Of a DNA stretch of 64,000 bases, positions 1 to 64,000 are shown in pieces; within the stretch, counting starts at the first letter, position 1, and each line of letters starts with the position of its first letter. The notes below the pieces were generated by a model. It had not been told where the DNA came from, did not search any database, and worked only from the letters and a program-made list of their open reading frames with translations. Source of the stretch: Oxalobacteraceae bacterium OTU3CAMAD1. Its GTDB lineage: Bacteria; Pseudomonadota; Gammaproteobacteria; Burkholderiales; Burkholderiaceae_D. Position numbers and translations under genes: made by a program. The stretch spans positions 7,130,001 through 7,194,000 of the forward strand of contig CP099650.1 of the NCBI GenBank assembly GCA_024123915.1, in the 5' to 3' direction.

Positions 1-426
1 GGCTACGAGGCGCCGCACCACCCGGTGCAGATCGTTGGCGATCCGACCATGCTGCGCGAGCTGCTGTCCAACCTGATCGACAACGCGCTGCGCTACACGC
101 CGGCCGGCGGCAGCGTGACGGTGCGGGTGCGCGGCCACCAGGGCGAGCCGGGCTATCTGGAAGTCGAGGACACCGGCCCGGGCATCGCCAAGGCCGAGCG
201 CGAGCGGGTGTTCGAGCGCTTTTACCGCATCCTCGGCCACACCGCCGAAGGCAGCGGCCTGGGGCTGGCGATCGTACGCGAGATCGCCCAGCAGCACGGC
301 GCCGAGGTCGACATCTACAGCAATCCCCGTTCGCTGCAACCGAAGCTGCCGGGCTGCCTGTTCCGCGTCAGCTTCCCGCCGCCGCCACCGCCGGAAGAAG
401 AAAACGAAGCGCCACATTATGGATGA
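1..426 (+). CDS. Sensor histidine kinase, C-terminal part (cut by window start)
   Basis: The reading frame is open from base 1, so this is the 3' end of a longer gene. The 141 visible codons form the HATPase_c ATP-binding domain: the N-box is NLIDNALRYTP, the G1 box is DTGPGIA, and the G2 box is GSGLGLAIV. A short proline-rich tail ends the protein. In this family the domain transfers phosphate from ATP to a histidine in the DHp domain, which lies outside the window. The last 8 bases overlap the start of the symporter small-subunit gene, so the kinase probably belongs to the same transcript and may control or sense the transported solute. The partner response regulator is not visible. The ligand is unknown. 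Confidence 0.9.
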   Translation, partial: GYEAPHHPVQIVGDPTMLRELLSNLIDNALRYTPAGGSVTVRVRGHQGEPGYLEVEDTGPGIAKAERERVFERFYRILGHTAEGSGLGLAIVREIAQQHGAEVDIYSNPRSLQPKLPGCLFRVSFPPPPPPEEENEAPHYG

Positions 427-733
427 CACCAAGGCCCCGACCACCCCACCGCTGACGCGCAAACAGCACTGGCGCAAGACCCGCGCCATGACCGGCTGGC
501 TATTGCTGCTGTGGCTGCTCACCGGCTTCTGCGTCGCCTTCTTCGCGCGCGAGCTGACGGGGCTCAGCGTGTTCGGCTGGCCGTTGTCGTTCTACCTGGC
601 CGCGCAGGGCGCCTCGCTGGTGTCGCTGGCCATCCTGGCGTTCTACGCCTGGCGCATGCGCCGCCTCGACCTGGCGGCCACATCGCCCAGGTCATCGGTC
701 CAGCCATCGGCCCTGAAGGAGCCGCGCGCTTGA
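419..733 (+). CDS. DUF4212 sodium/solute symporter small subunit
   Basis: A 104-residue membrane protein with two hydrophobic segments (about residues 24-46 and 54-78), preceded by a basic stretch (RKQHWRKTR). Size, topology and position directly before a VC_2705-type symporter match the DUF4212 family, the proposed small subunit of these sodium:solute symporters. The ATG overlaps the kinase stop by 8 bases, and its own TGA overlaps the TTG start of the next gene, so the three genes look translationally coupled. Function beyond supporting the large subunit is not known for the family. Confidence 0.85.
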   Translation: MDDTKAPTTPPLTRKQHWRKTRAMTGWLLLLWLLTGFCVAFFARELTGLSVFGWPLSFYLAAQGASLVSLAILAFYAWRMRRLDLAATSPRSSVQPSALKEPRA

Positions 734-2796
734 AAGAGAACAGTTCCTTCTTCCGGCGGCTGAGCCGCTACTACCTGCTATTCACGCTCGGCTTCGTCTT
801 CTTCCTGATCTCGCTGGCCGTGCTGGAACAAGAGGGCATGCCGCGCGTGTGGATCGGCTACCTGTTCATGTTCGCCACCATCGTGCTGTACGCCACGCTG
901 GGCGTGCTCAGCCGTACCTCCAACGTGCTGGAATACTACGTCGCCGGGCGCCGCGTGCCGGCCATGTTCAACGGCATGGCCACCGCCGCCGACTGGATCT
1001 CGGCCGCCAGCTTCATCAGCCTGGCCGGCGGCCTGTATCTGCACGGCTTCGACGGCCTGGCCTACATCATGGGCTGGACCGGCGGCTATTGCCTGGTGGC
1101 GCTGCTGATCGCGCCCTACCTGCGCAAGTTCAGCCAGTACACCATCCCCGACTTCCTGGCCGTGCGCTACGGCGGCGCCAGCGGCGACATCAGCCGGGGC
1201 GGCCGCGCTGTGCGCATCATCGCCGTCATCGCCACCATCATCGTCTCGTTCACCTACGTGGTGGCGCAGATCTACGCGGTCGGGCTGATCGCCTCGCGCT
1301 TCACCGGCGTCGACTTCTCGGTCGGCATTTTCCTCGGCCTCGCCAGCATCCTGGTGTGCTCCTTCCTGGGCGGCATGCGCGCCATCACCTGGACCCAGGT
1401 GGCGCAATACATCATCATCCTGGTCGCCTTCCTGATGCCGGCCATCTGGCTGTCGGCCAAGCACAGCGACAACCCGATCCCGCAGGTGGCCTACGGCAAG
1501 CTGCTGCCGCAGCTGAGCGCGCGCGAGGCGGTGCTGCAGGAGGACCCGAAGGAGGCCGAGGTGCGCGCCATCTTCCGCCAGCGCGCCGACGATTATCAGT
1601 TGCGCCTCAACACCCTGCCATCGTCGTGGGAGGCCGGACGGCTGCAAATGCAGCGCAAGCTCGACGACGTTAAGCTGCGCAACGCCTCGCTGCTGGAGAT
1701 CCGCAACGCCGAGCGCGCGATGATCGCCTATCCCAAGGACGCCGACGAGGCGGCGCGCATGTGGTCGGACGCGCGCGCCCAGAACCTGGCCCGCGCCGAG
1801 CCGATCACGCCGCACGCCACGCCCTACCCCGGCGATCCGGCCACCTCCGACATCAAGCGCAACAACTTCCTGGCGCTGGTGTTCTGCCTGATGTTGGGCA
1901 CGGCCGCGCTGCCGCACATCCTGATGCGCTCGTACACCACGCCGTCGGTGCACGAGACGCGCGTGTCGGTGTTCTGGACCCTGTTCTTCATCCTGCTGAT
2001 CTACCTGACCATCCCGGCGCTGGCGGTGCTGGTCAAGTACGACATCTACAGCGCGCTGGTCGGCAGCGACTTCTCGCACCTGCCCAACTGGGTGTCGTAC
2101 TGGAGCAATGTCGACAAGATCAATCCGCTGTTCAGCATCAGCGACATCAACCGCGACGGCGTGGTGCAGCTGGCCGAGATCACCATCGACGCCGACGTGC
2201 TGGTGCTGGCCACGCCGGAGATCGCCGGCCTGCCGTACGTGGTCTCCGGCCTGGTGGCGGCCGGCGGGCTGGCGGCGGCGCTGTCGACCGCCGACGGCCT
2301 GCTGCTGGCGATCTCCAACGCGCTGTCGCACGACATCTATTACAAGATCGTCGACCGCACCGCCTCCACGCAAAAGCGCGTGACGATCTCCAAGCTGCTG
2401 CTGCTGGGGGTGGCCTTCATCGCCGCCTACGCCGCCTCGACCAAGCCCGGCGACATCATCTCGCTGGTCGGCGCGGCGTTCTCGCTGGCCGGCTCGGCGA
2501 TGTTCCCGGCGCTGGCGCTGGGCGTGTTCTGGAAGCGCGCCAACCACCAGGGCGCCGTGGCCGGCATGATCGCCGGCTTCTCCGTGTGCCTGTATTACAT
2601 GTTGCACACCAATCCCATCCTCGGCGGCAGCGCGGCCGGCCAGTGGTTCCACATCGCGCCGATCTCGGCCGGCATCTTCGGCGTGCCGGCGGGCCTGCTG
2701 ACGATGGTCGTCGTCAGCCTGATGACGCCGGCGCCGGACCCGGAGACCGCCGCGCTGGTCGATTACATTCGCGCGCCCGAACACAAGGACATGTAA
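730..2796 (+). CDS. Sodium:solute symporter, VC_2705-type large subunit
   Basis: A 688-residue polytopic inner-membrane protein of the SSS family, with about 13 hydrophobic segments and the conserved regions ADWISAASF and GMRAITWTQ. It probably takes up acetate or another small carboxylate with Na+, but the substrate cannot be read from sequence. I chose the TTG at 730 because AAGGAG lies at 716-721 and the TTG overlaps the previous stop codon. The open frame continues upstream, but only as a shadow of the small-subunit gene. Residues about 243-375 form an unusual hydrophilic, charged, probably helical insertion between membrane segments. An ATG at 838 is an alternative but would cut off the first membrane helix. 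Confidence 0.88.
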   Translation: MKENSSFFRRLSRYYLLFTLGFVFFLISLAVLEQEGMPRVWIGYLFMFATIVLYATLGVLSRTSNVLEYYVAGRRVPAMFNGMATAADWISAASFISLAGGLYLHGFDGLAYIMGWTGGYCLVALLIAPYLRKFSQYTIPDFLAVRYGGASGDISRGGRAVRIIAVIATIIVSFTYVVAQIYAVGLIASRFTGVDFSVGIFLGLASILVCSFLGGMRAITWTQVAQYIIILVAFLMPAIWLSAKHSDNPIPQVAYGKLLPQLSAREAVLQEDPKEAEVRAIFRQRADDYQLRLNTLPSSWEAGRLQMQRKLDDVKLRNASLLEIRNAERAMIAYPKDADEAARMWSDARAQNLARAEPITPHATPYPGDPATSDIKRNNFLALVFCLMLGTAALPHILMRSYTTPSVHETRVSVFWTLFFILLIYLTIPALAVLVKYDIYSALVGSDFSHLPNWVSYWSNVDKINPLFSISDINRDGVVQLAEITIDADVLVLATPEIAGLPYVVSGLVAAGGLAAALSTADGLLLAISNALSHDIYYKIVDRTASTQKRVTISKLLLLGVAFIAAYAASTKPGDIISLVGAAFSLAGSAMFPALALGVFWKRANHQGAVAGMIAGFSVCLYYMLHTNPILGGSAAGQWFHIAPISAGIFGVPAGLLTMVVVSLMTPAPDPETAALVDYIRAPEHKDM

Positions 2797-2826
2797 CGTT
2801 ACATTTCAGGCATCAAGGAGATATGA

Positions 2827-2839
2827 CGGATTTGATAAC
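2827..2839 (+). promoter_or_regulatory. 13-bp element shared by two S9 peptidase genes, copy 1
   Basis: CGGATTTGATAAC is identical to 4967-4979. The last base lies 44 nt before the ATG of the first S9 peptidase gene; in the second gene the distance is 46 nt. The flanks are also similar (GGAGA upstream). It may be a promoter or regulator site copied with the gene duplication. TTTGATAAC could hold a -10 element. The third paralogue lacks it. Confidence 0.4.
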
Positions 2840-2882
2840 TGGATGATACCCTGCGGAAGTTATCCTACTTTCATAGAGTGTC

Positions 2883-4934
2883 ATGAAATTCAAGCCATTG
2901 CTCGTCCGTTCCACACTTATCGCGTTGACCTTGCTGGCGTTGTCGCCGGCGGCGACGGCAGCCGCCGACGATGCGCCGGCCATCACCGCCGCCGCGCGTC
3001 CGCCGATCGCCGACTTCTTCAGCAATCCCGAGTTCAGCGGCGCGCTGCTCTCGCCCAGCGGAAAATATCTGGCCGTGCGCATGGGCAAAAAGGACCATCG
3101 CGACATGCTGGCCGTGATCACGCTCAGCGACAACAGCGTCAAGGCCGTGGGCAACTTCAGCGACGCCGACATCGGCAGCTTCGACTGGGTCAACGACGAG
3201 CGGCTGGTGTTCACCGCCACCGACCGCACCGTCGGCCAGGGGGACGCGCGCTACGCCCCCGGCCTGTACTCGGTCAACCGCGACGGCAGCAAGTTCATCC
3301 AGCTGGCCAGCCGCGCCGGCCAGCCCTTCATCACGGCGGGCGGCGCCACCGCCATCCACAGTCGCGAGCTGCTGCCGTGGAATACCTATTTGCTGGGCCA
3401 ACGGACCAAGCAGGATTCCGAGTTCGTCTACGTGGTCAAACCGGCCATCCAACGGCCCGGGCAAATCGACTACATCGAGCTCGAACGCCTCAACACGCTG
3501 ACCGGGCGCTACACGGCGTTCAGACGGCCCGGCGACAGCATGTCCTGGCTGCTCGACAACGACGGCGAGCCGCGCCTGACTGCCACGGTCGAGAAGGGCA
3601 TCAAGACGATCTACTACCGCGACCCGGCCAAGGAGCAGGAATGGCGCAAGCTCGTCAGCTTCAACAACTACACCGGCGGCAAGGGCGCGTTCAGGCCGCT
3701 CGCGTTCGGGCCGGACGGCACGCTGTATGTGACCAGCAACGCCGGCCAGGACAAGACGGCCGTCTACACCTTCGATCTGGCCGCCAATAAAATCTCGGAA
3801 CAGCCGGTGATCGTGCTCGACGGCTATGATTTCACAGGCAATCTCATCTTCGGGGACAACAAACTGCTGGGCGTGCGGCGCCTGACGGACGCCTGGGACA
3901 CGACCTGGCTCGACGCCGGCATGAAGGCGATGCAGGCCAAGATCGACGAGATGCTGCCCAACACCATCAACCTGCTGTCCCTGCCGACCCGGCCGGAGTC
4001 GCCGTGGGTGCTGGTGGAATCGTACTCGGACCTGTTTCCACCGCGCGCGATGCTCTACAACAGCGACACCAAAAAACTCAATTTGATCGGCGGCACCCAT
4101 CCGCAAATCGATCCGACGCGGATGGCGCCGCAATCCTTGGTCCACTACAAGGCGCGCGACGGCCTGGTGATTCCGGCGTGGCTGACCATGCCGCGCGGCG
4201 CCAACAAAAACCTGCCGCTGGTAGTGCTGGTGCACGGCGGCCCCTACGTTCGCGGCGGCAGCTGGGGCTGGGATGCCGACGCCCAGTTCCTGGCCTCGCG
4301 CGGCTACGCGGTGCTGGAGCCGGAGTACCGCGGCAGCACCGGCTTCGGCAGGAAGCTGTTTCGCGCCGGCTGGAAGCAATGGGGCTTGAAAATGCAGGAC
4401 GACATCGCCGACGGCGCGCGCTGGGCCATCGCCCAGGGCACCGCCGACGCCAAGCGCATCTGCATCGCCGGCGCCAGCTACGGCGGCTATGCCACGTTGA
4501 TGGGCCTGGTCAACGATCCCGACCTGTACAAATGCGGCATCGACTGGGCCGGCGTGACCGACATCAACCTGCTGTACGACGGCCAATGGAATTACACGTC
4601 CGACCTGGACGACGCCTGGAAGCAATACGGCATGCCGACCCTGGTCGGCGACCAGGTCAAGGACGCCGAGCAGTTGAAGGCCACCTCGCCGCTGGTGCAG
4701 GCGGCGCGCATTAAGCAGCCGCTGCTGCTGGCCTACGGCGGCGCCGACATGCGCGTGCCGCTGCCGCACGGCACACGGTTCTACAAGGCCGTCAAGGAAG
4801 GCAACCCCAACGTCGAATGGATCGAGTACGAGGAGGAAGGCCACGGCTGGGCGTTGCCGAAAAACCGCATCGACTTCTGGGGACGGGTGGAGAAATTCCT
4901 GGACAAAAATATCGGCCCTGCGGCCGCGCCGTAG
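2883..4934 (+). CDS. S9 family prolyl-oligopeptidase-like peptidase, paralogue 1
   Basis: A 683-residue serine peptidase of the prolyl oligopeptidase/acylaminoacyl peptidase type. It starts with a Sec signal peptide (basic MKFK, hydrophobic core, ATAAADD), so it should act in the periplasm or outside. The first two thirds look like a beta-propeller that restricts access to the site. The C-terminal third is an alpha/beta hydrolase with catalytic Ser532 (GASYGGY), Asp622 (GGADMRVP) and His654 (EEGHGW). Such enzymes cut short peptides, often after proline or from blocked N-termini. It is the first of three tandem paralogues on the same strand. The ATG at 2883 was chosen because it gives a clean signal peptide. 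The upstream RBS is weak (GAGTG). Confidence 0.9.
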   Translation: MKFKPLLVRSTLIALTLLALSPAATAAADDAPAITAAARPPIADFFSNPEFSGALLSPSGKYLAVRMGKKDHRDMLAVITLSDNSVKAVGNFSDADIGSFDWVNDERLVFTATDRTVGQGDARYAPGLYSVNRDGSKFIQLASRAGQPFITAGGATAIHSRELLPWNTYLLGQRTKQDSEFVYVVKPAIQRPGQIDYIELERLNTLTGRYTAFRRPGDSMSWLLDNDGEPRLTATVEKGIKTIYYRDPAKEQEWRKLVSFNNYTGGKGAFRPLAFGPDGTLYVTSNAGQDKTAVYTFDLAANKISEQPVIVLDGYDFTGNLIFGDNKLLGVRRLTDAWDTTWLDAGMKAMQAKIDEMLPNTINLLSLPTRPESPWVLVESYSDLFPPRAMLYNSDTKKLNLIGGTHPQIDPTRMAPQSLVHYKARDGLVIPAWLTMPRGANKNLPLVVLVHGGPYVRGGSWGWDADAQFLASRGYAVLEPEYRGSTGFGRKLFRAGWKQWGLKMQDDIADGARWAIAQGTADAKRICIAGASYGGYATLMGLVNDPDLYKCGIDWAGVTDINLLYDGQWNYTSDLDDAWKQYGMPTLVGDQVKDAEQLKATSPLVQAARIKQPLLLAYGGADMRVPLPHGTRFYKAVKEGNPNVEWIEYEEEGHGWALPKNRIDFWGRVEKFLDKNIGPAAAP

Positions 4935-4966
4935 GCCGCCAGCAACAGCATCATGGAGAAATGTGG

Positions 4967-4979
4967 CGGATTTGATAAC
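4967..4979 (+). promoter_or_regulatory. 13-bp element shared by two S9 peptidase genes, copy 2
   Basis: CGGATTTGATAAC lies 46 nt before the ATG at 5025 and is identical to the copy before the first paralogue. Its presence between genes 1 and 2 suggests that gene 2 has its own promoter and is not only read through from gene 1. Confidence 0.4.
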
Positions 4980-5024
4980 CCGGTGGTATTGTTCGACACT
5001 TCCAATATTCCACCGCCCGCCCCA

Positions 5025-7079
5025 ATGCGATTTCATCAGCTGTTAGTCCGCGCCACCCTGACGGCCGCCGCCGCATGCATGGTCCAAATCCCGACCGCAC
5101 ACGCCGCCGACGCGGCGGCCTTGGGCGCCGCGACCACGCAAGCGCCGCCGATCGCCGCGTTCTATGACAACCCAAGCTTCAGCGGCGCGCTGCTCTCGCC
5201 CAGCGGCAAGTATCTGGCCGTGCGCGTGGCCGGCAAGGACAGCCGCGATCGCCTGGGCGTGATGACGTTGAGCGACTCCAGCGTCAAGGTGGTGGGCGCC
5301 TTCACCGACGCCGACATCGGTTCCTTCCAGTGGGTCAACGACGAGCGGTTGGTGTTCACCGCCACAGACCGCAGCGTCGGCCAGGGCGATGTGCGCTATG
5401 CGCCGGGGCTGTTCGCGATCGACCGCGACGGCAGCAAGTTCCTGCAACTGGTCGCCCGCAGCGGCAAACCGTTCGTCACCGGCGGCAGCTTCGGCGCCCG
5501 CAGCCGCGAAATGCTGCCATGGAACACCTATTTGCTGGGCCAGAAGAACGGCCAGAATTCCGACGACATCTACGTCACCTACCGCGCCGTCACCAACCAT
5601 GGCCAGATCGACTATGTCGATCTGCAGCGCCTCAACACGACCACCGGCCGCTATACGTCGTTCAAGCGTCCCGGCAACAGCATGAACTGGCTGCTCGACA
5701 ACAACGGCGAGCCGCGCCTGACCACCACCATCGAAGGCAGGACCAGCACCATTTATTACCGCGACCCGGCCAAGGACGACGAATGGCGCAAGCTCGTCAG
5801 CTTCGACGCCTACACCGGCGGCAAGGACGCCTTCAGCCCGCTGGCCTTCGGGCCGGACGGCACCTTGTACGTGATCAGCCATGCCGACCAGGACAAGTCG
5901 GCCGTGTATACCTTCGACTTCGCCACCAACAAGATTTCCGACCAACCGGTGGTGCGGCTGGCGGACTACGACTTCAGCGGCAGCCTGCTGTTCGGCAAGG
6001 GCAAGCTGCTCGGCGTGCGCCGCCTGACCGACGCGCGCGACACCGATTGGCTCGACGACGGCATGAAGGCGATGCAGGCCCAGGTCGACCGGATGCTGCC
6101 CAACACCGTCAACCTGCTGTCGCTGCCGACACGGCCGGCGTCGCCGTGGGTGATGGTGACGGCTTATTCCGACCTGTTCCCGGCGCGCACGATGATCTAC
6201 AACAGCGACACCCAAAAATTGCGCCTGCTCGGCAACAGTCATCCGCAAATCGACCCCGAGCGGATGGCCCAACAAACGCTGGTGCGCTACAAGGCGCGCG
6301 ACGGTCTGGAGATTCCAGCCTGGCTGACCCTGCCCAAGGGCGGCGGCAAGAACCTGCCGATGGTGGTGCTGGTCCACGGCGGCCCCTACGTGCGCGGCGG
6401 CAGCTGGGGCTGGGATGCGAACACCCAGTTCCTGGCCTCGCGCGGCTACGCGGTGCTGGAGCCGGAGTTTCGCGGCAGCACCGGCTTCGGCACCAAGCAT
6501 TTCCGCGCCGGATGGAAGCAATGGGGCTTGAAGATGCAGGACGACATCGCCGACGGCGCGCGCTGGGCCATCGCCCAGGGCACGGCCGACCCCAAGCGCA
6601 TCTGCATCGCCGGCGCCAGCTACGGCGGCTACGCCACCTTGATGGGCCTGATCAACGACCCGGACCTGTACAAATGCGGCGTCAACTGGATCGGCGTGAC
6701 CGACATCAACCTGCTGTACGACGGCCACTGGAACTTCACCTCCGACCTGCCCGACGGCTGGAAGCAGTACGGCATGCCGGAGTTGATCGGCGACCAGGTC
6801 AAGGACGCCGAGCAACTGAAGGCCACCTCGCCGCTGCTGCAGGCGTCGCGCATCAAGCAACCGCTGTTGCTGGCCTACGGCGGCGCCGACCGGCGCGTGC
6901 CGCTGCCGCACGGCACCAAGTTCCACAAGGCAGTGAAGGAGGGCAACCCCAACGTCGAATGGATCGAGTACGAGGAGGAAGGCCACGGCTGGACGCTGCC
7001 GAAGAACCGCATCGATTTCTGGGGCCGGGTGGAGAAATTCCTGGACAAGAATATCGGCCCGAACATGACGCAGCCCTGA
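5025..7079 (+). CDS. S9 family prolyl-oligopeptidase-like peptidase, paralogue 2
   Basis: A 684-residue exported serine peptidase, closely similar along its whole length to the gene before it. The catalytic residues fall at exactly the same positions: Ser532, Asp622 and His654. The protein from the ATG at 5025 begins MRFHQLLVRA, followed by a hydrophobic core and an ATAHAADA-like cleavage region, a good signal peptide. The frame is open back to an ATG at 4953, but the extra 24 residues would bury the signal peptide and contain the shared upstream element, so I reject that start. No strong RBS is seen. Divergence from paralogue 1 is spread over both domains, as expected for an older duplication with retained function. 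Confidence 0.88.
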   Translation: MRFHQLLVRATLTAAAACMVQIPTAHAADAAALGAATTQAPPIAAFYDNPSFSGALLSPSGKYLAVRVAGKDSRDRLGVMTLSDSSVKVVGAFTDADIGSFQWVNDERLVFTATDRSVGQGDVRYAPGLFAIDRDGSKFLQLVARSGKPFVTGGSFGARSREMLPWNTYLLGQKNGQNSDDIYVTYRAVTNHGQIDYVDLQRLNTTTGRYTSFKRPGNSMNWLLDNNGEPRLTTTIEGRTSTIYYRDPAKDDEWRKLVSFDAYTGGKDAFSPLAFGPDGTLYVISHADQDKSAVYTFDFATNKISDQPVVRLADYDFSGSLLFGKGKLLGVRRLTDARDTDWLDDGMKAMQAQVDRMLPNTVNLLSLPTRPASPWVMVTAYSDLFPARTMIYNSDTQKLRLLGNSHPQIDPERMAQQTLVRYKARDGLEIPAWLTLPKGGGKNLPMVVLVHGGPYVRGGSWGWDANTQFLASRGYAVLEPEFRGSTGFGTKHFRAGWKQWGLKMQDDIADGARWAIAQGTADPKRICIAGASYGGYATLMGLINDPDLYKCGVNWIGVTDINLLYDGHWNFTSDLPDGWKQYGMPELIGDQVKDAEQLKATSPLLQASRIKQPLLLAYGGADRRVPLPHGTKFHKAVKEGNPNVEWIEYEEEGHGWTLPKNRIDFWGRVEKFLDKNIGPNMTQP

Positions 7080-7123
7080 GCGCCAAAGCCGTTCGTTAAT
7101 CAAAATATCTAACTATAATAACT

Positions 7124-9145
7124 ATGAGACTCAACCAACTCCTCCTCCGCAGCGCCCTGGCGGCGGCTGCCGCCTTCGCCGCCCAGTGGTCCGCCGCGCA
7201 TGCCGCCGACACGCCGGCGGCGGCCACTCCCCCGGCGCGGCCGCCGATCGCCAGCTTCTTCTCCAATCCGTCCTTCAACGGCGCCATGCTGTCGCCCAAC
7301 GGCCGCTATCTGGCCGCCTTCACCGGCGCCCAAGGGCGGCGCGACGGCCTGGCAGTGGTCGACCTCGGCGACATGAGCGCGCGCATGGTGGCCCAGTTCT
7401 CCGACACCGATATCGGCGAGGCGCGCTGGGTCAACAACGACCGCCTGATGTTCAGCACGACCGACAAGACCACCGGCCAGCGCGACCTGCGCTTCGGTCC
7501 CGGCCTGTTCGCGGCCAACCGCGACGGCAAGGGTTTTCGCCAGTTGGCCAAGCGCAACTCGCCGTTCGTCACCAGTGGCGGCGACAGTGAAATGCTGCCA
7601 TGGCACACCTTCATGCTCGAGCAGGACGGACCGCAGACCGGCGAGGACATCTACGTCAGCGACGCCGGCATCGTCAACCCCGGCATCCTGGTCTCGCTGG
7701 ACCTGCTGCGCCTGAACACCCGCACCGGCGGCGCGAAACCGGTCGACCATCCCGGCGTGGCGCGCTCGTGGCTGCTCGACCAGAACGGCGAACCGCGCCT
7801 GGTCGAAACGCTGGACAAGAACATGCGCTCGATCCGCTACCTGGACCCGGCCACGCGGCAATGGCGCGTGCTGGCGACCTTCGACGCCTATGTCGGCGGC
7901 GACAACGAGTTCGATCCGCTGGCCTTCGGGCCCGACGGCGCGCTGTACGTCACCAGCAACCGTGGCGGCGACCGCAGCTCCCTGTATCGTTACGACCTGG
8001 CCCACAACAAACTGGGCGCATCCCTGGTAAGCCTGGACGGCTTCGATTTCCGCGGCCATCTGATCATCAGCAACAACAAGCTGCTCGGCGTGCGGGTGCA
8101 TGCCGACGCCGTTGGCACGGCATGGTTCGATCCGGCCATGAAGGCGCTGCAGCAAACCGTCGACGCCAGGCTGCCCGGCACCATCAATCTGATCACACCC
8201 GCCCGCCGTCCGGAAACGCCGTGGGTGCTGGTGCAATCGTTCTCCGACCAGCAACCGTCGCGCTACCTGATTTTCAACACCGAGACCAAGCGCATGAGCG
8301 AGGTCGGCACCGTCGCCCCCGACATCAAGCCGGCCGAGATGGGCACGCGCGAGCTGGTGCGCTACGCCGCGCGCGACGGCCTCGACATCCCGGCCTGGCT
8401 GACGTTGCCGCCGGGCGGCCAGCACAAGAATTTGCCGATGGTGGTGCTGGTGCACGGCGGCCCCTTCGTGCGCGGCGGCAGCTGGAACTGGAACGCCGAC
8501 GCCCAGTTCCTGGCCTCGCGCGGCTACGCGGTGCTGGAGCCGGAGTTTCGCGGCAGCACTGGCTATGGCGAAAAACATTTCCGCGCCGGCTGGAAGCAAT
8601 GGGGCTTGAAGATGCAGGACGATATCGCCGACGGCACCCGCTGGGCGATCGCCCAGGGCACCGCCGACGCCAAGCGCATCTGCATCGCCGGCGCCAGCTA
8701 CGGCGGCTACGCCACCTTGATGGGCCTGATCAACGATCCCGACCTATATAAATGCGGCATCGACTGGGTGGGCGTCACCGACATCGGCCTGATGTACGAC
8801 GCCGGCTGGCGCTACAGCTCGGACATCTCCAACGACTGGAAGCAGTACGGCATGCCGCAGCTGGTAGGCGACCGGGTCAAGGACGCAGAGCAACTCAAGG
8901 CGACCTCGCCGCTGGAGCAGGCGGCCCGCATCAAGCAGCCGTTGCTGCTGGCCTACGGCGGCGCCGACCTGCGGGTGCCGCTGGTCCACGGCGTCAAGTT
9001 CTACGACGCCGTCAAGCGCACCAACCCGAACGTCGAGTGGGTTGAATACGCGGAGGAAGGCCACGGCTGGGCGCTGCCGAAAAACCGCATCGATTTCTGG
9101 GGCCGGGTGGAAAAGTTCCTGGATAAAAACATCGGTGGGAAGTAA
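7124..9145 (+). CDS. S9 family prolyl-oligopeptidase-like peptidase, paralogue 3
   Basis: A 673-residue member of the same tandem family and the most divergent of the three. It has a signal peptide (MRLNQLLLRS, a hydrophobic stretch, AAHAADT), an N-terminal propeller-like region and a catalytic domain with Ser525 (GASYGGY), Asp615 (GGADLRVP) and His647 (EEGHGW). The stretch from the nucleophile loop to the C-terminus (for example KNRIDFWGRVEKFLDKNIG) is almost the same in all three proteins. The propeller half differs more, which suggests that substrate access has changed while the chemistry has not. The 44-nt gap before it lacks the 13-bp element of the other two genes but is AT-rich (CTATAATAACT just before the ATG). 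Confidence 0.88.
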   Translation: MRLNQLLLRSALAAAAAFAAQWSAAHAADTPAAATPPARPPIASFFSNPSFNGAMLSPNGRYLAAFTGAQGRRDGLAVVDLGDMSARMVAQFSDTDIGEARWVNNDRLMFSTTDKTTGQRDLRFGPGLFAANRDGKGFRQLAKRNSPFVTSGGDSEMLPWHTFMLEQDGPQTGEDIYVSDAGIVNPGILVSLDLLRLNTRTGGAKPVDHPGVARSWLLDQNGEPRLVETLDKNMRSIRYLDPATRQWRVLATFDAYVGGDNEFDPLAFGPDGALYVTSNRGGDRSSLYRYDLAHNKLGASLVSLDGFDFRGHLIISNNKLLGVRVHADAVGTAWFDPAMKALQQTVDARLPGTINLITPARRPETPWVLVQSFSDQQPSRYLIFNTETKRMSEVGTVAPDIKPAEMGTRELVRYAARDGLDIPAWLTLPPGGQHKNLPMVVLVHGGPFVRGGSWNWNADAQFLASRGYAVLEPEFRGSTGYGEKHFRAGWKQWGLKMQDDIADGTRWAIAQGTADAKRICIAGASYGGYATLMGLINDPDLYKCGIDWVGVTDIGLMYDAGWRYSSDISNDWKQYGMPQLVGDRVKDAEQLKATSPLEQAARIKQPLLLAYGGADLRVPLVHGVKFYDAVKRTNPNVEWVEYAEEGHGWALPKNRIDFWGRVEKFLDKNIGGK

Positions 9146-9197
9146 AAAATTCGCTGTATAGTCACGGCTCAGTCTTATCAACGATAAGGAGCGGAAC

Positions 9198-10412
9198 ATG
9201 TCCTCAGGGAAAATTCTGGTCGCACAGGGCGGCGGCCCGACCGCCGTCATCAACCAGTCTCTGGCCGGCGTGGTGCTGGAGGCGCGCCGTTTCCGCGACG
9301 TCACCCGCGTCTACGGCGCCATGCACGGCGTGCGCGGCATCATCAACGAGGACTTCGTCGACCTCACGCGCGAGACCAGCAGCAACCTCGAACTGGTGGC
9401 GGCCACACGGTCGTCGGCGCTCGGTTCCACCCGCGACAAGCCGGACCTGCCGTACTGCGAAGAAATCTTCAAGGTGCTGCGCGCGCACGAGATCGAACAG
9501 TTCTACTACATCGGCGGCAACGACTCGTCCGACACGGTGCGCATCGTCAGCGAACAGGCGCAGCAGGCCGGCTATCCGCTGCGCTGCATGCACATCCCCA
9601 AGACCATCGACAACGACCTGGTCGGCAACGACCACACGCCCGGCTTCCCGTCGGCCGCGCGCTTTGTCGCGCAAGCGTTCGCCGGCGCCAACCTGGACAA
9701 CGCCTCGCTGCCGGGCGTGTATGTCGGCGTGGTGATGGGCCGGCACGCCGGCTTCCTGACTGCCGCCTCGGCGCTAGGCAAGAAATTTCACGACGACGGC
9801 CCGCACCTGATCTACCTGCCCGAGCGCGTGTTCTCGCTCGACCAGTTCCTGCTCGATGTGAAAGCGGTCTACGAGCGCTACGGCCGCTGCGTGATCGCCG
9901 TCTCCGAAGGCATCCACGACGCCTCCGGCGAGGCCATCGCCAGCCTGCTGGCCAAGGAAGTCGAACGCGACGCGCACGGCAACGTGCAATTGTCGGGCAC
10001 CGGCGCGCTGGCCGACCTGCTGTGCGACGAGATCAAGGCCAAGCTGGGCATCAAGCGCGTGCGCGGCGACACCTTCGGTTATCTGCAACGCTCGTTCATC
10101 GGCTGCGTGTCCGACGTCGACCAGCGCGAAGCGCGCGAGGTGGCCGAAAAAGCGGTGCAGTTCGCCATGTGGGGCGACCGCGACGGCTCGGTCGCCATCA
10201 AGCGCACCGGCTTTTACTCGGTCGACTACGAACTGCAGGCGCTGCAAGCGGTGGCCGGCAAGACGCGGGTGATGGAGGATGAGTTCATCAGCGCCAGCGG
10301 CACCGACGTCACGGAAGCGTTCCGGCTGTATCTGCGTCCCCTGCTCGGCTCGGGCATGCCGGACGCCTTCCGCCTGCGCCCGGCGCCGGTGGAGAAAATC
10401 CTTAAACGCTAA
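9198..10412 (+). CDS. 6-phosphofructokinase, PPi-dependent type
   Basis: A 404-residue phosphofructokinase. AAGGAG at 9186-9191 sets the ATG. The N-terminal GGGPTAVINQS loop, IGGNDSSDT and PKTIDNDLVGND are typical. Two residues separate the PPi- from the ATP-using enzymes: Asp109 (IGGND-S) stands where ATP enzymes have glycine, and Lys135 (P-K-TIDND) replaces the glycine of PGTIDND. Both point to pyrophosphate as phosphoryl donor, making the step fructose 6-phosphate to fructose 1,6-bisphosphate reversible. Donor use is inferred from these residues. The gene stands alone between the peptidases and pgeF. It could serve glycolysis, gluconeogenesis or sedoheptulose phosphate metabolism together with tkt and tal further on. 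Confidence 0.9.
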   Translation: MSSGKILVAQGGGPTAVINQSLAGVVLEARRFRDVTRVYGAMHGVRGIINEDFVDLTRETSSNLELVAATRSSALGSTRDKPDLPYCEEIFKVLRAHEIEQFYYIGGNDSSDTVRIVSEQAQQAGYPLRCMHIPKTIDNDLVGNDHTPGFPSAARFVAQAFAGANLDNASLPGVYVGVVMGRHAGFLTAASALGKKFHDDGPHLIYLPERVFSLDQFLLDVKAVYERYGRCVIAVSEGIHDASGEAIASLLAKEVERDAHGNVQLSGTGALADLLCDEIKAKLGIKRVRGDTFGYLQRSFIGCVSDVDQREAREVAEKAVQFAMWGDRDGSVAIKRTGFYSVDYELQALQAVAGKTRVMEDEFISASGTDVTEAFRLYLRPLLGSGMPDAFRLRPAPVEKILKR

Positions 10413-10434
10413 GTATCGGTAAATACAGGAATCA

Positions 10435-11115
10435 ATGGTTATCAGAAGCACGGTTTTAGCATCGGTGGCATCGGTCGTACACGGTTTCGGCGGGCGGCAC
10501 GACGACATGGCGCGGCACTTTCCAGAGTATTGGGAGCGGCGTCCGATGCAGCACGAACGGCACGGCACGCATATCGCCATCGCCGACAGCGAGCACCAGG
10601 ACTGCGGCGAGGCCGACGGCATGTTCACCGAACGCCCCGGCCTATTGCTGGCCATCGCCACCGCCGACTGCGTGCCCGTGCTGTTGGCGCGCAAGGACGG
10701 CAAGGCCGTGGCCGCGCTGCACGTCGGCTGGCGCGGCGCCTACGCCGGCATCATCGCGCGCTTCGCCGAGATGCTGGCCGCGCGCGGCGAGCGGGCCGGC
10801 GACTGGCTGGCAGCGACGGGACCGGCGGCGGGCGACTGCTGCTATCAAGTCTCGCCGGAGCTGATCGCGCAATTCGGCGAGCGCTACGCCATGCCGGCGC
10901 GCGTCATTTCGTCGGAAGCGGGCAACCTGAACCTGGCCGGCATCGCCGCCTGGCAACTGGAGCGCGCCGGCTTCGTCAATTTTTCAGCCGCGCCGGAATG
11001 CACCATGTGCCATCCCGGCGACACCGGCTTCGCCTACCACAGCTACCGGCGCGACCGCGAAACGCGCACGCCGATCAAGGACGTCCAATGGTCAGTCATC
11101 GCCATCTCCCAATAA
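10435..11115 (+). CDS. pgeF: Peptidoglycan editing factor / multicopper polyphenol oxidase-like protein
   Basis: A 226-residue protein of the YfiH/PgeF (DUF152) family. The signatures TADCVPVLL (metal or catalytic Cys) and HVGWRGAYAGI are present, and CTMCHPGD with SYRRD closes the domain. E. coli YfiH edits cytoplasmic peptidoglycan precursors that wrongly carry serine; family members were also described as laccase-like or as purine nucleoside phosphorylases. AGGA at 10427-10430 precedes the ATG. In many betaproteobacteria the gene sits beside rluD, but here it follows the phosphofructokinase gene by 22 bp. Its last 28 bases overlap the next gene. Confidence 0.9.
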   Translation: MVIRSTVLASVASVVHGFGGRHDDMARHFPEYWERRPMQHERHGTHIAIADSEHQDCGEADGMFTERPGLLLAIATADCVPVLLARKDGKAVAALHVGWRGAYAGIIARFAEMLAARGERAGDWLAATGPAAGDCCYQVSPELIAQFGERYAMPARVISSEAGNLNLAGIAAWQLERAGFVNFSAAPECTMCHPGDTGFAYHSYRRDRETRTPIKDVQWSVIAISQ

Positions 11116-11861
11116 TCCCGATAAGCTCGGCTTTAGCGTTGTCGCTCGCCATCGGCGCCGCCCCGGCCGCGTCGGCCGCGACGCTCGACCTGACCTTGCA
11201 GGATCAGGCGCGGCAGCGCGCGATCCCGATCGAACTGTCGCTGCCGGCCGTTCCGTGCACCAAGGCGCCCTGCCCGGTCGCCCTGCTCAGCGGCGGCTAC
11301 GGCAACGGCTACAAGGAGTATCGCTTCCTGGTCGAGGAGCTGAACCGCGCCGGCTGGCTGGTGGTCAGCGTCGACCACCAATTGCCGACCGACGCCAAGC
11401 TCGACAGAAACGAAGATGTGGCACCGCAACTGAAGACCATGCGCCGCCGTGGCGTCGCCAACCTGCGCTTCGTGCAGGACAGTTTGAGCAAATCGCACCC
11501 CGGCTACGACTGGCGGCACGTGACCCTGATCGGCCACTCGCTGGGCGGCGACATCTCGGCCGAACGCGCCAGCGAAGGCGACCCGACGATCACCCGCGTG
11601 GTCACCCTGGACAACCGGCGCGGCGCGCTGCCGCGCACGGCGGCGGTGAAAGTGCTCTCGATCCGCGCCAGCGACACGCAAGCCGACCCCGGGGTGCTAC
11701 CGGACGCGCAGGAGCAAAAACAATACGGCACCTGCATCGTCAGGCCGCCCGGCGCCAGGCACAACGACATGTACGACGGCGGCGGCGCCGAGCTCAAGGC
11801 CGCGATCGCCAAGGTCACGCAAGCGTTCCTCGTCAAAGGCGTGTGCGAAGCCGCCCCGTAA
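11088..11861 (+). CDS. Exported alpha/beta hydrolase
   Basis: A 257-residue protein with a signal peptide (MVSHRHLP, then a hydrophobic run ending in ASAA). It has an alpha/beta hydrolase core: GHSLGG carries the nucleophile serine, LLSGGYGNGY resembles the oxyanion-hole strand, and GARHNDMYD near the end offers the catalytic histidine. It resembles small secreted esterase or dienelactone-hydrolase-like proteins; the substrate is unknown. The start at 11088 lies inside the pgeF 3' end (28-bp overlap, different frame), which suggests coupling. The open frame goes further upstream, but only as a shadow of pgeF without a signal peptide. Confidence 0.75.
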   Translation: MVSHRHLPIIPISSALALSLAIGAAPAASAATLDLTLQDQARQRAIPIELSLPAVPCTKAPCPVALLSGGYGNGYKEYRFLVEELNRAGWLVVSVDHQLPTDAKLDRNEDVAPQLKTMRRRGVANLRFVQDSLSKSHPGYDWRHVTLIGHSLGGDISAERASEGDPTITRVVTLDNRRGALPRTAAVKVLSIRASDTQADPGVLPDAQEQKQYGTCIVRPPGARHNDMYDGGGAELKAAIAKVTQAFLVKGVCEAAP

Positions 11862-11939
11862 TCAAAAGCACTCCAGGGTCAGGTCCTCCATTGCTACACG
11901 GGCTGGTCGGTATGGGTCGTTGGCGGGTCGCAGATGGCC

Positions 11940-11961
11940 GATTACGGCGTGCCGCCTAATC
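11940..11961. repeat. Short intergenic hairpin, possible degenerate repeat
   Basis: Within the 190-bp gap between two convergent genes, this stretch can fold as GATTA-C-GGCG / CGCCTAATC: nine pairs with one bulged C and a three-base loop. Sequences of the type 'ATTACGGC...GCCTAAT' are common scattered repeats in proteobacterial genomes, so this may be a repeat remnant. The nearby CAGGTCCTCCATTGC also looks non-coding and repeat-like. I see no second copy in this window. Confidence 0.3.
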
Positions 11962-11993
11962 CGCCCTACGTGGTTTATTTTTGCTCAGTTCAA

Positions 11994-12028
11994 TAAAAAA
12001 GCGGACGACGCGTTGGCGTGGTCCGCTT
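11994..12028 (-). terminator. Intrinsic terminator of purM
   Basis: AAGCGGAC (11999-12006) pairs perfectly with GTCCGCTT (12021-12028). Read on the minus strand the hairpin is followed by a run of six T (11995-12000). It begins 23 nt after the purM stop. On the plus strand it is followed only by CTTTCTC, so it works mainly for purM. Confidence 0.85.
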
Positions 12029-12051
12029 CTTTCTCGCAGGTAAACCTAGGC

Positions 12052-13095
12052 TTACACGACGATGGTCTGGTGCTCGTCGCCGACGCGGGCGCGGATCTTG
12101 CCGATGGTGTAGACGATCTCGCCGGCTTCTTCCAGCTGGGCGATGGCGGCGGCTGCGTTTTCCTGCGAGACGATCACCGTCATGCCGATGCCGCAGTTGA
12201 ACACGCGGTGCATCTCGGCGTCGGCCACGCCGCCGTGCTGTTGCAGCCACGTGAACAGCGGTGGCAGCGTCCACGACTTCGAGTCCAGCTCGGCCACCAG
12301 GCCAGGCTGCAGCACGCGCGGGATGTTTTCAACCAGGCCGCCGCCGGTGATGTGCACCATGCCTTTGACTTCCATCGAGGCCATCAGCGCCAGCAGCGGC
12401 TTGACGTAGATGCGGGTCGGCTGCATCAGCACGTCGGCTAGTTTACGGCCATGGAAGTCGCCTTCCAGGTCCGGCTTGGCCACTTCGATGATCTTGCGCA
12501 CCAGCGAGTAACCGTTCGAGTGCACGCCCGACGAGGCCAGGCCCAGGATGACGTCGCCAGGGGCGATCTTGGTGCCGTCGATGATCTTCGATTTTTCCAC
12601 CGCGCCGACCGCGAAACCGGCCAGGTCGTACTCGCCGGCCGGGTACATGCTCGGCATTTCAGCCGTTTCGCCGCCGATCAGCGCGCAACCGGCCTGCTCG
12701 CAGCCCTGGGCGATGCCCTTGATGACGTCGGTGGCGATGGCCACGTCGAGCTTGCCGCAAGCAAAGTAATCCAGGAAGAACAGCGGCTCGGCGCCCTGCA
12801 CCAGGATGTCGTTGACGCTCATGGCGACCAGGTCGATGCCGACCGTGTCATGGCGGTTGAGCTCGAATGCGAGCTTGAGCTTGGTGCCGACGCCGTCGGT
12901 ACCGGACACCAGCACCGGCTCCTTATACTTCTTGCTGATCTCGAACATGGCGCCGAAACCGCCCAGGCCGCCCATGACGCCCTCGCGCATGGTGCGCTTG
13001 GCGAAAGGCTTGATTGCTTCGACTAAAGCGTCGCCCGCGTCGATATCGACGCCGGCGTCACGGTAGGACAGGGAAACATTTGAAGTTTGGCTCAT
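12052..13095 (-). CDS. purM: Phosphoribosylformylglycinamidine cyclo-ligase (AIR synthetase)
   Basis: A 347-residue enzyme of purine synthesis that closes the imidazole ring of FGAM to give AIR using ATP. The start [19 protein letters not shown] and the glycine-rich [10 protein letters not shown] are typical; [26 protein letters not shown] and [12 protein letters not shown] follow in the usual order. Length equals the E. coli enzyme (345). The frame is open 40 codons upstream of this ATG, but those residues are not conserved. The gene is divergent from hda, a usual Burkholderiales arrangement. It is followed by a strong terminator. Confidence 0.96.
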
Positions 13096-13451
13096 GGTGT
13101 ATTTCGCAGCGGAGGCGGTAAAATAGAAGGCGGAGACCGTTTCGTAACAAAATCGCACGTTTTCGGCGCTTTTCTGCACAAATCCGCGCAAATAAGCCTG
13201 CGCGAACCCGGTCAATCCGCTATTTTATCAAAATGCCTCGTCCACCTGCCGTTTTTAACCATCTAAATCACATTCCATGCCATTTCCCCTCGCGCTGGCG
13301 CACAAGCACACGGCATTCTGGCTGGCGGCGGGCGACCCATCCCCTTGGCATTTCGGCACCACGCGCCCCGGCGCCCCTCTATAATGCGTGACGTATCTAA
13401 AAAAAGCGTCAAGAAAAGCGTTATGCAAACGATCAAACCAAGGCGAACGCC
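13096..13451. promoter_or_regulatory. Divergent purM / hda intergenic region
   Basis: A 356-bp gap without a convincing gene. Toward hda a perfect TATAAT lies at 13380-13385, about 65 nt before the ATG, but the -35 region is poor (GC-rich). Toward purM only weak promoter-like sequence (TTGTTA then TCTATT, minus strand, 17 nt apart) is seen. No hairpin leader or riboswitch is evident. Confidence 0.4.
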
Positions 13452-14138
13452 ATGAAACAGCTGGTGCTCGATTTAGGCGCGGACCAGGCGCACAGCCTCG
13501 CATCGTTCGAGGTGGGACAGAACGCCGAGGCGGCGGCGCTGATGGCGCAATTCGCCGATCGCAGCTCGCGCGAGCACTTCGCCTACCTGTGGGGCCTGGG
13601 CGGGGTGGGCAAGACCCACCTGCTCAAAGCCCTGGCCAGCGCCGGCGGCGAGGACGAGCAGCGCCGCGCGCGCTACATCTCGCCGTTCTCGATCGAGTCC
13701 GAGTTCCTGTATTCGCCCGAGGTGGACCTGTACCTGCTCGACGACTGCGAAAAACTGTCGCCGGTGGCGCAGATCGACGCCTTCGCGCTGTTTAACGAAA
13801 TCCGCGCCAACAACGCCTTCATGGTCTGCAGCGGCGCCGTCGCCCCGGCCGTGCTGCCGGTGCGCGAGGACCTGCGCACCCGCATGGGCTGGGGCCTGAT
13901 CTACCAGATCCACGGCCTGACCGACGACGAAAAGGTGGCCGCGCTGGGCGCCGCCGCCACCGCCCGCGGCTTGACGCTGTCGCCCGGCGTGATACCCTAC
14001 CTGCTGTCCCATTTTCAGCGCGACATGCGATCGTTATCGACGATGCTCGACTCGCTGGACCAGTATTCCCTTGAAACCCAACGCCCGATCACCCTGCCGC
14101 TGTTGCGCGAGTGGTTGCAGGCGGAAGCGAAAGAATGA
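13452..14138 (+). CDS. hda: DnaA regulatory inactivator Hda
   Basis: A 228-residue AAA+ protein related to DnaA domain III. It begins MKQLVLDLG, the short motif in Hda that binds the sliding clamp (QLVLDL). It has a Walker A-like GLGGVGKTHLL, a Walker B-like YLLDDCEKL, and the C-terminal FQRDMRSLSTMLDSLDQYS. Bound to the DNA-loaded beta clamp, Hda promotes hydrolysis of DnaA-bound ATP and so limits re-initiation. The HAD phosphatase gene follows after 10 bp and pcnB after that, an arrangement conserved in Burkholderiales. A perfect -10 box lies upstream. Confidence 0.93.
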   Translation: MKQLVLDLGADQAHSLASFEVGQNAEAAALMAQFADRSSREHFAYLWGLGGVGKTHLLKALASAGGEDEQRRARYISPFSIESEFLYSPEVDLYLLDDCEKLSPVAQIDAFALFNEIRANNAFMVCSGAVAPAVLPVREDLRTRMGWGLIYQIHGLTDDEKVAALGAAATARGLTLSPGVIPYLLSHFQRDMRSLSTMLDSLDQYSLETQRPITLPLLREWLQAEAKE

Positions 14139-14148
14139 CGAATCCCGC

Positions 14149-14820
14149 ATGAAGCTTGCCCTCTTTGACCTTGACCACACGCTGCTGCCGATCGACTCCG
14201 ACCACGAGTGGGGCGAGTTTTTAGTGCGCATCGGCGCAGTGGACGCGGCCACCTTCAAGCGCCGCAACGACGATTTCTACGCGCAGTACCAGGCCGGCAC
14301 GATCGACCCGGTCGAATACCTGGAGTTCGCGCTCGGCACCCTGGCCGGCTTTTCGCCCGTGCGGCTGGCGGAAATGCAGGCCCAGTTCATGAACGAGGTG
14401 ATCGTGCCGGCGATCCGCCCGGCCGCGCTGGCGCTGCTGAAAAAGCACCAGGACGCCGGCGACCTGGTGGCCATCGTCACGGCCACCAACCACTTCGTCA
14501 CCGCGCCGATCGCCAAGGCGCTGGGCGTGGAGCACCTGATCGCGGCCATGCCGGAACTCGACGCCGAGGGCGTCATGACCGGCCGCCTGCTTGGCACGCC
14601 GACGCAGGGCCCCGGCAAGATCGTCCACACCAAGGCCTGGCTGGAAAAGATGGGCAAGACGCTGGAGGACTTCGACACCGTCTACTTCTACAGCGACTCG
14701 CACAACGACCTGCCGTTGATGTCGATCGTCTCGCACCCGATCGCCACCAACCCGAACGCCACCCTGAAAACGCACGCCACCGCTCAAGGCTGGGCTTTAA
14801 TTGAACTATTCAATGATTAA
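14149..14820 (+). CDS. HAD-IB family phosphatase (phosphoserine phosphatase-like)
   Basis: A 223-residue HAD hydrolase. Motif I is DLDHTLLP (nucleophile Asp7, Asp9), motif II is VTATN, motif III includes the lysine of GPGKIVHTKA, and motif IV is YSDSHNDLP. A helical C1 cap lies between motifs I and II. The subfamily includes phosphoserine phosphatase and histidinol-phosphatase relatives; the natural substrate here is not fixed by sequence. The ATG at 14149 gives the normal HAD start MKLALFDLDHT. The longer frame upstream runs through hda. The 3' end overlaps pcnB by 8 bp. Confidence 0.88.
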   Translation: MKLALFDLDHTLLPIDSDHEWGEFLVRIGAVDAATFKRRNDDFYAQYQAGTIDPVEYLEFALGTLAGFSPVRLAEMQAQFMNEVIVPAIRPAALALLKKHQDAGDLVAIVTATNHFVTAPIAKALGVEHLIAAMPELDAEGVMTGRLLGTPTQGPGKIVHTKAWLEKMGKTLEDFDTVYFYSDSHNDLPLMSIVSHPIATNPNATLKTHATAQGWALIELFND

Positions 14821-16237
14821 GAAACTGATCCGAAAAATCCTCGGCACCAAAGACAAAACCGCCAAGGCCCGCGACACCAACACGCCGGTGATACTCGGCC
14901 CCGACGCCCACGGCATCGATCCGAAGCTGCTGTCGTCGAACGCGGTGCGCGTCACCAGCACCTTGCAGGAAGCCGGCTTCGAGGCCTTCGTCGTCGGCGG
15001 CGCGGTGCGCGACCTGCTGCTGGGCGTGAAGCCGAAAGACTTCGACATCGCCACCAACGCCACGCCGGAGCAGGTGCGCAAGCTGTTCCGCCGCGCCTTC
15101 ATCATCGGCAAACGCTTCCAGATCGTGCACGTGATGTTCGGCCAGGACCTGCTGGAGGTGACCACCTTCCGCGGCACCACCTTGGACAACGCGCCCAAGG
15201 ACGACCATGGCCGCGTCCTGCGCGACAACACCTTCGGCTCGCAAGCGGAGGACGCGGTGCGGCGCGACTTCACCATCAACGCCATGTACTACAACCCGGC
15301 CAACCAGCAGGTGCTGGACTACCACGGCGGCATCGAGGATATCCGCGCCAAGACCTTGCGCATCATCGGCCAGCCGGAGGCGCGCTACCGCGAAGACCCG
15401 GTGCGCATGCTGCGCGTGGTGCGCTTCGCCGCCAAGCTCAAATTCACCATCGAGCCGGTCACCGCCGCGCCGATTCCCGTGATGGCGTCGCTGATCGACA
15501 ACGTGCCGCCGGCGCGCGTGTTCGACGAGATGCTCAAGCTCCTCATGAGCGGCCACGCGCTGGCCTGCCTGCAGCAGCTGCGCAAGGAAGGCCTGCACCA
15601 CGGCCTGCTGCCGCTGCTCGACGTGGTGCTGGAGCAGCCGCTGGGCTTCAAGTTCGTCACGTTGGCGCTGGATTCGACCGACTCCCGCATCGCCGCCGGC
15701 AAGACGGTGTCGCCGGGCTTCCTGTTCGCCTCACTGCTGTGGCACCAGGTGCTGGAGAAGTGGACCGCCTACCGCGCGGCAGGCGAGCAGACCATTCCGG
15801 CGCTGCACCTGGCGGCCGACGACGTACTCGATTCGCAGACCGAGAAGCTGGCCTTGCAGCGCAAGATCGGCACCGACATGCGCGACATCTGGTCGATGCA
15901 GCCGCGCTTCGAGCGCCGCACCGGCAAGTCGCCTTACAAGCTGCTGGAGCACCTGCGCTTCCGCGCCGGCTACGACTTCCTGCTGCTGCGCTGCGCCTCC
16001 GGCGAGATCGACGCGGAGCTGGGCGAATGGTGGACCGCCTTCTACGAGGGCGACGAGGCCACCCGCGAGGACTTGATCGCGACGGCCGGCCAGTCGTCGT
16101 CTTCGTCGGGCCCCGGCGGCGCGGCGAGCAAGCGCAAACGCGCGCCGCGTCGCGGTGGCCGTAGCAAAGGCCCGGCGGCGGGCGGCGAAGGCGACGCGCC
16201 AAGCGCAGGCAGCACCGGCGCCGGCGGCGGCGAGTAA
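14813..16237 (+). CDS. pcnB: Polynucleotide adenylyltransferase (poly(A) polymerase I)
   Basis: A 474-residue member of the class II nucleotidyltransferases. The N-terminal core has FVVGGAVRDLLLG, the DFDIAT metal-binding pair, and RRDFTINAMYYN, followed by the RNA-binding region (RYREDPVRMLRVVRFAAKL). It adds short A tails to RNAs, marking them for decay. It is told from tRNA CCA-transferase by the long insert-rich C-terminus and by synteny with folK. The last 45 residues are a low-complexity Ser/Gly tail with a basic KRKRAPRRGGRSK patch, likely RNA-binding. I chose ATG 14813 over TTG 14801; it overlaps the previous gene by 8 bp. Confidence 0.92.
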   Translation: MIKKLIRKILGTKDKTAKARDTNTPVILGPDAHGIDPKLLSSNAVRVTSTLQEAGFEAFVVGGAVRDLLLGVKPKDFDIATNATPEQVRKLFRRAFIIGKRFQIVHVMFGQDLLEVTTFRGTTLDNAPKDDHGRVLRDNTFGSQAEDAVRRDFTINAMYYNPANQQVLDYHGGIEDIRAKTLRIIGQPEARYREDPVRMLRVVRFAAKLKFTIEPVTAAPIPVMASLIDNVPPARVFDEMLKLLMSGHALACLQQLRKEGLHHGLLPLLDVVLEQPLGFKFVTLALDSTDSRIAAGKTVSPGFLFASLLWHQVLEKWTAYRAAGEQTIPALHLAADDVLDSQTEKLALQRKIGTDMRDIWSMQPRFERRTGKSPYKLLEHLRFRAGYDFLLLRCASGEIDAELGEWWTAFYEGDEATREDLIATAGQSSSSSGPGGAASKRKRAPRRGGRSKGPAAGGEGDAPSAGSTGAGGGE

Positions 16238-16252
16238 TCCGTCCACACAGCC

Positions 16253-16768
16253 ATGGGCATCATCGGCAAACAGGATGAAGGCGGCTTCGCCTTCATCATC
16301 GCCTACATCGGCATTGGCGCCAACCTTGGCGACGCGCGCGCCAACGTCGCCGACGCCCTCGAACGCCTGCAACGGCTGCCCGGCTGCACCCTGATGGCCG
16401 CTTCAAGCCTGTACCGCACGGCGCCGATCGAGTCCGGCGGCGACGACTACATCAACGCCGTAGCCCGCGTCGCCACCACCCTGGACGCCGAGGCGTTGCT
16501 GCGGGCGCTGCACGACATCGAACAGGCGCACGGGCGCGAACGGCCCTACCGCAACGCGCCGCGCACCCTGGACCTGGACCTGCTGCTGTACGGCGACGCC
16601 ATCATCGCCAGCCCCACCCTGACGGTGCCGCACCCGCGCATGACCGAACGCGCCTTCGTGCTGGTGCCGCTGCTGGAACTGGCGCCGGCGATCCATATTC
16701 CGGGACGCGGCCCGGCGCGCGACTACGCGGCCGGCGTCGCCGGCCAGGGCATCGCCCCGGCCACCTGA
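16253..16768 (+). CDS. folK: Hydroxymethyldihydropteridine pyrophosphokinase
   Basis: A 171-residue HPPK of folate synthesis, which moves pyrophosphate from ATP to 6-hydroxymethyl-dihydropterin. Typical regions are [26 protein letters not shown], the [11 protein letters not shown] signature and [21 protein letters not shown]. The first 16 residues of the called protein ([12 protein letters not shown]...) are not part of the usual fold, so the true start may be a few codons later, but no better ATG is present. It follows pcnB by 15 bp and is followed by panB after 67 bp. Confidence 0.93.
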
Positions 16769-16835
16769 CCTTCTGCACGCGATAGCATTCAGGACTACAC
16801 TATCGCGGTCCGACTTCATCTCTAAAGGAACCACC

Positions 16836-17714
16836 ATGTCTGGTTATTTGCAAGGAAACGAACTGGCCGCGAGCCAAAAGCCCGCCGCCACCACCTCACC
16901 TGCACCGGCCAAAGCGGCCGCCACCAAGGCTGTCACCGTCCACACGCTGGCCAACCTGCGTTCGACCGGTGAAAAAATCTCCATGCTGACGTGCTACGAC
17001 GCCAGCTTCGCCTCGCTGATGGACCGCTGCGGCGTCGAGATGCTGCTGATCGGCGACTCGCTCGGCATGGTCTGCAACGGCCACCAGTCGACGTTGCCGG
17101 TCACCGTCGCCGAAGTGGCGTACCACACGGCATCCGTCGCGCGCGGCAGCAAGTCGGCGCTGATCGTCGCCGACCTGCCGTTCGGCGCCTACGGCACGCC
17201 GGAGACGGCGTACGCCAACTCCGTGCAGCTGATGCAGGCCGGAGCGCACATGGTCAAGCTGGAGGGCGGCGCATGGCTGGCCGACACGGTGCGCTTCCTT
17301 ACCGAGCGCGGGATTCCGGTCTGCGCGCACCTGGGCCTGACGCCGCAATCGGTGCATCAACTGGGCGGCTACAAGGTGCAGGGCAAGACCACCGACAGCG
17401 CCGATCTGCTCAAGGCCGACGCGTTGAAGCTGCAAGCGGCCGGCGCCTCGGTGCTGGTGCTCGAGGCGATACCGTCGGCGCTGGGCAAGGAGGTCACCGA
17501 CCTGCTGGCGATACCGACGATCGGCATCGGCGCGGGTCCGGACTGCTCCGGCCAAGTGCTGGTGATGCATGATTTGCTGGGCGTCTTCCCGGGCCGCAAA
17601 GCGCGCTTCGTGAAGAACTTCATGGAAGGCCAGAGCAGCATCGACGCCGCCATCGGCGCGTACGTCGCGGCGGTCAAGGACGGCAGCTTCCCGGCGCTGG
17701 AGCACTGCTTCTAA
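16836..17714 (+). CDS. panB: 3-methyl-2-oxobutanoate hydroxymethyltransferase
   Basis: A 292-residue enzyme that makes ketopantoate from alpha-ketoisovalerate and methylene-tetrahydrofolate, the first step to pantothenate. Conserved regions: [39 protein letters not shown], the LEAIPS catalytic glutamate region and [15 protein letters not shown] good RBS (AAAGGA at 16824-16829) sets the ATG. The first 35 residues are an Ala/Pro/Thr-rich extension not needed for the barrel fold. The partner gene panC is not in the window. A hairpin follows the stop. Confidence 0.95.
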
Positions 17715-17721
17715 AACGCCA

Positions 17722-17743
17722 CGGCGGCCCGCATGGGCCGCCG
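17722..17743. terminator. Bidirectional terminator between panB and the PEP-CTERM gene
   Basis: CGGCGGCCC (17722-17730) and GGGCCGCCG (17735-17743) form a perfect 9-bp stem with a GCAT loop. It is followed on the plus strand by CTGGTTTT and on the minus strand by TGGCGTTTT. It lies between two convergent genes, 8 nt after the panB stop. Confidence 0.75.
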
Positions 17744-17756
17744 CTGGTTTTGCCGA

Positions 17757-18434
17757 TTACGCCTGCTTGCGCTTGCGGCGGGCGATAAAGCCGAGCAGGC
17801 CCAGACCGGCCAGCATCATGCCGTAGGTTTCCGGCTCCGGCACCGGCGTCACCGCTGCGGCACCCGACAGGTGCAGGTCGTTCACCGTCGCCCACACGCC
17901 CGGCTGGTTGCCCGCCGTGACGCTGAACGACACCAGATTGCCCGTCGAGACAAAGCCGACGAACGAGTTCAGTTCCGGCGCGTCGAGCGTATAGGTGACC
18001 GTCGCGCCGGTGCTGTCGGTGGCCGACAGCGTCAGGTAGCTGGCCGGCGTGGAGAACCCGAAAAGGTCCGAGCCGAAGAAGAAGCCGCCAACGCCCGCCA
18101 CCGGGGTGCTCGGCGCGAACGTGATCAGATCGATGCGGTTGTTGCCGGTGAGCCAGATGTCCGAGCCGTCGTCCGAGGCGCCATAGAGTATCGGCGAGGT
18201 CGGCGCGGTGCCGACCGTGTATTCATAAATGCCGGCGGTGCGCGTGAGCGGCCCTTGATAACTATCGATCTCGAGGTCGTCGAAGGTGTCGACGCCGGTG
18301 GTGCCCACGGCCCCCAGATAAGACGACTGGCTGGTGTAGGTGGTGATGTCGGCATGGGCGGCGCTGGCTGCCAGCAGGAACACAGCGGAAGCGGCGGAAG
18401 CGAGGACGGATTTGGCGGAAAACAATTTACCCAA
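17757..18434 (-). CDS. PEP-CTERM sorting-signal protein
   Basis: A 225-residue exported protein. It has a Sec signal peptide (GKLFSAKSVLASA...SAAHA) and a C-terminal PEP-CTERM tripartite signal: VPEPETYG, a hydrophobic helix (MMLAGLGLLGFIA) and a basic tail RRKRKQ. Such proteins are cut and handled by an exosortase and are linked to exopolysaccharide. The middle part is Thr/Ser/Gly-rich beta-type sequence with no known catalytic motif. I place the start at TTG 18434 because AGGAG lies 7 nt before it; a TTG at 18452 is also in frame but has no RBS. No exosortase gene is in the window. Confidence 0.85.
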   Translation of the reverse strand: MGKLFSAKSVLASAASAVFLLAASAAHADITTYTSQSSYLGAVGTTGVDTFDDLEIDSYQGPLTRTAGIYEYTVGTAPTSPILYGASDDGSDIWLTGNNRIDLITFAPSTPVAGVGGFFFGSDLFGFSTPASYLTLSATDSTGATVTYTLDAPELNSFVGFVSTGNLVSFSVTAGNQPGVWATVNDLHLSGAAAVTPVPEPETYGMMLAGLGLLGFIARRKRKQA

Positions 18435-18708
18435 GATACAGCTCCTAATCAAAAGTTAATTTTCGAAGACTTCAACTGGTTTTTTTGCAGTGCGGCATGA
18501 CGACTATAAGCTTGTCATTTGGATATTGCAAAGATTATATTCGTTTTTGATAAGTGTTTTTCCTTCTTACGTGATGGCCGCCCTCCGTGCATGGCAAGGT
18601 GGCATGCCGCACAGAGTCACTAGCATGGCTGAGGTAGCCTGACGGAGGCGGCCGCCCCATTCCGGCGTCGGCCTCCTTCGCATTGCTACGCACCACGAGG
18701 AGTCACGC

Positions 18709-20775
<2,067 letters not shown>

Positions 20776-20785
20776 CGGAATCGTT

Positions 20786-20851
20786 CAACCCGCACTGCGG
20801 TGAATTGGGGTCGTACCCCGTACGGGGTACGACCCCGCCCCGTGCGGGTTG
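20786..20851. repeat. Nested palindromic repeat, copy 1
   Basis: The core 20807-20836 is a perfect 30-bp palindrome built on GGGGTCGTACCCC. Outer arms CAACCCGCAC (20786-20795) and GTGCGGGTTG (20842-20851) are also perfect inverted repeats. Related copies lie at 33233-33300 and 46266-46315. This copy lies 11 nt after the tkt stop and 45 nt after the tal stop, so it may act as a two-way 3'-end element. It has no T-run. Confidence 0.85.
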
Positions 20852-20895
20852 GCGGCCGGCTCAATCGACCGGCGCCAGGTTCCACAACATAGGAG

Positions 20896-21966
20896 TTACC
20901 GACCGCTCTTCTCCGCGATCACCTCGAGCAGCTTCGCCCACGATTTGCTGAACGCCTCCGCGCCCTCGCGCTGCAAACGCTCCGCCAACTCGTCGCCATC
21001 AATGCCGGCGTCGGCGAACTTCGCGATCACCTTCTCCGCATCGCCCCCCTCCGGCGGCATGCTGCCATTGACGATGCCATGATCGGCAAAAGCCAGCAAG
21101 GTCTTCTCCGGCACCGTGTTGATCGTATTCGGCGCCGTCAGCGACGTCACGTACAGCACATCCGGCGCCTCCGGGTCCTTGGTCCCGGTGCTGGCCCACA
21201 GCAACCGCTGCGCCAACGCGCCCCGCTCCGCCAACAGCTTCCAGCGCTGCGACGCCAGCAGCTCACGATACGCCACATAGGTGCGTCGCGCCATCGCGAT
21301 CCCCAGCGTGTTGTTCGAACCCTCCGGCCCCTTGTCCTTGACCGCCGTATCCCAGCGGCTGACAAACACCGACGCCACCGACGCCACCTTCGGATCGAGC
21401 CCCTTCTCAAGCCGCCGCTCGACGCCGCGAATATACGCCTCGGCCGCCGCCAGATACTGCTCCCGCGAGAACAGCAACGTCACATTGACCGGAATGCCTG
21501 CGAAGATCGCCTCCTCGATCGCCTTCACGCCCTCCGGCGTGCCGGGTATCTTGATGAACGCATTAGGGCGGTCCAGACGCTTGTGCAGCGTCCTGGCCTC
21601 GCGCAGCGTGCCCTCGGCGTCATGCACCAGCAGCGGCGAGACTTCCATCGACACCCAGCCGTCATGCCCCTGCGACGCCTTGTACATCGGCAGGAACAGA
21701 TCGGCGGCGGCGCGCAGGTCCTCCAGCGCCAGTTCCAGGAACAGCGCCTCGCCCGACTCGCCGGCGGCGCTGCGCTCGGCGATCGCCTTGTCGTAGAAAT
21801 CGGCGCCGTGTATGGCCGCTTCAAAAATGCTCGGATTCGACGTCAATCCTTTCAGGTCGTACTCATGGATGTACTTCTCCAGCGTGCCGCTGGTGAGCAA
21901 TCCGCGCGTGATATTGTCCAGCCACAGGCTTTGCCCGAGCTCATACAGACGCAGTGCAGGGTTCAT
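20896..21966 (-). CDS. tal: Transaldolase
   Basis: A 356-residue transaldolase of the longer bacterial type (TalB-like class with the FIKIPGTPEGVKAIEEA motif holding the Schiff-base lysine region, and VNVTLLFSREQYLAA). It exchanges dihydroxyacetone units between sedoheptulose 7-phosphate and glyceraldehyde 3-phosphate. The ATG overlaps the stop of the upstream HAD gene (ATGA), and AAGGAGA within that gene serves as RBS. It is the last gene of the gnd-HAD-tal operon. A nested palindromic repeat lies downstream. Confidence 0.94.
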   Translation of the reverse strand: MNPALRLYELGQSLWLDNITRGLLTSGTLEKYIHEYDLKGLTSNPSIFEAAIHGADFYDKAIAERSAAGESGEALFLELALEDLRAAADLFLPMYKASQGHDGWVSMEVSPLLVHDAEGTLREARTLHKRLDRPNAFIKIPGTPEGVKAIEEAIFAGIPVNVTLLFSREQYLAAAEAYIRGVERRLEKGLDPKVASVASVFVSRWDTAVKDKGPEGSNNTLGIAMARRTYVAYRELLASQRWKLLAERGALAQRLLWASTGTKDPEAPDVLYVTSLTAPNTINTVPEKTLLAFADHGIVNGSMPPEGGDAEKVIAKFADAGIDGDELAERLQREGAEAFSKSWAKLLEVIAEKSGR

Positions 21967-22646
21967 GGTGTGCTCTCCTTTTCACGGCCGGCGAACGCCG
22001 GCAACTGATGCTGCAATAGATCGCCGATACGTTCGACGGTCAGGTCCGGGGTGGTGAAGCTGGCGACATCGGGCGCGGTGGCGTAGTGCCCCTGGCGCGG
22101 GAACACGGTGGTCAGGCGATCGCCCCAGCCGGACTTCATCGCCGCCAGTATCCTCACCTTATCATCGACCATCACATAGTGGCGCGCCGGGTAGGCCTTC
22201 TCGACCTCGCACAGCATGGTCTCCTTGTGGATGTAAATCAGCACCCGGCCGTCGACTGCGTCCCACAGTCCGGAATACTCCACCTTGCGCGGCTGGAAGA
22301 CCACGTCGCCGTCGGACAGGATCACGACCTTGCCCCACCGGCCCAGGTGTTTGATGACCTCCAGCGCCTGCGGATACAGGCGGTCGGCGAAGCGGTAGTT
22401 CATCAGCCAACCGGCCATCAGCAGCAGGCGCGGTTCGTTGAGCGACTCGACGCGGTAGCGCTGCAGTGCGCCCAGATAGTCGACATACCCCAGCTCGGAG
22501 CGCAACTCCTCGAAGATCGCCCAGTAGCGGTCGCGCGCCTCGGCGCCGAACTCGCGCTCCAAATGGTCGCGCAGGTCGCGCTGAACCGCGTCGTTGTCCA
22601 TCAGGGTGTTGTCGCAGTCGATCAGAAAGACGATATCGTCCATCAT
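21963..22646 (-). CDS. HAD family hydrolase in the pentose-phosphate operon
   Basis: A 227-residue HAD hydrolase beginning [19 protein letters not shown]: motif I is DCDNT, motif II is ILSDGD and motif IV is MVDDKVRIL. It overlaps both neighbours (4 bp each, ATGA-type), so it is translated with gnd and tal. The position suggests a sugar-phosphate phosphatase, perhaps clearing a damaged or toxic pathway by-product, but this is inference; similar proteins are annotated only as HAD hydrolases. The frame is open upstream through gnd, but the double ATG at 22646 gives the normal HAD start. Confidence 0.82.
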
Positions 22647-23662
22647 GGCTTGACCGGTTTCTCGGCGTGGCCGCCGAAGCCGGCGCGCATCGCCGACAGC
22701 ACCTTGCCGGAGAACTCCGCGTTGCCGCGCGAGCTGAATCGCTCGAATAGCGCGGAACTCAGGATCGGCACAGGCACGCCTTCGTCGATGGCGGCGTTGA
22801 TGGTCCAGCGGCCCTCGCCGGAGTCGGAGACGCGTCCGGCGAATTGGTCCAGGTTCGGGTCCTTGAGCAGCGCGTCGGCGGTCAGGTCGAGCAGCCAGGA
22901 ACTGATCACACTGCCGCGACGCCACACTTCAGTGATTTCACCCAGATCAAGGTCGTACTGGTAATGCTCGGGATTGCGCAGCGGCGTGGTCTCGGCGTCG
23001 ACCTCGTGTTCGAGTTTGCCGATATTGGCGTTGCGCAGGATGTTCAATCCTTCGGCATAAGCGCCCATGATGCCGTACTCGATGCCGTTGTGGACCATCT
23101 TGACGAAGTGGCCAGCGCCATTCGGTCCGCAGTGCAGGTAGCCCTGTTCCGCGCTGCTATTGGGCTTGTCGCGGCCAGGTGTCGGCGTGGCGGCCTCGTG
23201 GCCCGGCGACAGCGACACGAACAGCGGCTTGAGATGGCCGACGATCTCCTTCTCGCCGCCGATCATCAGGCAGTAGCCGCGCTCCAGGCCATGCGTGCCG
23301 CCGCTGGTGCCGACATCGACGTAGTGCAGCCCGAGCTCCTTGAGCTGCGCGCCGCGCCGGATATCGTCGTGGTAGTGCGAGTTGCCGCCGTCGATGACGA
23401 TGTCGCCCGCCTCCAGCAGTGGTTTGAGGGTGTCGAGCGTGGCGTCGACCGATGCCGCCGGCACCATCAGCCAGAGCACGCGCGGCGTCTCCAGCTGCGA
23501 CACCAGATCCTCCAGCGAGGAGGCGCCGGTGACGCCCTCGCGCAGTACCGACTTCACCGTCTCCGCGTGCCGCGCATAGGCGACGCACTGGTGACCGTCC
23601 CTGGCGAGCCGCCAGACCATGTTGGCGCCCATGCGCCCCAGACCTACCATGCCGATTTTCAT
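22643..23662 (-). CDS. gnd: 6-phosphogluconate dehydrogenase, short (YqeC-like) type
   Basis: A 339-residue decarboxylating dehydrogenase. The Rossmann motif is [32 protein letters not shown] and the catalytic region [19 protein letters not shown] follow. It is about 130 residues shorter than E. coli Gnd, as in the YqeC/GntZ-like group, which often prefers NAD+. It converts 6-phosphogluconate to ribulose 5-phosphate and CO2. The open frame extends 270 codons upstream without homology, so I use the ATG at 23662, where MKIGMVGLG begins the fold. It is the first gene of an overlapping operon with a HAD hydrolase and tal. Confidence 0.93.
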
Positions 23663-23832
23663 ATCATATCCTCGCACTGTCAAAGTGCGCGGGCATGTCG
23701 AATGCAGGCCCCGCGCTCTGCCGAGGGTAGACCTGGCGGGCCATCCCATCGGTTCGCTGGAGCACATAGCGGACTCATCAATAGGCCGTTTGCGGGCCGA
23801 TTTGTATCGCGATTGTTTCAGCGGTGGCTTTG

Positions 23833-25194
23833 TTAAACCAGCTCTCGCAGGCAATCGTCGAACGCGGAAAGCAAGCGGTCGACATCTGCCTCGGTGGTGC
23901 AGGGGCAGACCAGCAGCATGTTGTGGAAGGGCGTGATCAACAGGCCGCGATTGAGCAGGTACAAATGGATGATCTGTTCCAGTTCGCCGTCGAGGATCTT
24001 CTGCGCCTCGCCGCCGTTGCGCGGCGCGGTGGGAGCGAACTGGAATTCCGTGCGGGCGCCGACCCGCGTCACACACCATGGCAGCCGGTGGCGGGCGATG
24101 ACGTCGCGTAGCCCATGCTCCAGCGTCGCGGCCAGCGCGAACATGTGCTGGTACGCCGCATCGGTCATCACCTGTTCCAGATTGGCGCGCATCGCGGCCA
24201 TCGCGAACATGTTGGCGCTCAAGGTGGTGCCGACGCCGGAGTGGCCCGGCGGCGCCGCGCGTTTGGCCTGCTCGACCCTGCGCGCCAGCTCTTCGGTGAA
24301 ACCATACACCGCGCAGGGGATTCCACCGCCAACGGGTTTGCCGATCACCAGCGCGTCCGGCCGCATGCCGTGCGCCTGCGCGTAGCCTCCCGGGCCGCTG
24401 CTGATGGTATGCGTCTCGTCGATCACCAGCAGCGCGCCGTGACGCTGGATGATCCGCTGCGCCGCTTCCCAATATCCAGGCTCCGGCAGCACCATGCCGA
24501 TATTGGTCATCACCGGCTCGGCCAGCACGCAGGCGACGTCGCCGCGCGCCAACGCCGCCTCCAGCGCCGGCAGATCGTTGAATTCGACGACCACGGTATG
24601 ATCCGTCAGCGTGTGAACCTGTCCCAGAAGGCTGTCGCGCTGCGTCGGCACACCGTCGACCAGATCGACGAACACGTCGTCCACCGTGCCGTGATAGCAG
24701 CCATTGAAAACCAACACCTTGTCGCGCGCCGTCGCAGCGCGCAGCCAGCGCAGTACGAAGCGGTTGGCGTCCGAAGCCGACAGCGCGAACTGCCAGTACG
24801 GCAAACCGAAACGCCGCGCCAGTTCGGCCGCCACCGGCGCCGCGTCCTCCGACGGCAGCATGGCCGTGTAACCACGCGTGGCCTGGCGCGCCACCGCCTG
24901 CGCCACGGCGGGCGGCGCGTGACCGAACATGGCGCCAGTGTCACCCAAGCAGAAATCGACATACTCATGGCCGTCGATATCGCGGAAGCGCGCGCCGGAA
25001 GCCTCGCCCACCGTCAGCGGGAACGGTGTCGACCAGTCGTTCATCCAGTGCATCGGCACGCCGAACAGCAGGTGTCGCGCGGCCTCTGCCGCCAGCCTGG
25101 CCGATTCGGGATTGCGCGAAGTGTAGCTGGCGCGCTCCCGCGCCGCCAGCGCCTGCGCGCGCGGCCAGTTCAATCCATCGCGTGTGTTGTGCAT
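23833..25194 (-). CDS. Class III aminotransferase (GSA aminotransferase-like)
   Basis: A 453-residue PLP enzyme of fold type I, class III. Features: [21 protein letters not shown] near the N-terminus, [11 protein letters not shown], the IDETHT aspartate, and the Schiff-base Lys286 in [11 protein letters not shown]. It resembles glutamate-1-semialdehyde aminomutase and related aspartate-aminotransferase-family proteins. AGGAGG precedes the ATG. It is the last gene of the polyamine catabolism row and starts 10 bp after a GS-like ligase gene, so it probably transaminates a polyamine breakdown product such as a gamma-glutamylated amine or GABA. The substrate is not known. Confidence 0.83.
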
Positions 25195-25204
25195 CGCGCC
25201 CTCC

Positions 25205-26542
25205 TCACACCAGCAGCATCAGATGCTCGCGCTCCCAGGAACTGATCACGCGGCTGTAGGTGGCGAATTCCAGCTCCTTGACTTCACAGAACGCCTGCAC
25301 GAACAACTCGCCCAATATTTCGCTCAGGGGTTTGCATTCACGCAGCCGTAGGATCGCATCCTCCAGATTGCGCGGCAGCTGGTCGTGCACATGCTCCGCA
25401 CTGCCCTCGGTCGGCTCGGAAGGCGTCAGGCCGTCGACCATGCCGAGGTAGCCGCACGCCAAGGTCGCCGCCATCGCGAGATAGGGATTGACGTCGACAC
25501 CCGGCACGCGGTTCTCCACGCGGCGATTGGTCGGCGTGGAGTTGGGTATGCGGAAGCCGCAGGTGCGGTTGTCGTAGCCCCAATGCACATTGGTCGGCGC
25601 CGACATGAAGCGCGACAGCCGCCGGTAGGAATTGACATGCGGCGCAAACAGCAGCGTGGCCGCCGCCGTGTACCGCTCCAGGCCCGCGATATAGCTGAAG
25701 AACAGGGGACTGGGCTCACCCTTTTTATCGCTGAAGATGTTGTTGCCGGTCGCGGCATCGAGGATGCTTTGGTGGATATGCATCGCGCTGCCCGGCTCCG
25801 TCTCCATCGGTTTGGCCATGAAGGTGCCGAAGATCCCGTGCCGCAGCGCCGTCTCGCGCACCGCGCGCTTGAACAGGAACACGCGGTCGGCCAGTTCCAG
25901 CGCGTCGCCATGGGTGAAGTTGATTTCCATCTGGCCGGCGCCGGCTTCGTGGATCAGCGTTTCCACGCCCAGCTGGTGCTGTTTGCAGAAGGTCGACAGC
26001 TCCAAGAAGAAGGGATCGAAATCGTTGACGGCGTCGATGGAGTACGATTGGCGGCCGGACTCGGTCTTGCCGCTGCGGCCCAGCGGTGGCGTCAGCGGCT
26101 CGTGCGGATTGCTGCTGCGGGCGACCAGATAGAACTCCATCTCCGGCGCCACCACCGGCTGCCAGCCGCGATCGGCGTACAGCTTGAGGACCTTGCGCAG
26201 CACCGCGCGCGGCGACAGCCCCACCGGCGTGCCGTCGAAGTTCTGGCAATCGTGGATCACCAGCGCGACGTTTTCCGCCGCCCACGGTACCTGCCGCAGC
26301 GTCGCCAGATCGGGAACGCAGATCATGTCCGGATCGGTGGCGCCGGTGTAGGGCAGGTTGTTCGGCTGCTCGCCGTTGACGGTGTTGAGCAGGACGCTCT
26401 TGGGCAGGCGCATCTCGCCTTCGCTGAGGAACAGGTCCTTGGGCAGGATTTTCCCGCGCGCGATGCCGGTCATGTCGGCGATCACGCATTCCACCTCGTG
26501 GATATTGCGGTCGCGTAGAAAATCCTTCATTGCCTGGGTCAT
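25205..26542 (-). CDS. Glutamine synthetase family ligase (gamma-glutamylputrescine synthetase-like), paralogue 1
   Basis: A 445-residue GS-fold enzyme. Metal-ligand segments are intact: VAPEMEFYLV, HEAGAGQMEINF and the later HIHQSI; NRTCGFRIP carries substrate and phosphate contacts. Relatives (PuuA, Pseudomonas PauA/SpuI) join glutamate to putrescine or other amines using ATP, the first step of the gamma-glutamylated pathway. AGGAGAGAG lies just before the ATG. It is 12 bp after the type III GS gene and 10 bp before an aminotransferase gene. It differs clearly from the two near-identical paralogues upstream. Confidence 0.87.
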   Translation of the reverse strand: MTQAMKDFLRDRNIHEVECVIADMTGIARGKILPKDLFLSEGEMRLPKSVLLNTVNGEQPNNLPYTGATDPDMICVPDLATLRQVPWAAENVALVIHDCQNFDGTPVGLSPRAVLRKVLKLYADRGWQPVVAPEMEFYLVARSSNPHEPLTPPLGRSGKTESGRQSYSIDAVNDFDPFFLELSTFCKQHQLGVETLIHEAGAGQMEINFTHGDALELADRVFLFKRAVRETALRHGIFGTFMAKPMETEPGSAMHIHQSILDAATGNNIFSDKKGEPSPLFFSYIAGLERYTAAATLLFAPHVNSYRRLSRFMSAPTNVHWGYDNRTCGFRIPNSTPTNRRVENRVPGVDVNPYLAMAATLACGYLGMVDGLTPSEPTEGSAEHVHDQLPRNLEDAILRLRECKPLSEILGELFVQAFCEVKELEFATYSRVISSWEREHLMLLV

Positions 26543-26554
26543 GCCTCTCTCCTG

Positions 26555-27889
26555 TTAGAACCAGTCGATATATCGCGAGGTTTCCCACGCGCTCACATGT
26601 TGACTGTATTCGTTCCATTCGGCGCGCTTCAACGCGACGAATTCCTTGATAAAGTCATCGCCTAGCGCGGCCGTCAACACAATGTCGGCTTGCAGCGCGG
26701 CTGCGGCTTCGCCCAAATTTTGCGGCAGTATTTTCAGTCCGAGTTCGGTGCGCTGCGCATCGGACATCTCGTAGACATCCTGGTTCACGGGCTCTCCCGC
26801 CTCCAGGGAGCTTTCAATGCCATCCAGGCCGGCGGCGATCACGCCTGCCAGCGCCAGATATGGATTGGCCGAGCTGTCCGGCAGCCGCCATTCGATACGC
26901 TTGTAGACCACGCGGGCGACGGTGGTGCGGTTGTTGTTGCCGTAGCCGATAAAGGCCGGTGCCCAGCTGGTGCCGGAAAGCGATTGTCCGCACATCAGCC
27001 GCTTGTAGGAATTAACGGTGGGGGCGCACAGCGCGGTCAGCGCCGGGGCATGGCGCAGCAGCCCGGCCATGAAGTGATAGGCCAGCGGGGAAAGATCCAG
27101 CTCGCGGCTATCCTTCTCGTCGCCGAACACTGGCTTGCCGTCTCGATCCGTCAGCGACAGATGGAAATGCAGGCCGCTGCCCGGGCGGTCGGCAAACGGT
27201 TTGGGCATCATCGAAAACAGCATGCCCTCCTCCTCGGCGATGTGATGCGCCGCCATCTTGAACAGCATGAAGTTATCGGCGGCCTTCAGCGCGTCGGCGT
27301 ATTTGTAATTGACTTCGAACTGGCCGGTCGCGTCCTCGTGGTCGATCTGGAACACGCCAAGTCCGCACTGGTCCAGCGACGCGGTCAGCTTCTCCAAAAA
27401 GGAGCGGCGGCGCAACAGGCTTTTGGTGTCGTAGGATGGCTTTTCCAGCGTGTCGGCCAATTCGGCGTCGTAGCCATTCTGTCCCTTTTGCAGCAGGAAG
27501 AACTCGGGTTCCAATCCCGCGTTGAGCGTCCAGCCATGCTTTGCCAGGCGCGCCACCTGCTTGCGCAAGATCTGGCGCGGACAAACATCGAACGGCTGGC
27601 CGGCGACATGACCGTCGAGCACCACGCGCGCGTAACCGGGCAGCCAGGGCATGGCCTGCAAGGTAGAAAGATCGGCGCGGCCGTAGTATTCCGAGCGCGC
27701 ACCGTTACGCGGCAGGCCCGTGCCCCAGATCGACGGGCCGGAAAAACCCGCGCCCGGATAGATGATGTCGTCCAGGTGGGCCAGCGGTATCAGCTTGCCT
27801 TTTGCCGCGCCATGGATGTCGGTGAATTGGGCGAAGATGTACTTCACGCCCTGTGCAGCCATCTCCTCCTGTCGTTCCGCGTTGCTCAT
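26555..27889 (-). CDS. Type III glutamine synthetase-like ligase (GlnT / gamma-glutamylmethylamide synthetase group)
   Basis: A 444-residue GS homologue with its own signature set: FAQFTDIHGAAKGKLIP, GLEPEFFLL, HEDATGQFEVNY and NNRTTVARVVYKRIEWRLP. This sequence type fits the type III group that includes GlnT and gamma-glutamylmethylamide synthetase. It forms gamma-glutamyl bonds with ammonia or a small amine. All expected metal-binding glutamates are present. It sits 15 bp after the aldehyde dehydrogenase gene. Whether it is a back-up glutamine synthetase or works on amines is not decided by sequence. Confidence 0.82.
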   Translation of the reverse strand: MSNAERQEEMAAQGVKYIFAQFTDIHGAAKGKLIPLAHLDDIIYPGAGFSGPSIWGTGLPRNGARSEYYGRADLSTLQAMPWLPGYARVVLDGHVAGQPFDVCPRQILRKQVARLAKHGWTLNAGLEPEFFLLQKGQNGYDAELADTLEKPSYDTKSLLRRRSFLEKLTASLDQCGLGVFQIDHEDATGQFEVNYKYADALKAADNFMLFKMAAHHIAEEEGMLFSMMPKPFADRPGSGLHFHLSLTDRDGKPVFGDEKDSRELDLSPLAYHFMAGLLRHAPALTALCAPTVNSYKRLMCGQSLSGTSWAPAFIGYGNNNRTTVARVVYKRIEWRLPDSSANPYLALAGVIAAGLDGIESSLEAGEPVNQDVYEMSDAQRTELGLKILPQNLGEAAAALQADIVLTAALGDDFIKEFVALKRAEWNEYSQHVSAWETSRYIDWF

Positions 27890-27904
27890 CCAACTCTCTC
27901 TTGA

Positions 27905-29404
27905 TCAGCCGATCTGAATCCAGGTGGTTTTCAGTTCGGTGTATTTATCGAAGGCGTGCAGCGACTTGTCGCGACCATTGCCGGACTGCTTGTATCCGCC
28001 GAACGGCACGGTGATATCGTCGCCGTCGTACTGGTTCACGTGCACCGTGCCAGCCCGTAGCGCGCGCGCCGTCTGTATCGCCTTGGTCATGTCGGATGTC
28101 CACACCGCCGCCTGCAAACCGTAAGGCGTGGAATTGGCCTGCTTGATGGCTTCCTTCAAGTCGGTAAAGGCCAGCACGGACAGCACCGGCCCGAAGATCT
28201 CCTCGCGCGCGATGGTCATGTCGCTGTCGACCTGGTCGAACAATGTCGGCTCGACGAAGAAGCCACCGGTCTCGGTGCGCGCCTGGCGTCCGCCCGACAG
28301 CAGCTTGGCGCCGCCCGCCTTGCCGGCCTCGATGTAGCCCATCACCGTCTTCAGCTGCGTCGCGTCGACGATGGCGCCCATCACCGTGTTTTCGTCGAGG
28401 GGATCGCCCGGCTGGAAGTCCGGCATCATCGCCAGCGCCTTCTCGATGAACTGGTCCTTGATCGACGCTTCGACGAACAGGCGCGAAGGCGCGTTGCAGC
28501 TCTCGCCCTGGTTGAAGTAGATCGAGCCGATGGCCGAGGCCACAGCCGCATCCAGGTCGGGACAATCGGCGCAGACGATATTGGCCGACTTGCCGCCCAA
28601 TTCAGTCCACGCGCGCTTGAGGTTGGACTGGCCGGCCATCTGCAAAATCTGCTTGCCGACGCGCGTCGAACCGGTGAAGCCGATGCAGTCCACATCCATG
28701 TGCAACGCCAGCGCGGCGCCGGCCTCGTGGCCGTAACCGGGCAGCACATTGAACACGCCGGCCGGAATGCCCGCCTCCAGCGCGATATCGGCCAACCGCA
28801 GCGCCGTCAACGGCGACTTCTCCGACGGCTTGAGCACCACGCTGTTGCCGGCAGCGAGCGCCGGCGCGATCTTCCACGCCGCCATGATCATCGGGTAGTT
28901 CCACGGCACGATGGCGGCGACAACGCCCACCGGCTCGCGCGTGATCAGCGCCAGGCTATTCTCGGCGGTCGGCGCAATCTCGTCATAGATCTTGTCGATC
29001 GCCTCGCCGTACCAGCGCAGGCAGTTGGCGGTCGCGCCCACGTCGACGCTCTGGCTGTATTTAATCGGCTTGCCCATGTCCAGCGTTTCGAGCAGGGCCA
29101 GCTCCGGGCCATACTTTTGCACCAGGTCGGCGAACTTGATCATGATGCGCTTGCGTTGCGCCGGCGACATGCCCGCCCAGCTGCGCGCTTCGAAAGCCTC
29201 GCGCGCGCTGGCCACGGCCGCGTCGACATCGGCGCCGTCGCAGCGCGCCACCATGCCCAGCTTGCGGCCGTCGATCGGCGACCGATTCTCGAACTGCTGC
29301 TCGTTCTTCGCCCACACGCGCTGGCCGCCGATGAAGGCGCGGCCATCCATCTGCAGGCTGGCCGCCCGCTCATGCCATGATGTTGCCACCGTCTTTGTCG
29401 TCAT
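27905..29404 (-). CDS. puuC: Aldehyde dehydrogenase (gamma-glutamyl-aminobutyraldehyde type)
   Basis: A 499-residue NAD(P)-dependent aldehyde dehydrogenase. Key features: PWNYPMIMAAWKIAPALAAG for cofactor binding, WTELGGKSANIV with the general-base Glu, catalytic Cys303 in NQGESCNAPSR, and EIFGPVLSVL. Context with puuD, GS-like ligases and putrescine aminotransferase points to oxidation of gamma-glutamyl-gamma-aminobutyraldehyde or 4-aminobutyraldehyde. I use the ATG at 29404 because GGAG lies 7 nt before it; a TTG four codons upstream lacks an RBS. It is 24 bp downstream of the aminotransferase gene. Confidence 0.9.
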   Translation of the reverse strand: MTTKTVATSWHERAASLQMDGRAFIGGQRVWAKNEQQFENRSPIDGRKLGMVARCDGADVDAAVASAREAFEARSWAGMSPAQRKRIMIKFADLVQKYGPELALLETLDMGKPIKYSQSVDVGATANCLRWYGEAIDKIYDEIAPTAENSLALITREPVGVVAAIVPWNYPMIMAAWKIAPALAAGNSVVLKPSEKSPLTALRLADIALEAGIPAGVFNVLPGYGHEAGAALALHMDVDCIGFTGSTRVGKQILQMAGQSNLKRAWTELGGKSANIVCADCPDLDAAVASAIGSIYFNQGESCNAPSRLFVEASIKDQFIEKALAMMPDFQPGDPLDENTVMGAIVDATQLKTVMGYIEAGKAGGAKLLSGGRQARTETGGFFVEPTLFDQVDSDMTIAREEIFGPVLSVLAFTDLKEAIKQANSTPYGLQAAVWTSDMTKAIQTARALRAGTVHVNQYDGDDITVPFGGYKQSGNGRDKSLHAFDKYTELKTTWIQIG

Positions 29405-29428
29405 TTTTCGCTCCAATCCAATTCAGGG

Positions 29429-30880
29429 TTAGACCCAGCCGCGTTCCTTGATGTCGGCGTAGGTCAGGTCCAGACACTTGCGGATCAGCGCCACCATCTC
29501 GTCGATCTGGGCAACCGTCATGACCAGCGGCGGCGCGATGATCATGCGATCGCTGACGGCGCGCATGATCATGCCGTTGTCGAACATGTATCCACGGCAG
29601 ACCATGCCCACACCCAGCGCCTCGTCGAACGTCACGTTATCGTGCGGAACGGCGCCCTTGGTGCGCACCAGGTTGAGGCCCGCGACAAAGCCGCAGCTGT
29701 CTGCGTATCCGACCAGGGGATGGTCGGACAGTTCCGCGAAGCGCTTCTTCAGATAGGGGCCGGTCTCGCCGGCGACGCGCTCGACCAGCTTCTCGTCTTC
29801 GATGATGCGGATATTCTCCAGCGCGGCCGCGCAGGCGACAGGGTGGCCGGAATAGGTGAAGCCGTGATTGAACTCGCCGCCCTGCCCGATCAGCACATCG
29901 GCCACACGGTCACCGACCAGCACCCCGCCCAGCGGCACATAGCCGGACGTGACGCCCTTGGCGAAAGTGATCAGATCGGGCTTGATGCCGAACAGCTCCG
30001 ACGCGAACCACTTGCCAAGACGCCCGAAGCCGCAGATCACCTCGTCGGCGATCAACAGGATGCCGTACTTGTCGCAGATGCGCTGGATCTCCGGCCAGTA
30101 GGTCGCCGGCGGGATGATCACGCCGCCGGCGCCCTGCACCGGCTCACCGATGAAGGCCGCGACCTTGTCGGCGCCGACCTCCAGGATTTTCTTCTCCAGC
30201 CAGGACGCGGCTTCGATGCCGAATTCGTCCTCCGTCATGCCGCGCCCCGACTCCAGGTAGTTCGGCTGGCCGATATGCACGATGCCCGGAATCGGCAAGC
30301 CGCCCTGCGCGTGCATGCCGTCCATGCCGCCCAGCGACGCGCCGGCCACGGTGCTGCCGTGATAGGCGTTGTGACGGCTGATGATGGTGTGGCGTTCCTT
30401 GTAGCCCAACACGTCCCAGTAACGGCGCACCATGCGCAGATTGGTGTCGTTGCCTTCCGAGCCTGAGCCGGTGAAGTAGACGTGGTTGAACTGCGGCGGC
30501 GAAATCTTCGCCAGCTTGGCGGCCAGCTGCACCGCCGGCACGTTGGTGGTGTTAAAGAAGCTGTTATAGAACGGCAGCGTCTCCATCTGCTTGTACACCG
30601 CTTCCGAAATACTGGTGCGGCCATAGCCGACGTTGACGCACCACAGGCCGGACATGCCGTCGAGGACCTTTTTGCCTTGGGAGTCCCACAGATAGATGCC
30701 CTCGCCGCGCACCATCACGCGCGCGCCCTTTTCACCCAGCGCCTTATGGTCGGTGAACGGATGCATGTAGTGGGCCGTGTCCAGCTTCTGGATCGCGGCG
30801 GTGTCGTACACCTGCGGCGCGGCCGGATTTTTTACCGACGCGACCAGCGCGGCGCTTGGTGCTAATGAGTTGTTAGGCAT
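29429..30880 (-). CDS. spuC: Putrescine/polyamine:pyruvate aminotransferase (SpuC-like)
   Basis: A 483-residue class III aminotransferase. It has LDTAHYMHPFTDHKAL near the start, VYFTGSGSEGNDTNLRM, IADEVICGFGR and the PLP lysine Lys308 in FAKGVTSGYVPLGG. This matches the SpuC/omega-transaminase group that uses pyruvate as acceptor for putrescine, cadaverine or spermidine. AAGGAATCACA precedes the ATG. The gene lies between a GS-like ligase and an aldehyde dehydrogenase, so both a direct transaminase route and the gamma-glutamyl route could run from this operon. Confidence 0.9.
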   Translation of the reverse strand: MPNNSLAPSAALVASVKNPAAPQVYDTAAIQKLDTAHYMHPFTDHKALGEKGARVMVRGEGIYLWDSQGKKVLDGMSGLWCVNVGYGRTSISEAVYKQMETLPFYNSFFNTTNVPAVQLAAKLAKISPPQFNHVYFTGSGSEGNDTNLRMVRRYWDVLGYKERHTIISRHNAYHGSTVAGASLGGMDGMHAQGGLPIPGIVHIGQPNYLESGRGMTEDEFGIEAASWLEKKILEVGADKVAAFIGEPVQGAGGVIIPPATYWPEIQRICDKYGILLIADEVICGFGRLGKWFASELFGIKPDLITFAKGVTSGYVPLGGVLVGDRVADVLIGQGGEFNHGFTYSGHPVACAAALENIRIIEDEKLVERVAGETGPYLKKRFAELSDHPLVGYADSCGFVAGLNLVRTKGAVPHDNVTFDEALGVGMVCRGYMFDNGMIMRAVSDRMIIAPPLVMTVAQIDEMVALIRKCLDLTYADIKERGWV

Positions 30881-30908
30881 TGTGATTCCTTGTTGGAGAG
30901 TTGGACGG

Positions 30909-32279
30909 TCAGACGTGCAGCAGCAGGTGTTCGCGTTCCCACGGGCTGATGACGGTCATGAACTCCTGATGCTCCAGGTCCTTGATGGCGGCGTAGACGT
31001 CGATGAAGCGGCCGCCCAATACGCTGCGCAGTTTGTCCTCGGCGCGCAAATGCTGCAGCGCTTCCGGCAAGCCTTGCGGCAATTCGACCTTCAGGTCGTA
31101 GGCGCTGCCCACGGTCATCGGCGTCGGTTCCAGCTGCTCGGTCATGCCGAGATAACCGCAGGCCAGCGTGACGGCCAGCGCCAGGTACGGATTGGCATCC
31201 GCGCCGATGATGCGGTTTTCGACGCGGCGGTCCTGCACACCCGATTCCGGCACGCGGAAACCGACGGTGCGGTTGTCCATGCCCCACTGGATGTTGATCG
31301 GCGCGGCCGTGTGGCGCACCAGGCGGCGGTACGAATTGACATACGGCGCGACGATCGCCATCGCCGACGGCATGTAGCGCTGCAGGCCGGCGATGTACTG
31401 CTTGAAGATCGGCGCGGCCGATCCATCCTCGGCGCTGAAGATGTTCATGCCCGTTTTGACGTCGACCACGCTCTGGTGCACGTGCATCGCGGAACCCGGT
31501 TCGCCCGCCATCGGCTTGGCCATGAAGGTGGCGTACATGTCGTGCTTGAGCGCTGCCTCGCGCAGGGTGCGTTTGAAGAAGAACACCTTGTCGGCCAGTC
31601 CCAGCGGATCGCCGTGCAGGAAGTTGATCTCCATCTGACCGGCGCCGATTTCGTGAATCAAAGTGTCGACATCGAGGTTCATCAATTCGCAGTAGTCGTA
31701 GATGTCCTCGAACAGCGGATCGAATTCGTTGACGGCGTCGATGCTGTAGACCTGACGACTGGTCTCCGCGCGGCCGCTGCGCCCGATCGGCGGACGCAAA
31801 GGCAGGTCCGGGTCGGTGTTCTTGGCAGTCAGGTAAAACTCCAGCTCCGGCGCCACCACCGGCTTCCATCCTTTGTCCTCATACAGCTTGAGCACCCGGC
31901 GCAGCACGGAACGCGGCGCGAAATCGACCAGACGCCCGTCGGAGAAGTAGCAATCGTGGATCACCTGCGCGGTCGGGTCGCTGGCCCACGGCACCATGGT
32001 GATGGTGGTCGGATCGGCCTTGAGGATCATGTCGCGGTCGGTGCTGGAGATGGCGCGGTCGTAGCCAGCGTCCTCGGTGGGGTAGTTGCCGGTCACGGTC
32101 ATGCCCAGCACCGCTTCGGGGATGCGCATGCCGCGCTCCTGGGTGAATTTACCGCGCGGGAGAATCTTCCCGCGTGCCACGCCCGTCAGATCGGGCACCA
32201 GGCATTCAATTTCGGTGACGTGTTTTTCGTTCAGCCACAGATCCATATCTGTGTATGTAAAGTTCTCGCGGATTGCCAT
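30909..32279 (-). CDS. Gamma-glutamylpolyamine synthetase-like ligase, paralogue 3 (intact)
   Basis: A 456-residue GS-fold ligase of the PuuA/SpuB type. It has PDLTGVARGKILPRGKF, VAPELEFYLT, HEIGAGQMEINF (Glu217 is the expected metal ligand) and MDNRTVGFRVP. It is nearly identical in most segments to the copy at 36303-37673, which points to a recent duplication. It probably makes gamma-glutamylputrescine. Spacing to the downstream aminotransferase gene is 28 bp. Upstream, 124 bp separate it from puuD; the gap holds a 12-codon ORF. Unlike the duplicate, all metal-binding glutamates are kept. Confidence 0.88.
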   Translation of the reverse strand: MAIRENFTYTDMDLWLNEKHVTEIECLVPDLTGVARGKILPRGKFTQERGMRIPEAVLGMTVTGNYPTEDAGYDRAISSTDRDMILKADPTTITMVPWASDPTAQVIHDCYFSDGRLVDFAPRSVLRRVLKLYEDKGWKPVVAPELEFYLTAKNTDPDLPLRPPIGRSGRAETSRQVYSIDAVNEFDPLFEDIYDYCELMNLDVDTLIHEIGAGQMEINFLHGDPLGLADKVFFFKRTLREAALKHDMYATFMAKPMAGEPGSAMHVHQSVVDVKTGMNIFSAEDGSAAPIFKQYIAGLQRYMPSAMAIVAPYVNSYRRLVRHTAAPINIQWGMDNRTVGFRVPESGVQDRRVENRIIGADANPYLALAVTLACGYLGMTEQLEPTPMTVGSAYDLKVELPQGLPEALQHLRAEDKLRSVLGGRFIDVYAAIKDLEHQEFMTVISPWEREHLLLHV

Positions 32280-32368
32280 GTGATTCTCTCATTGTTGTTT
32301 TGATCGTGCGCGGGGCCGCCTGCGGGCCGCCGTTGCCGTGGTCCTGCGGGATGACGCGAAAAGGGGCA

Positions 32369-32407
32369 CTAAGGGACCCGCCGCGCCCACTGTTCGTAGG
32401 TCTTCAT
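32369..32407 (-). other. 12-codon ORF coupled to the puuD stop
   Basis: MKTYEQWARRVP followed by TAG. Its ATG overlaps the puuD TGA (ATGA) and a good RBS (AAGGGAGAG) lies just upstream, so initiation here is likely. It may be a leader peptide for the downstream ligase gene or the stump of a lost gene. I found no coding continuation in another frame. Confidence 0.3.
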
Positions 32408-33162
32408 GCGTCTCTCCCTTGCTTGTAGATGCGGCAGGCCTCACCGAAGGCCTGGAACAACTTGATGGAGTCGGGGTTCTCTGATAACCGCCACTCGGGG
32501 TGCCACTGTACCGCGAGCGTGAATCCCGTGTCGCCCGGCAGGCTGTAGGCCTCGACCAGGCCATCGTCGGCGCGGGCCTCCACCACAAGCGACGGCGCCA
32601 GTTTGGCGATGCCCTGCCCGTGCAGCGAATTGACCATAATGGTCGGTACGCCACCCAGTATTTGCGCCAAACGACCGTCCCGCTCCAAGGTCACGCTGTG
32701 CGACGCGGCGTATTGCTGCTCCAGCGTCAGCGTCTTGTGCTCACGGTGATCGGACATGCCCGGCACATCGTGCACGGCCTGGTGCAACGTGCCGCCCAGC
32801 GCCACGTTCATCTCCTGGAAGCCACGGCAGATCGCCAGCAGCGGGATGCCGCGCTCGATCGCCGCGCGGATCAGCGGCAGCGTGGTGGCGTCGCGCGCGG
32901 GATCGCGCGGCAGCAAGGGATCGAACACCGCTTGCCCATACAGGGCGGCGTCGACATTTGAGGGGGAACCGGTCAGCATGATGCCGTCCGCAAGATCGAG
33001 CAGCGCGTCGAAATCGGTGGCCGCGCCCAGCGCCGGCACGATCAGCGGCGTGCACCGGGCGCCGTCGGCCACGGCGGCGACGTATTTGAGATGCGCGGTG
33101 TGGCTGGCGTGGACGCCAACCAGATTGACGCAAGCGGGAACGAGAACGATAGGGCTGCGCAT
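32404..33162 (-). CDS. puuD: Gamma-glutamyl-gamma-aminobutyrate hydrolase
   Basis: A 252-residue class I glutamine amidotransferase-like hydrolase. The nucleophile Cys112 is in AICRGFQEMNVALGG, and QWHPEW near the C-terminus carries the catalytic His and Glu. It releases GABA and glutamate from gamma-glutamyl-GABA. It heads a minus-strand row of polyamine genes. The ATG at 33162 gives MRSPIVLVPACVN, the usual start; a TTG three codons before is in frame. No strong RBS is visible. An AT-rich stretch upstream (TATGATCATGTAATT) may hold the promoter. Confidence 0.92.
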   Translation of the reverse strand: MRSPIVLVPACVNLVGVHASHTAHLKYVAAVADGARCTPLIVPALGAATDFDALLDLADGIMLTGSPSNVDAALYGQAVFDPLLPRDPARDATTLPLIRAAIERGIPLLAICRGFQEMNVALGGTLHQAVHDVPGMSDHREHKTLTLEQQYAASHSVTLERDGRLAQILGGVPTIMVNSLHGQGIAKLAPSLVVEARADDGLVEAYSLPGDTGFTLAVQWHPEWRLSENPDSIKLFQAFGEACRIYKQGRDA

Positions 33163-33232
33163 GTTTATCAATTTAGCATGAATTACATGATCATATTCCT
33201 ATTTCTCTGAAAACCGGGCCGCCGCCCGCTTG

Positions 33233-33300
33233 CACCCCGCACTGCGGCATGCGGGAGTCGTACCCAAATGGGTACGACCCCGGTTGGCATTGCGGGTTGC
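33233..33300. repeat. Nested palindromic repeat, copy 2
   Basis: Core GTCGTACCC (33257-33265) and GGGTACGAC (33270-33278) form a perfect inverted repeat around AAAT. Outer arms ACCCCGCACTGCGG and TTGCGGGTTG match copy 1 closely. It lies 31 nt after the potI stop, the same side and distance range as the other copies have to their minus-strand genes. Confidence 0.8.
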
Positions 33301-33309
33301 GCCTCTCAA

Positions 33310-34155
33310 TCAGCCTTTGGCTGCCGACGAAATCTGCTTCTGACGCAGCCGCTCGTTACGGGCGATGTAGAGGCTCGATGCGATCACGCCGATGGTGACG
33401 ACCAGGATGGTCAGCGCGGCGACCGCGTTCACGCGCGGGTCCAGCCCCAGACGGGCGCGCGAGAAGATCACGATCGGCATCGTCGACGAACCGGGGCCGG
33501 ACAGGAAGGCCGACAGCACCACGTCGTCGAGCGACAAGGTGAACGTCAACAGCCACGCGGAACCCAGCGCCTGTTTGATGTTCGGCAGCGTCACCAGGAA
33601 GAACACCTGATACGGTCTGCAACCCAGGTCCATCGCCGCCTCTTCCAGCGACTTGTTCATCTCCTGCAGACGCGATTGCACCACCACCGCCGCATAGGCC
33701 ATGCCCAGCAAGGTGTGGCCGATCCAGATCGTCATCATGCCGCGCTCGGGGAAGCCGAACACCTTCTGCACCGACACCAGCATCAGCAGCAGCGACAGCC
33801 CGATGATCACCTCCGGCATCACCAGTGGTGCGCTGACCATGCCGGCGAACAGCGTACGGCCGGTGAAGCGGTGATAGCGATTGAGCACGAAAGCGGCGAA
33901 GGTGCCCAGCACCACCGACGCGCAAGCCGTCATCAGCGCGATGCGCAGCGACAGCCCCAGGCCGCTGATGATCTCCGAATCGTTCATCAGCGCCGCGTAC
34001 CATTGCAGCGAGAAGCCGGTCCACACCATGTCCTGGCGCGAGCTGTTGAACGAGAAGACCACCAGCACGACGATCGGCAGATACAGGAACAGATAACCCA
34101 TCGACAGCCAGCCGCGCCCGAACCAACGCTGCATAAAAGTGGTATTGCCTTTCAT
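33310..34155 (-). CDS. potI: Spermidine/putrescine ABC transporter permease
   Basis: A 281-residue inner-membrane permease with six hydrophobic segments and the EAA loop (LEEAAMDLGCRPYQVFFLVTLP) that contacts the ATPase. The start MKGNTTFMQRWFGRGWLSMGY is followed by LYLPIVVLVVFSFN, typical of PotI/PotC. The ATG overlaps the potH stop (ATGA). It forms a heterodimer with PotH. It is the last gene of the potGHI row; a nested palindrome follows the stop. Confidence 0.92.
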   Translation of the reverse strand: MKGNTTFMQRWFGRGWLSMGYLFLYLPIVVLVVFSFNSSRQDMVWTGFSLQWYAALMNDSEIISGLGLSLRIALMTACASVVLGTFAAFVLNRYHRFTGRTLFAGMVSAPLVMPEVIIGLSLLLMLVSVQKVFGFPERGMMTIWIGHTLLGMAYAAVVVQSRLQEMNKSLEEAAMDLGCRPYQVFFLVTLPNIKQALGSAWLLTFTLSLDDVVLSAFLSGPGSSTMPIVIFSRARLGLDPRVNAVAALTILVVTIGVIASSLYIARNERLRQKQISSAAKG

Positions 34156-35060
34156 GAGCGGGCCTCCTGCTCTGCCTTGTATTTATTAAAGATCGCCATC
34201 GGCACCAAAATCAGCAGGATCACCACCACCGTCACCGACGACGCCAGCGGCCAGTCGTTATTGGTGAAGAATTCGTCCCACAACTGGCGGCCGATCATCA
34301 GGGTCTCTGGACCGCCCAGCAGCTCCGGAATCACGTATTCGCCGATGGCCGGAATGAAGACCAGCATCGATCCGGCGATGATGCCGGACTTCGACAAAGG
34401 CACGGTGATGCGCCAGAACGCTTGCAGCGGCGTCGCACCCAGATCGGCGGCCGCCTCCAGGAAGCGGGTATCCATCTTCACCAGGTTGGCGTACAGCGGC
34501 AGGATCATGAACGGCAGATAGGCGTAGACCATGCCGATGATCAGCGAGAACTGGGTGTTCATCAGGTGCAGCGGCTCGCTGATGGCGCCGATCCCGGTCA
34601 GGAAGTTGTTGACGATACCGTTGGTCGCCAGTATGCCCTTCCACGCGTAGATCCGCAGCAGGAAGGAGGTCCAGAACGGCAGCATCACCAGCATCAGCAG
34701 CACCGGCCGGACGGTCGGCTTGGCGCGCGCCATGAAGTAGGCGAACGGATAACCGATGATCAGGCATAGCGCGGTGGTGATGGCGGCGAACTTGAGGGAG
34801 CTGAGATACGTCAGCACATACAGCTCGTCCTCGGCGATAAACAGGTAGTTCGATATCTTGACCTTGAGCGTGATGACGCCGTCGACGAGCGTCATCAAGG
34901 TGCCGAACGGATTGCCCATGTCCGACTCGGTGAAGCTGATGCGCAGGACGATCAGGAACGGAACCAGGAAGGCGAACGTCAGCCAAAGGAAGGGCACGGC
35001 GATGACGACGCGGCGGCCGGTCAGCCATCGCAAGGTCAGTAAATTCTTCAGAAAAGTCAT
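34152..35060 (-). CDS. potH: Spermidine/putrescine ABC transporter permease
   Basis: A 302-residue permease with six membrane segments, a long periplasmic loop after the first (DMGNPFGTL...LFIAEDELYVL) and the EAA loop LEAAADLGATPLQAFWRITVP. It matches PotH/PotB in length and order. It lies 12 bp after the ATPase gene and overlaps potI. With PotG and PotI it should form the membrane part of a putrescine importer. Confidence 0.92.
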   Translation of the reverse strand: MTFLKNLLTLRWLTGRRVVIAVPFLWLTFAFLVPFLIVLRISFTESDMGNPFGTLMTLVDGVITLKVKISNYLFIAEDELYVLTYLSSLKFAAITTALCLIIGYPFAYFMARAKPTVRPVLLMLVMLPFWTSFLLRIYAWKGILATNGIVNNFLTGIGAISEPLHLMNTQFSLIIGMVYAYLPFMILPLYANLVKMDTRFLEAAADLGATPLQAFWRITVPLSKSGIIAGSMLVFIPAIGEYVIPELLGGPETLMIGRQLWDEFFTNNDWPLASSVTVVVILLILVPMAIFNKYKAEQEARS

Positions 35061-35072
35061 GACCGTTCCGCC

Positions 35073-36200
35073 TCAGCTGGTCAGCACGACGACGTCGGCG
35101 CCGTCCCACCAGGCGTAGACGCGCTGGTCGCGCTTGAGCGCGGCGTCGTCGTGGCGGGCGGCGTTGGTGCGCGAGACCTTGATCTCCATGCCGCTGTCCA
35201 GACGTACGTGGTACAAGGTCTCGTTGCCGAAGTAGGCCATCGCGGTGATGGCGCCCTGCACGCAGTTGTAGCCATGCTCGCCGGCGTTGGCGCGCTGCTC
35301 CAGGGTCGGCGCCTCCGTTTGCAGGGCGATCTTCTCGGGCCGCACGGCCACCGCCACCGGCATGCCCATCACCCCGGTGATGCCGTGGGTGACGTAGTGG
35401 CGGCCCTCGGGCGTGTCGATGATCACGTGGTCCGGTTCATCGACCGTGACGCTGCCGTTGAACAGATTGACACTGCCGATGAAGTCCGCCACAAAGCGGC
35501 AGTTCGGCGTTTCGTAGATCTCGCCCGGCGGGCCGACCTGCAGGATGCGGCCTTCGCTCATGACGGCGATGCGGGTCGCCATGCTCATCGCCTCGTCCTG
35601 GTCGTGGGTGACCATCACGCAGGTGACGCCGACTTCCTCGATAATGCCGACCAGTTCCATCTGGGTGCGCTCGCGCAGCTTCTTATCGAGGGCGCCGAGC
35701 GGCTCGTCGAGCAGCAGCAATTGCGGCCGCTTGGCCAGGCTGCGCGCCAGCGCCACGCGCTGCTGCTGGCCGCCTGAGAGCTGGTGCGGCTTGCGCTTGC
35801 CGTAGGCGGTCAGTTGCACCAGATTGAGCATCTGCTCCACGCGCGCGGCGATTTCGTCCTTCGGCAGGCCGTCGCGGCGCAGGCCGAAGGCGATGTTGTC
35901 CCACACCGACAGGTGCGGGAACAGCGCGTACGACTGGAACATCATGTTGATCGGGCGCTGATACGGCGGCACGCTGACGATATCCTTGCCGGCGAGCGTG
36001 ATCTGACCCTGGGTCGGCGTCTCGAAGCCGGCCAACATCCGCAGCAGGGTCGATTTGCCGCAGCCCGAGCTGCCCAGCAATGCGAAAATCTCGCCCTTGT
36101 TGATGGCGACCGAGACGTCGTTGACAGCGCGGACACCGTCGAATTCCTTAACCAGATTGCGGATCAGGAGGAAGGGTTCAGCAGCTCGCTCTATGGTCAT
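35073..36200 (-). CDS. potG: Spermidine/putrescine ABC transporter ATP-binding protein
   Basis: A 375-residue ATPase. Walker A is [14 protein letters not shown], the ABC signature is LSGGQQQRVALARSLA, Walker B is LLLLDEPLGALD, and the switch histidine is in VMVTHDQDEA. The C-terminal TOBE-like regulatory domain (about 285-375) is typical of the PotA/PotG group. It energises uptake through PotHI. The expected substrate-binding gene potF is not present on either side: the 102-bp upstream gap is AT-rich and is followed by a ligase gene. Confidence 0.92.
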   Translation of the reverse strand: MTIERAAEPFLLIRNLVKEFDGVRAVNDVSVAINKGEIFALLGSSGCGKSTLLRMLAGFETPTQGQITLAGKDIVSVPPYQRPINMMFQSYALFPHLSVWDNIAFGLRRDGLPKDEIAARVEQMLNLVQLTAYGKRKPHQLSGGQQQRVALARSLAKRPQLLLLDEPLGALDKKLRERTQMELVGIIEEVGVTCVMVTHDQDEAMSMATRIAVMSEGRILQVGPPGEIYETPNCRFVADFIGSVNLFNGSVTVDEPDHVIIDTPEGRHYVTHGITGVMGMPVAVAVRPEKIALQTEAPTLEQRANAGEHGYNCVQGAITAMAYFGNETLYHVRLDSGMEIKVSRTNAARHDDAALKRDQRVYAWWDGADVVVLTS

Positions 36201-36302
36201 GTTATAGAAATATAAATGATATTAATAATATATCAGAAACGACCATCCGCCGGCCGCCCGATTTTTGGACACGTGATTATAAATGCTGCCACTTATAGTC
36301 GC

Positions 36303-37673
36303 CTATACATGCAGCAATAAGTGTTCCCGCTCCCATGGGCTGATGACGGTCATGAACTCCTGGTGCTCGACCTCCTTGATCGCCGTGTAGACGTCGATGA
36401 AACGCTCGCCCAGCACCTCGCGGATGCGGTCCTCGCGGCGCAGCCACTCCAGCGCCTGGGGCAATCCCTGCGGCAGTTCGGAGGCGTGGTCGTAGGCGCT
36501 GCCGGAAATCATCGGCGTCGGCTCCAGCTTGTCGACCATGCCAAGGTAGCCGCAAGCCAGGGTCACGGCCATCGCCAGATAGGGATTGGCGTCGGCGCCG
36601 ATGATGCGGTTCTCCACGCGGCGCTGTTCGACGCCGGAGATCGGAATGCGGAATCCGACGGTGCGGTTGTCATTCCCCCACTGGACGTTGATCGGCGCGG
36701 CCGTGTGGCGCACGATGCGGCGGTACGAATTGACGTACGGCGCCATGATCGCCATCACCGCCGGTGTGTAACGCTGCAGACCGCCGATGTAGTGGCGGAA
36801 GTCCGCCGACGGCGAGCCGTCCTGCGCGCTGAAGATATTGCGGCCGGTCGCGGCGTCGCTGACGCTTTGGTGCACATGCATCGCCGACCCGGGCTCGCCG
36901 GCCATCGGCTTGGCCATGAAGGTGGCGTACATGTCGTGCTTGAGCGCCGCCTCGCGCAAGGTGCGCTTGAAGTAGAACACGTTATCGGCCAGCGCAAGCG
37001 GATCGCCATGCTGGAAGTTGATGCCCATCTGGCCGGCGCCCGTCTCGTGGATCAGGGTGTCGACGTCGAGGTTCATCAACGCGCAGTAGTCGTAGATGTC
37101 CTCGAACAGCGGGTCGAACTCGTTGACGGCGTCGATGCTGTAGACCTGGCGGCTGGTCTCGGCGCGGCCGCTGCGGCCGACCGGCGCCCGCAAAGGCAGG
37201 TCGGGATCGATGTTCTTTTCGGTCAGGTAGAACTCCAACTCCGGCCCCACCACCGGCTTCCAGCCGCGCTCCGCGTATAGCTTCAACACGCGGCGCAGCA
37301 CGGAGCGGGGTGCGAAATCGACCAGGGTGCCGTCGGCGAAGTAGCAATCGTGGATCACCTGCGCGGTGGGATCGACCGCCCACGGCACGGTGGTGATGCT
37401 GCCGGGGTCCGCGCGCAGGATCATGTCGCGGTCGGTGGAGGAAATGGCGCGGTCGTAGGCCGCATTGTCGACGGGGTAGTTGCCGGTGACGGTCATGCCA
37501 AGCACCGCCTCGGGGATGCGCATGCCGCGCTCCTGGGTGAATTTCGCGCGCGGCAGGATTTTCCCGCGCGCGACGCCCGTCAAATCGGGCACCAGGCATT
37601 CAATTTCAGTGACTCGGTTCTCGTTGAGCCACAGGTCCATATCGGCGTCGGAGAAGTTTTCACGGATAGACAT
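36303..37673 (-). CDS. Gamma-glutamylpolyamine synthetase-like ligase, paralogue 4 (altered metal site)
   Basis: A 456-residue GS-fold protein, near-duplicate of the ligase at 30909-32279 and of identical length. Most blocks match (PDLTGVARGKILPRAKF, GPELEFYLTEKN, NDNRTVGFRIP). Residue 217 is Gly in HETGAGQMGINF, where the paralogue has Glu; in characterised glutamine synthetases the second Glu of this segment binds a catalytic metal. Activity may therefore be lost or changed. It follows nasC by 51 bp on the same strand and may be on the nitrate transcript. It is 102 bp before potG. The frame is fully intact, so it is not an obvious pseudogene. Confidence 0.85.
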   Translation of the reverse strand: MSIRENFSDADMDLWLNENRVTEIECLVPDLTGVARGKILPRAKFTQERGMRIPEAVLGMTVTGNYPVDNAAYDRAISSTDRDMILRADPGSITTVPWAVDPTAQVIHDCYFADGTLVDFAPRSVLRRVLKLYAERGWKPVVGPELEFYLTEKNIDPDLPLRAPVGRSGRAETSRQVYSIDAVNEFDPLFEDIYDYCALMNLDVDTLIHETGAGQMGINFQHGDPLALADNVFYFKRTLREAALKHDMYATFMAKPMAGEPGSAMHVHQSVSDAATGRNIFSAQDGSPSADFRHYIGGLQRYTPAVMAIMAPYVNSYRRIVRHTAAPINVQWGNDNRTVGFRIPISGVEQRRVENRIIGADANPYLAMAVTLACGYLGMVDKLEPTPMISGSAYDHASELPQGLPQALEWLRREDRIREVLGERFIDVYTAIKEVEHQEFMTVISPWEREHLLLHV

Positions 37674-37724
37674 GTTCGCTCTCTGTGGTGATGATCAAGC
37701 GATCGATAGTCTAATTTACCATAT

Positions 37725-40448
37725 TTACAACCTTGCCTCCGCCGCCTCCACGCGCGTTTGCACAAGAATCTTCTTGATTTCGGGGACGCAGGAGCCGCAA
37801 TTGCCTCCCGCCTTGAGGCAGGACGTCACCTGCGCGACCGTTTGCAAGTCCTTCTCGATGATGGCGTTGCAGATCGTGTTGCGGCCCACGCCGAAGCACG
37901 AGCACACGGTCGGACCGGTGTCGGCGCCCTTCTCGACCGGCATGCCGACCAGCAGGCCAACGCGGTCGATTTCGCTCAACTGCTCCTTGACGAACAGGCT
38001 GGCCAGCCACGCGCGCGACGGCATGTCCTGGCGCGGCGACAGGAAGATGCACTGTTCGATGCGGTCGTTCACCACGTGCACAGCGCGGTACACGCCGGCG
38101 GTGCGGTCTTCGTATTCGAGCCAGTCGGCGTCCAGATCCTGCACACCCAGCACGCCACGCGCCCACTGGCCGAAATCGGAGATGGTATTGCGGCCGGCCA
38201 GCTCGTAGCGGGCGAATTCGCGGCCCTGGATGCGGGTCCAATGGGCCACGCTGTCCAGATCCACTTCCGTGCGGCTCAGGATGAAACTGTGCCAGTTGAC
38301 GCGGAACTGCTCGATGCGCACCGGCGTGTGTTTGAATTCCGGCTCGCCCGACACCGGATCGACTACCGGGTTGACCAGCGCGCCGACGCGGGCGTCGGAC
38401 GAGGTCTGGCCCGACCAGTGGATCGGAATGAATACCGTGCCGCGCGGGATGCCGCCGCCGTGCTGCACGCGCGCCACCATCGCGCCCCATTCGGAGCTGA
38501 CGCGCGCCAGATCGCCCTCGCGCACGCCGTGCAGCAGCGCGTCCTGCGGGTGGATGTCGACGAACGATTCGGAGATGTGGTCCGCCAAGGTGAAGGACTT
38601 GCCGGTGCGCGTCATCGTATGCCACTGGTCGCGCACGCGGCCGGTGTTGAGCGCCAGCGGGAAGTCCTCGCTGATGGCGTTGGCCGGCGCGCGCGGCACG
38701 GTGACGATGAAACGCGCCTTGCCGTCGGCATGGGCGAAGCGCTTGTCGGCGAAAAGGCGCTCTTCCACCTCCATGCCGCCGTCGGCGCCACGACGCACCG
38801 GCCACTGGACCGGTTCCAGGCCGTCGTACTCGTTCTTGTTCAACTGCGCCAGGCCGGACATGTCGAAGGCGCGCGGCACGTCGGCGGCGCTGTTGCGGAA
38901 GCCGCTCAGGCGCGCGTGTTCGTCGAATACGCTGTTAGCGCCAGCGAAGTCGAAACCGCTGAAGCCCATGCGCTGCGCGAACAGCGCGAGGATCTTCCAG
39001 TCGGCCATCGCTTCACCGGGGGCAGGCAGGAAGGCGCGCTGTCGCGAGATGCGGCGCTCGGAGTTGGTGACCGTGCCCTCCTTCTCGCCCCAGCCCAGCG
39101 CTGGCAGCAGCACGTCGGCGTAGGCGTTGGTGTCGGTGTTCTGCATGATGTCGGTGGCGACCACCAATTCGCACTTTTCCAGCGCGCGCCGCACCTGGTC
39201 GGCGTCCGGCATGCTGACCACGGGATTGGTGGAGATGACCCACACCGCCTTGACCTTGCCATCTTCGATCGCCTTGAACAGGTCGACCGCCTTCAGGCCA
39301 GGCTTGTCGGCCATCGCCGGCGACTCCCAGAAGGTCTGCACGACCTCGCGGTGGTCTGCGCGGTCCAGGTCCATGTGCGCGGCCAGCATGTTGGCCAGGC
39401 CACCCACTTCGCGTCCGCCCATGGCGTTGGGCTGGCCGGTGATAGAGAACGGTCCCATGCCCGGCTGGCCGATGCGGCCGCCGATCAGGTGACAGTTGAT
39501 GATGCTGTTGACCTTATCGGTGCCGGAAGACGACTGGTTCACGCCCATCGAATAGGCGGTGATGGTCTTGTGCGTGGCCGCGAACAGTTCGTAGAACTCC
39601 ATCAGCACCGGCAGCTCGATGCGGCAGATCTTCGCCACGACGGCGGGATCGCTGCAATCGGCGTTGGCGGTGGCGAGCGCCGCGTCGAAACCGTTGGTGT
39701 GGTCGGCTACGAACGTGGGATCGACCGCGCCGATCCGGTTCAAATAACTGAGCAAGCCGTTGAACAGCCAGACGTCGGTGCCCGCCTTCACCGGCAGGTG
39801 CAGGTCGGCCAGCTCGCAGGTCGCCGTGCGGCGCGGATCGATGACGACGATCTTCATCTCCGGCCGGCTTTCCTTGGCCTTCAGGATGCGCTGGAACAGG
39901 ATCGGATGGCACCATGCGGTGTTGGAGCCGACCAGCACCACCATGTCGGCCAGTTCCAGGTCGTCGTAGCACAGCGGCACCAAGTCCTCGCCGAAGGCGC
40001 GCTTGTAGCCGGCCACCGCCGACGACATGCACAGGCGCGAGTTGGTGTCGATGTTGGCGCTGCCGATGTAACCCTTCATCAGCTTATTGGCGACGTAATA
40101 GTCCTCGGTCAGCAGCTGGCCCGATACGTACAAGGCCACGGCGTCCGGGCCATGCTCGTCGATGATGGCGCGCCAGGTGCCGGCGACCTTGTCCAGCGCC
40201 TCGTCCCACGAGACGCGGCGCAAGCCTTCCTCGCCGCGCACCTGCGGGTACAGCAGGCGGCCGTCCAGGCTCACCGTCTCGCCCAGCGCGGAACCCTTGA
40301 CGCACAGGCGCCCCTTGTTCGCCGGGTGCAGCTTGTCGCCGGCGATGGAGACCGTGCCGTCGCCCTTGGGGGTGGCGCTCACACCGCAACCGACGCCGCA
40401 ATATGCGCAGGTGGTGCGGACTGACAGATGGTCTTGGGACAGGTTCAA
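37725..40448 (-). CDS. nasC: Assimilatory nitrate reductase, catalytic subunit
   Basis: A 907-residue cytoplasmic molybdoenzyme of the NasA/NasC/NarB group. The N-terminal [4Fe-4S] cysteines are C14, C17 and C21 (CAYCGVGCG), with a fourth expected in GRLCVKG. The bis-MGD domains follow (YVSGQLLTEDYYVANKLMKG, LVGSNTAWCHPI, TNPVVSMPDAD), then a C-terminal MGD-binding domain. The last 70 residues are a BFD-like [2Fe-2S] domain (VCSCFGVGRNTIC, GGNCGSCVPEI), as in Klebsiella-type NasA. No Tat signal is present, as expected. It reduces nitrate to nitrite with electrons probably from the FAD protein encoded just upstream (24-bp gap). Confidence 0.95.
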   Translation of the reverse strand: MNLSQDHLSVRTTCAYCGVGCGVSATPKGDGTVSIAGDKLHPANKGRLCVKGSALGETVSLDGRLLYPQVRGEEGLRRVSWDEALDKVAGTWRAIIDEHGPDAVALYVSGQLLTEDYYVANKLMKGYIGSANIDTNSRLCMSSAVAGYKRAFGEDLVPLCYDDLELADMVVLVGSNTAWCHPILFQRILKAKESRPEMKIVVIDPRRTATCELADLHLPVKAGTDVWLFNGLLSYLNRIGAVDPTFVADHTNGFDAALATANADCSDPAVVAKICRIELPVLMEFYELFAATHKTITAYSMGVNQSSSGTDKVNSIINCHLIGGRIGQPGMGPFSITGQPNAMGGREVGGLANMLAAHMDLDRADHREVVQTFWESPAMADKPGLKAVDLFKAIEDGKVKAVWVISTNPVVSMPDADQVRRALEKCELVVATDIMQNTDTNAYADVLLPALGWGEKEGTVTNSERRISRQRAFLPAPGEAMADWKILALFAQRMGFSGFDFAGANSVFDEHARLSGFRNSAADVPRAFDMSGLAQLNKNEYDGLEPVQWPVRRGADGGMEVEERLFADKRFAHADGKARFIVTVPRAPANAISEDFPLALNTGRVRDQWHTMTRTGKSFTLADHISESFVDIHPQDALLHGVREGDLARVSSEWGAMVARVQHGGGIPRGTVFIPIHWSGQTSSDARVGALVNPVVDPVSGEPEFKHTPVRIEQFRVNWHSFILSRTEVDLDSVAHWTRIQGREFARYELAGRNTISDFGQWARGVLGVQDLDADWLEYEDRTAGVYRAVHVVNDRIEQCIFLSPRQDMPSRAWLASLFVKEQLSEIDRVGLLVGMPVEKGADTGPTVCSCFGVGRNTICNAIIEKDLQTVAQVTSCLKAGGNCGSCVPEIKKILVQTRVEAAEARL

Positions 40449-40472
40449 AATTCGCTCGCTTAGACTATTGGA

Positions 40473-41711
40473 TCACGCGGCCCTGGCGCTGAGCGCCTCG
40501 CCGAATAACAGGGTTTGCCGGATCGAGGTGATGTCGGTGTTGTTCTGGATCAGGCCAAAATACCACGGGCCGTCCTTGACGTCGCCATAGAGCACGGCGC
40601 CGGTGACGCGGTTGTTCTTCAACACCAGCCGCTTGTAGACGCCGCGCCGCGCATCGCGCAGCACCAGGTCCTCGCTCCCCTCGCCGCCGACAAAATCGCC
40701 GACCGAGTACAAGTCTACACCGGTGACCTTCAGGCGTGTGGGCGAAGTTTGCTGCACGTAGCGGCGCACGCCGGCGCCGGCCAGATGCGCACCGCAGACG
40801 CGGGCCTGGTCCCAGATCGGCGCCACCAGTCCGAAAGTGGCGCTGCGGTGCTGCACGCACTCGCCCACGGCGTAAATGCGTGGATCGTAGGTTTGCAGCG
40901 TGTCGTCGACGATGATGGCGCGATCGCAATGCAAGCCGGCCGCCTTGGCCAGCTCGATGTTCGGCCGCACGCCGGCGGTCATCACCACCAGATCGGCCGG
41001 GATCTCGGTTCCATCCTTGAAGCGCACGGCGGTGGCGCGGTCGGTGCCGACGATTTCGGCGGTCTGCGCGTTCAGCATGAACGTCAGGCCCTTGTCTTCC
41101 AGCGCCTTTTGCAGCAGCTGTGCGGCGGGTTTGTCGAGCTGCTGGTTCATCAGCGCGTCGGTCACGTGGACCACGGTGACGGACATGCCCTGGCGTTGCA
41201 GGCCATTGGCCGCTTCGAGTCCCAGCAGGCCGCCACCGATAACAACAGCGTGCTTGTGGTTGCGCGCCGCCTCCAGCATCGATTCCACATCCTGGATATC
41301 GCGGAAGGCCAGCACGCCCGGCAACTGGTGGCCCGGCACCGGGATGATGAACGGCTTGGAGCCGGTGGCGATCAGCAGGCGGTCGTAGCGTACTTCCAGG
41401 CCGGAGCGGGCGCGCACAATGCGCTTGCGGCGGTCGATATGCTCGACCGGATCGCCCGCGTGCAGCGTGATGCCATGCTGGACGTACCACTCACGCGTGT
41501 TGAGCATGATGTCGTCCATCGTCTTCTCGCCGGCCAGCACCGGCGACAGCAGGATTCGGTTGTAGTTACCATGCGGCTCGGCGCCGAACACGGTGATGTC
41601 GTACATCTCGGGATCGAGCTTGTGCAGCTCCTCGACCGTGCGCATGCCGGCCATGCCGTTGCCGATAACGACCAGCGCAGGCTTCGATTCCACGCGCTCC
41701 GGGGGTTTCAT
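40473..41711 (-). CDS. FAD/NAD(P)-dependent oxidoreductase, probable electron donor to nitrate reductase
   Basis: A 412-residue flavoprotein. FAD motif VIGNGMAGMRTVEEL near the N-terminus, NAD(P) motif VVIGGGLLGLEAANGL in the middle, and AVGECVQHRS for flavin contact. It aligns with the N-terminal part of NirB and with NasB-type reductases but lacks iron-sulfur and sirohaem domains. Between nirD and nasC it most likely passes NAD(P)H electrons to NasC. The ATG at 41711 overlaps the nirD stop (ATGA). A longer frame upstream runs through nirD and has no homology. Confidence 0.88.
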   Translation of the reverse strand: MKPPERVESKPALVVIGNGMAGMRTVEELHKLDPEMYDITVFGAEPHGNYNRILLSPVLAGEKTMDDIMLNTREWYVQHGITLHAGDPVEHIDRRKRIVRARSGLEVRYDRLLIATGSKPFIIPVPGHQLPGVLAFRDIQDVESMLEAARNHKHAVVIGGGLLGLEAANGLQRQGMSVTVVHVTDALMNQQLDKPAAQLLQKALEDKGLTFMLNAQTAEIVGTDRATAVRFKDGTEIPADLVVMTAGVRPNIELAKAAGLHCDRAIIVDDTLQTYDPRIYAVGECVQHRSATFGLVAPIWDQARVCGAHLAGAGVRRYVQQTSPTRLKVTGVDLYSVGDFVGGEGSEDLVLRDARRGVYKRLVLKNNRVTGAVLYGDVKDGPWYFGLIQNNTDITSIRQTLLFGEALSARAA

Positions 41712-42055
41712 AGGCCTACCCAGACTTTGCCGTCGGCCACGCGGGCCGGATAGGTGCCGACCGAATTGGCCGGCGCCTCCAGGCATTCGCCGGTTTGCAG
41801 GTCGAAGTGCTGCTTGTAGATCGGCGAGGCGACCACGATGCGCTCGCCCAGGCTGCCCACCAGGCCGCGCGACAGCACGGCGGCTTCCGAATTCGGATCG
41901 TAGTTATCGATGGCGAACACGCGCGGACCGCCGTCGTTGACGTGGAAGACCGCGATCTGCGCGTTGTTCAGCAGTGCGCACACGCCGGTGTTGGGCACGA
42001 TGTCGTCCAGGTTGCAGACGGCGATCCAGTTATCAGTTTGAATATCGCGATGCAT
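41708..42055 (-). CDS. nirD: Nitrite reductase (NAD(P)H) small subunit
   Basis: A 115-residue Rieske-like protein starting MHRDIQTDNWIAVCNLDDI, with the NirD-type fold (RVFAIDNYDPNSEAAVLSRG, PIYKQHFDLQTGECLE). The Rieske Cys/His ligands are missing, which is normal for bacterial NirD. It supports NirB in the six-electron reduction of nitrite to ammonium. It follows nirB by 11 bp and overlaps the next gene by 4 bp. Confidence 0.93.
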   Translation of the reverse strand: MHRDIQTDNWIAVCNLDDIVPNTGVCALLNNAQIAVFHVNDGGPRVFAIDNYDPNSEAAVLSRGLVGSLGERIVVASPIYKQHFDLQTGECLEAPANSVGTYPARVADGKVWVGL

Positions 42056-42066
42056 TTGTATTCTCC

Positions 42067-44598
42067 TTAAGCTGCGCTGACGGCGATCGGAATCACGCGT
42101 TTGCGTTCTTCCACGGTGGCGGGACGAATCTGGCCGCGTTCTTCCATGAAGACGACGTTGTCGTCGCCTTTCTCGCTGTTGACGAAGGTGCGGAAGCGTT
42201 TGCGGGTTTCCGGATTCTCTACGGCTTCTTTCCACTCGCACGCGTAGGTGTTGACGACATGCTGCATGTCGGCTTCCAGGTCGGCGGCGATGCCCAGCTT
42301 GTCCTGCACGACGACCTGCTTCAGGTAATCGAGGCCGCCTTCCAGGTTCTCGCGCCAGGTGCTGGTGCGCTGCAGGCGATCGCCGGTGCGGGTGTAGAAC
42401 ATCAGGAAGCGGTCGATGTACTGGACCAGCGTGGCCTTGTCCAGGTCCGTCGCCAGCAGCTCGGCGTGGCGTGGCTTCATGCCGCCGTTGCCGCAAACGT
42501 AGAGGTTCCAGCCCTTTTCGGTGGCGATGATGCCCACGTCCTTGCCCTGCGCTTCGGCGCACTCGCGGGTGCAGCCGGAGACGCCGAACTTGATCTTGTG
42601 CGGCGTGCGCAGGCCCTTGTAGCGGTTTTCCAGCTCGATGGCCAGGCCGATCGAATCGTCGACGCCATAACGGCACCAGGTCGAACCGACGCAGGATTTG
42701 ACCGTGCGCAGCGACTTGCCGTAGGCGTGGCCGGATTCGAAACCGGCGGCGATCAGCTCTTCCCAGATCAACGGCAGCTGCTCGACGCGGGCGCCGAACA
42801 AATCGACGCGGGCGCCGCCGGTGATCTTGGTGTACAGCTGGTACTTCTTGGCGACCATGCCGACCGCGATCAGGCCATCGGCCGTCACTTCGCCGCCCGG
42901 CATGCGCGGCACGACCGAGTAGGTGCCGTCCTTCTGGATGTTACCGAGGAAGTAATCGTTGGTGTCCTGCAGGCTGGCGTGTTCCTTCTTCAGCACGAAG
43001 TCGTTCCACACCGAGGCCAGGATGCTGGCGGCCAGCGGTTTGCACACGTCGCAACCGAGACCCTTGCCGTGCTTGTGCAGCAGATCGTCGAAGGACTTGA
43101 TCTGGCCCACTTTAATCAGGTGGAACATCTCCTGGCGCGAGTAGGCGAAGTGTTCGCACACGTGGTTGTTGACGGCCATGCCGAGCTTTTTCATCTCGGC
43201 CTTCATCACCTGCGTCACCAGCGGTACGCAGCCGCCGCACGAGGTGCCGGCGTTGGTGCAGCTTTTCAGATCGCCGATGGTGCAGGCGCCGGCGGCAACC
43301 GCCGCGCACAGCGCGCCCTTGGAGACGTCGTTGCACGAGCAGATTTGCGCGCTCTCCGGCAAAGCGTCCACGCCCAGGCCAGGCTTGGCGGCGCCGTCCG
43401 ATTGCGGCAGGATCAGGAACTCCGGCGATTCCGGCAGTTCGATTTTGTTCAACATCATCTGCAGCAGCGTGCCGTATTCGGCAGCGTCGCCGACCATGAC
43501 GGCGCCTTGCAGGTATTTGCCGCAGTCGGAGACGACGATCTTCTTGTAGATCTGTTTGCGCTCGTCGGTGAACTGGTACGAGCGGCTGCCGGCGACGCTG
43601 CCATGCGGGTCGCCGATACTGGCCACGTCCACGCCCATCAATTTCAGCTTGGTGCTCATGTCGGCGCCGGCGAATTCGCCCACTTCGCCCAGCATGTGCT
43701 TGGCCGCGACGCGCGCCATTTCGTAGCCCGGCGCCACCAGGCCGAAGATCAAGCCGCCCCACAGCGCGCATTCGCCGATGGCGTAGACGTCCGGGTTAGA
43801 GGTGACGCAGTTGTTGTTGATCTCGATGCCGCCGCGCGGACCGACGGTCAGGCCGCATTCGCGCGCCAGCATGTCGCGCGGACGGATACCGGCCGAGAAG
43901 ACGATCATGTCGGCGTCCAGGTGGCCGCCGTCGGCGAACTCCATGCGGTGGGTGCCGTCGATGCCGTCGACGATGGCGGTGGTGTTTTTGCCGGTATGGA
44001 CGGTCACGCCCAAGTCTTCGATTTTACGGCGCAGAACGCGCGCGCCGCCATCGTCCACCTGCACCGCCATCAGGCGCGGCGAGAATTCGACGACGTGGGT
44101 TTCCAGTTTCAGGTCGCGCAGCGCCTTGGCGCATTCGAGGCCCAGCAGGCCGCCGCCGATGACGACGCCGGTCTTGGAGCGCTGGCCGCACTCCATCATC
44201 GCTTCCAGATCCTCGATGGTGCGGTAGACGAAGCAATCCTTGCGCTCCTTGCCCGGCAGCGGTGGTACGAACGGATAGGAACCGGTGGCCATCACCAGCT
44301 TGTCGTACGGGAGCACGTCGCCGTCGCCGGTGGTGACGGTCTTGGCGGCGGTGTCGATGGCGGTGGCGCGGGTGTTCAGGCGCAACACCATGTCGTCCCG
44401 TTCGAAGAAGCCGGGCTTCACCAGCGACAGGTCTTCCGCCGTTTTACCGGAGAAGAATTCCGACAGGTGCACGCGATCGTAGGCGGGACGCACTTCCTCG
44501 CACAGCACCGTCACCTGCAGGTTGGTCTTGCCGCTGGCGGCCAGGCTTTCCAGGAATTTGTGGCCGACCATGCCGTGGCCGATAACGATGATTTTCAT
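42067..44598 (-). CDS. nirB: Nitrite reductase (NAD(P)H) large subunit
   Basis: An 843-residue cytoplasmic enzyme. N-terminal FAD and NAD(P) domains (VIGHGMVGHKFLESL, VVIGGGLLGLECAKAL) are followed by a BFD-like [2Fe-2S] domain (CSCNDVSKGALC, CGGCVPLV), the sulfite/nitrite reductase ferredoxin-like half, and the sirohaem/[4Fe-4S] domain with CTRECAEAQGKD and YVCGNGG. It reduces nitrite to ammonium. MKIIVIGHG is the natural start; the frame upstream overlaps narK and is spurious. It starts 17 bp after narK and belongs to its transcript. Confidence 0.96.
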   Translation of the reverse strand: MKIIVIGHGMVGHKFLESLAASGKTNLQVTVLCEEVRPAYDRVHLSEFFSGKTAEDLSLVKPGFFERDDMVLRLNTRATAIDTAAKTVTTGDGDVLPYDKLVMATGSYPFVPPLPGKERKDCFVYRTIEDLEAMMECGQRSKTGVVIGGGLLGLECAKALRDLKLETHVVEFSPRLMAVQVDDGGARVLRRKIEDLGVTVHTGKNTTAIVDGIDGTHRMEFADGGHLDADMIVFSAGIRPRDMLARECGLTVGPRGGIEINNNCVTSNPDVYAIGECALWGGLIFGLVAPGYEMARVAAKHMLGEVGEFAGADMSTKLKLMGVDVASIGDPHGSVAGSRSYQFTDERKQIYKKIVVSDCGKYLQGAVMVGDAAEYGTLLQMMLNKIELPESPEFLILPQSDGAAKPGLGVDALPESAQICSCNDVSKGALCAAVAAGACTIGDLKSCTNAGTSCGGCVPLVTQVMKAEMKKLGMAVNNHVCEHFAYSRQEMFHLIKVGQIKSFDDLLHKHGKGLGCDVCKPLAASILASVWNDFVLKKEHASLQDTNDYFLGNIQKDGTYSVVPRMPGGEVTADGLIAVGMVAKKYQLYTKITGGARVDLFGARVEQLPLIWEELIAAGFESGHAYGKSLRTVKSCVGSTWCRYGVDDSIGLAIELENRYKGLRTPHKIKFGVSGCTRECAEAQGKDVGIIATEKGWNLYVCGNGGMKPRHAELLATDLDKATLVQYIDRFLMFYTRTGDRLQRTSTWRENLEGGLDYLKQVVVQDKLGIAADLEADMQHVVNTYACEWKEAVENPETRKRFRTFVNSEKGDDNVVFMEERGQIRPATVEERKRVIPIAVSAA

Positions 44599-44615
44599 AG
44601 CGGTTCCTTTAAACT

Positions 44616-45920
44616 TTAAGCTGCCAGTTTGTTGGCGATTGCGGATTCTTCGATGGCTGCGCTGCTGAAGCGTGCTGCCAGTGCGCACAGCGCGGTCGCG
44701 GCGACGACGATGCCCAGGATGCTCAGCGTCTGCTGCGTGTCGCCCAGGCCCTTCATCAGGAAGCCCGCGGCCACCGCGCCGACGTTGCCGCCGGCGCCGA
44801 TGATGCCGGCCACGCCGCCCAGGGCGCGCTTGTCGACGAAGGGCACCACGGCGTAGGTCGCGCCGCAAGCCATGTGGGTGAACAGGCCGAAGATCAGCAT
44901 CGCGCCGATCGCCAGGGCGGCGGTGCCGGCGTGGGCGAACATCAGCAGGCCGGCGCCTTCGCCCAGCATCAGCACGAACAGCAAGGTGACGCGGTTATTC
45001 AGGTTGCCCTTGGCGGCGAATTTGTCCGAGGCCCAGCCGCCCAGTGCGCGGGCGAACAGCGCCAGCAAACCGAAACTGCCGGCGGCCATGCCGGCCTGGC
45101 CCAGGGTCAGTTTGAAGTGGTCGACGTAGTAGATCGCGGCGATGTTGTGGATGAAGATCTCGATGCCGAAGCAGGCGCCGTAGGTGATGAACAGCAGCCA
45201 TACCCGGTAGTTGGCGGCGGCCAGCTTGAAGCTCTCCCAGCCACCCTTCTTGCCGCCTTCGATCGGGATGCCGGCGGCGCGCAGCTCGCTGTAGTTACCT
45301 TGCGGGCAATCCTGGGTGTAGCGATAGTAGACGCCGGCCATGATGATCATCAGGATGCCCGGCACGATCAACGCTGCGCGCCAGCCGAAGGTCTCGGAGA
45401 CGCCCAGCATGACCATCGCCGTCATCAGCAGCGGCATGACAGCCTGCGCGACGCCGCCGCCGGCGTTGCCCCAGCCTGCGGCGGCCGCGTTGGCGGTGCC
45501 GACCACTTTAGGGCCGAACATCACCGAGGTGTGGTATTGCGTGATGACGAAGCTGGCGCCGGCCGCGCCGATCCCGAGGCGGAAGAACAGGAAGCTCTCG
45601 TAGCTCTGGGCGAAGGCCACGCCGATCACCGGGATGGAACCGAGCAGCAGCAGGCCGGTATAGGCCTTGCGCGGGCCGAAGTGGTCGCACAGCGGGCCGA
45701 CGATCAGGCGCACCAGGATCGTGATGGCGACGGCGGCGATGTTGATGTTGGCGATCTGGGCGACGCTCAGACCGAATTCGCCTTTAATCACCGGCATCAG
45801 CGGCGCGCAGGCGAACCACGCGAAGAAGCAGACGAAGAACGCCATCCAGGTCAGGTGGAACGCCCGCATTTGCGGCGTTGAGATCGAGAAGAGCTTGATG
45901 CTGGTAGCTTTGCTGGCCAT
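44616..45920 (-). CDS. narK: Nitrate/nitrite MFS transporter
   Basis: A 434-residue major facilitator with twelve predicted membrane helices. It carries the nitrate-signature type regions GWGNAGGGVAQAVMPLL and GAGGNVGAVAAGF, and ends with a long final helix. It is the NarK/NasA type for nitrate uptake or nitrate/nitrite exchange. MASKATSIKLFS is taken as the start; a GTG 15 codons upstream would translate part of the terminator stem, so I reject it. It is the first gene of narK-nirB-nirD-FAD protein-nasC. Expression should depend on the sigma-54 promoter and antitermination leader just upstream. Confidence 0.93.
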   Translation of the reverse strand: MASKATSIKLFSISTPQMRAFHLTWMAFFVCFFAWFACAPLMPVIKGEFGLSVAQIANINIAAVAITILVRLIVGPLCDHFGPRKAYTGLLLLGSIPVIGVAFAQSYESFLFFRLGIGAAGASFVITQYHTSVMFGPKVVGTANAAAAGWGNAGGGVAQAVMPLLMTAMVMLGVSETFGWRAALIVPGILMIIMAGVYYRYTQDCPQGNYSELRAAGIPIEGGKKGGWESFKLAAANYRVWLLFITYGACFGIEIFIHNIAAIYYVDHFKLTLGQAGMAAGSFGLLALFARALGGWASDKFAAKGNLNNRVTLLFVLMLGEGAGLLMFAHAGTAALAIGAMLIFGLFTHMACGATYAVVPFVDKRALGGVAGIIGAGGNVGAVAAGFLMKGLGDTQQTLSILGIVVAATALCALAARFSSAAIEESAIANKLAA

Positions 45921-46060
45921 TTTTTTATCCCGGTTCAGAAAACAAAAAGGCGTCCGCGCAACCAAGGTGATAGAAACCAGGTCGGGCGGACGCCGTTGTC
46001 CTGCCGGTCCGTCTTTGGACCAGCTGTGTGTATTTGGGGGGGATCGCCGTTGATCCCCTG
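45921..46060 (-). promoter_or_regulatory. ANTAR-type antitermination leader of narK
   Basis: A 140-nt untranslated leader from the predicted +1 to the ATG. Three hairpins have six-base loops with A at position 1 and G at position 4: GGGGATC-AACGGC-GATCCCC (46058-46039), CTGGTCC-AAAGAC-GGACCGG (46023-46004) and GGAC-AACGGC-GTCC (46001-45988). The 3' arm of the last hairpin lies inside the 5' arm of the terminator, so the two cannot form together. Known ANTAR targets have two such hairpins. Binding of NasT would favour read-through into narK. Confidence 0.85.
45944..45994 (-). terminator. Conditional terminator in the narK leader
   Basis: GGCGTCCGC (45994-45986) pairs perfectly with GCGGACGCC (45957-45949) and is followed by five T. 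The stem loop encloses 28 nt. It ends 23 nt before the narK ATG, so without antitermination the transcript should stop before the gene. Confidence 0.85.
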
Positions 46061-46070
46061 CTCCTTCTAA

Positions 46071-46086
46071 TGCAAGAGGCGTGCCA
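46071..46086 (-). promoter_or_regulatory. Sigma-54 promoter of the narK operon
   Basis: TGGCAC-GCCTC-TTGCA on the minus strand, a full match to the -24/-12 consensus. It puts +1 near 46060, two bases before the first leader hairpin. RpoN promoters need an activator such as NtrC, so this links the operon to nitrogen limitation. Confidence 0.88.
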
Positions 46087-46184
46087 ATGGTCTGGAGAGG
46101 GGCGCTACAGAGGGAGAATGCGGGTTTGAGGTCTCAGTAAAGAAATTACAAGCTTATCGTGGTGCGATGTTGCGGTGCATGATG

Positions 46185-46201
46185 CACGCTCGCGGTGCGC
46201 G
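46185..46201. promoter_or_regulatory. Candidate NtrC-type activator site
   Basis: TGCAC-N7-GTGCG has the same half-sites and spacing as enteric NtrC sites (GCAC-N7-GTGC). It lies about 100 bp upstream of the sigma-54 promoter, where activators normally bind. The surrounding GC-rich sequence repeats GGTGC several times, so extra weak sites are possible. Confidence 0.5.
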
Positions 46202-46265
46202 ATGGCGGTGCGTTGTGCAAAGAACAAACCGGCGGGCCGATGCGGCCTGCGGCGTGCGCGTCATA

Positions 46266-46315
46266 AGGGTCGTACCCCATGGGGTACGACCCTAGTTGGC
46301 GGTGCGGGTTGGTTG
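46266..46315. repeat. Nested palindromic repeat, copy 3
   Basis: A perfect 28-bp palindrome (46266-46293) built on AGGGTCGTACCCC, followed by GTTGGC and TGCGGGTTGG as in the other copies. The left outer arm has diverged. The core lies 27 nt after the stop of the minus-strand sensor-like gene, so it may mark the end of the nrt operon. Confidence 0.85.
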
Positions 46316-46319
46316 GCGC

Positions 46320-46991
46320 CTAACCGGCGGCGGCCAAGGCGGCGGCCACCATCTCGTCGATTTCGCCGCTGATGCTGGACAGGACGCCCGCCACCACCGA
46401 GAACTCCTTGCCGGCCGCGCCGGCGCGCGCGGCGACGATGCGCGCGTTGAAGGCGACCATCCGCGCCTGGCGGTTGATCGTCTCTATATCCGTGATCACG
46501 CCGCGCAGCTGCTTGCGCACCAGGCGCGCGTTCCGCTTGGCCTGCTCCTCGTAGATGCCGGTGATCTGGTTCAGTATTCCCAACGTTGGCGTTGTGATAC
46601 GCACCAGCTCCGCCAGCAGTTCGGCCGCCTGCCCCGAACCGCGCGCGATCGCGTTCAGCGTGCGCTCGCCAAGATCGGCGAAGGCGACGATCTGGCGGTC
46701 GCCGTCCATCTTGCCGTGGTAGGCTTCGCGCAGCTCCGGGCAGAACACGCCCGGCAGGCCGTCCGCCTCGCTCAGGAGCGACTTGTGGGCGCCCCGGAAC
46801 AGCGCCAGCGCCTCCTGCGCCGTCGCCGCGCCCTCTTGGTGCCCCTGCGACGCCAGCAGCGCGTACAGCACGATGCGCTGCGACGTGAAGCGGCGTCGCC
46901 CCGACAGGTTGATCAAGGCGCTGAATACTTCACCGGTCAACGCCTTGTTGGCGGCGCCGGCCGGCGCCAGGGCGCCCGTGGACATGTCCAT
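46320..46991 (-). CDS. Soluble NarX/PilJ-type sensor-domain protein in the nrt operon
   Basis: A 223-residue protein with no signal peptide or membrane helix. Residues 27-39 (INLSGRRRFTSQR) match the nitrate-binding P-box of NarX/NarQ and PilJ-type sensor domains (pattern INxxGxxRxxSxR); Arg34 and Arg39 align with the two NarX P-box arginines. The C-terminal part (NARIVAARAGAAGKEFSVVAGVLSSI) resembles half of a chemoreceptor signalling helix. Its ATG overlaps the stop of the transporter ATPase gene (TAATG), so it is coupled to nrtABD. I infer a cytoplasmic nitrate sensor that may act on NasT, because no NasS is present. It could instead be a chemotaxis-type protein. Confidence 0.72.
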   Translation of the reverse strand: MDMSTGALAPAGAANKALTGEVFSALINLSGRRRFTSQRIVLYALLASQGHQEGAATAQEALALFRGAHKSLLSEADGLPGVFCPELREAYHGKMDGDRQIVAFADLGERTLNAIARGSGQAAELLAELVRITTPTLGILNQITGIYEEQAKRNARLVRKQLRGVITDIETINRQARMVAFNARIVAARAGAAGKEFSVVAGVLSSISGEIDEMVAAALAAAG

Positions 46992-47797
46992 TACGCGGCT
47001 TCCTTCGCGGGATGCGCCTGTTTTCGGTACAAGAACTCCAGTACAGCCGTGCGGTACTCGGTGTAGCGCGCGTCCTGCGCCAGCGCCACGCGGTCGCGCG
47101 GACGCTCCAGCTGCACGTCGACGATCTCGCCGATGGTGGCGGCCGGGCCGTTGGTCATCATGACGATCCGGTCCGACAGCAGCACCGCCTCGTCGACATC
47201 GTGCGTGACCATCACCACGGTGGACTTGGTGGCGGCGACGATCTTGAGCAGCTCGTCCTGCAGGTGGGCGCGGGTCAGCGCGTCGAGGGCGCCGAACGGT
47301 TCGTCCATCAGCAGCACTTTCGGCTCCATCGCCAGCGCCCGGGCGATGCCGACGCGCTGCTTCATGCCGCCCGAGATCTCGTGCGGACGCTTGGTTTCGG
47401 CGGCCGTCAGGCCCACCAGCGCCAGCGCCTGCATGGTGCGCTCGCGCAGCTGCGCCTTCGATTCGGTCTTGCCGAACACCCGTTCGACACCCAGGTGGAT
47501 GTTTTCATAACAGGTCAGCCATGGCAGCAGCGAGTGGTTCTGGAACACCACCGAGCGCTCCGGCGACGGTCCGGCGATCTCGCGGTTGGCGCACAGCAGA
47601 ACCCCGTCGGTCGGCTTGAGCAGCCCGGCGATCAGGTTGAGCAGGGTCGATTTGCCGCAGCCCGAGTGACCGATCAGGGTGATGAATTCGCCCTTGCGCA
47701 CCGTCAGATCGATTTCACGCAGCGCGTGGAACACACCTTTTTTGGTGTGGAAGACCATCTCCACGCCTTCGACATCGATGAATTTTGGATCGTCCAT
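46991..47797 (-). CDS. nrtD: Nitrate ABC transporter ATP-binding protein
   Basis: A 268-residue ABC ATPase. Walker [18 protein letters not shown]-loop [11 protein letters not shown], signature [18 protein letters not shown], Walker [13 protein letters not shown], switch His MVTHDVDEA. This is the NrtD/SsuB-like group, without the extra C-terminal binding domain of cyanobacterial NrtC. It lies 11 bp after nrtB. The start [16 protein letters not shown] is preferred over a longer open frame that overlaps nrtB. Its TAA overlaps the ATG of the sensor-like gene. Confidence 0.92.
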
Positions 47798-47808
47798 GAC
47801 AGTGCTCC

Positions 47809-48705
47809 TTAGTTGGATACTTGTTCGTAGGTGAAGGCGCGGGCCAGCGCCATCAGGGCCTGCTCCAGCAGCAGACCGACAAAGCCGATCGCCACGATCG
47901 CGATGATGATGTGCGGGACATTCAGGTTGTTCCACTCGTCCCATACCCAGAAGCCGATGCCCACGCCGCCGGTCAGCATTTCCGCCGCGACGATGACCAG
48001 CCACGCGGTGCCGATCGACAGGCGCACGCCGGTCAGGATGTAGGGCAGCGCCGATGGCAGCAGGATCTTGGTGAGCACCTTCCACTCCGACAGATTGAGC
48101 ACGCGCGCCACGTTCATATAATCCTGCGGCACGCGCTGCACGCCGACGGCGGTGTTGATGATCATCGGCCAGATCGAGCAGATGAAGATCGACCAGATCG
48201 CGGCCGGATTGGCCGACTGGAACACCAGCAGGCCGATAGGCAGCCAGGCCAGCGGCGACACCGGCTTGAGCAAACTGATAATTGGGCTGAACATATTGCC
48301 GATGAACTGCACGCGGCCGATCAGGAATCCCAGCGGGATACCGACCATGGCGGCCAGGCCGAAGCCGATCGCCACCCGCTGCAGGGACGCCAGCAGGTTC
48401 CAGCCGATGCCCTGGTCGTTCATGCTGTTGCGGTAGAACGGATCGGAGAACAACTTGATCGCCTCCTGCAAGGTCACCAAAGGTGTCGGGAAGGAGGTGT
48501 TCTTAACGGTGATGATCTGCCACACCAGCACCAACAGCGCGGCGCCCAGCAACGGGGCGACGATCTTCAGGGCGGTGGCGGAGACCTGCTTGCGCGCCCG
48601 CGCCGTCGAATTGGCGGCGAGCGGACGGCGTGGACGGCGGGCCGGTTTGGTGTCGAGTTCCGCAGCTATCGGGGCGGCGCTATCGGGTTTGAGCATGGCG
48701 TTCAT
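47809..48705 (-). CDS. nrtB: Nitrate ABC transporter permease
   Basis: A 298-residue permease with about six membrane segments after a 40-residue basic cytoplasmic extension ([19 protein letters not shown]). The EAA-like loop is [27 protein letters not shown]. It matches NrtB/NasE. It lies 28 bp after nrtA and forms the channel of the nitrate importer. Confidence 0.92.
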
Positions 48706-48733
48706 GGCGTTCCTCTATCTGGCTAGGGAAGAA

Positions 48734-50029
48734 TCAGGCTTTGATCTTGAACGAGGCGGCGAACGCTTTCGGGTCTTTGCCGTCCCACACCGAACCGTCC
48801 ATCAGCTTCGATGTACGCAGCGGGCTTTTCGGAATCGGCGTCTTGGTCATCGTCGCCGCGTCCTTGTACAAATCGATCTGGTTGACCGAGGTGGCCACGG
48901 CCAGGTAGTTCGGATCTTCCTTCAGCAGGCCCCAGCGGCGGTGCTGCGTCATGAACCACATGCCGTCCGACAGGAACGGATAGTTCACCAGGCCGTCGTT
49001 ATAGAACTTCATGTGATTCTGGTCGTCCCAGGTCTTGCCCAGGCCATTCTGGTAGCGGCCCATGATGCGCTGGTCGATCGCGTCCTTGCTGGTGTTGACA
49101 TAGGATTTGTCGGCGATGACCTCGGCCATCTTGTTCTTGTTGGCCAGCGAAGCGTCGATCCATTTGCTCGCCTCCAGGATGGCGGCCATCATCGCGCGGC
49201 AGGTGTTCGGGTTCTTCTTGGCGAATTCCAGCGTCGAGCCAAGCACCTTCTCCGGGTGGTCCTTCCAGATGTCCTGGGTGGTGGTGGCGGTGATGCCGAT
49301 GCCGTCCATGATGGCGCGGTGGCCCCACGGCTCGCCCACGCAGAAGCCGTCCATGTTACCGACGCGCATATTGGCCACCATCTGCGGCGGCGGCACGGTA
49401 ATGACCTTAGCGTCCTTCATCGGGTTGATGCCGTTGGCGGCCAGCCAGTAGTACAGCCACATGGCGTGGGTGCCGGTCGGGAAGGTCTGGGCGAAGGTGT
49501 ACTCGCGCTTTTCGGAGTTCATCAGCTTTGCCAGCGAAGCGCCATCGACGGCGCCCTTGTCGGCCAACTTCTTCGACAGCGTGATCGCTTGGCCGTTGTT
49601 ATTGAGGCCCATGAGCACCGCCATGTCCTTCTTCTGGCCGCCGATGCCCATCTGGACACCGTACAGCAGGCCATACAGCACATGGGCCGCATCGAGGTCG
49701 CCGTTGGCCAGCTTGTCGCGCACACCGGCCCACGAAGCCTCTTTACTGAGCACGAATTTTACGCCGTACTTCTTGTCGAAGCCCAGCACCGAGGCCATGA
49801 CCACCGACGCGCAATCGGTCAGTGGAATAAAGCCGATCTTGATTTCTTCCTTTTCCGGCTTGTCCGAACCCGCCGCCCACACGCCACCCGTCGATAAACC
49901 CAACATACTTCCTCCGGCTACTAAACCCGCACCATGAATCACTTTTTGAATTGCCGCTCTGCGCGAAACATTAACGTCGCTGGCGGCTGGTGGCAAGGTG
50001 GAATCTGCTGGTAGCTTCTTATCGTTCAT
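48734..50029 (-). CDS. nrtA: Nitrate ABC transporter substrate-binding protein (Tat-exported)
   Basis: A 431-residue NrtA/CmpA-type binding protein. It starts with a twin-arginine signal (SRRAAIQKVIHGAGLVAGGS), so it is folded and exported; that sets it apart from the cytoplasmic regulator NasS of the same family. The binding domain includes KIGFIPLTDCASVVMA, NNNGQAITLS, FPTGTHAMWLYYWL and NMDGFCVGEPWGHRA. MNDKKLPADST is the start; the upstream frame would run through the leader terminator. It is the first gene of nrtA-nrtB-nrtD-sensor and is controlled by its own sigma-54 promoter and ANTAR leader. Confidence 0.93.
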   Translation of the reverse strand: MNDKKLPADSTLPPAASDVNVSRRAAIQKVIHGAGLVAGGSMLGLSTGGVWAAGSDKPEKEEIKIGFIPLTDCASVVMASVLGFDKKYGVKFVLSKEASWAGVRDKLANGDLDAAHVLYGLLYGVQMGIGGQKKDMAVLMGLNNNGQAITLSKKLADKGAVDGASLAKLMNSEKREYTFAQTFPTGTHAMWLYYWLAANGINPMKDAKVITVPPPQMVANMRVGNMDGFCVGEPWGHRAIMDGIGITATTTQDIWKDHPEKVLGSTLEFAKKNPNTCRAMMAAILEASKWIDASLANKNKMAEVIADKSYVNTSKDAIDQRIMGRYQNGLGKTWDDQNHMKFYNDGLVNYPFLSDGMWFMTQHRRWGLLKEDPNYLAVATSVNQIDLYKDAATMTKTPIPKSPLRTSKLMDGSVWDGKDPKAFAASFKIKA

Positions 50030-50170
50030 GACTATCCCTCTGTAGACAGTAAAACCGTTCGGACAAAAAAAACGCCTACCCCGCATGAACGCATTCATGT
50101 TCGGTAGACGTCGTTGTCTGGTGTGCCCCACCGCCGTTGGCAGGGCTCATCGGCGCATCATTGCGCTTGC
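50030..50170 (-). promoter_or_regulatory. ANTAR-type antitermination leader of nrtA
   Basis: A 141-nt leader, almost the same length as that of narK. Three hairpins with A1/G4 six-base loops: GCGC-AATGAT-GCGC (50166-50153), GCCCTGCC-AACGGC-GGTGGGGC (50146-50125, two G-U pairs) and AGAC-AACGAC-GTCT (50119-50106). The last one shares bases with the terminator 5' arm. Apart from the loops the sequence differs from the narK leader, so the structure seems to be kept by selection and not by recent copying. Confidence 0.85.
50065..50110 (-). terminator. Conditional terminator in the nrtA leader
   Basis: CGTCTACC (50110-50103) pairs with GGTAGGCG (50080-50073, one G-U pair). An inner stem CATGAA/TTCATG extends it, and eight T follow. 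It ends 35 nt before the nrtA ATG and overlaps the last ANTAR hairpin. Confidence 0.88.
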
Positions 50171-50180
50171 CTACAGGCTA

Positions 50181-50196
50181 TGCAATGTCCGTGCCA
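50181..50196 (-). promoter_or_regulatory. Sigma-54 promoter of the nrtA operon
   Basis: TGGCAC-GGACA-TTGCA on the minus strand, full match to the RpoN consensus. It predicts +1 near 50170, four bases before the first leader hairpin, the same arrangement as at narK. Confidence 0.88.
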
Positions 50197-50272
50197 GCAC
50201 TGTTTACAGAGGGAGGAAAAGAAAGCGCCATCGGCCGGCGCACCGCTAAATGACTGGCTCGCGGCGAAAAAA

Positions 50273-50289
50273 GCGCACCGGCGGTGCGC
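50273..50289. promoter_or_regulatory. GC palindrome between nasT and the nrtA promoter
   Basis: GCGCACCG-G-CGGTGCGC is a perfect inverted repeat, 49 nt after the nasT stop and about 77 bp upstream of the sigma-54 promoter. It contains GCAC/GTGC half-sites but with N5 and not N7 spacing. It may be an activator site or the 3' hairpin of nasT. Confidence 0.4.
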
Positions 50290-50338
50290 CTCGCATCATT
50301 TTGGACTGGGAATAAAATAAAGTACTAACGCGGCGCGA

Positions 50339-50968
50339 TCAGCCGAGCAAATCCTCGACGTCGAGGATGCGCTGGGCGACCTCCGAGAGCTTGAGGTTCT
50401 TGCTCATCGCCATACCGCGCAGCTTTTGGTAGGCCTGCTCCTCGGTGAAGCGCTGGCGCTCCATCAGCAAGCCCTTGGCGCGTTCGATGACCTTGCGCTC
50501 GGCCAGCTTGCTCTTGGTGTCGGACAGCTCGTCGAGCAGCTTCTGCTCGCGTTTAAAGCGCGCCAACGCCACCTGCAGCACCGGTTTGATGCGCTCGCCC
50601 TGCAGGCCGGCCACGATATAGGCCGACACGCCGGCCGCCATCGCCGCCTCCATGCTCTCGGTGTCCTCGCTCTCGGTGAACATGACGATGGGGCGGCGCT
50701 CGTCGCGCGTGGCGATGACGATGTGTTCGAGGACGTCGCGCGCGTCCGACTCGGCGTCGACGATGATCATATCGGGCTGCAGCTGGGCGATCCGCTCGGG
50801 CAGGTACATGTCCGGCGGCAGCGAGGCGACGATGTCGTAGCCCGCTTCCAGCAGGCCGATACGCAGCACCCTGGCCCGTTCGACCTGGGCGCGCAACGAC
50901 TCATCATCCTCGTCGCCGGCGTGGATGATGGCGTTGACAACCACGATACGTAAATTACGCATGGTCAT
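50339..50968 (-). CDS. nasT: NasT-type ANTAR response regulator (transcription antiterminator)
   Basis: A 209-residue protein. The N-terminal half is receiver-like (LRIVVVNAI..., DMIIVDAESDARD, VMFTESEDTESMEAAMAAGVSAYIV) with a divergent acidic pocket. The C-terminal ANTAR domain (about 145-200: KLAERKVIERAKGLLMERQRFTEEQAY) binds hairpin pairs in nascent RNA. NasT antiterminates nitrate assimilation transcripts and is usually held by NasS without nitrate. Here it sits just upstream of nrtA, and both leaders in this window carry its RNA targets. Start is ATG 50968 or the ATG two codons later. NasS is not in the window. Confidence 0.92.
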   Translation of the reverse strand: MTMRNLRIVVVNAIIHAGDEDDESLRAQVERARVLRIGLLEAGYDIVASLPPDMYLPERIAQLQPDMIIVDAESDARDVLEHIVIATRDERRPIVMFTESEDTESMEAAMAAGVSAYIVAGLQGERIKPVLQVALARFKREQKLLDELSDTKSKLAERKVIERAKGLLMERQRFTEEQAYQKLRGMAMSKNLKLSEVAQRILDVEDLLG

Positions 50969-51039
50969 ACCAAACCGATAATTTTGATGTGCATGGGCAG
51001 ATTCTAAGGCACAAAGGCCAAATTCTGCCAGTCCTCAAA

Positions 51040-51912
51040 TTACCGTTGCATGCCCCAGCGCTTGACGGTGACGCTTTCGAGTGGTCGGAATACCACGTTT
51101 TCCACCAGCAGTCCGATGAGGATCACGGCGGCCAGCCCGGCGAACACCTTGTCGGTGTAGAGCTCATTGCGGTTCTGGAAAATGTACCATCCCAGCCCAC
51201 CTTGGCCGCCGGTGGTGCCAAAAACCAGCTCGGCGGCGATCAAGGTGCGCCAGGCGAAGGCCCAGCCGATCTTGAGGCCCGACAGGATCGACGGCAGCGC
51301 CGCCGGCACCAAAATGTGCAGCACCAGCCGCAGGCCGCTCAGGCCGTAATTGCGGCCGGCCATGCGCAGCGTCTCCGGCACGCTCTGGAAACCGGCGTAG
51401 GCGCCCAGCGCCAGCGGCCACAGGACAGCGTGCACGATCACGAAGATCAGGCTCCCCTTGCCCAGGCCGAACCACAGCAGCGCCAATGGCAGCAGCGCGA
51501 TCGCCGGCAGGGGGTTGAACATCGACGTCAGGGTCTCCAGCAGGTCGCGGCCGACGCGGGTGGATGCGGCCAGCGCCGTCAGCACGAAGGCGGCGGCGAT
51601 GCCGGCCACATAGCCTTGCAGCAGAACGGCCAGCGAGATGCGCACGCGGTCGAGCAGCTCGCCGCTGGCGACGCCGCTGATAAAGGCTTGCGCCGTCTGC
51701 ACGAAGCCGGGAAGCAGCAGGTCGTTGTCCTGCCACCGGGCGACGCCTTCCCACAGCACCGCCAGCAGGATCAGGATGACGCTCTTGCGCAGCCATGCAA
51801 GCTCCCACACGCGCCGGGCCAGCGGCAGCGGGATGTCGACCGCACGCGGGGCGGCCGTGTTGGTGGCGTAGACGTACTCCTGGCGCACCGGCGGATTGAG
51901 GACGAGGCTCAT
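51040..51912 (-). CDS. NitT/TauT-family ABC transporter permease
   Basis: A 290-residue permease with six to seven membrane segments and the EAA-like loop [31 protein letters not shown]. It belongs to the TauC/SsuC group. Its ATG overlaps the stop of the ATPase gene by 4 bp. With the ATPase, binding protein and TauD-like enzyme it likely imports a sulfonate or other organic acid. Nitrate is less likely because a complete nrt system is next door. Confidence 0.85.
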
Positions 51913-52766
51913 AGCACGCGACTCCGCGCATGCGGCGCGCCGGTGACGGCGGGCGCGGTCGCCGGCACTGCAGCGGGATTGCCCTGCGCGGGAGCGCCGA
52001 AGAGCAATCCGTGGATGCGCTGGGTCGCCGCCTGGAAGTCGGCGCCGCCGGCGCTGTCCAGGCCAAACTGATGGCTGTTCAGTTCCGCCCTGACCTGCCC
52101 GGGGTGCGGCGACAGCAACAGTATGCGGTTACCCACCACCAGCGCCTCCTCGATCGAATGGGTGACGAACAGCAGCGTGAAACGCAGCTCTTCCCACAGC
52201 CGTCCCAGCTCCTCCTGCATATTGCGGCGCGTGAGCGCGTCCAGCGCGGCAAAGGGTTCGTCCATCAGCAGGATCTCCGGCTGCATTGCCAGCGCGCGCG
52301 CGATCGCCACGCGCTGCTTCATGCCGCCCGACAGCGTGTGCGGATGCGCGTCCTCGAATCCGCCCAGTCCCACCTTGGCGATCCAGTGCCTCGCGCGCTC
52401 CTCCGCGTGATGACGGTTCAGGCGTTTGGTCATCAGCAGCGGGAACATGACGTTCTCCTTCACCGTCTTCCACGGCGGCAGCTGGTCGAACTCCTGGAAC
52501 ACGACAATGCGGTCCGGCCCGGGCCCGTCGATGGTCCTGCCGTCGATGCTGATGCTGCCGGCGGCGGGCTTGATGAAACCCGCCGCCGCCTTCAGCAGCG
52601 AGGACTTGCCGCAGCCCGAAGGCCCCAGCAACACGAACCGGTCGCCGCGATAGACGTTGAAGCTGACGTCGTGCGTGGCGCGCGTGGCGCCATATTCCAG
52701 GCTCACGCCATCGGCGATCAGCAGCGGCGCGATACCGGTATTGGGACGGACCACTTGGAAGGCCAT
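51909..52766 (-). CDS. NitT/TauT-family ABC transporter ATP-binding protein
   Basis: A 285-residue ABC ATPase of the TauB/SsuB group: Walker [18 protein letters not shown]-loop [12 protein letters not shown], signature [18 protein letters not shown], Walker [13 protein letters not shown], switch His FVTHSIEEA. The C-terminal 40 residues are Pro/Ala-rich and not conserved. It lies 4 bp after the binding-protein gene. Confidence 0.88.
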
Positions 52767-52770
52767 GGTG

Positions 52771-53790
52771 TCAACCGCCTTTCGTGATGACCGGGTCGTC
52801 GAAGAAGTAATCGCGCCAGCTCACCGGCTTCTTCTTGATCGCGCCCACGCGGTGCAGGAACTGCGCCAGGCCGAGGGTATTTTGCGGCTCGACGCTGAAG
52901 CGCACCTCCGGGTTCTTGAAGATCTTCAGCAGCAGATCGCGATCGACCTTGCTCTTCGAGACGCGGATGTAGGCATCGGCCGCGCCTTCCGGATTGGCGC
53001 TCGCGTACTTCGCCGCCTCGGCCAGCGCGCCGGTGAAGGCGCGGTAGGTCTTCGGATTCTCGGTGCGGAATTTCTCGGTCGCGTACAGCACGGTGGCCGA
53101 ACTCGGGCCGCCCAGCACATCGTAGGAGTTCAGGATGATGTGCGCATTCGGATTGCCCGCCAGTTCCTGGTCTTGGTAAGGCGGGTTGCCGAAGTGGCCG
53201 TTGATCTCGGTACCGCCGGCGATGATGGCGGCCGCCGCATCCGGGTGCGGCAAGGTCTGGGTGAATTTATCGAGCCGCGCGAACTCCTTGTCGCCCCACT
53301 GCTTGGCCGCCGCGTACTGCAGGATGCGCGCCTGCACCGACACCGTCACCGCCGGCAGGCCGATGCGGTCCTTCTCGGTCAGGTCGGCGATCGTCTTCAC
53401 CTTGGGATTGGTGCTGACCAGGTAGTAAGGGAAGCTGCCCAGCGAGGCCACGCCTTTGACATTCTGCCGGCCGGCAGTGCGGTCCCAGATCGTCAGCAGC
53501 GGCCCGACGCCGGCGCCGGCGATATCGACGGCGCCGGACAGCAGCGCATCGTTGACGGCGGCGCCGCCCGACAACTGCTTCCACTCGACCTTGACGTCGA
53601 CGCCGTGTTTTTTACCTTCCTTCTCGATCAACTGCTGGTCCTGCGCGACGTTGAGCAGCAGGTAGACCACGCCGAACTGCTGGGCGATGCGTAGGGTGCC
53701 TTCGGCCTGCGCGCTGGAGGTGGCGGCGAGGCTCAGGACAAGGGTGGATGCGATGGCGGCGGCAAGGGTGCGGGGAGTAAGTCTGGACAT
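52771..53790 (-). CDS. NitT/TauT-family ABC transporter substrate-binding protein
   Basis: A 339-residue periplasmic binding protein with a signal peptide ([20 protein letters not shown], then AATSSAQAE). It has the two-lobed NMT1/TauA-like pattern: [52 protein letters not shown]. It resembles SsuA/TauA relatives more than nitrate NrtA. The ligand is unknown; the adjacent TauD-like dioxygenase favours a sulfonate or similar organosulfur compound. The ATG at 53790 gives a clean signal peptide. It is 26 bp after the dioxygenase gene. Confidence 0.87.
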
Positions 53791-53816
53791 TGGATTCCTT
53801 GTTTTATTCGGGGATA

Positions 53817-54686
53817 TCAGAAAGGCGCGTCGCCCTCGATGGTGGTGCGATAGAGCTTGCGGCGCAAGTGGTCGGGCGTGCCGCCAGCCAGGTGCATCAG
53901 CGAGCGGTTGTCCCAGAAGACCAGATCGTGCGGCGCCCACTTGTGGCGGTAGATATGCGCCGGCAGCACGCTGTGCGCGAACAACTCGGCCAGCAGCGCG
54001 CGGCTTTCGTCCTCGGGGATTCCGACGATGTGCGTGGTGAAATGCTCGCTGACGAACAACGCCTTGCGGCCGGTCTCCGGATGCGTGCGCACCACCGGAT
54101 GCGTCACCGGTTTGACCTCGTCGATCTGCGCCTGCGTCAGCGCCGGGCGGAAGGGACTGCGGCGGCGCAGTTCATCGTACTGGGTCAGGTAGCTATGTTC
54201 GGCGCGCGCGTCCTGCACGGCGTGGCGCAGCGCGGCGGGCAAGGTGTCCCACGCCAGATGCATATTGGCGAACAGCGTATCGCCGCCCTCCGCCGGCAGC
54301 TCCTGCGCGTGCAGCAGGGAGCCGAGGCTGGGCTTCTCCTTGTACGACAGGTCCGAGTGCCAGAAGTGGCCGGCGTCGCCCAGGCCGATCGGCTGGCCGT
54401 CCTCGATGATGTTGGAGATGATCAGCACCTCGGGATGCGCTGGCAGCTGGAAGTTACGCAGCACGTGGATTTGCAGCGGCCCGAAACGGCGGCTGAAATC
54501 GACCTGCTGCTGCGGCGTGATGCGCTGGTCGCGGAACACCAGCAGGTGGTGATCGAGATGCGCTTTATGGATGCGTTGAAACTGGCGCGGCGACAGTGGA
54601 CGGCTCAGGTCCAGGCCGAGGATCTCGGCGCCGAGCGGCGCATCGAACAATTCGATGTCAAAAGCGGATTGAAGAACGGCAGACAT
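53817..54686 (-). CDS. TauD/TfdA-family Fe(II)/2-oxoglutarate dioxygenase
   Basis: A 289-residue enzyme. The iron ligands are the HSD of FWHSDLSYKEKPSLG and a distal His in WDNRSLMHLAGG; the Arg of LRRKLYRTTIEG binds 2-oxoglutarate. Family members open sulfonates (taurine to sulfite and aminoacetaldehyde) or oxidise aryloxy acids. It is the first gene of the row with a NitT/TauT importer, so both probably handle one compound. Substrate specificity cannot be read. The ATG is preceded by an AT-rich region. Confidence 0.87.
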   Translation of the reverse strand: MSAVLQSAFDIELFDAPLGAEILGLDLSRPLSPRQFQRIHKAHLDHHLLVFRDQRITPQQQVDFSRRFGPLQIHVLRNFQLPAHPEVLIISNIIEDGQPIGLGDAGHFWHSDLSYKEKPSLGSLLHAQELPAEGGDTLFANMHLAWDTLPAALRHAVQDARAEHSYLTQYDELRRRSPFRPALTQAQIDEVKPVTHPVVRTHPETGRKALFVSEHFTTHIVGIPEDESRALLAELFAHSVLPAHIYRHKWAPHDLVFWDNRSLMHLAGGTPDHLRRKLYRTTIEGDAPF

Positions 54687-55039
54687 GGCACACGCCCATT
54701 GAATGAGTAGTCGCCTAGTCTATGCCGCACTCCATATTTAGAAAACGAAGCATATCCGATAACGATATTCGAATTTTGCCTAGCCATACTGAACTTACGT
54801 ATTTGACTGGCCGCAAAAAGGACGGACACAGCGATGGACAACATGATGGCGTAGTGGGCAGAATCGATGATCAGCCTGCTTCGGGCAGTCCCGAACTCAA
54901 CAGTGTGGTAGTAGCCGATTGAATAATACAATAGTAGAATTTCATTTTAGCATTTTTACCAACACTCAATTTATCAGCGCTAGGGCATCATCTCATCCTG
55001 GTTTGCGCTGCTTTAATCACTGTAAGGTAGCCGTTCATC
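54687..55039. other. AT-rich divergent intergenic region before the T6SS cassette
   Basis: A 353-bp gap of clearly lower GC than the left neighbours, between the divergent dioxygenase and vgrG genes. It should hold both promoters. It has short inverted sequences such as ATATC...GATAT near 54755-54775 but no clear gene: the open frames inside lack RBS and homology. AAGG at about 55022-55026 may serve vgrG. Confidence 0.5.
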
Positions 55040-57802
55040 ATGGCCGATCTGAATAACTTTGTGTCGCTGAACCCTGCACTTTTTGAACAACACGATCGGC
55101 TCGTCAAATTAACCACCCCGCTGGGCGACGATATCCTTTTACTGCAACGCGTACTCGCCCATGAGCGTCTTAGCCGGGGCTATGAGTACACGATTGATTG
55201 CCTCTCAGCAAACCACGATATTGAGCTAAAAAAACTCATTGCACAGCCTGTTACTTTGTGGGTACGCCAGACAGACCGAGCGTATCTGCCCGTTCATGGC
55301 TATGTGCATATGGCGAAACGCCTGGGCAGTGACGGCGCGTTCACGTTCTACCAGATGTCATTTGCGCCGTGGTTGCACTTCCTGAAATTTCGAAAAGATG
55401 CCCGGATCTGGCAAGACAAAACCGCCGACGACATTCTTCGCGACGTCTTTAATGTTCATCCGCAGGCCCAAGGAAATTTCCGTTTTGATGTGAGGGAGCC
55501 GGCCCTGCCGCGTTCGTACTGCACGCAGTACGAGACCGATTGGCATTTCGTGCAGCGACTAATGGAAGAAGAAGGCTGGTACAGTTTTAACGAGCAACAG
55601 CCCGATGGTTCCGGGCATGTACTGGTGATCACCGATACCGCATTCGAGCTCAAGCCTATCGCTCAGGAACAAATTCACTTCCACGCGGGAAGCACCGAAG
55701 ACGAACTGAACAAGATCACACATTGGAGCGCGGACCGAAGTTTGGCGCCCAGTCAACTCACCACCAGAACCCACGATTACAAAGCGCCAGACGTGTCTAA
55801 GCAGAGCAATACCGTCGTGCATTCCGAGCATGGCGATCTGCCCGGCCAATTGGAGGTCTATGAATACACCGGCGCTTATACCTACTCAAAACAGGAGCAC
55901 GGCGACAAACTGGCACGCTTAAAAGTGGAGCAATGGGAGTCAAGCATGAAGCGCTTCTCTGCCATTTCCGGCGTGCGTTCTCTGCCAGCGGGTGGCTGGT
56001 TCACCTTCGAAGACCATCGAGTGCATGAACCCGATGCACCCGAGGACCGACAGTTCCTGGTCATTGCGGTGGAATGGTGTATTGAAAATAATTTACCGCT
56101 CTCGAATACGGTGAAGGATTTCCCCGGCAGTCTCTTACCGCAGTTGAATGCCTCTAAAGCCTCCATGGGGCTTGACTCGGCGCAGGGCCAGTCCGCCTCG
56201 ATAAAATTAATGGAAAACGGGCATACGGGCCACTGCTTTAACCGCATGGAAGTCCAGCGCCGTAAAGTGCCGTTCCGTAGCCCGTTTGAACACCCCAAGC
56301 CAACGTTGCATCCGCAGACCGCCGTGGTGGTCGGTCCCGCGGACGAAGAGGTTTATACCGATCACCTCAACCGCGTCAAAGTCCAGTTTCGCTGGGATAG
56401 GCAAAATCCCGGCGATGAGCGCGCCTCATGCTGGGTGCGTGTCAGCTATCCCAACGCCGGTCAAGGCTGGGGGGGCATCAATGTGCCGCGCATCCGGCAG
56501 GAAGTCATCGTCACTTTCCTCGATGGCGATGCGGACCGGCCGGTCGTTACGGGGCGACTCTATAACGAAGATCAGGCCCCTCAATGGCATACGGACGGCA
56601 GGCTGTCGGGTTATAAGTCCAAGGAATACAAAGGCAGTGGTTTCAATCAGCTGGTGCTCGACGACACGACCACGCAAAACAGAACCCATCTTTATAGCAG
56701 CAGCGCCCATTCGCAGCTCAATCTCGGTTACCTAGTCAGCCAGCAAGGCAATCAACGCGGGGGCTTTTATGGTTCAGGGTTTGCGCTCAGCACTGATGAT
56801 TTCGGCGCCGTCGTCACGCAAAAGGGCCTGTACCTCAGCACCTTTGGCCGTCCGGGACCGCAAGGTACTCAGCTCGATACGATCGAAGCCACTGCGCAAC
56901 TTAACGCCGGCGCGTCGCTCACCAAAACGCTGTCTGAAACAGCATCGAAAGCGGGCGCCGAGGCGCTGATCGGCCAAGACGCGCTCAATCAGTTCATCGA
57001 TGCCACCCAGGACCGATACGACGGCGACGGGCAAGGCGGCGCCAATCGGTTCAAAGAGCCGATATTGCTGGCGGCATCGTCCTCAGGAATCGGGCTGGCC
57101 AGCGCCAAAGGCACGCATGTGCACGCCGGCGCCGAAGTAACGCTGTCGTCGGGCACGGATATCAACATCGCGACAGGCAAAAGCCTGCTCGCCAGCATCG
57201 CAGAAAAAATCAGCCTGTTCGCCTTCAATGCCGGCATCAAATTATTTGCCGCCAAAGGCAAAGTTGAAGTTCAAGCACAAAGCGACGATCTCGATCTGAT
57301 CGCCGAAAAAGTGGTGCGACTGCTATCGACGACGTCGCGCATCGAAATCCATGCCAAAGAAGAGGTGATGATCTCCGCCGGCGGTTCATTCATAAAGATC
57401 AACAGCTCCGGCATTACCAATGGCACGTCCGGCACTTGGACCGCGCAGGCGTCGATGCACACCATGCCAGGACCGGCGAACAAATCATACGTGATGCCCC
57501 ACGTAGCCAAATCTGAACTACAGAAGACCGATGTGGAGTTTCGTCATCTCACCGATTGGGGAGCACCGTTGGCGGGTGCCGCGTATAAAGCGACGTTGAG
57601 CGACGGCAGCATACGCAAGGGCATACTGGACGCGCTGGGAGTAGCCCGCATCAGTGATGTGCCACCAGGCGTCGGCGCCAAGATTGAATATGACTATAAG
57701 CCGTTACAGGCAAGTTCCACGGTCAGTACCGAACTGGACGACGACGTGCATGAACTACTGAATTGGACACCACGCGGCGCGAAAAACAAAGGTCAGGCAT
57801 GA
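55040..57802 (+). CDS. vgrG: Type VI secretion tip protein VgrG with C-terminal extension
   Basis: A 920-residue spike protein. The N-terminal gp27-like part (LLLQRVLAHERLSRGYEYTI, GYVHMAKRL, RSYCTQYETDWHFVQRLMEEEGWY) is followed by the gp5/OB-fold region (HLNRVKVQFRWDR, SCWVRVSYPNAGQGWGG, RQEVIVTFLDGD, RPVVTGRLYN), then DUF2345 with beta-helix repeats to about residue 815. The last ~90 residues (FRHLTDWGAPLAGAAYKA... SDVPPGVGAKIEYDY) look like a transthyretin-like domain, which in other VgrGs docks a cargo effector. Its stop overlaps the effector start (ATGA), which fits that role. No T6SS structural genes are nearby, so this is an orphan cassette. Confidence 0.93.
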   Translation: MADLNNFVSLNPALFEQHDRLVKLTTPLGDDILLLQRVLAHERLSRGYEYTIDCLSANHDIELKKLIAQPVTLWVRQTDRAYLPVHGYVHMAKRLGSDGAFTFYQMSFAPWLHFLKFRKDARIWQDKTADDILRDVFNVHPQAQGNFRFDVREPALPRSYCTQYETDWHFVQRLMEEEGWYSFNEQQPDGSGHVLVITDTAFELKPIAQEQIHFHAGSTEDELNKITHWSADRSLAPSQLTTRTHDYKAPDVSKQSNTVVHSEHGDLPGQLEVYEYTGAYTYSKQEHGDKLARLKVEQWESSMKRFSAISGVRSLPAGGWFTFEDHRVHEPDAPEDRQFLVIAVEWCIENNLPLSNTVKDFPGSLLPQLNASKASMGLDSAQGQSASIKLMENGHTGHCFNRMEVQRRKVPFRSPFEHPKPTLHPQTAVVVGPADEEVYTDHLNRVKVQFRWDRQNPGDERASCWVRVSYPNAGQGWGGINVPRIRQEVIVTFLDGDADRPVVTGRLYNEDQAPQWHTDGRLSGYKSKEYKGSGFNQLVLDDTTTQNRTHLYSSSAHSQLNLGYLVSQQGNQRGGFYGSGFALSTDDFGAVVTQKGLYLSTFGRPGPQGTQLDTIEATAQLNAGASLTKTLSETASKAGAEALIGQDALNQFIDATQDRYDGDGQGGANRFKEPILLAASSSGIGLASAKGTHVHAGAEVTLSSGTDINIATGKSLLASIAEKISLFAFNAGIKLFAAKGKVEVQAQSDDLDLIAEKVVRLLSTTSRIEIHAKEEVMISAGGSFIKINSSGITNGTSGTWTAQASMHTMPGPANKSYVMPHVAKSELQKTDVEFRHLTDWGAPLAGAAYKATLSDGSIRKGILDALGVARISDVPPGVGAKIEYDYKPLQASSTVSTELDDDVHELLNWTPRGAKNKGQA

Positions 57803-59403
57803 CCACGCCGCCAGATGACAAAGGCATTCTGGACGACGCGTGGGAGCAGATCGTCGGCGGCATGGATTGGCTCAAATCCGTGCTTTTTGGCGAATTCGCC
57901 GACCATCGCCCCCTCTCTGCCGTCATTGCCGATATGCTGGTGAGTTTTCTGCCTGGCGTAGTGATCGTCACCAGTGCCCGTGACGCGGTCGCAGTCATTT
58001 TGCGGCTGGCCAACCATCCAGAGAAGCGCGAAGATGTGATGGAGTGGGTGCTGCTGAGCGCCTGCCTGATCGTCATCGCATTGCCACTTGCGATGGCCGC
58101 TGGCGGCCTCGCGGCGGCCGGTGTCGGTGCCATTGTCGGCGGCATCGCCGGCTCGGAGTTGGGCGCGGCGTTGCGGGCAGTCATGCTGCTGTTAATTAAG
58201 GAAGCGTCCAAGCTTGTGGAACTGGTGCGGTTCCTACAAAAATTCATCAAGGGAGACATCTTAAAATTTTTGCGCGCGGTTAAATTTGCCCAATACGAGA
58301 AGCCTCTGATTCAGGCACTGAGCAAGATCAGTGGCAAGCTTCTCGAAATCGTCAAGTCGCTACGTACCCATCTGGAAAGTCTGCGCTACTTCGATAGCGT
58401 AAAGGACGCCATTACCAAGCTGGTCGAGTGGGAGAAGATGTTTTATGCGGTACAGCAGGACGCGCTCAAGCACATTCCGAAGGCGCTTGTCGAACTTGAC
58501 GCCCGACTCGGAAAATTGTTGGCACAGACCGCACCCAAGGAAGCGCACACGGTTTCCGCAGGCGTGCAGGCCGATAAAACGGCCGCAGCGGTCCCAGCAA
58601 CACAGCGGGTCAGGGACACGCCGGGCAAGGTACTGGCGAAGGTAGAGGATAAGGCGCCTGCGGCAGGTGCTAAGCCCAAGCCAGCCGCCAAGCCCACGCC
58701 CGAACCAAAGGGAACTCCAAAGCCAGTTCCGGATCCCCCGCTAAAAGACACCCCTGAGCCGGTCAAGCCGCCTGAGGATGGGGCCAATACGAAGAAGCAA
58801 GCTGTGGCTGATGCAGCGGCGGCGGCAGACAAGGAGCGCATTACGCAGTTATCCAAGGAAGGAAAGATTGCTGAAGCGCAAGCGATTTTACAACCTCATT
58901 TAGACGCTGCTAAAAGCGCGACGAACCCAGCAGAAAAAAGAGCTGCGATGGATGCCATCGTGTCGAGATTGGATGTAACCTCGGACAAAGAAAAAATGTT
59001 TTGGTCTGGCAATAAAGACTTAGCGGCAAAAATCGCAACAGAAAAGGGGAAAACCATCTTAGAACAGACGCCTGGTGGTAAGGTGATTGACGGATGGGAC
59101 GATCTAAATAATACTTTTTCCTGGAATCCGGCCGACATGGAACCACACGGCTGGGATTTATGGGGCAATGTGTCTTCAAACTATTCGAAAGATGCTTTGG
59201 GCGAAATTGATGTCATACAGGACTTCGAAAAATTTCCTGGAGGAGGCCCTACTTGGCGTGGAAGAGAGTGGCCGACCATCGTGAATGAAGGAAAAGTGAG
59301 TTCAATCAATATTTTTAGCATGGACCGCTCGGGCAACATACTTGACACGATGAAAGTCGACCCCTATGGCGATGCTGCCGAGAAATTATTTGGAGGCAAG
59401 TAA
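57799..59403 (+). CDS. Putative T6SS effector with C-terminal toxin domain
   Basis: A 534-residue protein coupled to vgrG. Residues about 35-125 hold hydrophobic, Gly/Ala-rich helices (SFLPGVVIVTSA, LLSACLIVIALPLAMAAGGLA), as in effectors carried across membranes. Helical sequence follows to about 250, then a long Pro/Lys/Ala-rich linker (about 280-350). The C-terminal domain from about 405 (MFWSGNKDLAAKIA, GKTILEQTPGGKVIDGW, PHGWDLWGNVSSNYS) looks like a polymorphic-toxin module, but I cannot assign its activity. The linker-to-toxin change and falling GC toward the 3' end are typical of exchanged toxin tips. A 12-codon longer frame overlaps vgrG. Cargo role is inferred from position. Confidence 0.72.
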   Translation: MTTPPDDKGILDDAWEQIVGGMDWLKSVLFGEFADHRPLSAVIADMLVSFLPGVVIVTSARDAVAVILRLANHPEKREDVMEWVLLSACLIVIALPLAMAAGGLAAAGVGAIVGGIAGSELGAALRAVMLLLIKEASKLVELVRFLQKFIKGDILKFLRAVKFAQYEKPLIQALSKISGKLLEIVKSLRTHLESLRYFDSVKDAITKLVEWEKMFYAVQQDALKHIPKALVELDARLGKLLAQTAPKEAHTVSAGVQADKTAAAVPATQRVRDTPGKVLAKVEDKAPAAGAKPKPAAKPTPEPKGTPKPVPDPPLKDTPEPVKPPEDGANTKKQAVADAAAAADKERITQLSKEGKIAEAQAILQPHLDAAKSATNPAEKRAAMDAIVSRLDVTSDKEKMFWSGNKDLAAKIATEKGKTILEQTPGGKVIDGWDDLNNTFSWNPADMEPHGWDLWGNVSSNYSKDALGEIDVIQDFEKFPGGGPTWRGREWPTIVNEGKVSSINIFSMDRSGNILDTMKVDPYGDAAEKLFGGK

Positions 59404-59405
59404 AT

Positions 59406-60017
59406 ATGACAGCCGCATTTAGCGAGTTTATGCGTCAATACAAGATGACCGGTAGCGAAAAGGCGGACGGTTACAGCCAATCCGCTTTTATTGGATTGGA
59501 TGAGCATGAAAAAGAAGAGGTCTTTAACATTTTAGCGACGGAGCTTCCCTATTCAGTTCAATGGCTATTTTTTCTAAATAAAGAAAGAGCCTTGCCTCTT
59601 GTTAAACAAGAAGAAAAAAAATTGCGTGGTGATGGGTATGCACGCGTGTACATGCTTCAGGAAGAGTTACTCGATCACACAGGCGATCTTTCCTATCAAA
59701 AACATATGATTGAAGATTACCCGAGTTACGTTGATTACCTAAAACCATTGGTGGTAGATGCAATTGGCCGAACGCCTCCGACCGTAGAGTCAGTTAGCTT
59801 TCTTAAACACGTTATCTTGACCGAAACCGACAGTGATGCGGTAGCAAGAGCAGCACGCAGATTGCTAAGCGCGCTTAACGTTCCGCGCGTCACCGAAGCT
59901 GACCAGACTAACTATAGAAAGTTAATCGGAGAATTGCGAAGCGACAACATCAAGGAGAAACTAAATGTCTTCACGCGACTAACAAAGCTTGAAACCGAAT
60001 TATCATCGAATGCCTGA
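59406..60017 (+). CDS. Putative immunity protein for the adjacent effector
   Basis: A 203-residue acidic, mainly helical cytoplasmic protein without signal peptide or recognised domain. GGAGG at 59392-59396 precedes the ATG, and only 2 bp separate it from the effector stop. The position right after a toxin-like 3' end is the standard place of an immunity gene. Its codon use is visibly more AT-rich than the rest of the window, again a sign of horizontal exchange. The helical pattern near the C-terminus (ARAARRLLSALN, TRLTKLETEL) could be HEAT-like. Function is inferred only from context. Confidence 0.6.
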   Translation: MTAAFSEFMRQYKMTGSEKADGYSQSAFIGLDEHEKEEVFNILATELPYSVQWLFFLNKERALPLVKQEEKKLRGDGYARVYMLQEELLDHTGDLSYQKHMIEDYPSYVDYLKPLVVDAIGRTPPTVESVSFLKHVILTETDSDAVARAARRLLSALNVPRVTEADQTNYRKLIGELRSDNIKEKLNVFTRLTKLETELSSNA

Positions 60018-60061
60018 GTGGGAAATTTTAAACTCATCAAACTCCTGAGATAGGAATTAGC

Positions 60062-60328
60062 ATGGCGCTGCCCATTGTTCGTTTGGGGGACATGACTTCT
60101 CATGGTGGCACCGTTATCACCGCATCGCCGACTCACAGTATCGGAGGCATTGGCATCGCACGCATGGGTGACAACATTGCGTGCCCGCTGCCTGGACATG
60201 GCGTAAATGTTATTGTCGAGGGTGCGACGACTTATCTCGTTGGCGGACGAATGGTCGCTTTGCACGGTCACAAGTGCGCTTGCGGATGTACGCTTATCTC
60301 CAGCCTCGCTTCGGCAACGCACGGTTAG
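60062..60328 (+). CDS. PAAR-domain spike tip protein
   Basis: An 88-residue protein with typical PAAR content: IVRLGDMTSHGGTVITASPT, ARMGDNIACPLPGHG, VNVIVEGATTYLVGGRMVALHGHKCACGC. The repeated His/Cys residues bind zinc at the cone tip. Such proteins sharpen the VgrG spike. It stands free, not fused to the effector, and lies 44 bp after the putative immunity gene. The spacing and order vgrG-effector-immunity-PAAR suggest one transferable unit. Confidence 0.88.
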   Translation: MALPIVRLGDMTSHGGTVITASPTHSIGGIGIARMGDNIACPLPGHGVNVIVEGATTYLVGGRMVALHGHKCACGCTLISSLASATHG

Positions 60329-60480
60329 CACATTTTTTGGTATCTTCTGGATGTATCGAAAGATGAAGGGAATATACAAACTGGTGTTCAGAATTTTGAA
60401 TAACAGTAACTCAAGCAAGGCGTCAAAATCCACCGCAGGCTCGGCACGCTCACGGCGACTGGCCACCCAATGGAGCGCAA

Positions 60481-60621
60481 ATGACAACCCTAAGAGCCTG
60501 GATGGGCGAACGCCTTGATACGCCTGAGAAAGCGCGTACCACGCTGTCGAATATTGCTGCCGGTGGTGGCGTAGTTGGTTTTGTCCTAACGCTGGTAGCC
60601 GTACTAATCGCTCACGTCTGA
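60481..60621 (+). CDS. Small single-helix membrane protein
   Basis: A 46-residue ORF: a charged N-terminus (MTTLRAWMGERLDTPEKART) followed by one hydrophobic segment (about 28-46, AAGGGVVGFVLTLVAVLIAHV region). GGAG at 60472-60475 precedes the ATG and a hairpin follows at the stop. It lies 152 bp after the PAAR gene on the same strand. I do not recognise a family. It may belong to the T6SS cassette or be an unrelated small gene. Confidence 0.45.
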   Translation: MTTLRAWMGERLDTPEKARTTLSNIAAGGGVVGFVLTLVAVLIAHV

Positions 60622-60668
60622 GGAAGATCCTCAGACGTACTCTGGCCTGACGCGCAGCGTCAGACCAG
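60614..60668. terminator. Two tandem hairpins between the T6SS cassette and can
   Basis: ACGTCTGAGGA (60614-60624) pairs perfectly with TCCTCAGACGT (60628-60638). CTGGCCTGACGC (60642-60653) pairs with GCGTCAGACCAG (60657-60668) with one mismatch. There is no T-run, so these are terminator-like stems between convergent genes. Confidence 0.55.
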
Positions 60669-60673
60669 CCGGT

Positions 60674-61351
60674 TTATCCCAACTGATCCTCATACTTGCC
60701 CAACCTGACCGCCGAACGCGGCGCTAACTCATGCGCGGCGGTGACGGTCATGCCCAGGTCGTGCAGCTTGCCGTCCTCGATACCGTAGACCCAACCATGC
60801 ACGGTCACTTCCTGGCCGCGATCCCATGCATCCTGCAGAATCGTGGTCTGGCAAACATTGGACACCTGCTCCACCACATTCAACTCCACCAGCCGTTTCG
60901 ACCGCTCCTGGCTTGGCATCACATCGCCCATATACCGCTCGTGCTTCTGGTTGACGTCCTGCACGTGGCGCAGCCAATTGTCGACCAGGCCGAAACGCTG
61001 GCCGGTCATCGCCGCGTGCACGCCCTTGCAGCCGTAATGGCCGACGATGATCACATGCTTCACCTTCAGCACATCGATCGCGAACTGCAGCACCGACAGC
61101 GCGTTCAAATCCGAATGCACCACCACGTTGGCGATATTGCGGTGGACGAACACGTCGCCCGGCGCAAGGCCCAGCAGCTCGTTCGCCGGCACGCGGCTGT
61201 CCGAACAACCGATCCACAGATATTCCGGCGCCGCCTGCGTGGCGAGCCGGTTGAAGAAATCCGGATCGCGTTCCACTTCCGATTCGGCCCATTTGCGGTT
61301 GTTTTCCAACAGGCCGCGCAACGGGGAATTGCTGATGTCTTGATCGCTCAT
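60674..61351 (-). CDS. can: Beta-class carbonic anhydrase
   Basis: A 225-residue zinc enzyme that interconverts CO2 and bicarbonate. Zinc ligands and catalytic dyad are in WIGCSDSRVPAN and IIVGHYGCKGVHAA; HRNIANVV and GWVYGIEDGKLHDL are also typical. It supplies bicarbonate to carboxylases. AGGAGC sits before the ATG at 61351. The longer frame adds 14 unlikely residues. It lies after dnaJ but a hairpin separates them. Confidence 0.94.
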   Translation of the reverse strand: MSDQDISNSPLRGLLENNRKWAESEVERDPDFFNRLATQAAPEYLWIGCSDSRVPANELLGLAPGDVFVHRNIANVVVHSDLNALSVLQFAIDVLKVKHVIIVGHYGCKGVHAAMTGQRFGLVDNWLRHVQDVNQKHERYMGDVMPSQERSKRLVELNVVEQVSNVCQTTILQDAWDRGQEVTVHGWVYGIEDGKLHDLGMTVTAAHELAPRSAVRLGKYEDQLG

Positions 61352-61375
61352 GAATGCTCCTCTTGTACATAAGAA

Positions 61376-61414
61376 GACCGCCGAGCCGCCCAAAAAATGG
61401 GCTGCGCGGCGGTC
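61376..61414 (-). terminator. Terminator-like hairpin after dnaJ
   Basis: GACCGCCG (61414-61407) and CGGCGGTC (61383-61376) form a perfect outer stem; AGCCC/GGGC extends it with a T-rich loop. TTCTT follows. It lies between the dnaJ stop and the can RBS, about 45 nt after dnaJ. Confidence 0.65.
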
Positions 61415-61457
61415 CGATATTACGCGTCCTGTGTGACGACTGGGTTACACAAAACCG

Positions 61458-62588
61458 TTACTCAAAAAAGTCCTTCACCTTGTCACGCCAGGTTTTGCTT
61501 TGCGGGCTATGCTTGGCGCCGCCCTCGGTGGTCAGCTTCTCGAAGTCGCGCAGCATGTCCTTCTGCTTCTCGGTCAGCTTGACCGGGGTCTCGACCGCCA
61601 CGTGGCAGAACAAGTCGCCCGCAAAGCCGGAGCGCACGCCCTTGATGCCCTTGCCCTTGAGGCGGAAGGTCTTGCCCGACTGGGTGCCCTCCGGGATCGT
61701 GAACGATACTTTACCAGAGAGCGTCGGCACTTCGATCTCGCCGCCCAGCGCCGCCTTGGCGAAGGAGATCGGCATCTCGCAATGCAGGTCGTCGCCCTCG
61801 CGCTGGAACACCGTGTGCGGCTTGATGTGGATCTCCACATACAAATCGCCCGACGGTCCGCCGTTGGTCCCCGGTTCGCCGTTGCCGGACGAGCGGATAC
61901 GCATGCCGTTGTCGATGCCGACCGGGATCTTCACTTCCAGCGTCTTGTTACGCTTGATGCGGCCCTGGCCCGCGCACGCGGCGCATGGCTCGGGAATGAC
62001 CTTGCCGGTGCCGTGGCATTTCGGGCAGGTCTGCTGGATGCTGAAGAAGCCCTGCTGCATGCGCACCTGGCCGTGGCCCGCGCACGTGGTGCAGGTGACC
62101 GGCGAGGTGCCCGGCTTGGCGCCGGAACCGTGGCAGGTGTCGCACTTGTCCCACGACGGCACGCGGATCGTCGTGTCGAAGCCGTGGGCGGCCTGCTCCA
62201 GCGTGATCTCCAGGTTGTAGCGCAGATCGGCGCCGCGATAGACCTGCGGGCCGGCGCTGCGGCCACGGCCGCCGCCACCGAAGATGTCGCCGAAGATGTC
62301 GCCGAAGGCGTCGCCGAAACCGCCGGCGCCGCCGCCAAAGCCGCCACCGCCGCCCATGTTCGGATCGACGCCGGCGTGACCGTAACGGTCATACGCCTCG
62401 CGCTTTTCCGGATTGGTCAGCATCTCGTAGGCTTCTTTGACTTCCTTGAATTTTTCTTCCGACTCTTTGCTATCCGGATTGCGGTCCGGATGGTATTTCA
62501 TCGCCAGTTTGCGATAGGACTTCTTGATCTCGTCTTCCGACGCGTTTTTTGCGACACCAAGTGTCTCGTAGAAATCACGCTTTGCCAT
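61458..62588 (-). CDS. dnaJ: Chaperone protein DnaJ
   Basis: A 376-residue Hsp40. J domain with HPD ([10 protein letters not shown]), Gly/Phe-rich stretch (about 75-105, partly [18 protein letters not shown]), four zinc-binding repeats ([32 protein letters not shown]) and the C-terminal substrate-binding domain. It loads unfolded proteins on DnaK and triggers ATP hydrolysis. The gene follows dnaK on the same strand with two hairpins in the 128-bp gap. Confidence 0.97.
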
Positions 62589-62632
62589 TTTGTCGGGACC
62601 TTGCTGTATTTATACTGTGTGCTGATTACGCT

Positions 62633-62671
62633 AAAAAGCCGAGCTGGCACCGCTTACACGGCCGCTCGGCT
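62633..62671 (-). terminator. Terminator between dnaK and dnaJ
   Basis: AGCCGAGC (62671-62664) pairs with GCTCGGCT (62644-62637) and four more T follow on the minus strand. It may end or partly attenuate dnaK transcripts before dnaJ. Confidence 0.7.
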
Positions 62672-62679
62672 CGGCGCTC

Positions 62680-62701
62680 GCCGCTTCGTAGGGGAAGCGG
62701 C
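62680..62701 (-). terminator. Hairpin just after the dnaK stop
   Basis: GCCGCTTC/GAAGCGGC is a perfect 8-bp stem with a six-base loop, 15 nt after the dnaK stop. No T-run follows. It may protect the dnaK mRNA end or act with the next hairpin. Confidence 0.5.
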
Positions 62702-62716
62702 GCTCTTGCGGACAAA

Positions 62717-64000
62717 TTACTTGCTGTCTTTGACTTCTTTGAAGTCGGCGTCGACCACGTCGTCCTGCGGCTTGGCCTGTTCGGCGCCAGCGCCGGCGCC
62801 CGGACCACCCTGGCCGCCTTCAGCACCGCCGGCCGCAGCCTGCTGCGCCTGCATGTCGGCGTACATCTTCTCGCCCAGCTTCTGCGAAGCGGTCGACAGC
62901 GCGGCCACTTTGGCGTCGATATCGGCCTTGTCGCCCGACTTGATCGAACCTTCCAGTTCGGTGATCGCAGCTTCGATCGCCTCTTTCTCGCCCGCTTCCA
63001 GCTTGTCGCCGTATTCGGTCAGCGACTTGCGGGTCGAGTGCACCAGCGCGTCGGCCTGGTTGCGCGATTCGGCCAGCTCTTTCACTTTCTTGTCTTCTTC
63101 GGCGTTGACTTCGGCGTCCTTCACCATCTTCTGGATTTCCGCCTCGGTCAGGCCGGAGTTGGCCTTGATCGTGATCTTGTTCTCTTTGCCGGTGGCCTTG
63201 TCTTTCGCGCCGACGTGCAAAATGCCGTTGGCGTCGATGTCGAAGGTCACTTCGATCTGTGGCGTGCCGCGCGATGCCGGCGGGATGCCTTCCAGATTGA
63301 ATTCGCCCAGGCCCTTGTTACCGGCGGCGATTTCGCGCTCACCCTGATAGACCTTGATGGTCACGGCAGGCTGGTTGTCGTCGGCCGTCGAGAACACTTG
63401 CGAGAACTTGGTCGGAATCGTCGTGTTCTTGTGGATCATCTTGGTCATCACGCCGCCCAGGGTTTCGATACCCAGCGACAGAGGCGTCACGTCCAGCAGC
63501 AGCAAGTCCTTGCGCTCGCCCGACAGCACGGAACCTTGAATCGCTGCGCCGACGGCGACCGCTTCGTCCGGATTCACGTCTTTGCGCGGATCCTTGCCGA
63601 AGAACTCTTTAACTTTTTCCTGCACCTTAGGCATACGGGTCATACCGCCGACCAGGATGATGTCGTCGATGTCGGACACTTTGACGCCGGCGTCCTTGAT
63701 CGCCATGCGGCATGGCTCCATGGTCGCGTTGATCAGTTCCTCGACCAGCGATTCCAGTTTGGCGCGGGTCATCTTCAGGGTCAGGTGGACCGGCGCGCCG
63801 TTCGCCATGGCGATGTACGGCTCGTTGATTTCGGTCTGCTGCGACGACGACAGTTCGATCTTCGCGCGCTCGGCCGAAGCCTTGATGCGCTGCAGGGCGA
63901 TCGGATCTTTTTTCAGATCCAGGCCGTTGATCTTCTTGAACTCGTCGATGATGTAATCGATGATGCGCTGGTCGAAGTCTTCGCCGCCCAGGAAGGTGTC
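62717..64000 (-). CDS. dnaK: Chaperone protein DnaK, C-terminal two thirds (cut by window end)
   Basis: The frame is open to the last base, so the N-terminus lies outside. The 427 visible codons begin in the nucleotide-binding domain ([50 protein letters not shown]), continue through the linker [16 protein letters not shown] and the substrate-binding domain ([18 protein letters not shown]), and end with a helical lid and the tail [16 protein letters not shown], whose acidic end is typical. It is the ATP-driven Hsp70. dnaJ follows on the same strand. Confidence 0.97.

Follow-up and report, generated by a model that had tools for sequence, protein, structure and literature searches.

Upstream of narK, a nitrate/nitrite transporter gene of the major facilitator superfamily (MFS) in Oxalobacteraceae bacterium OTU3CAMAD1, we found a predicted leader RNA of 140 nt that follows a sigma-54 promoter, carries three hairpins whose hexaloops have A at position 1 and G at position 4 (A1/G4), and ends in an intrinsic terminator overlapping the last hairpin. 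Its sequence supports assignment of the leader to the ANTAR type, and we consider it likely that the leader as a whole is controlled by NasT. ANTAR leaders are a known kind; the available texts describe leaders with two hairpins and gave us no account of three, so that within this literature, which left aside the subscription papers on Azotobacter and Klebsiella, the three-hairpin layout is new. It is also widespread and not unique to narK: a preliminary description had reported it for this locus, and we found it throughout the family and again before nrtA in the same window (the whole 64-kb stretch of DNA analysed).

The leader lies in a nitrate-assimilation region whose genes, all on the minus strand, follow in the order nasT, nrtA, nrtB, nrtD, a PilJ/MCP-like gene, narK, nirB, nirD, a NirB-like FAD gene and a nitrate reductase-like gene. 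The nasT product (50339..50968), encoded 4.4 kb upstream of narK, is response-regulator-like with an ANTAR domain (PF03861, 75.3 bits, above the cut-off; PF00072, 21.9 bits, below the cut-off of 30.2). The nrt run (46991..50029) consists of nrtA (48734-50029; PF13379), nrtB (47809-48705) and nrtD (46991-47812), the last two assigned by TIGR01183 and TIGR01184, and the PilJ/MCP-like gene (46320-46991; PF13675), whose product has 223 aa, comes last in it. narK (44616..45920; TIGR00886, 292.7 bits, short of the 311.7 set as curated cut-off) is the first gene behind the leader, with its ATG at 45920. The block downstream (37725..44580) holds nirB (about 42067-44580) and nirD (about 41708-42070), names presumed from the gene sequences themselves rather than from a family search, followed by the genes for the NirB-like FAD protein (40473-41786) and an assimilatory nitrate reductase-like protein (37725-40448).

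The promoter, TGGCACGCCTCTTGCA (46071..46086, minus strand), matches the -24/-12 pattern TGGCAC-N5-TTGCA exactly, as the preliminary description had it; the pattern occurs twice in the window where 0.07 copies are expected, the second copy being upstream of nrtA. From the spacing typical of sigma-54 promoters, the transcription start is predicted at about 46060 and hairpin 1 (H1) would begin about 2 nt later, which agrees with the earlier placement. On the minus strand, H1 (46039..46058) is a stem of 7 bp, GGGGATC[AACGGC]GATCCCC; hairpin 2 (H2; 46003..46024) has 8 bp including one G-U pair, GCTGGTCC[AAAGAC]GGACCGGC; and hairpin 3 (H3; 45988..46001), the antitermination hairpin, has 4 bp, GGAC[AACGGC]GTCC. 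All three loops are closed by a C-G pair. The terminator stem GGCGTCCGC...GCGGACGCC (45949..45994, minus strand; sequence and fold) consists of nine perfect pairs followed by a T-run (T5, 45948-45944). The preliminary description had noted this stem, the T-run and the sharing of the 3′ arm of H3; we found that the 5′ arm of the terminator takes in the last three loop bases of H3 as well. With all pairs formed, the linkers are 14 nt (H1-H2) and 1 nt (H2-H3), and the loops of H2 and H3 are 19 nt apart, a distance at which H2 and H3 look like the usual pair and H1 like the extra one.

The leader with its three hexaloops held up against dinucleotide shuffling. Counting non-overlapping A1/G4 hairpins with at least four Watson-Crick pairs in 5,000 shuffles of the 135-nt leader stretch, we obtained three hairpins in 0, two in 4, one in 270 and none in 4,726. 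Folding of lengthening transcripts, a check suggested at the outset, gave H1, H2 and H3 in turn until the 3′ arm of the terminator emerged, and the full-length fold of the RNA alone then favoured the terminator by about 15 kcal/mol (-64.9 versus -49.8 kcal/mol with H3 forced). Under the definition of Ramesh 2012, an ANTAR target has at least two A1/G4 hexaloop hairpins, and this leader has three; its last hairpin is mutually exclusive with the terminator, as judged by the fold energies and by all 48 family leaders described below, and the genome encodes an ANTAR protein, NasT, linked to the target. The 5–12-nt linker range of the eut leaders accommodates neither linker here. Other scans stayed at chance level: an NtrC-like GCACN7GTGC at 46184-46198 belongs to a pattern found 3 times in the window with 3.5 expected, and scans for sigma-70-type promoters (2 found, 1.7 expected) and simple terminators (5 found, 5.3 expected) performed no better than shuffles, the latter passing over the narK-leader terminator, presumably because its loop exceeds 8 bases.

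The second perfect sigma-54 promoter (50181..50196, minus strand; exact pattern) precedes nrtA and is followed on the same strand by three hairpins (50106..50166), GCGC[AATGAT]GCGC, GCCCTGCC[AACGGC]GGTGGGGC and AGAC[AACGAC]GTCT, and by a terminator (50072..50111; sequence and fold) that overlaps the third of them and whose T-run extends to about 50065. A covariance model built from three-hairpin narK leaders (R1), applied to the whole genome with 150 of 3,394 first-look candidates scored, returned the narK leader at 79.7 bits and the nrtA leader at 27.9 bits (E 0.003) as the only two clear leaders. A wider regulon was not accepted, as the third match was weak (18.9 bits, E 0.46). Twelve sites in the genome fit the sigma-54 pattern; the narK and nrtA sites have such hairpins in the next 150 nt and the other ten do not.

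To the family level, a NarK protein search (with a query carrying two residues before the start codon; the NrtA query carried four or so) gave matches in 51 of 145 genomes, and the DNA upstream of all 51 was examined. A full leader, comprising sigma-54 site, leader and overlapping terminator, was present in 48. The search for leaders asked for a GG/GC promoter with a GACA..G motif behind it, which partly builds in the promoter core and the A1 and G4 of loop 3; the positions of loops 1 and 2 were decided by stem score, with A1/G4 playing no part. A1, A2 and G4 were present in loop 1 of all 47 leaders that have H1 and in loop 2 of 48/48 counted leaders, across 10 genera, as they were, partly by construction since the search motif contains A1 and G4, in loop 3 of 48/48. 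Position 5 is A in 40/48 slot-2 loops versus G in 48/48 slot-3 loops, the loop-closing pair is invariably C-G in slots 1 and 3 and either C-G or U-G in slot 2, and the two closing pairs of stem 1 never vary in narK leaders whereas stem 2 drifts. At least 9 of 11 sigma-54 consensus positions were kept in the 48 leaders, and 10 or 11 in 46 (GG and GC being required by the search); a terminator-like arm overlapping H3 and a T-run were found in every one. The first loop starts 33–36 nt after the first promoter base in 46 of the 47 leaders and 44 nt after it in the other (sought between 28 and 46). Gaps range from 9 to 35 nt (median 15) between H1 and H2 and from 1 to 12 nt (median 4) between H2 and H3, with loop-to-loop distances of 30–54 and 19–27 nt, respectively; the 5–12-nt linker range takes in 7/47 H1-H2 and 21/48 H2-H3 linkers.

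Under strict stems of at least 4 pairs, all three hairpins were retained in 43/48 leaders, and four genomes that fail the rule at stem 2 (G106, G133, G130 and G094) still keep the loop. Loss of the A1/G4 loops in close relatives had been named as evidence that would tell against the proposal; the loops are kept in the other seven same-genus genomes with a NarK match, except that G067, one of this genus, has H2 and H3 only while retaining narK and nasT, and was left out of the slot-1 counts. Outside the counts stands G091 (L028), whose leader ends at the contig end: by eye, its H2 stem is kept around a GTCGTT loop, a natural loop-2 variant, and loop 3 reads ATCGGC. Two genomes, G074 and G008, have no leader before narK by the GG/GC-promoter and GACA..G rule. 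G003 (L077) appears to be a decaying locus, in which H1 and H2 are intact and H3, the terminator and the narK start are apparently missing.

Covariation was assessed on an alignment of 43 of the 48 leaders (G067 and G112 (L026) omitted, three identical sequences merged). The proposed partners pair in 94.9% of cells, compared with 89.6% in shuffles; 54 cells carry changes on both sides compared with 15.7 in shuffles (0 of 500 as high; 5–11 with slid partners), and 7 pairs show two-sided change compared with 4.4 (a value reached by 6 of 500 shuffles), figures that are not probabilities because the leaders are related by descent. RNAalifold, given the alignment alone, recovered the same three hairpins with 15 of 17 pairs. 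The fourth pair from the loop in stem 2 takes three forms, G-C (five genera), A-U (five) and C-G (one), and the fourth pair of stem 1 is A-U in three genera; H3 varies too little for a covariation test. The shuffles and the covariation rule out chance hairpins.

We also scanned public genomes beyond the family with a DNA pattern that fixes the promoter and H3, which yielded at least 120 stretches, 80 of them named loci; 70 of these have a terminator and were counted as leaders, and ten without one were left out. With a proximal helper hairpin defined as one whose loop starts 15–36 nt before that of loop 3, the 70 named leaders listed divide into 22 with a proximal helper only, 20 with a distal helper only, 20 with both (three of them doubtful) and 8 with none, so that 42/70 have one recruitment hairpin. 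L157 is probably not a leader, and the second loops of L133, L182 and L201 are doubtful. Grouped by genus name, the matches listed divide as follows. Both helpers occur in 7/7 Oxalobacteraceae-type narK leaders (six by genus and one metagenome-assembled genome labelled Burkholderiaceae), and the seven Oxalobacteraceae nrtA leaders divide into 4 with the proximal helper only and 3 with both (one doubtful). Among the matches listed from Burkholderia, Paraburkholderia, Caballeronia, Ralstonia and Cupriavidus, 11/12 have the distal helper only, several with a hairpin of another loop kind in between, and Cupriavidus has both. The 21 Comamonadaceae-type or unplaced Burkholderiales leaders listed comprise 9 with the proximal helper only, 7 with both (one doubtful), 1 with the distal helper only and 4 with none; Kosakonia and Buttiauxella have the proximal helper only, as do three of the four Pseudomonas loci listed, the fourth having none.

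The R1 model matched 61 of 300 genomes of the order at 62 places. Of the 24 places examined, one of them in the same family, 12 have three A1/G4 hairpins before a terminator, including L296 with a poor promoter, 7 have two, and 5 lack a sigma-54 site accompanied by at least two hexaloops. This sample leans towards three hairpins, because the model derives from leaders of that kind and the places examined are among the best-scoring. In Luteimonas, a gammaproteobacterium, one locus (L153) has three A1/G4 hairpins after a sigma-54 site, and the tested nitrate genes gave no match within 1.6 kb of it.

The genome encodes two ANTAR proteins, NasT and a second at 6784246-6784404. NasT matches PDB chains 6wsh (best), 1s8n, 4akk and 1qo0, which we take to be EutV, Rv1626, NasR and AmiR; its domain make-up and these relatives correspond to the NasT part of a NasS-NasT system, and no NCBIfam model for NasT came up for the product. 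NasT-like proteins are encoded in 87/145 family genomes (E 1e-40). Six genomes of genus g27 have no NasT match at this threshold; each carries an ANTAR gene whose open frame spans 421–470 codons, with NIT and ANTAR domains, NasR-like, in the two tested (G059 and G026). These six keep the three-hairpin leader, which thus persists alongside either type of protein. In G074, where narK has no leader, an ANTAR protein includes a PilJ domain. A separate NasS was not found in the genome, where NrtA, whose start reads like a twin-arginine signal, is the only NrtA/NasS-like protein at E up to 0.001; in several relatives (for example, G133 and G067) an NrtA-like gene lies between nasT and narK. The PilJ/MCP-like protein, present in 29/145 family genomes (E 1e-10) and having a short MCP-like stretch below the Pfam cut-off, may be a nitrate sensor. 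As a sensor partner of NasT it is a weakened candidate: NasT genomes such as G040 gave no match to it (E 1e-10), it is present in genomes of g27, a genus with a NasR-like protein shown in two genomes, and BLASTP aligned it only marginally (E 0.014) with the PilJ-bearing ANTAR protein of G074.

We think it probable that these elements form a NasT-responsive leader with a sigma-54 start, in which H1 and H2 serve as two serial recruitment sites and H3 as the obligatory antitermination hairpin. In this scheme, sigma-54 RNA polymerase, presumably activated by NtrC under nitrogen limitation, would start about 12 nt past the -12 element, so that H1 would be the first hairpin out of the polymerase. 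By default, RNA synthesis would stop at the terminator. Nitrate would free NasT, which would be recruited to H1 and H2 as both emerge and would then pass to, or bridge onto, H3, stabilizing it against the terminator; with the 5′ arm of the terminator held, the polymerase would read into narK-nirBD-nasA. H1 and H2 would thus provide two recruitment sites where the textbook leader has one.

Several published observations (cited here by PMC number) bear on this scheme. ANTAR proteins require a pair of A1/G4 hairpins, of which the second overlaps the terminator (PMC3369931); for EutV, recruitment to one hairpin may be followed by a shift to the next (PMC8934654). NasR binds two hairpins about ten times more tightly than one (about 1 versus 12 µM), and a C-G loop-closing pair emerged from NasR SELEX (PMC7496416). 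In Paracoccus, NasT binds the nasA leader RNA and an oligomeric NasT form has been reported; the available text of the same paper mentions 'a series of regulatory hairpins' before nasA and gives no details (PMC3795266). The preliminary description had placed the leader under NasT control, and the ANTAR-type leader and the NasT-like gene 4.4 kb upstream agree with this, whereas in Bradyrhizobium the narK-bjgb-flp genes, with predicted NasT-recognizable hairpins before narK, were upregulated in a nasT mutant under denitrifying conditions (PMC6759348). This rise, and the finding that mutation of hairpin II in the Paracoccus nasA leader had little effect where mutation of hairpin I was severe (PMC5424462), argue against carrying the model over directly. 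The role earlier proposed for the additional hairpin, a second binding option, is plausible: it fits the existence of leaders with the proximal, the distal or both positions occupied, but neither linker lies in the eut range, and in the eut leaders, where linkers are 5–12 nt, linkers of 3 and 14 nt impaired eutP (PMC3369931). A survey of actinobacteria accepts wider linkers of 2–25 nt (PMC8164766). Against the scheme with serial recruitment through H1 and H2 stand both off-rule linkers, the absence of H1 from G067, the GTCGTT loop 2 of G091, the many leaders with one helper and the failure to find a separate NasS in this genome.

It is possible, although on the unlikely side, that H2 and H3 are the sole working NasT pair and that H1 is mainly a 5′-end stem, shielding the RNA from decay or aiding promoter escape, with an incidental loop. 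H1 sits at the very 5′ end of the leader and G067 does without it; the loop spacing between H2 and H3 (19 nt here, 19–27 in the family) comes close to what two-hairpin leaders show, namely 24 nt in eutP by the loop numbering in PMC3369931 and 25–30 nt in Kosakonia, Buttiauxella and Pseudomonas, and H1 lies 30–54 nt from H2; and in the nrtA leaders of some relatives the first stem is kept while, by eye, its loop drifts. A plain stabilizing stem would not, however, need A1, A2 and G4 in 47/47 narK loops and two invariant closing pairs, and among the matches listed the distal hairpin is the only A1/G4 partner of H3 found in 11/12 Burkholderia-type leaders. That last group points to the converse arrangement, which we regard as unlikely, in which H1 and H3 form the pair and H2 is a folded spacer joining them that gained its ANTAR loop secondarily in this family: in Burkholderia, Paraburkholderia, Caballeronia and Ralstonia the ANTAR loops of the leaders fall in slots 1 and 3, which in several of them flank a hairpin of another kind, H1 and H3 share the loop AACGGC here, and loop 2 of G091, in the leader that ends at the contig end, is of a non-ANTAR kind. 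Yet loop 2 holds A1, A2 and G4 in 48/48 counted leaders despite its drifting stem, G067 has H2 and H3 only, and the proximal hairpin occurs alone in 9/21 Comamonadaceae-type leaders and in Kosakonia and Buttiauxella among the matches listed.

A division of the three loops between two ANTAR proteins, with one pair for NasT and another for the product of the second gene (6784246-6784404), seems highly improbable. The genome does have two such genes, and slot-2 and slot-3 loops differ at position 5, but a search of 15 relatives found just one ANTAR match in each of 9, and 7 of these 9 (G026, G032, G059, G082, G101, G116 and G142) have three hairpins, the other two (G008 and G074) being without a leader. 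A doubtful but more far-reaching reading treats the leader as a three-site loading track, on which NasT, as an oligomer larger than a dimer or as successive dimers, would fill H1, H2 and H3 in the order of their synthesis and make read-through respond more steeply to NasT than it does in two-hairpin leaders, the Burkholderiales having moved the helper hairpin between two slots to leave it distal, proximal or in both. If this were true, the short-linker rule of eut would fail for NasT, and the protein would travel along the RNA or bridge it. Leaders that precede genes of the same kind but have the helper close, far or in both positions offer natural variants able to separate the two printed models: an ANTAR dimer that holds the two hairpins together (PMC7496416), or recruitment of a dimer to the first hairpin and its later movement to the second (PMC8934654). 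The value of the present set lies in this series, in which helper hairpins occur naturally in proximal, distal and double form and so provide a test of protein loading.

Two Rfam families resemble the narK leader. The consensus of narK RNA (RF03032) opens with a sigma-54-promoter-like stretch and has AACGGC and AAAGAC loops; it scores 31.9 bits against our leader, below its gathering score of 43.2, and its model pairs one hairpin and has a last stretch resembling the last hairpin, with H2 of our leader falling in an insert. P11 (RF00625), filed as a Pseudomonas sRNA gene, scores 24.7 bits over 46098-45949, far short of the 70 bits required for gathering, and this stretch includes the promoter, GGACAAAGGCGUCC and the terminator; a literature search for a link between P11 and nitrate listed nothing useful. 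The consensus of each family can be read as a sigma-54 promoter with an ANTAR hairpin, which suggests that narK RNA and P11 may be promoter-plus-ANTAR leaders; recognizing them as such would help annotation.

Among studied systems, nasF is under sigma-54 control, and the Kosakonia (L178) and Buttiauxella (L177) loci are presumably relatives of the studied Klebsiella case; we know of no sigma-54 promoter for the Enterococcus eut leaders. The Klebsiella nasF/NasR type differs from our leader in having one recruitment hairpin, roughly 20 nt past the predicted start in Kosakonia L178, and in using NasR rather than NasT. This two-hairpin leader likewise has A1/G4 hexaloops, a last hairpin over the terminator and nitrate-assimilation genes behind it (PMC7496416; L177, L178). 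Enterococcus eut/EutV shares the dual-hexaloop logic, NasT being a relative of PDB 6wsh, and differs by its two hairpins, 5–12-nt linkers and two-component phosphorylation (PMC3369931, PMC8934654). The Paracoccus nasA leader likewise combines NasT, nitrate assimilation and leader hairpins; there, two hairpins were mutated in the work available, and NasS is present, unlike in our genome, where it was not found (PMC5424462, PMC3795266).

Elsewhere in the window, on the plus strand at 60163-60233, a match to the Pseudomonas sRNA P10 (RF01668) scored 40.3 bits, above the gathering score of 37.
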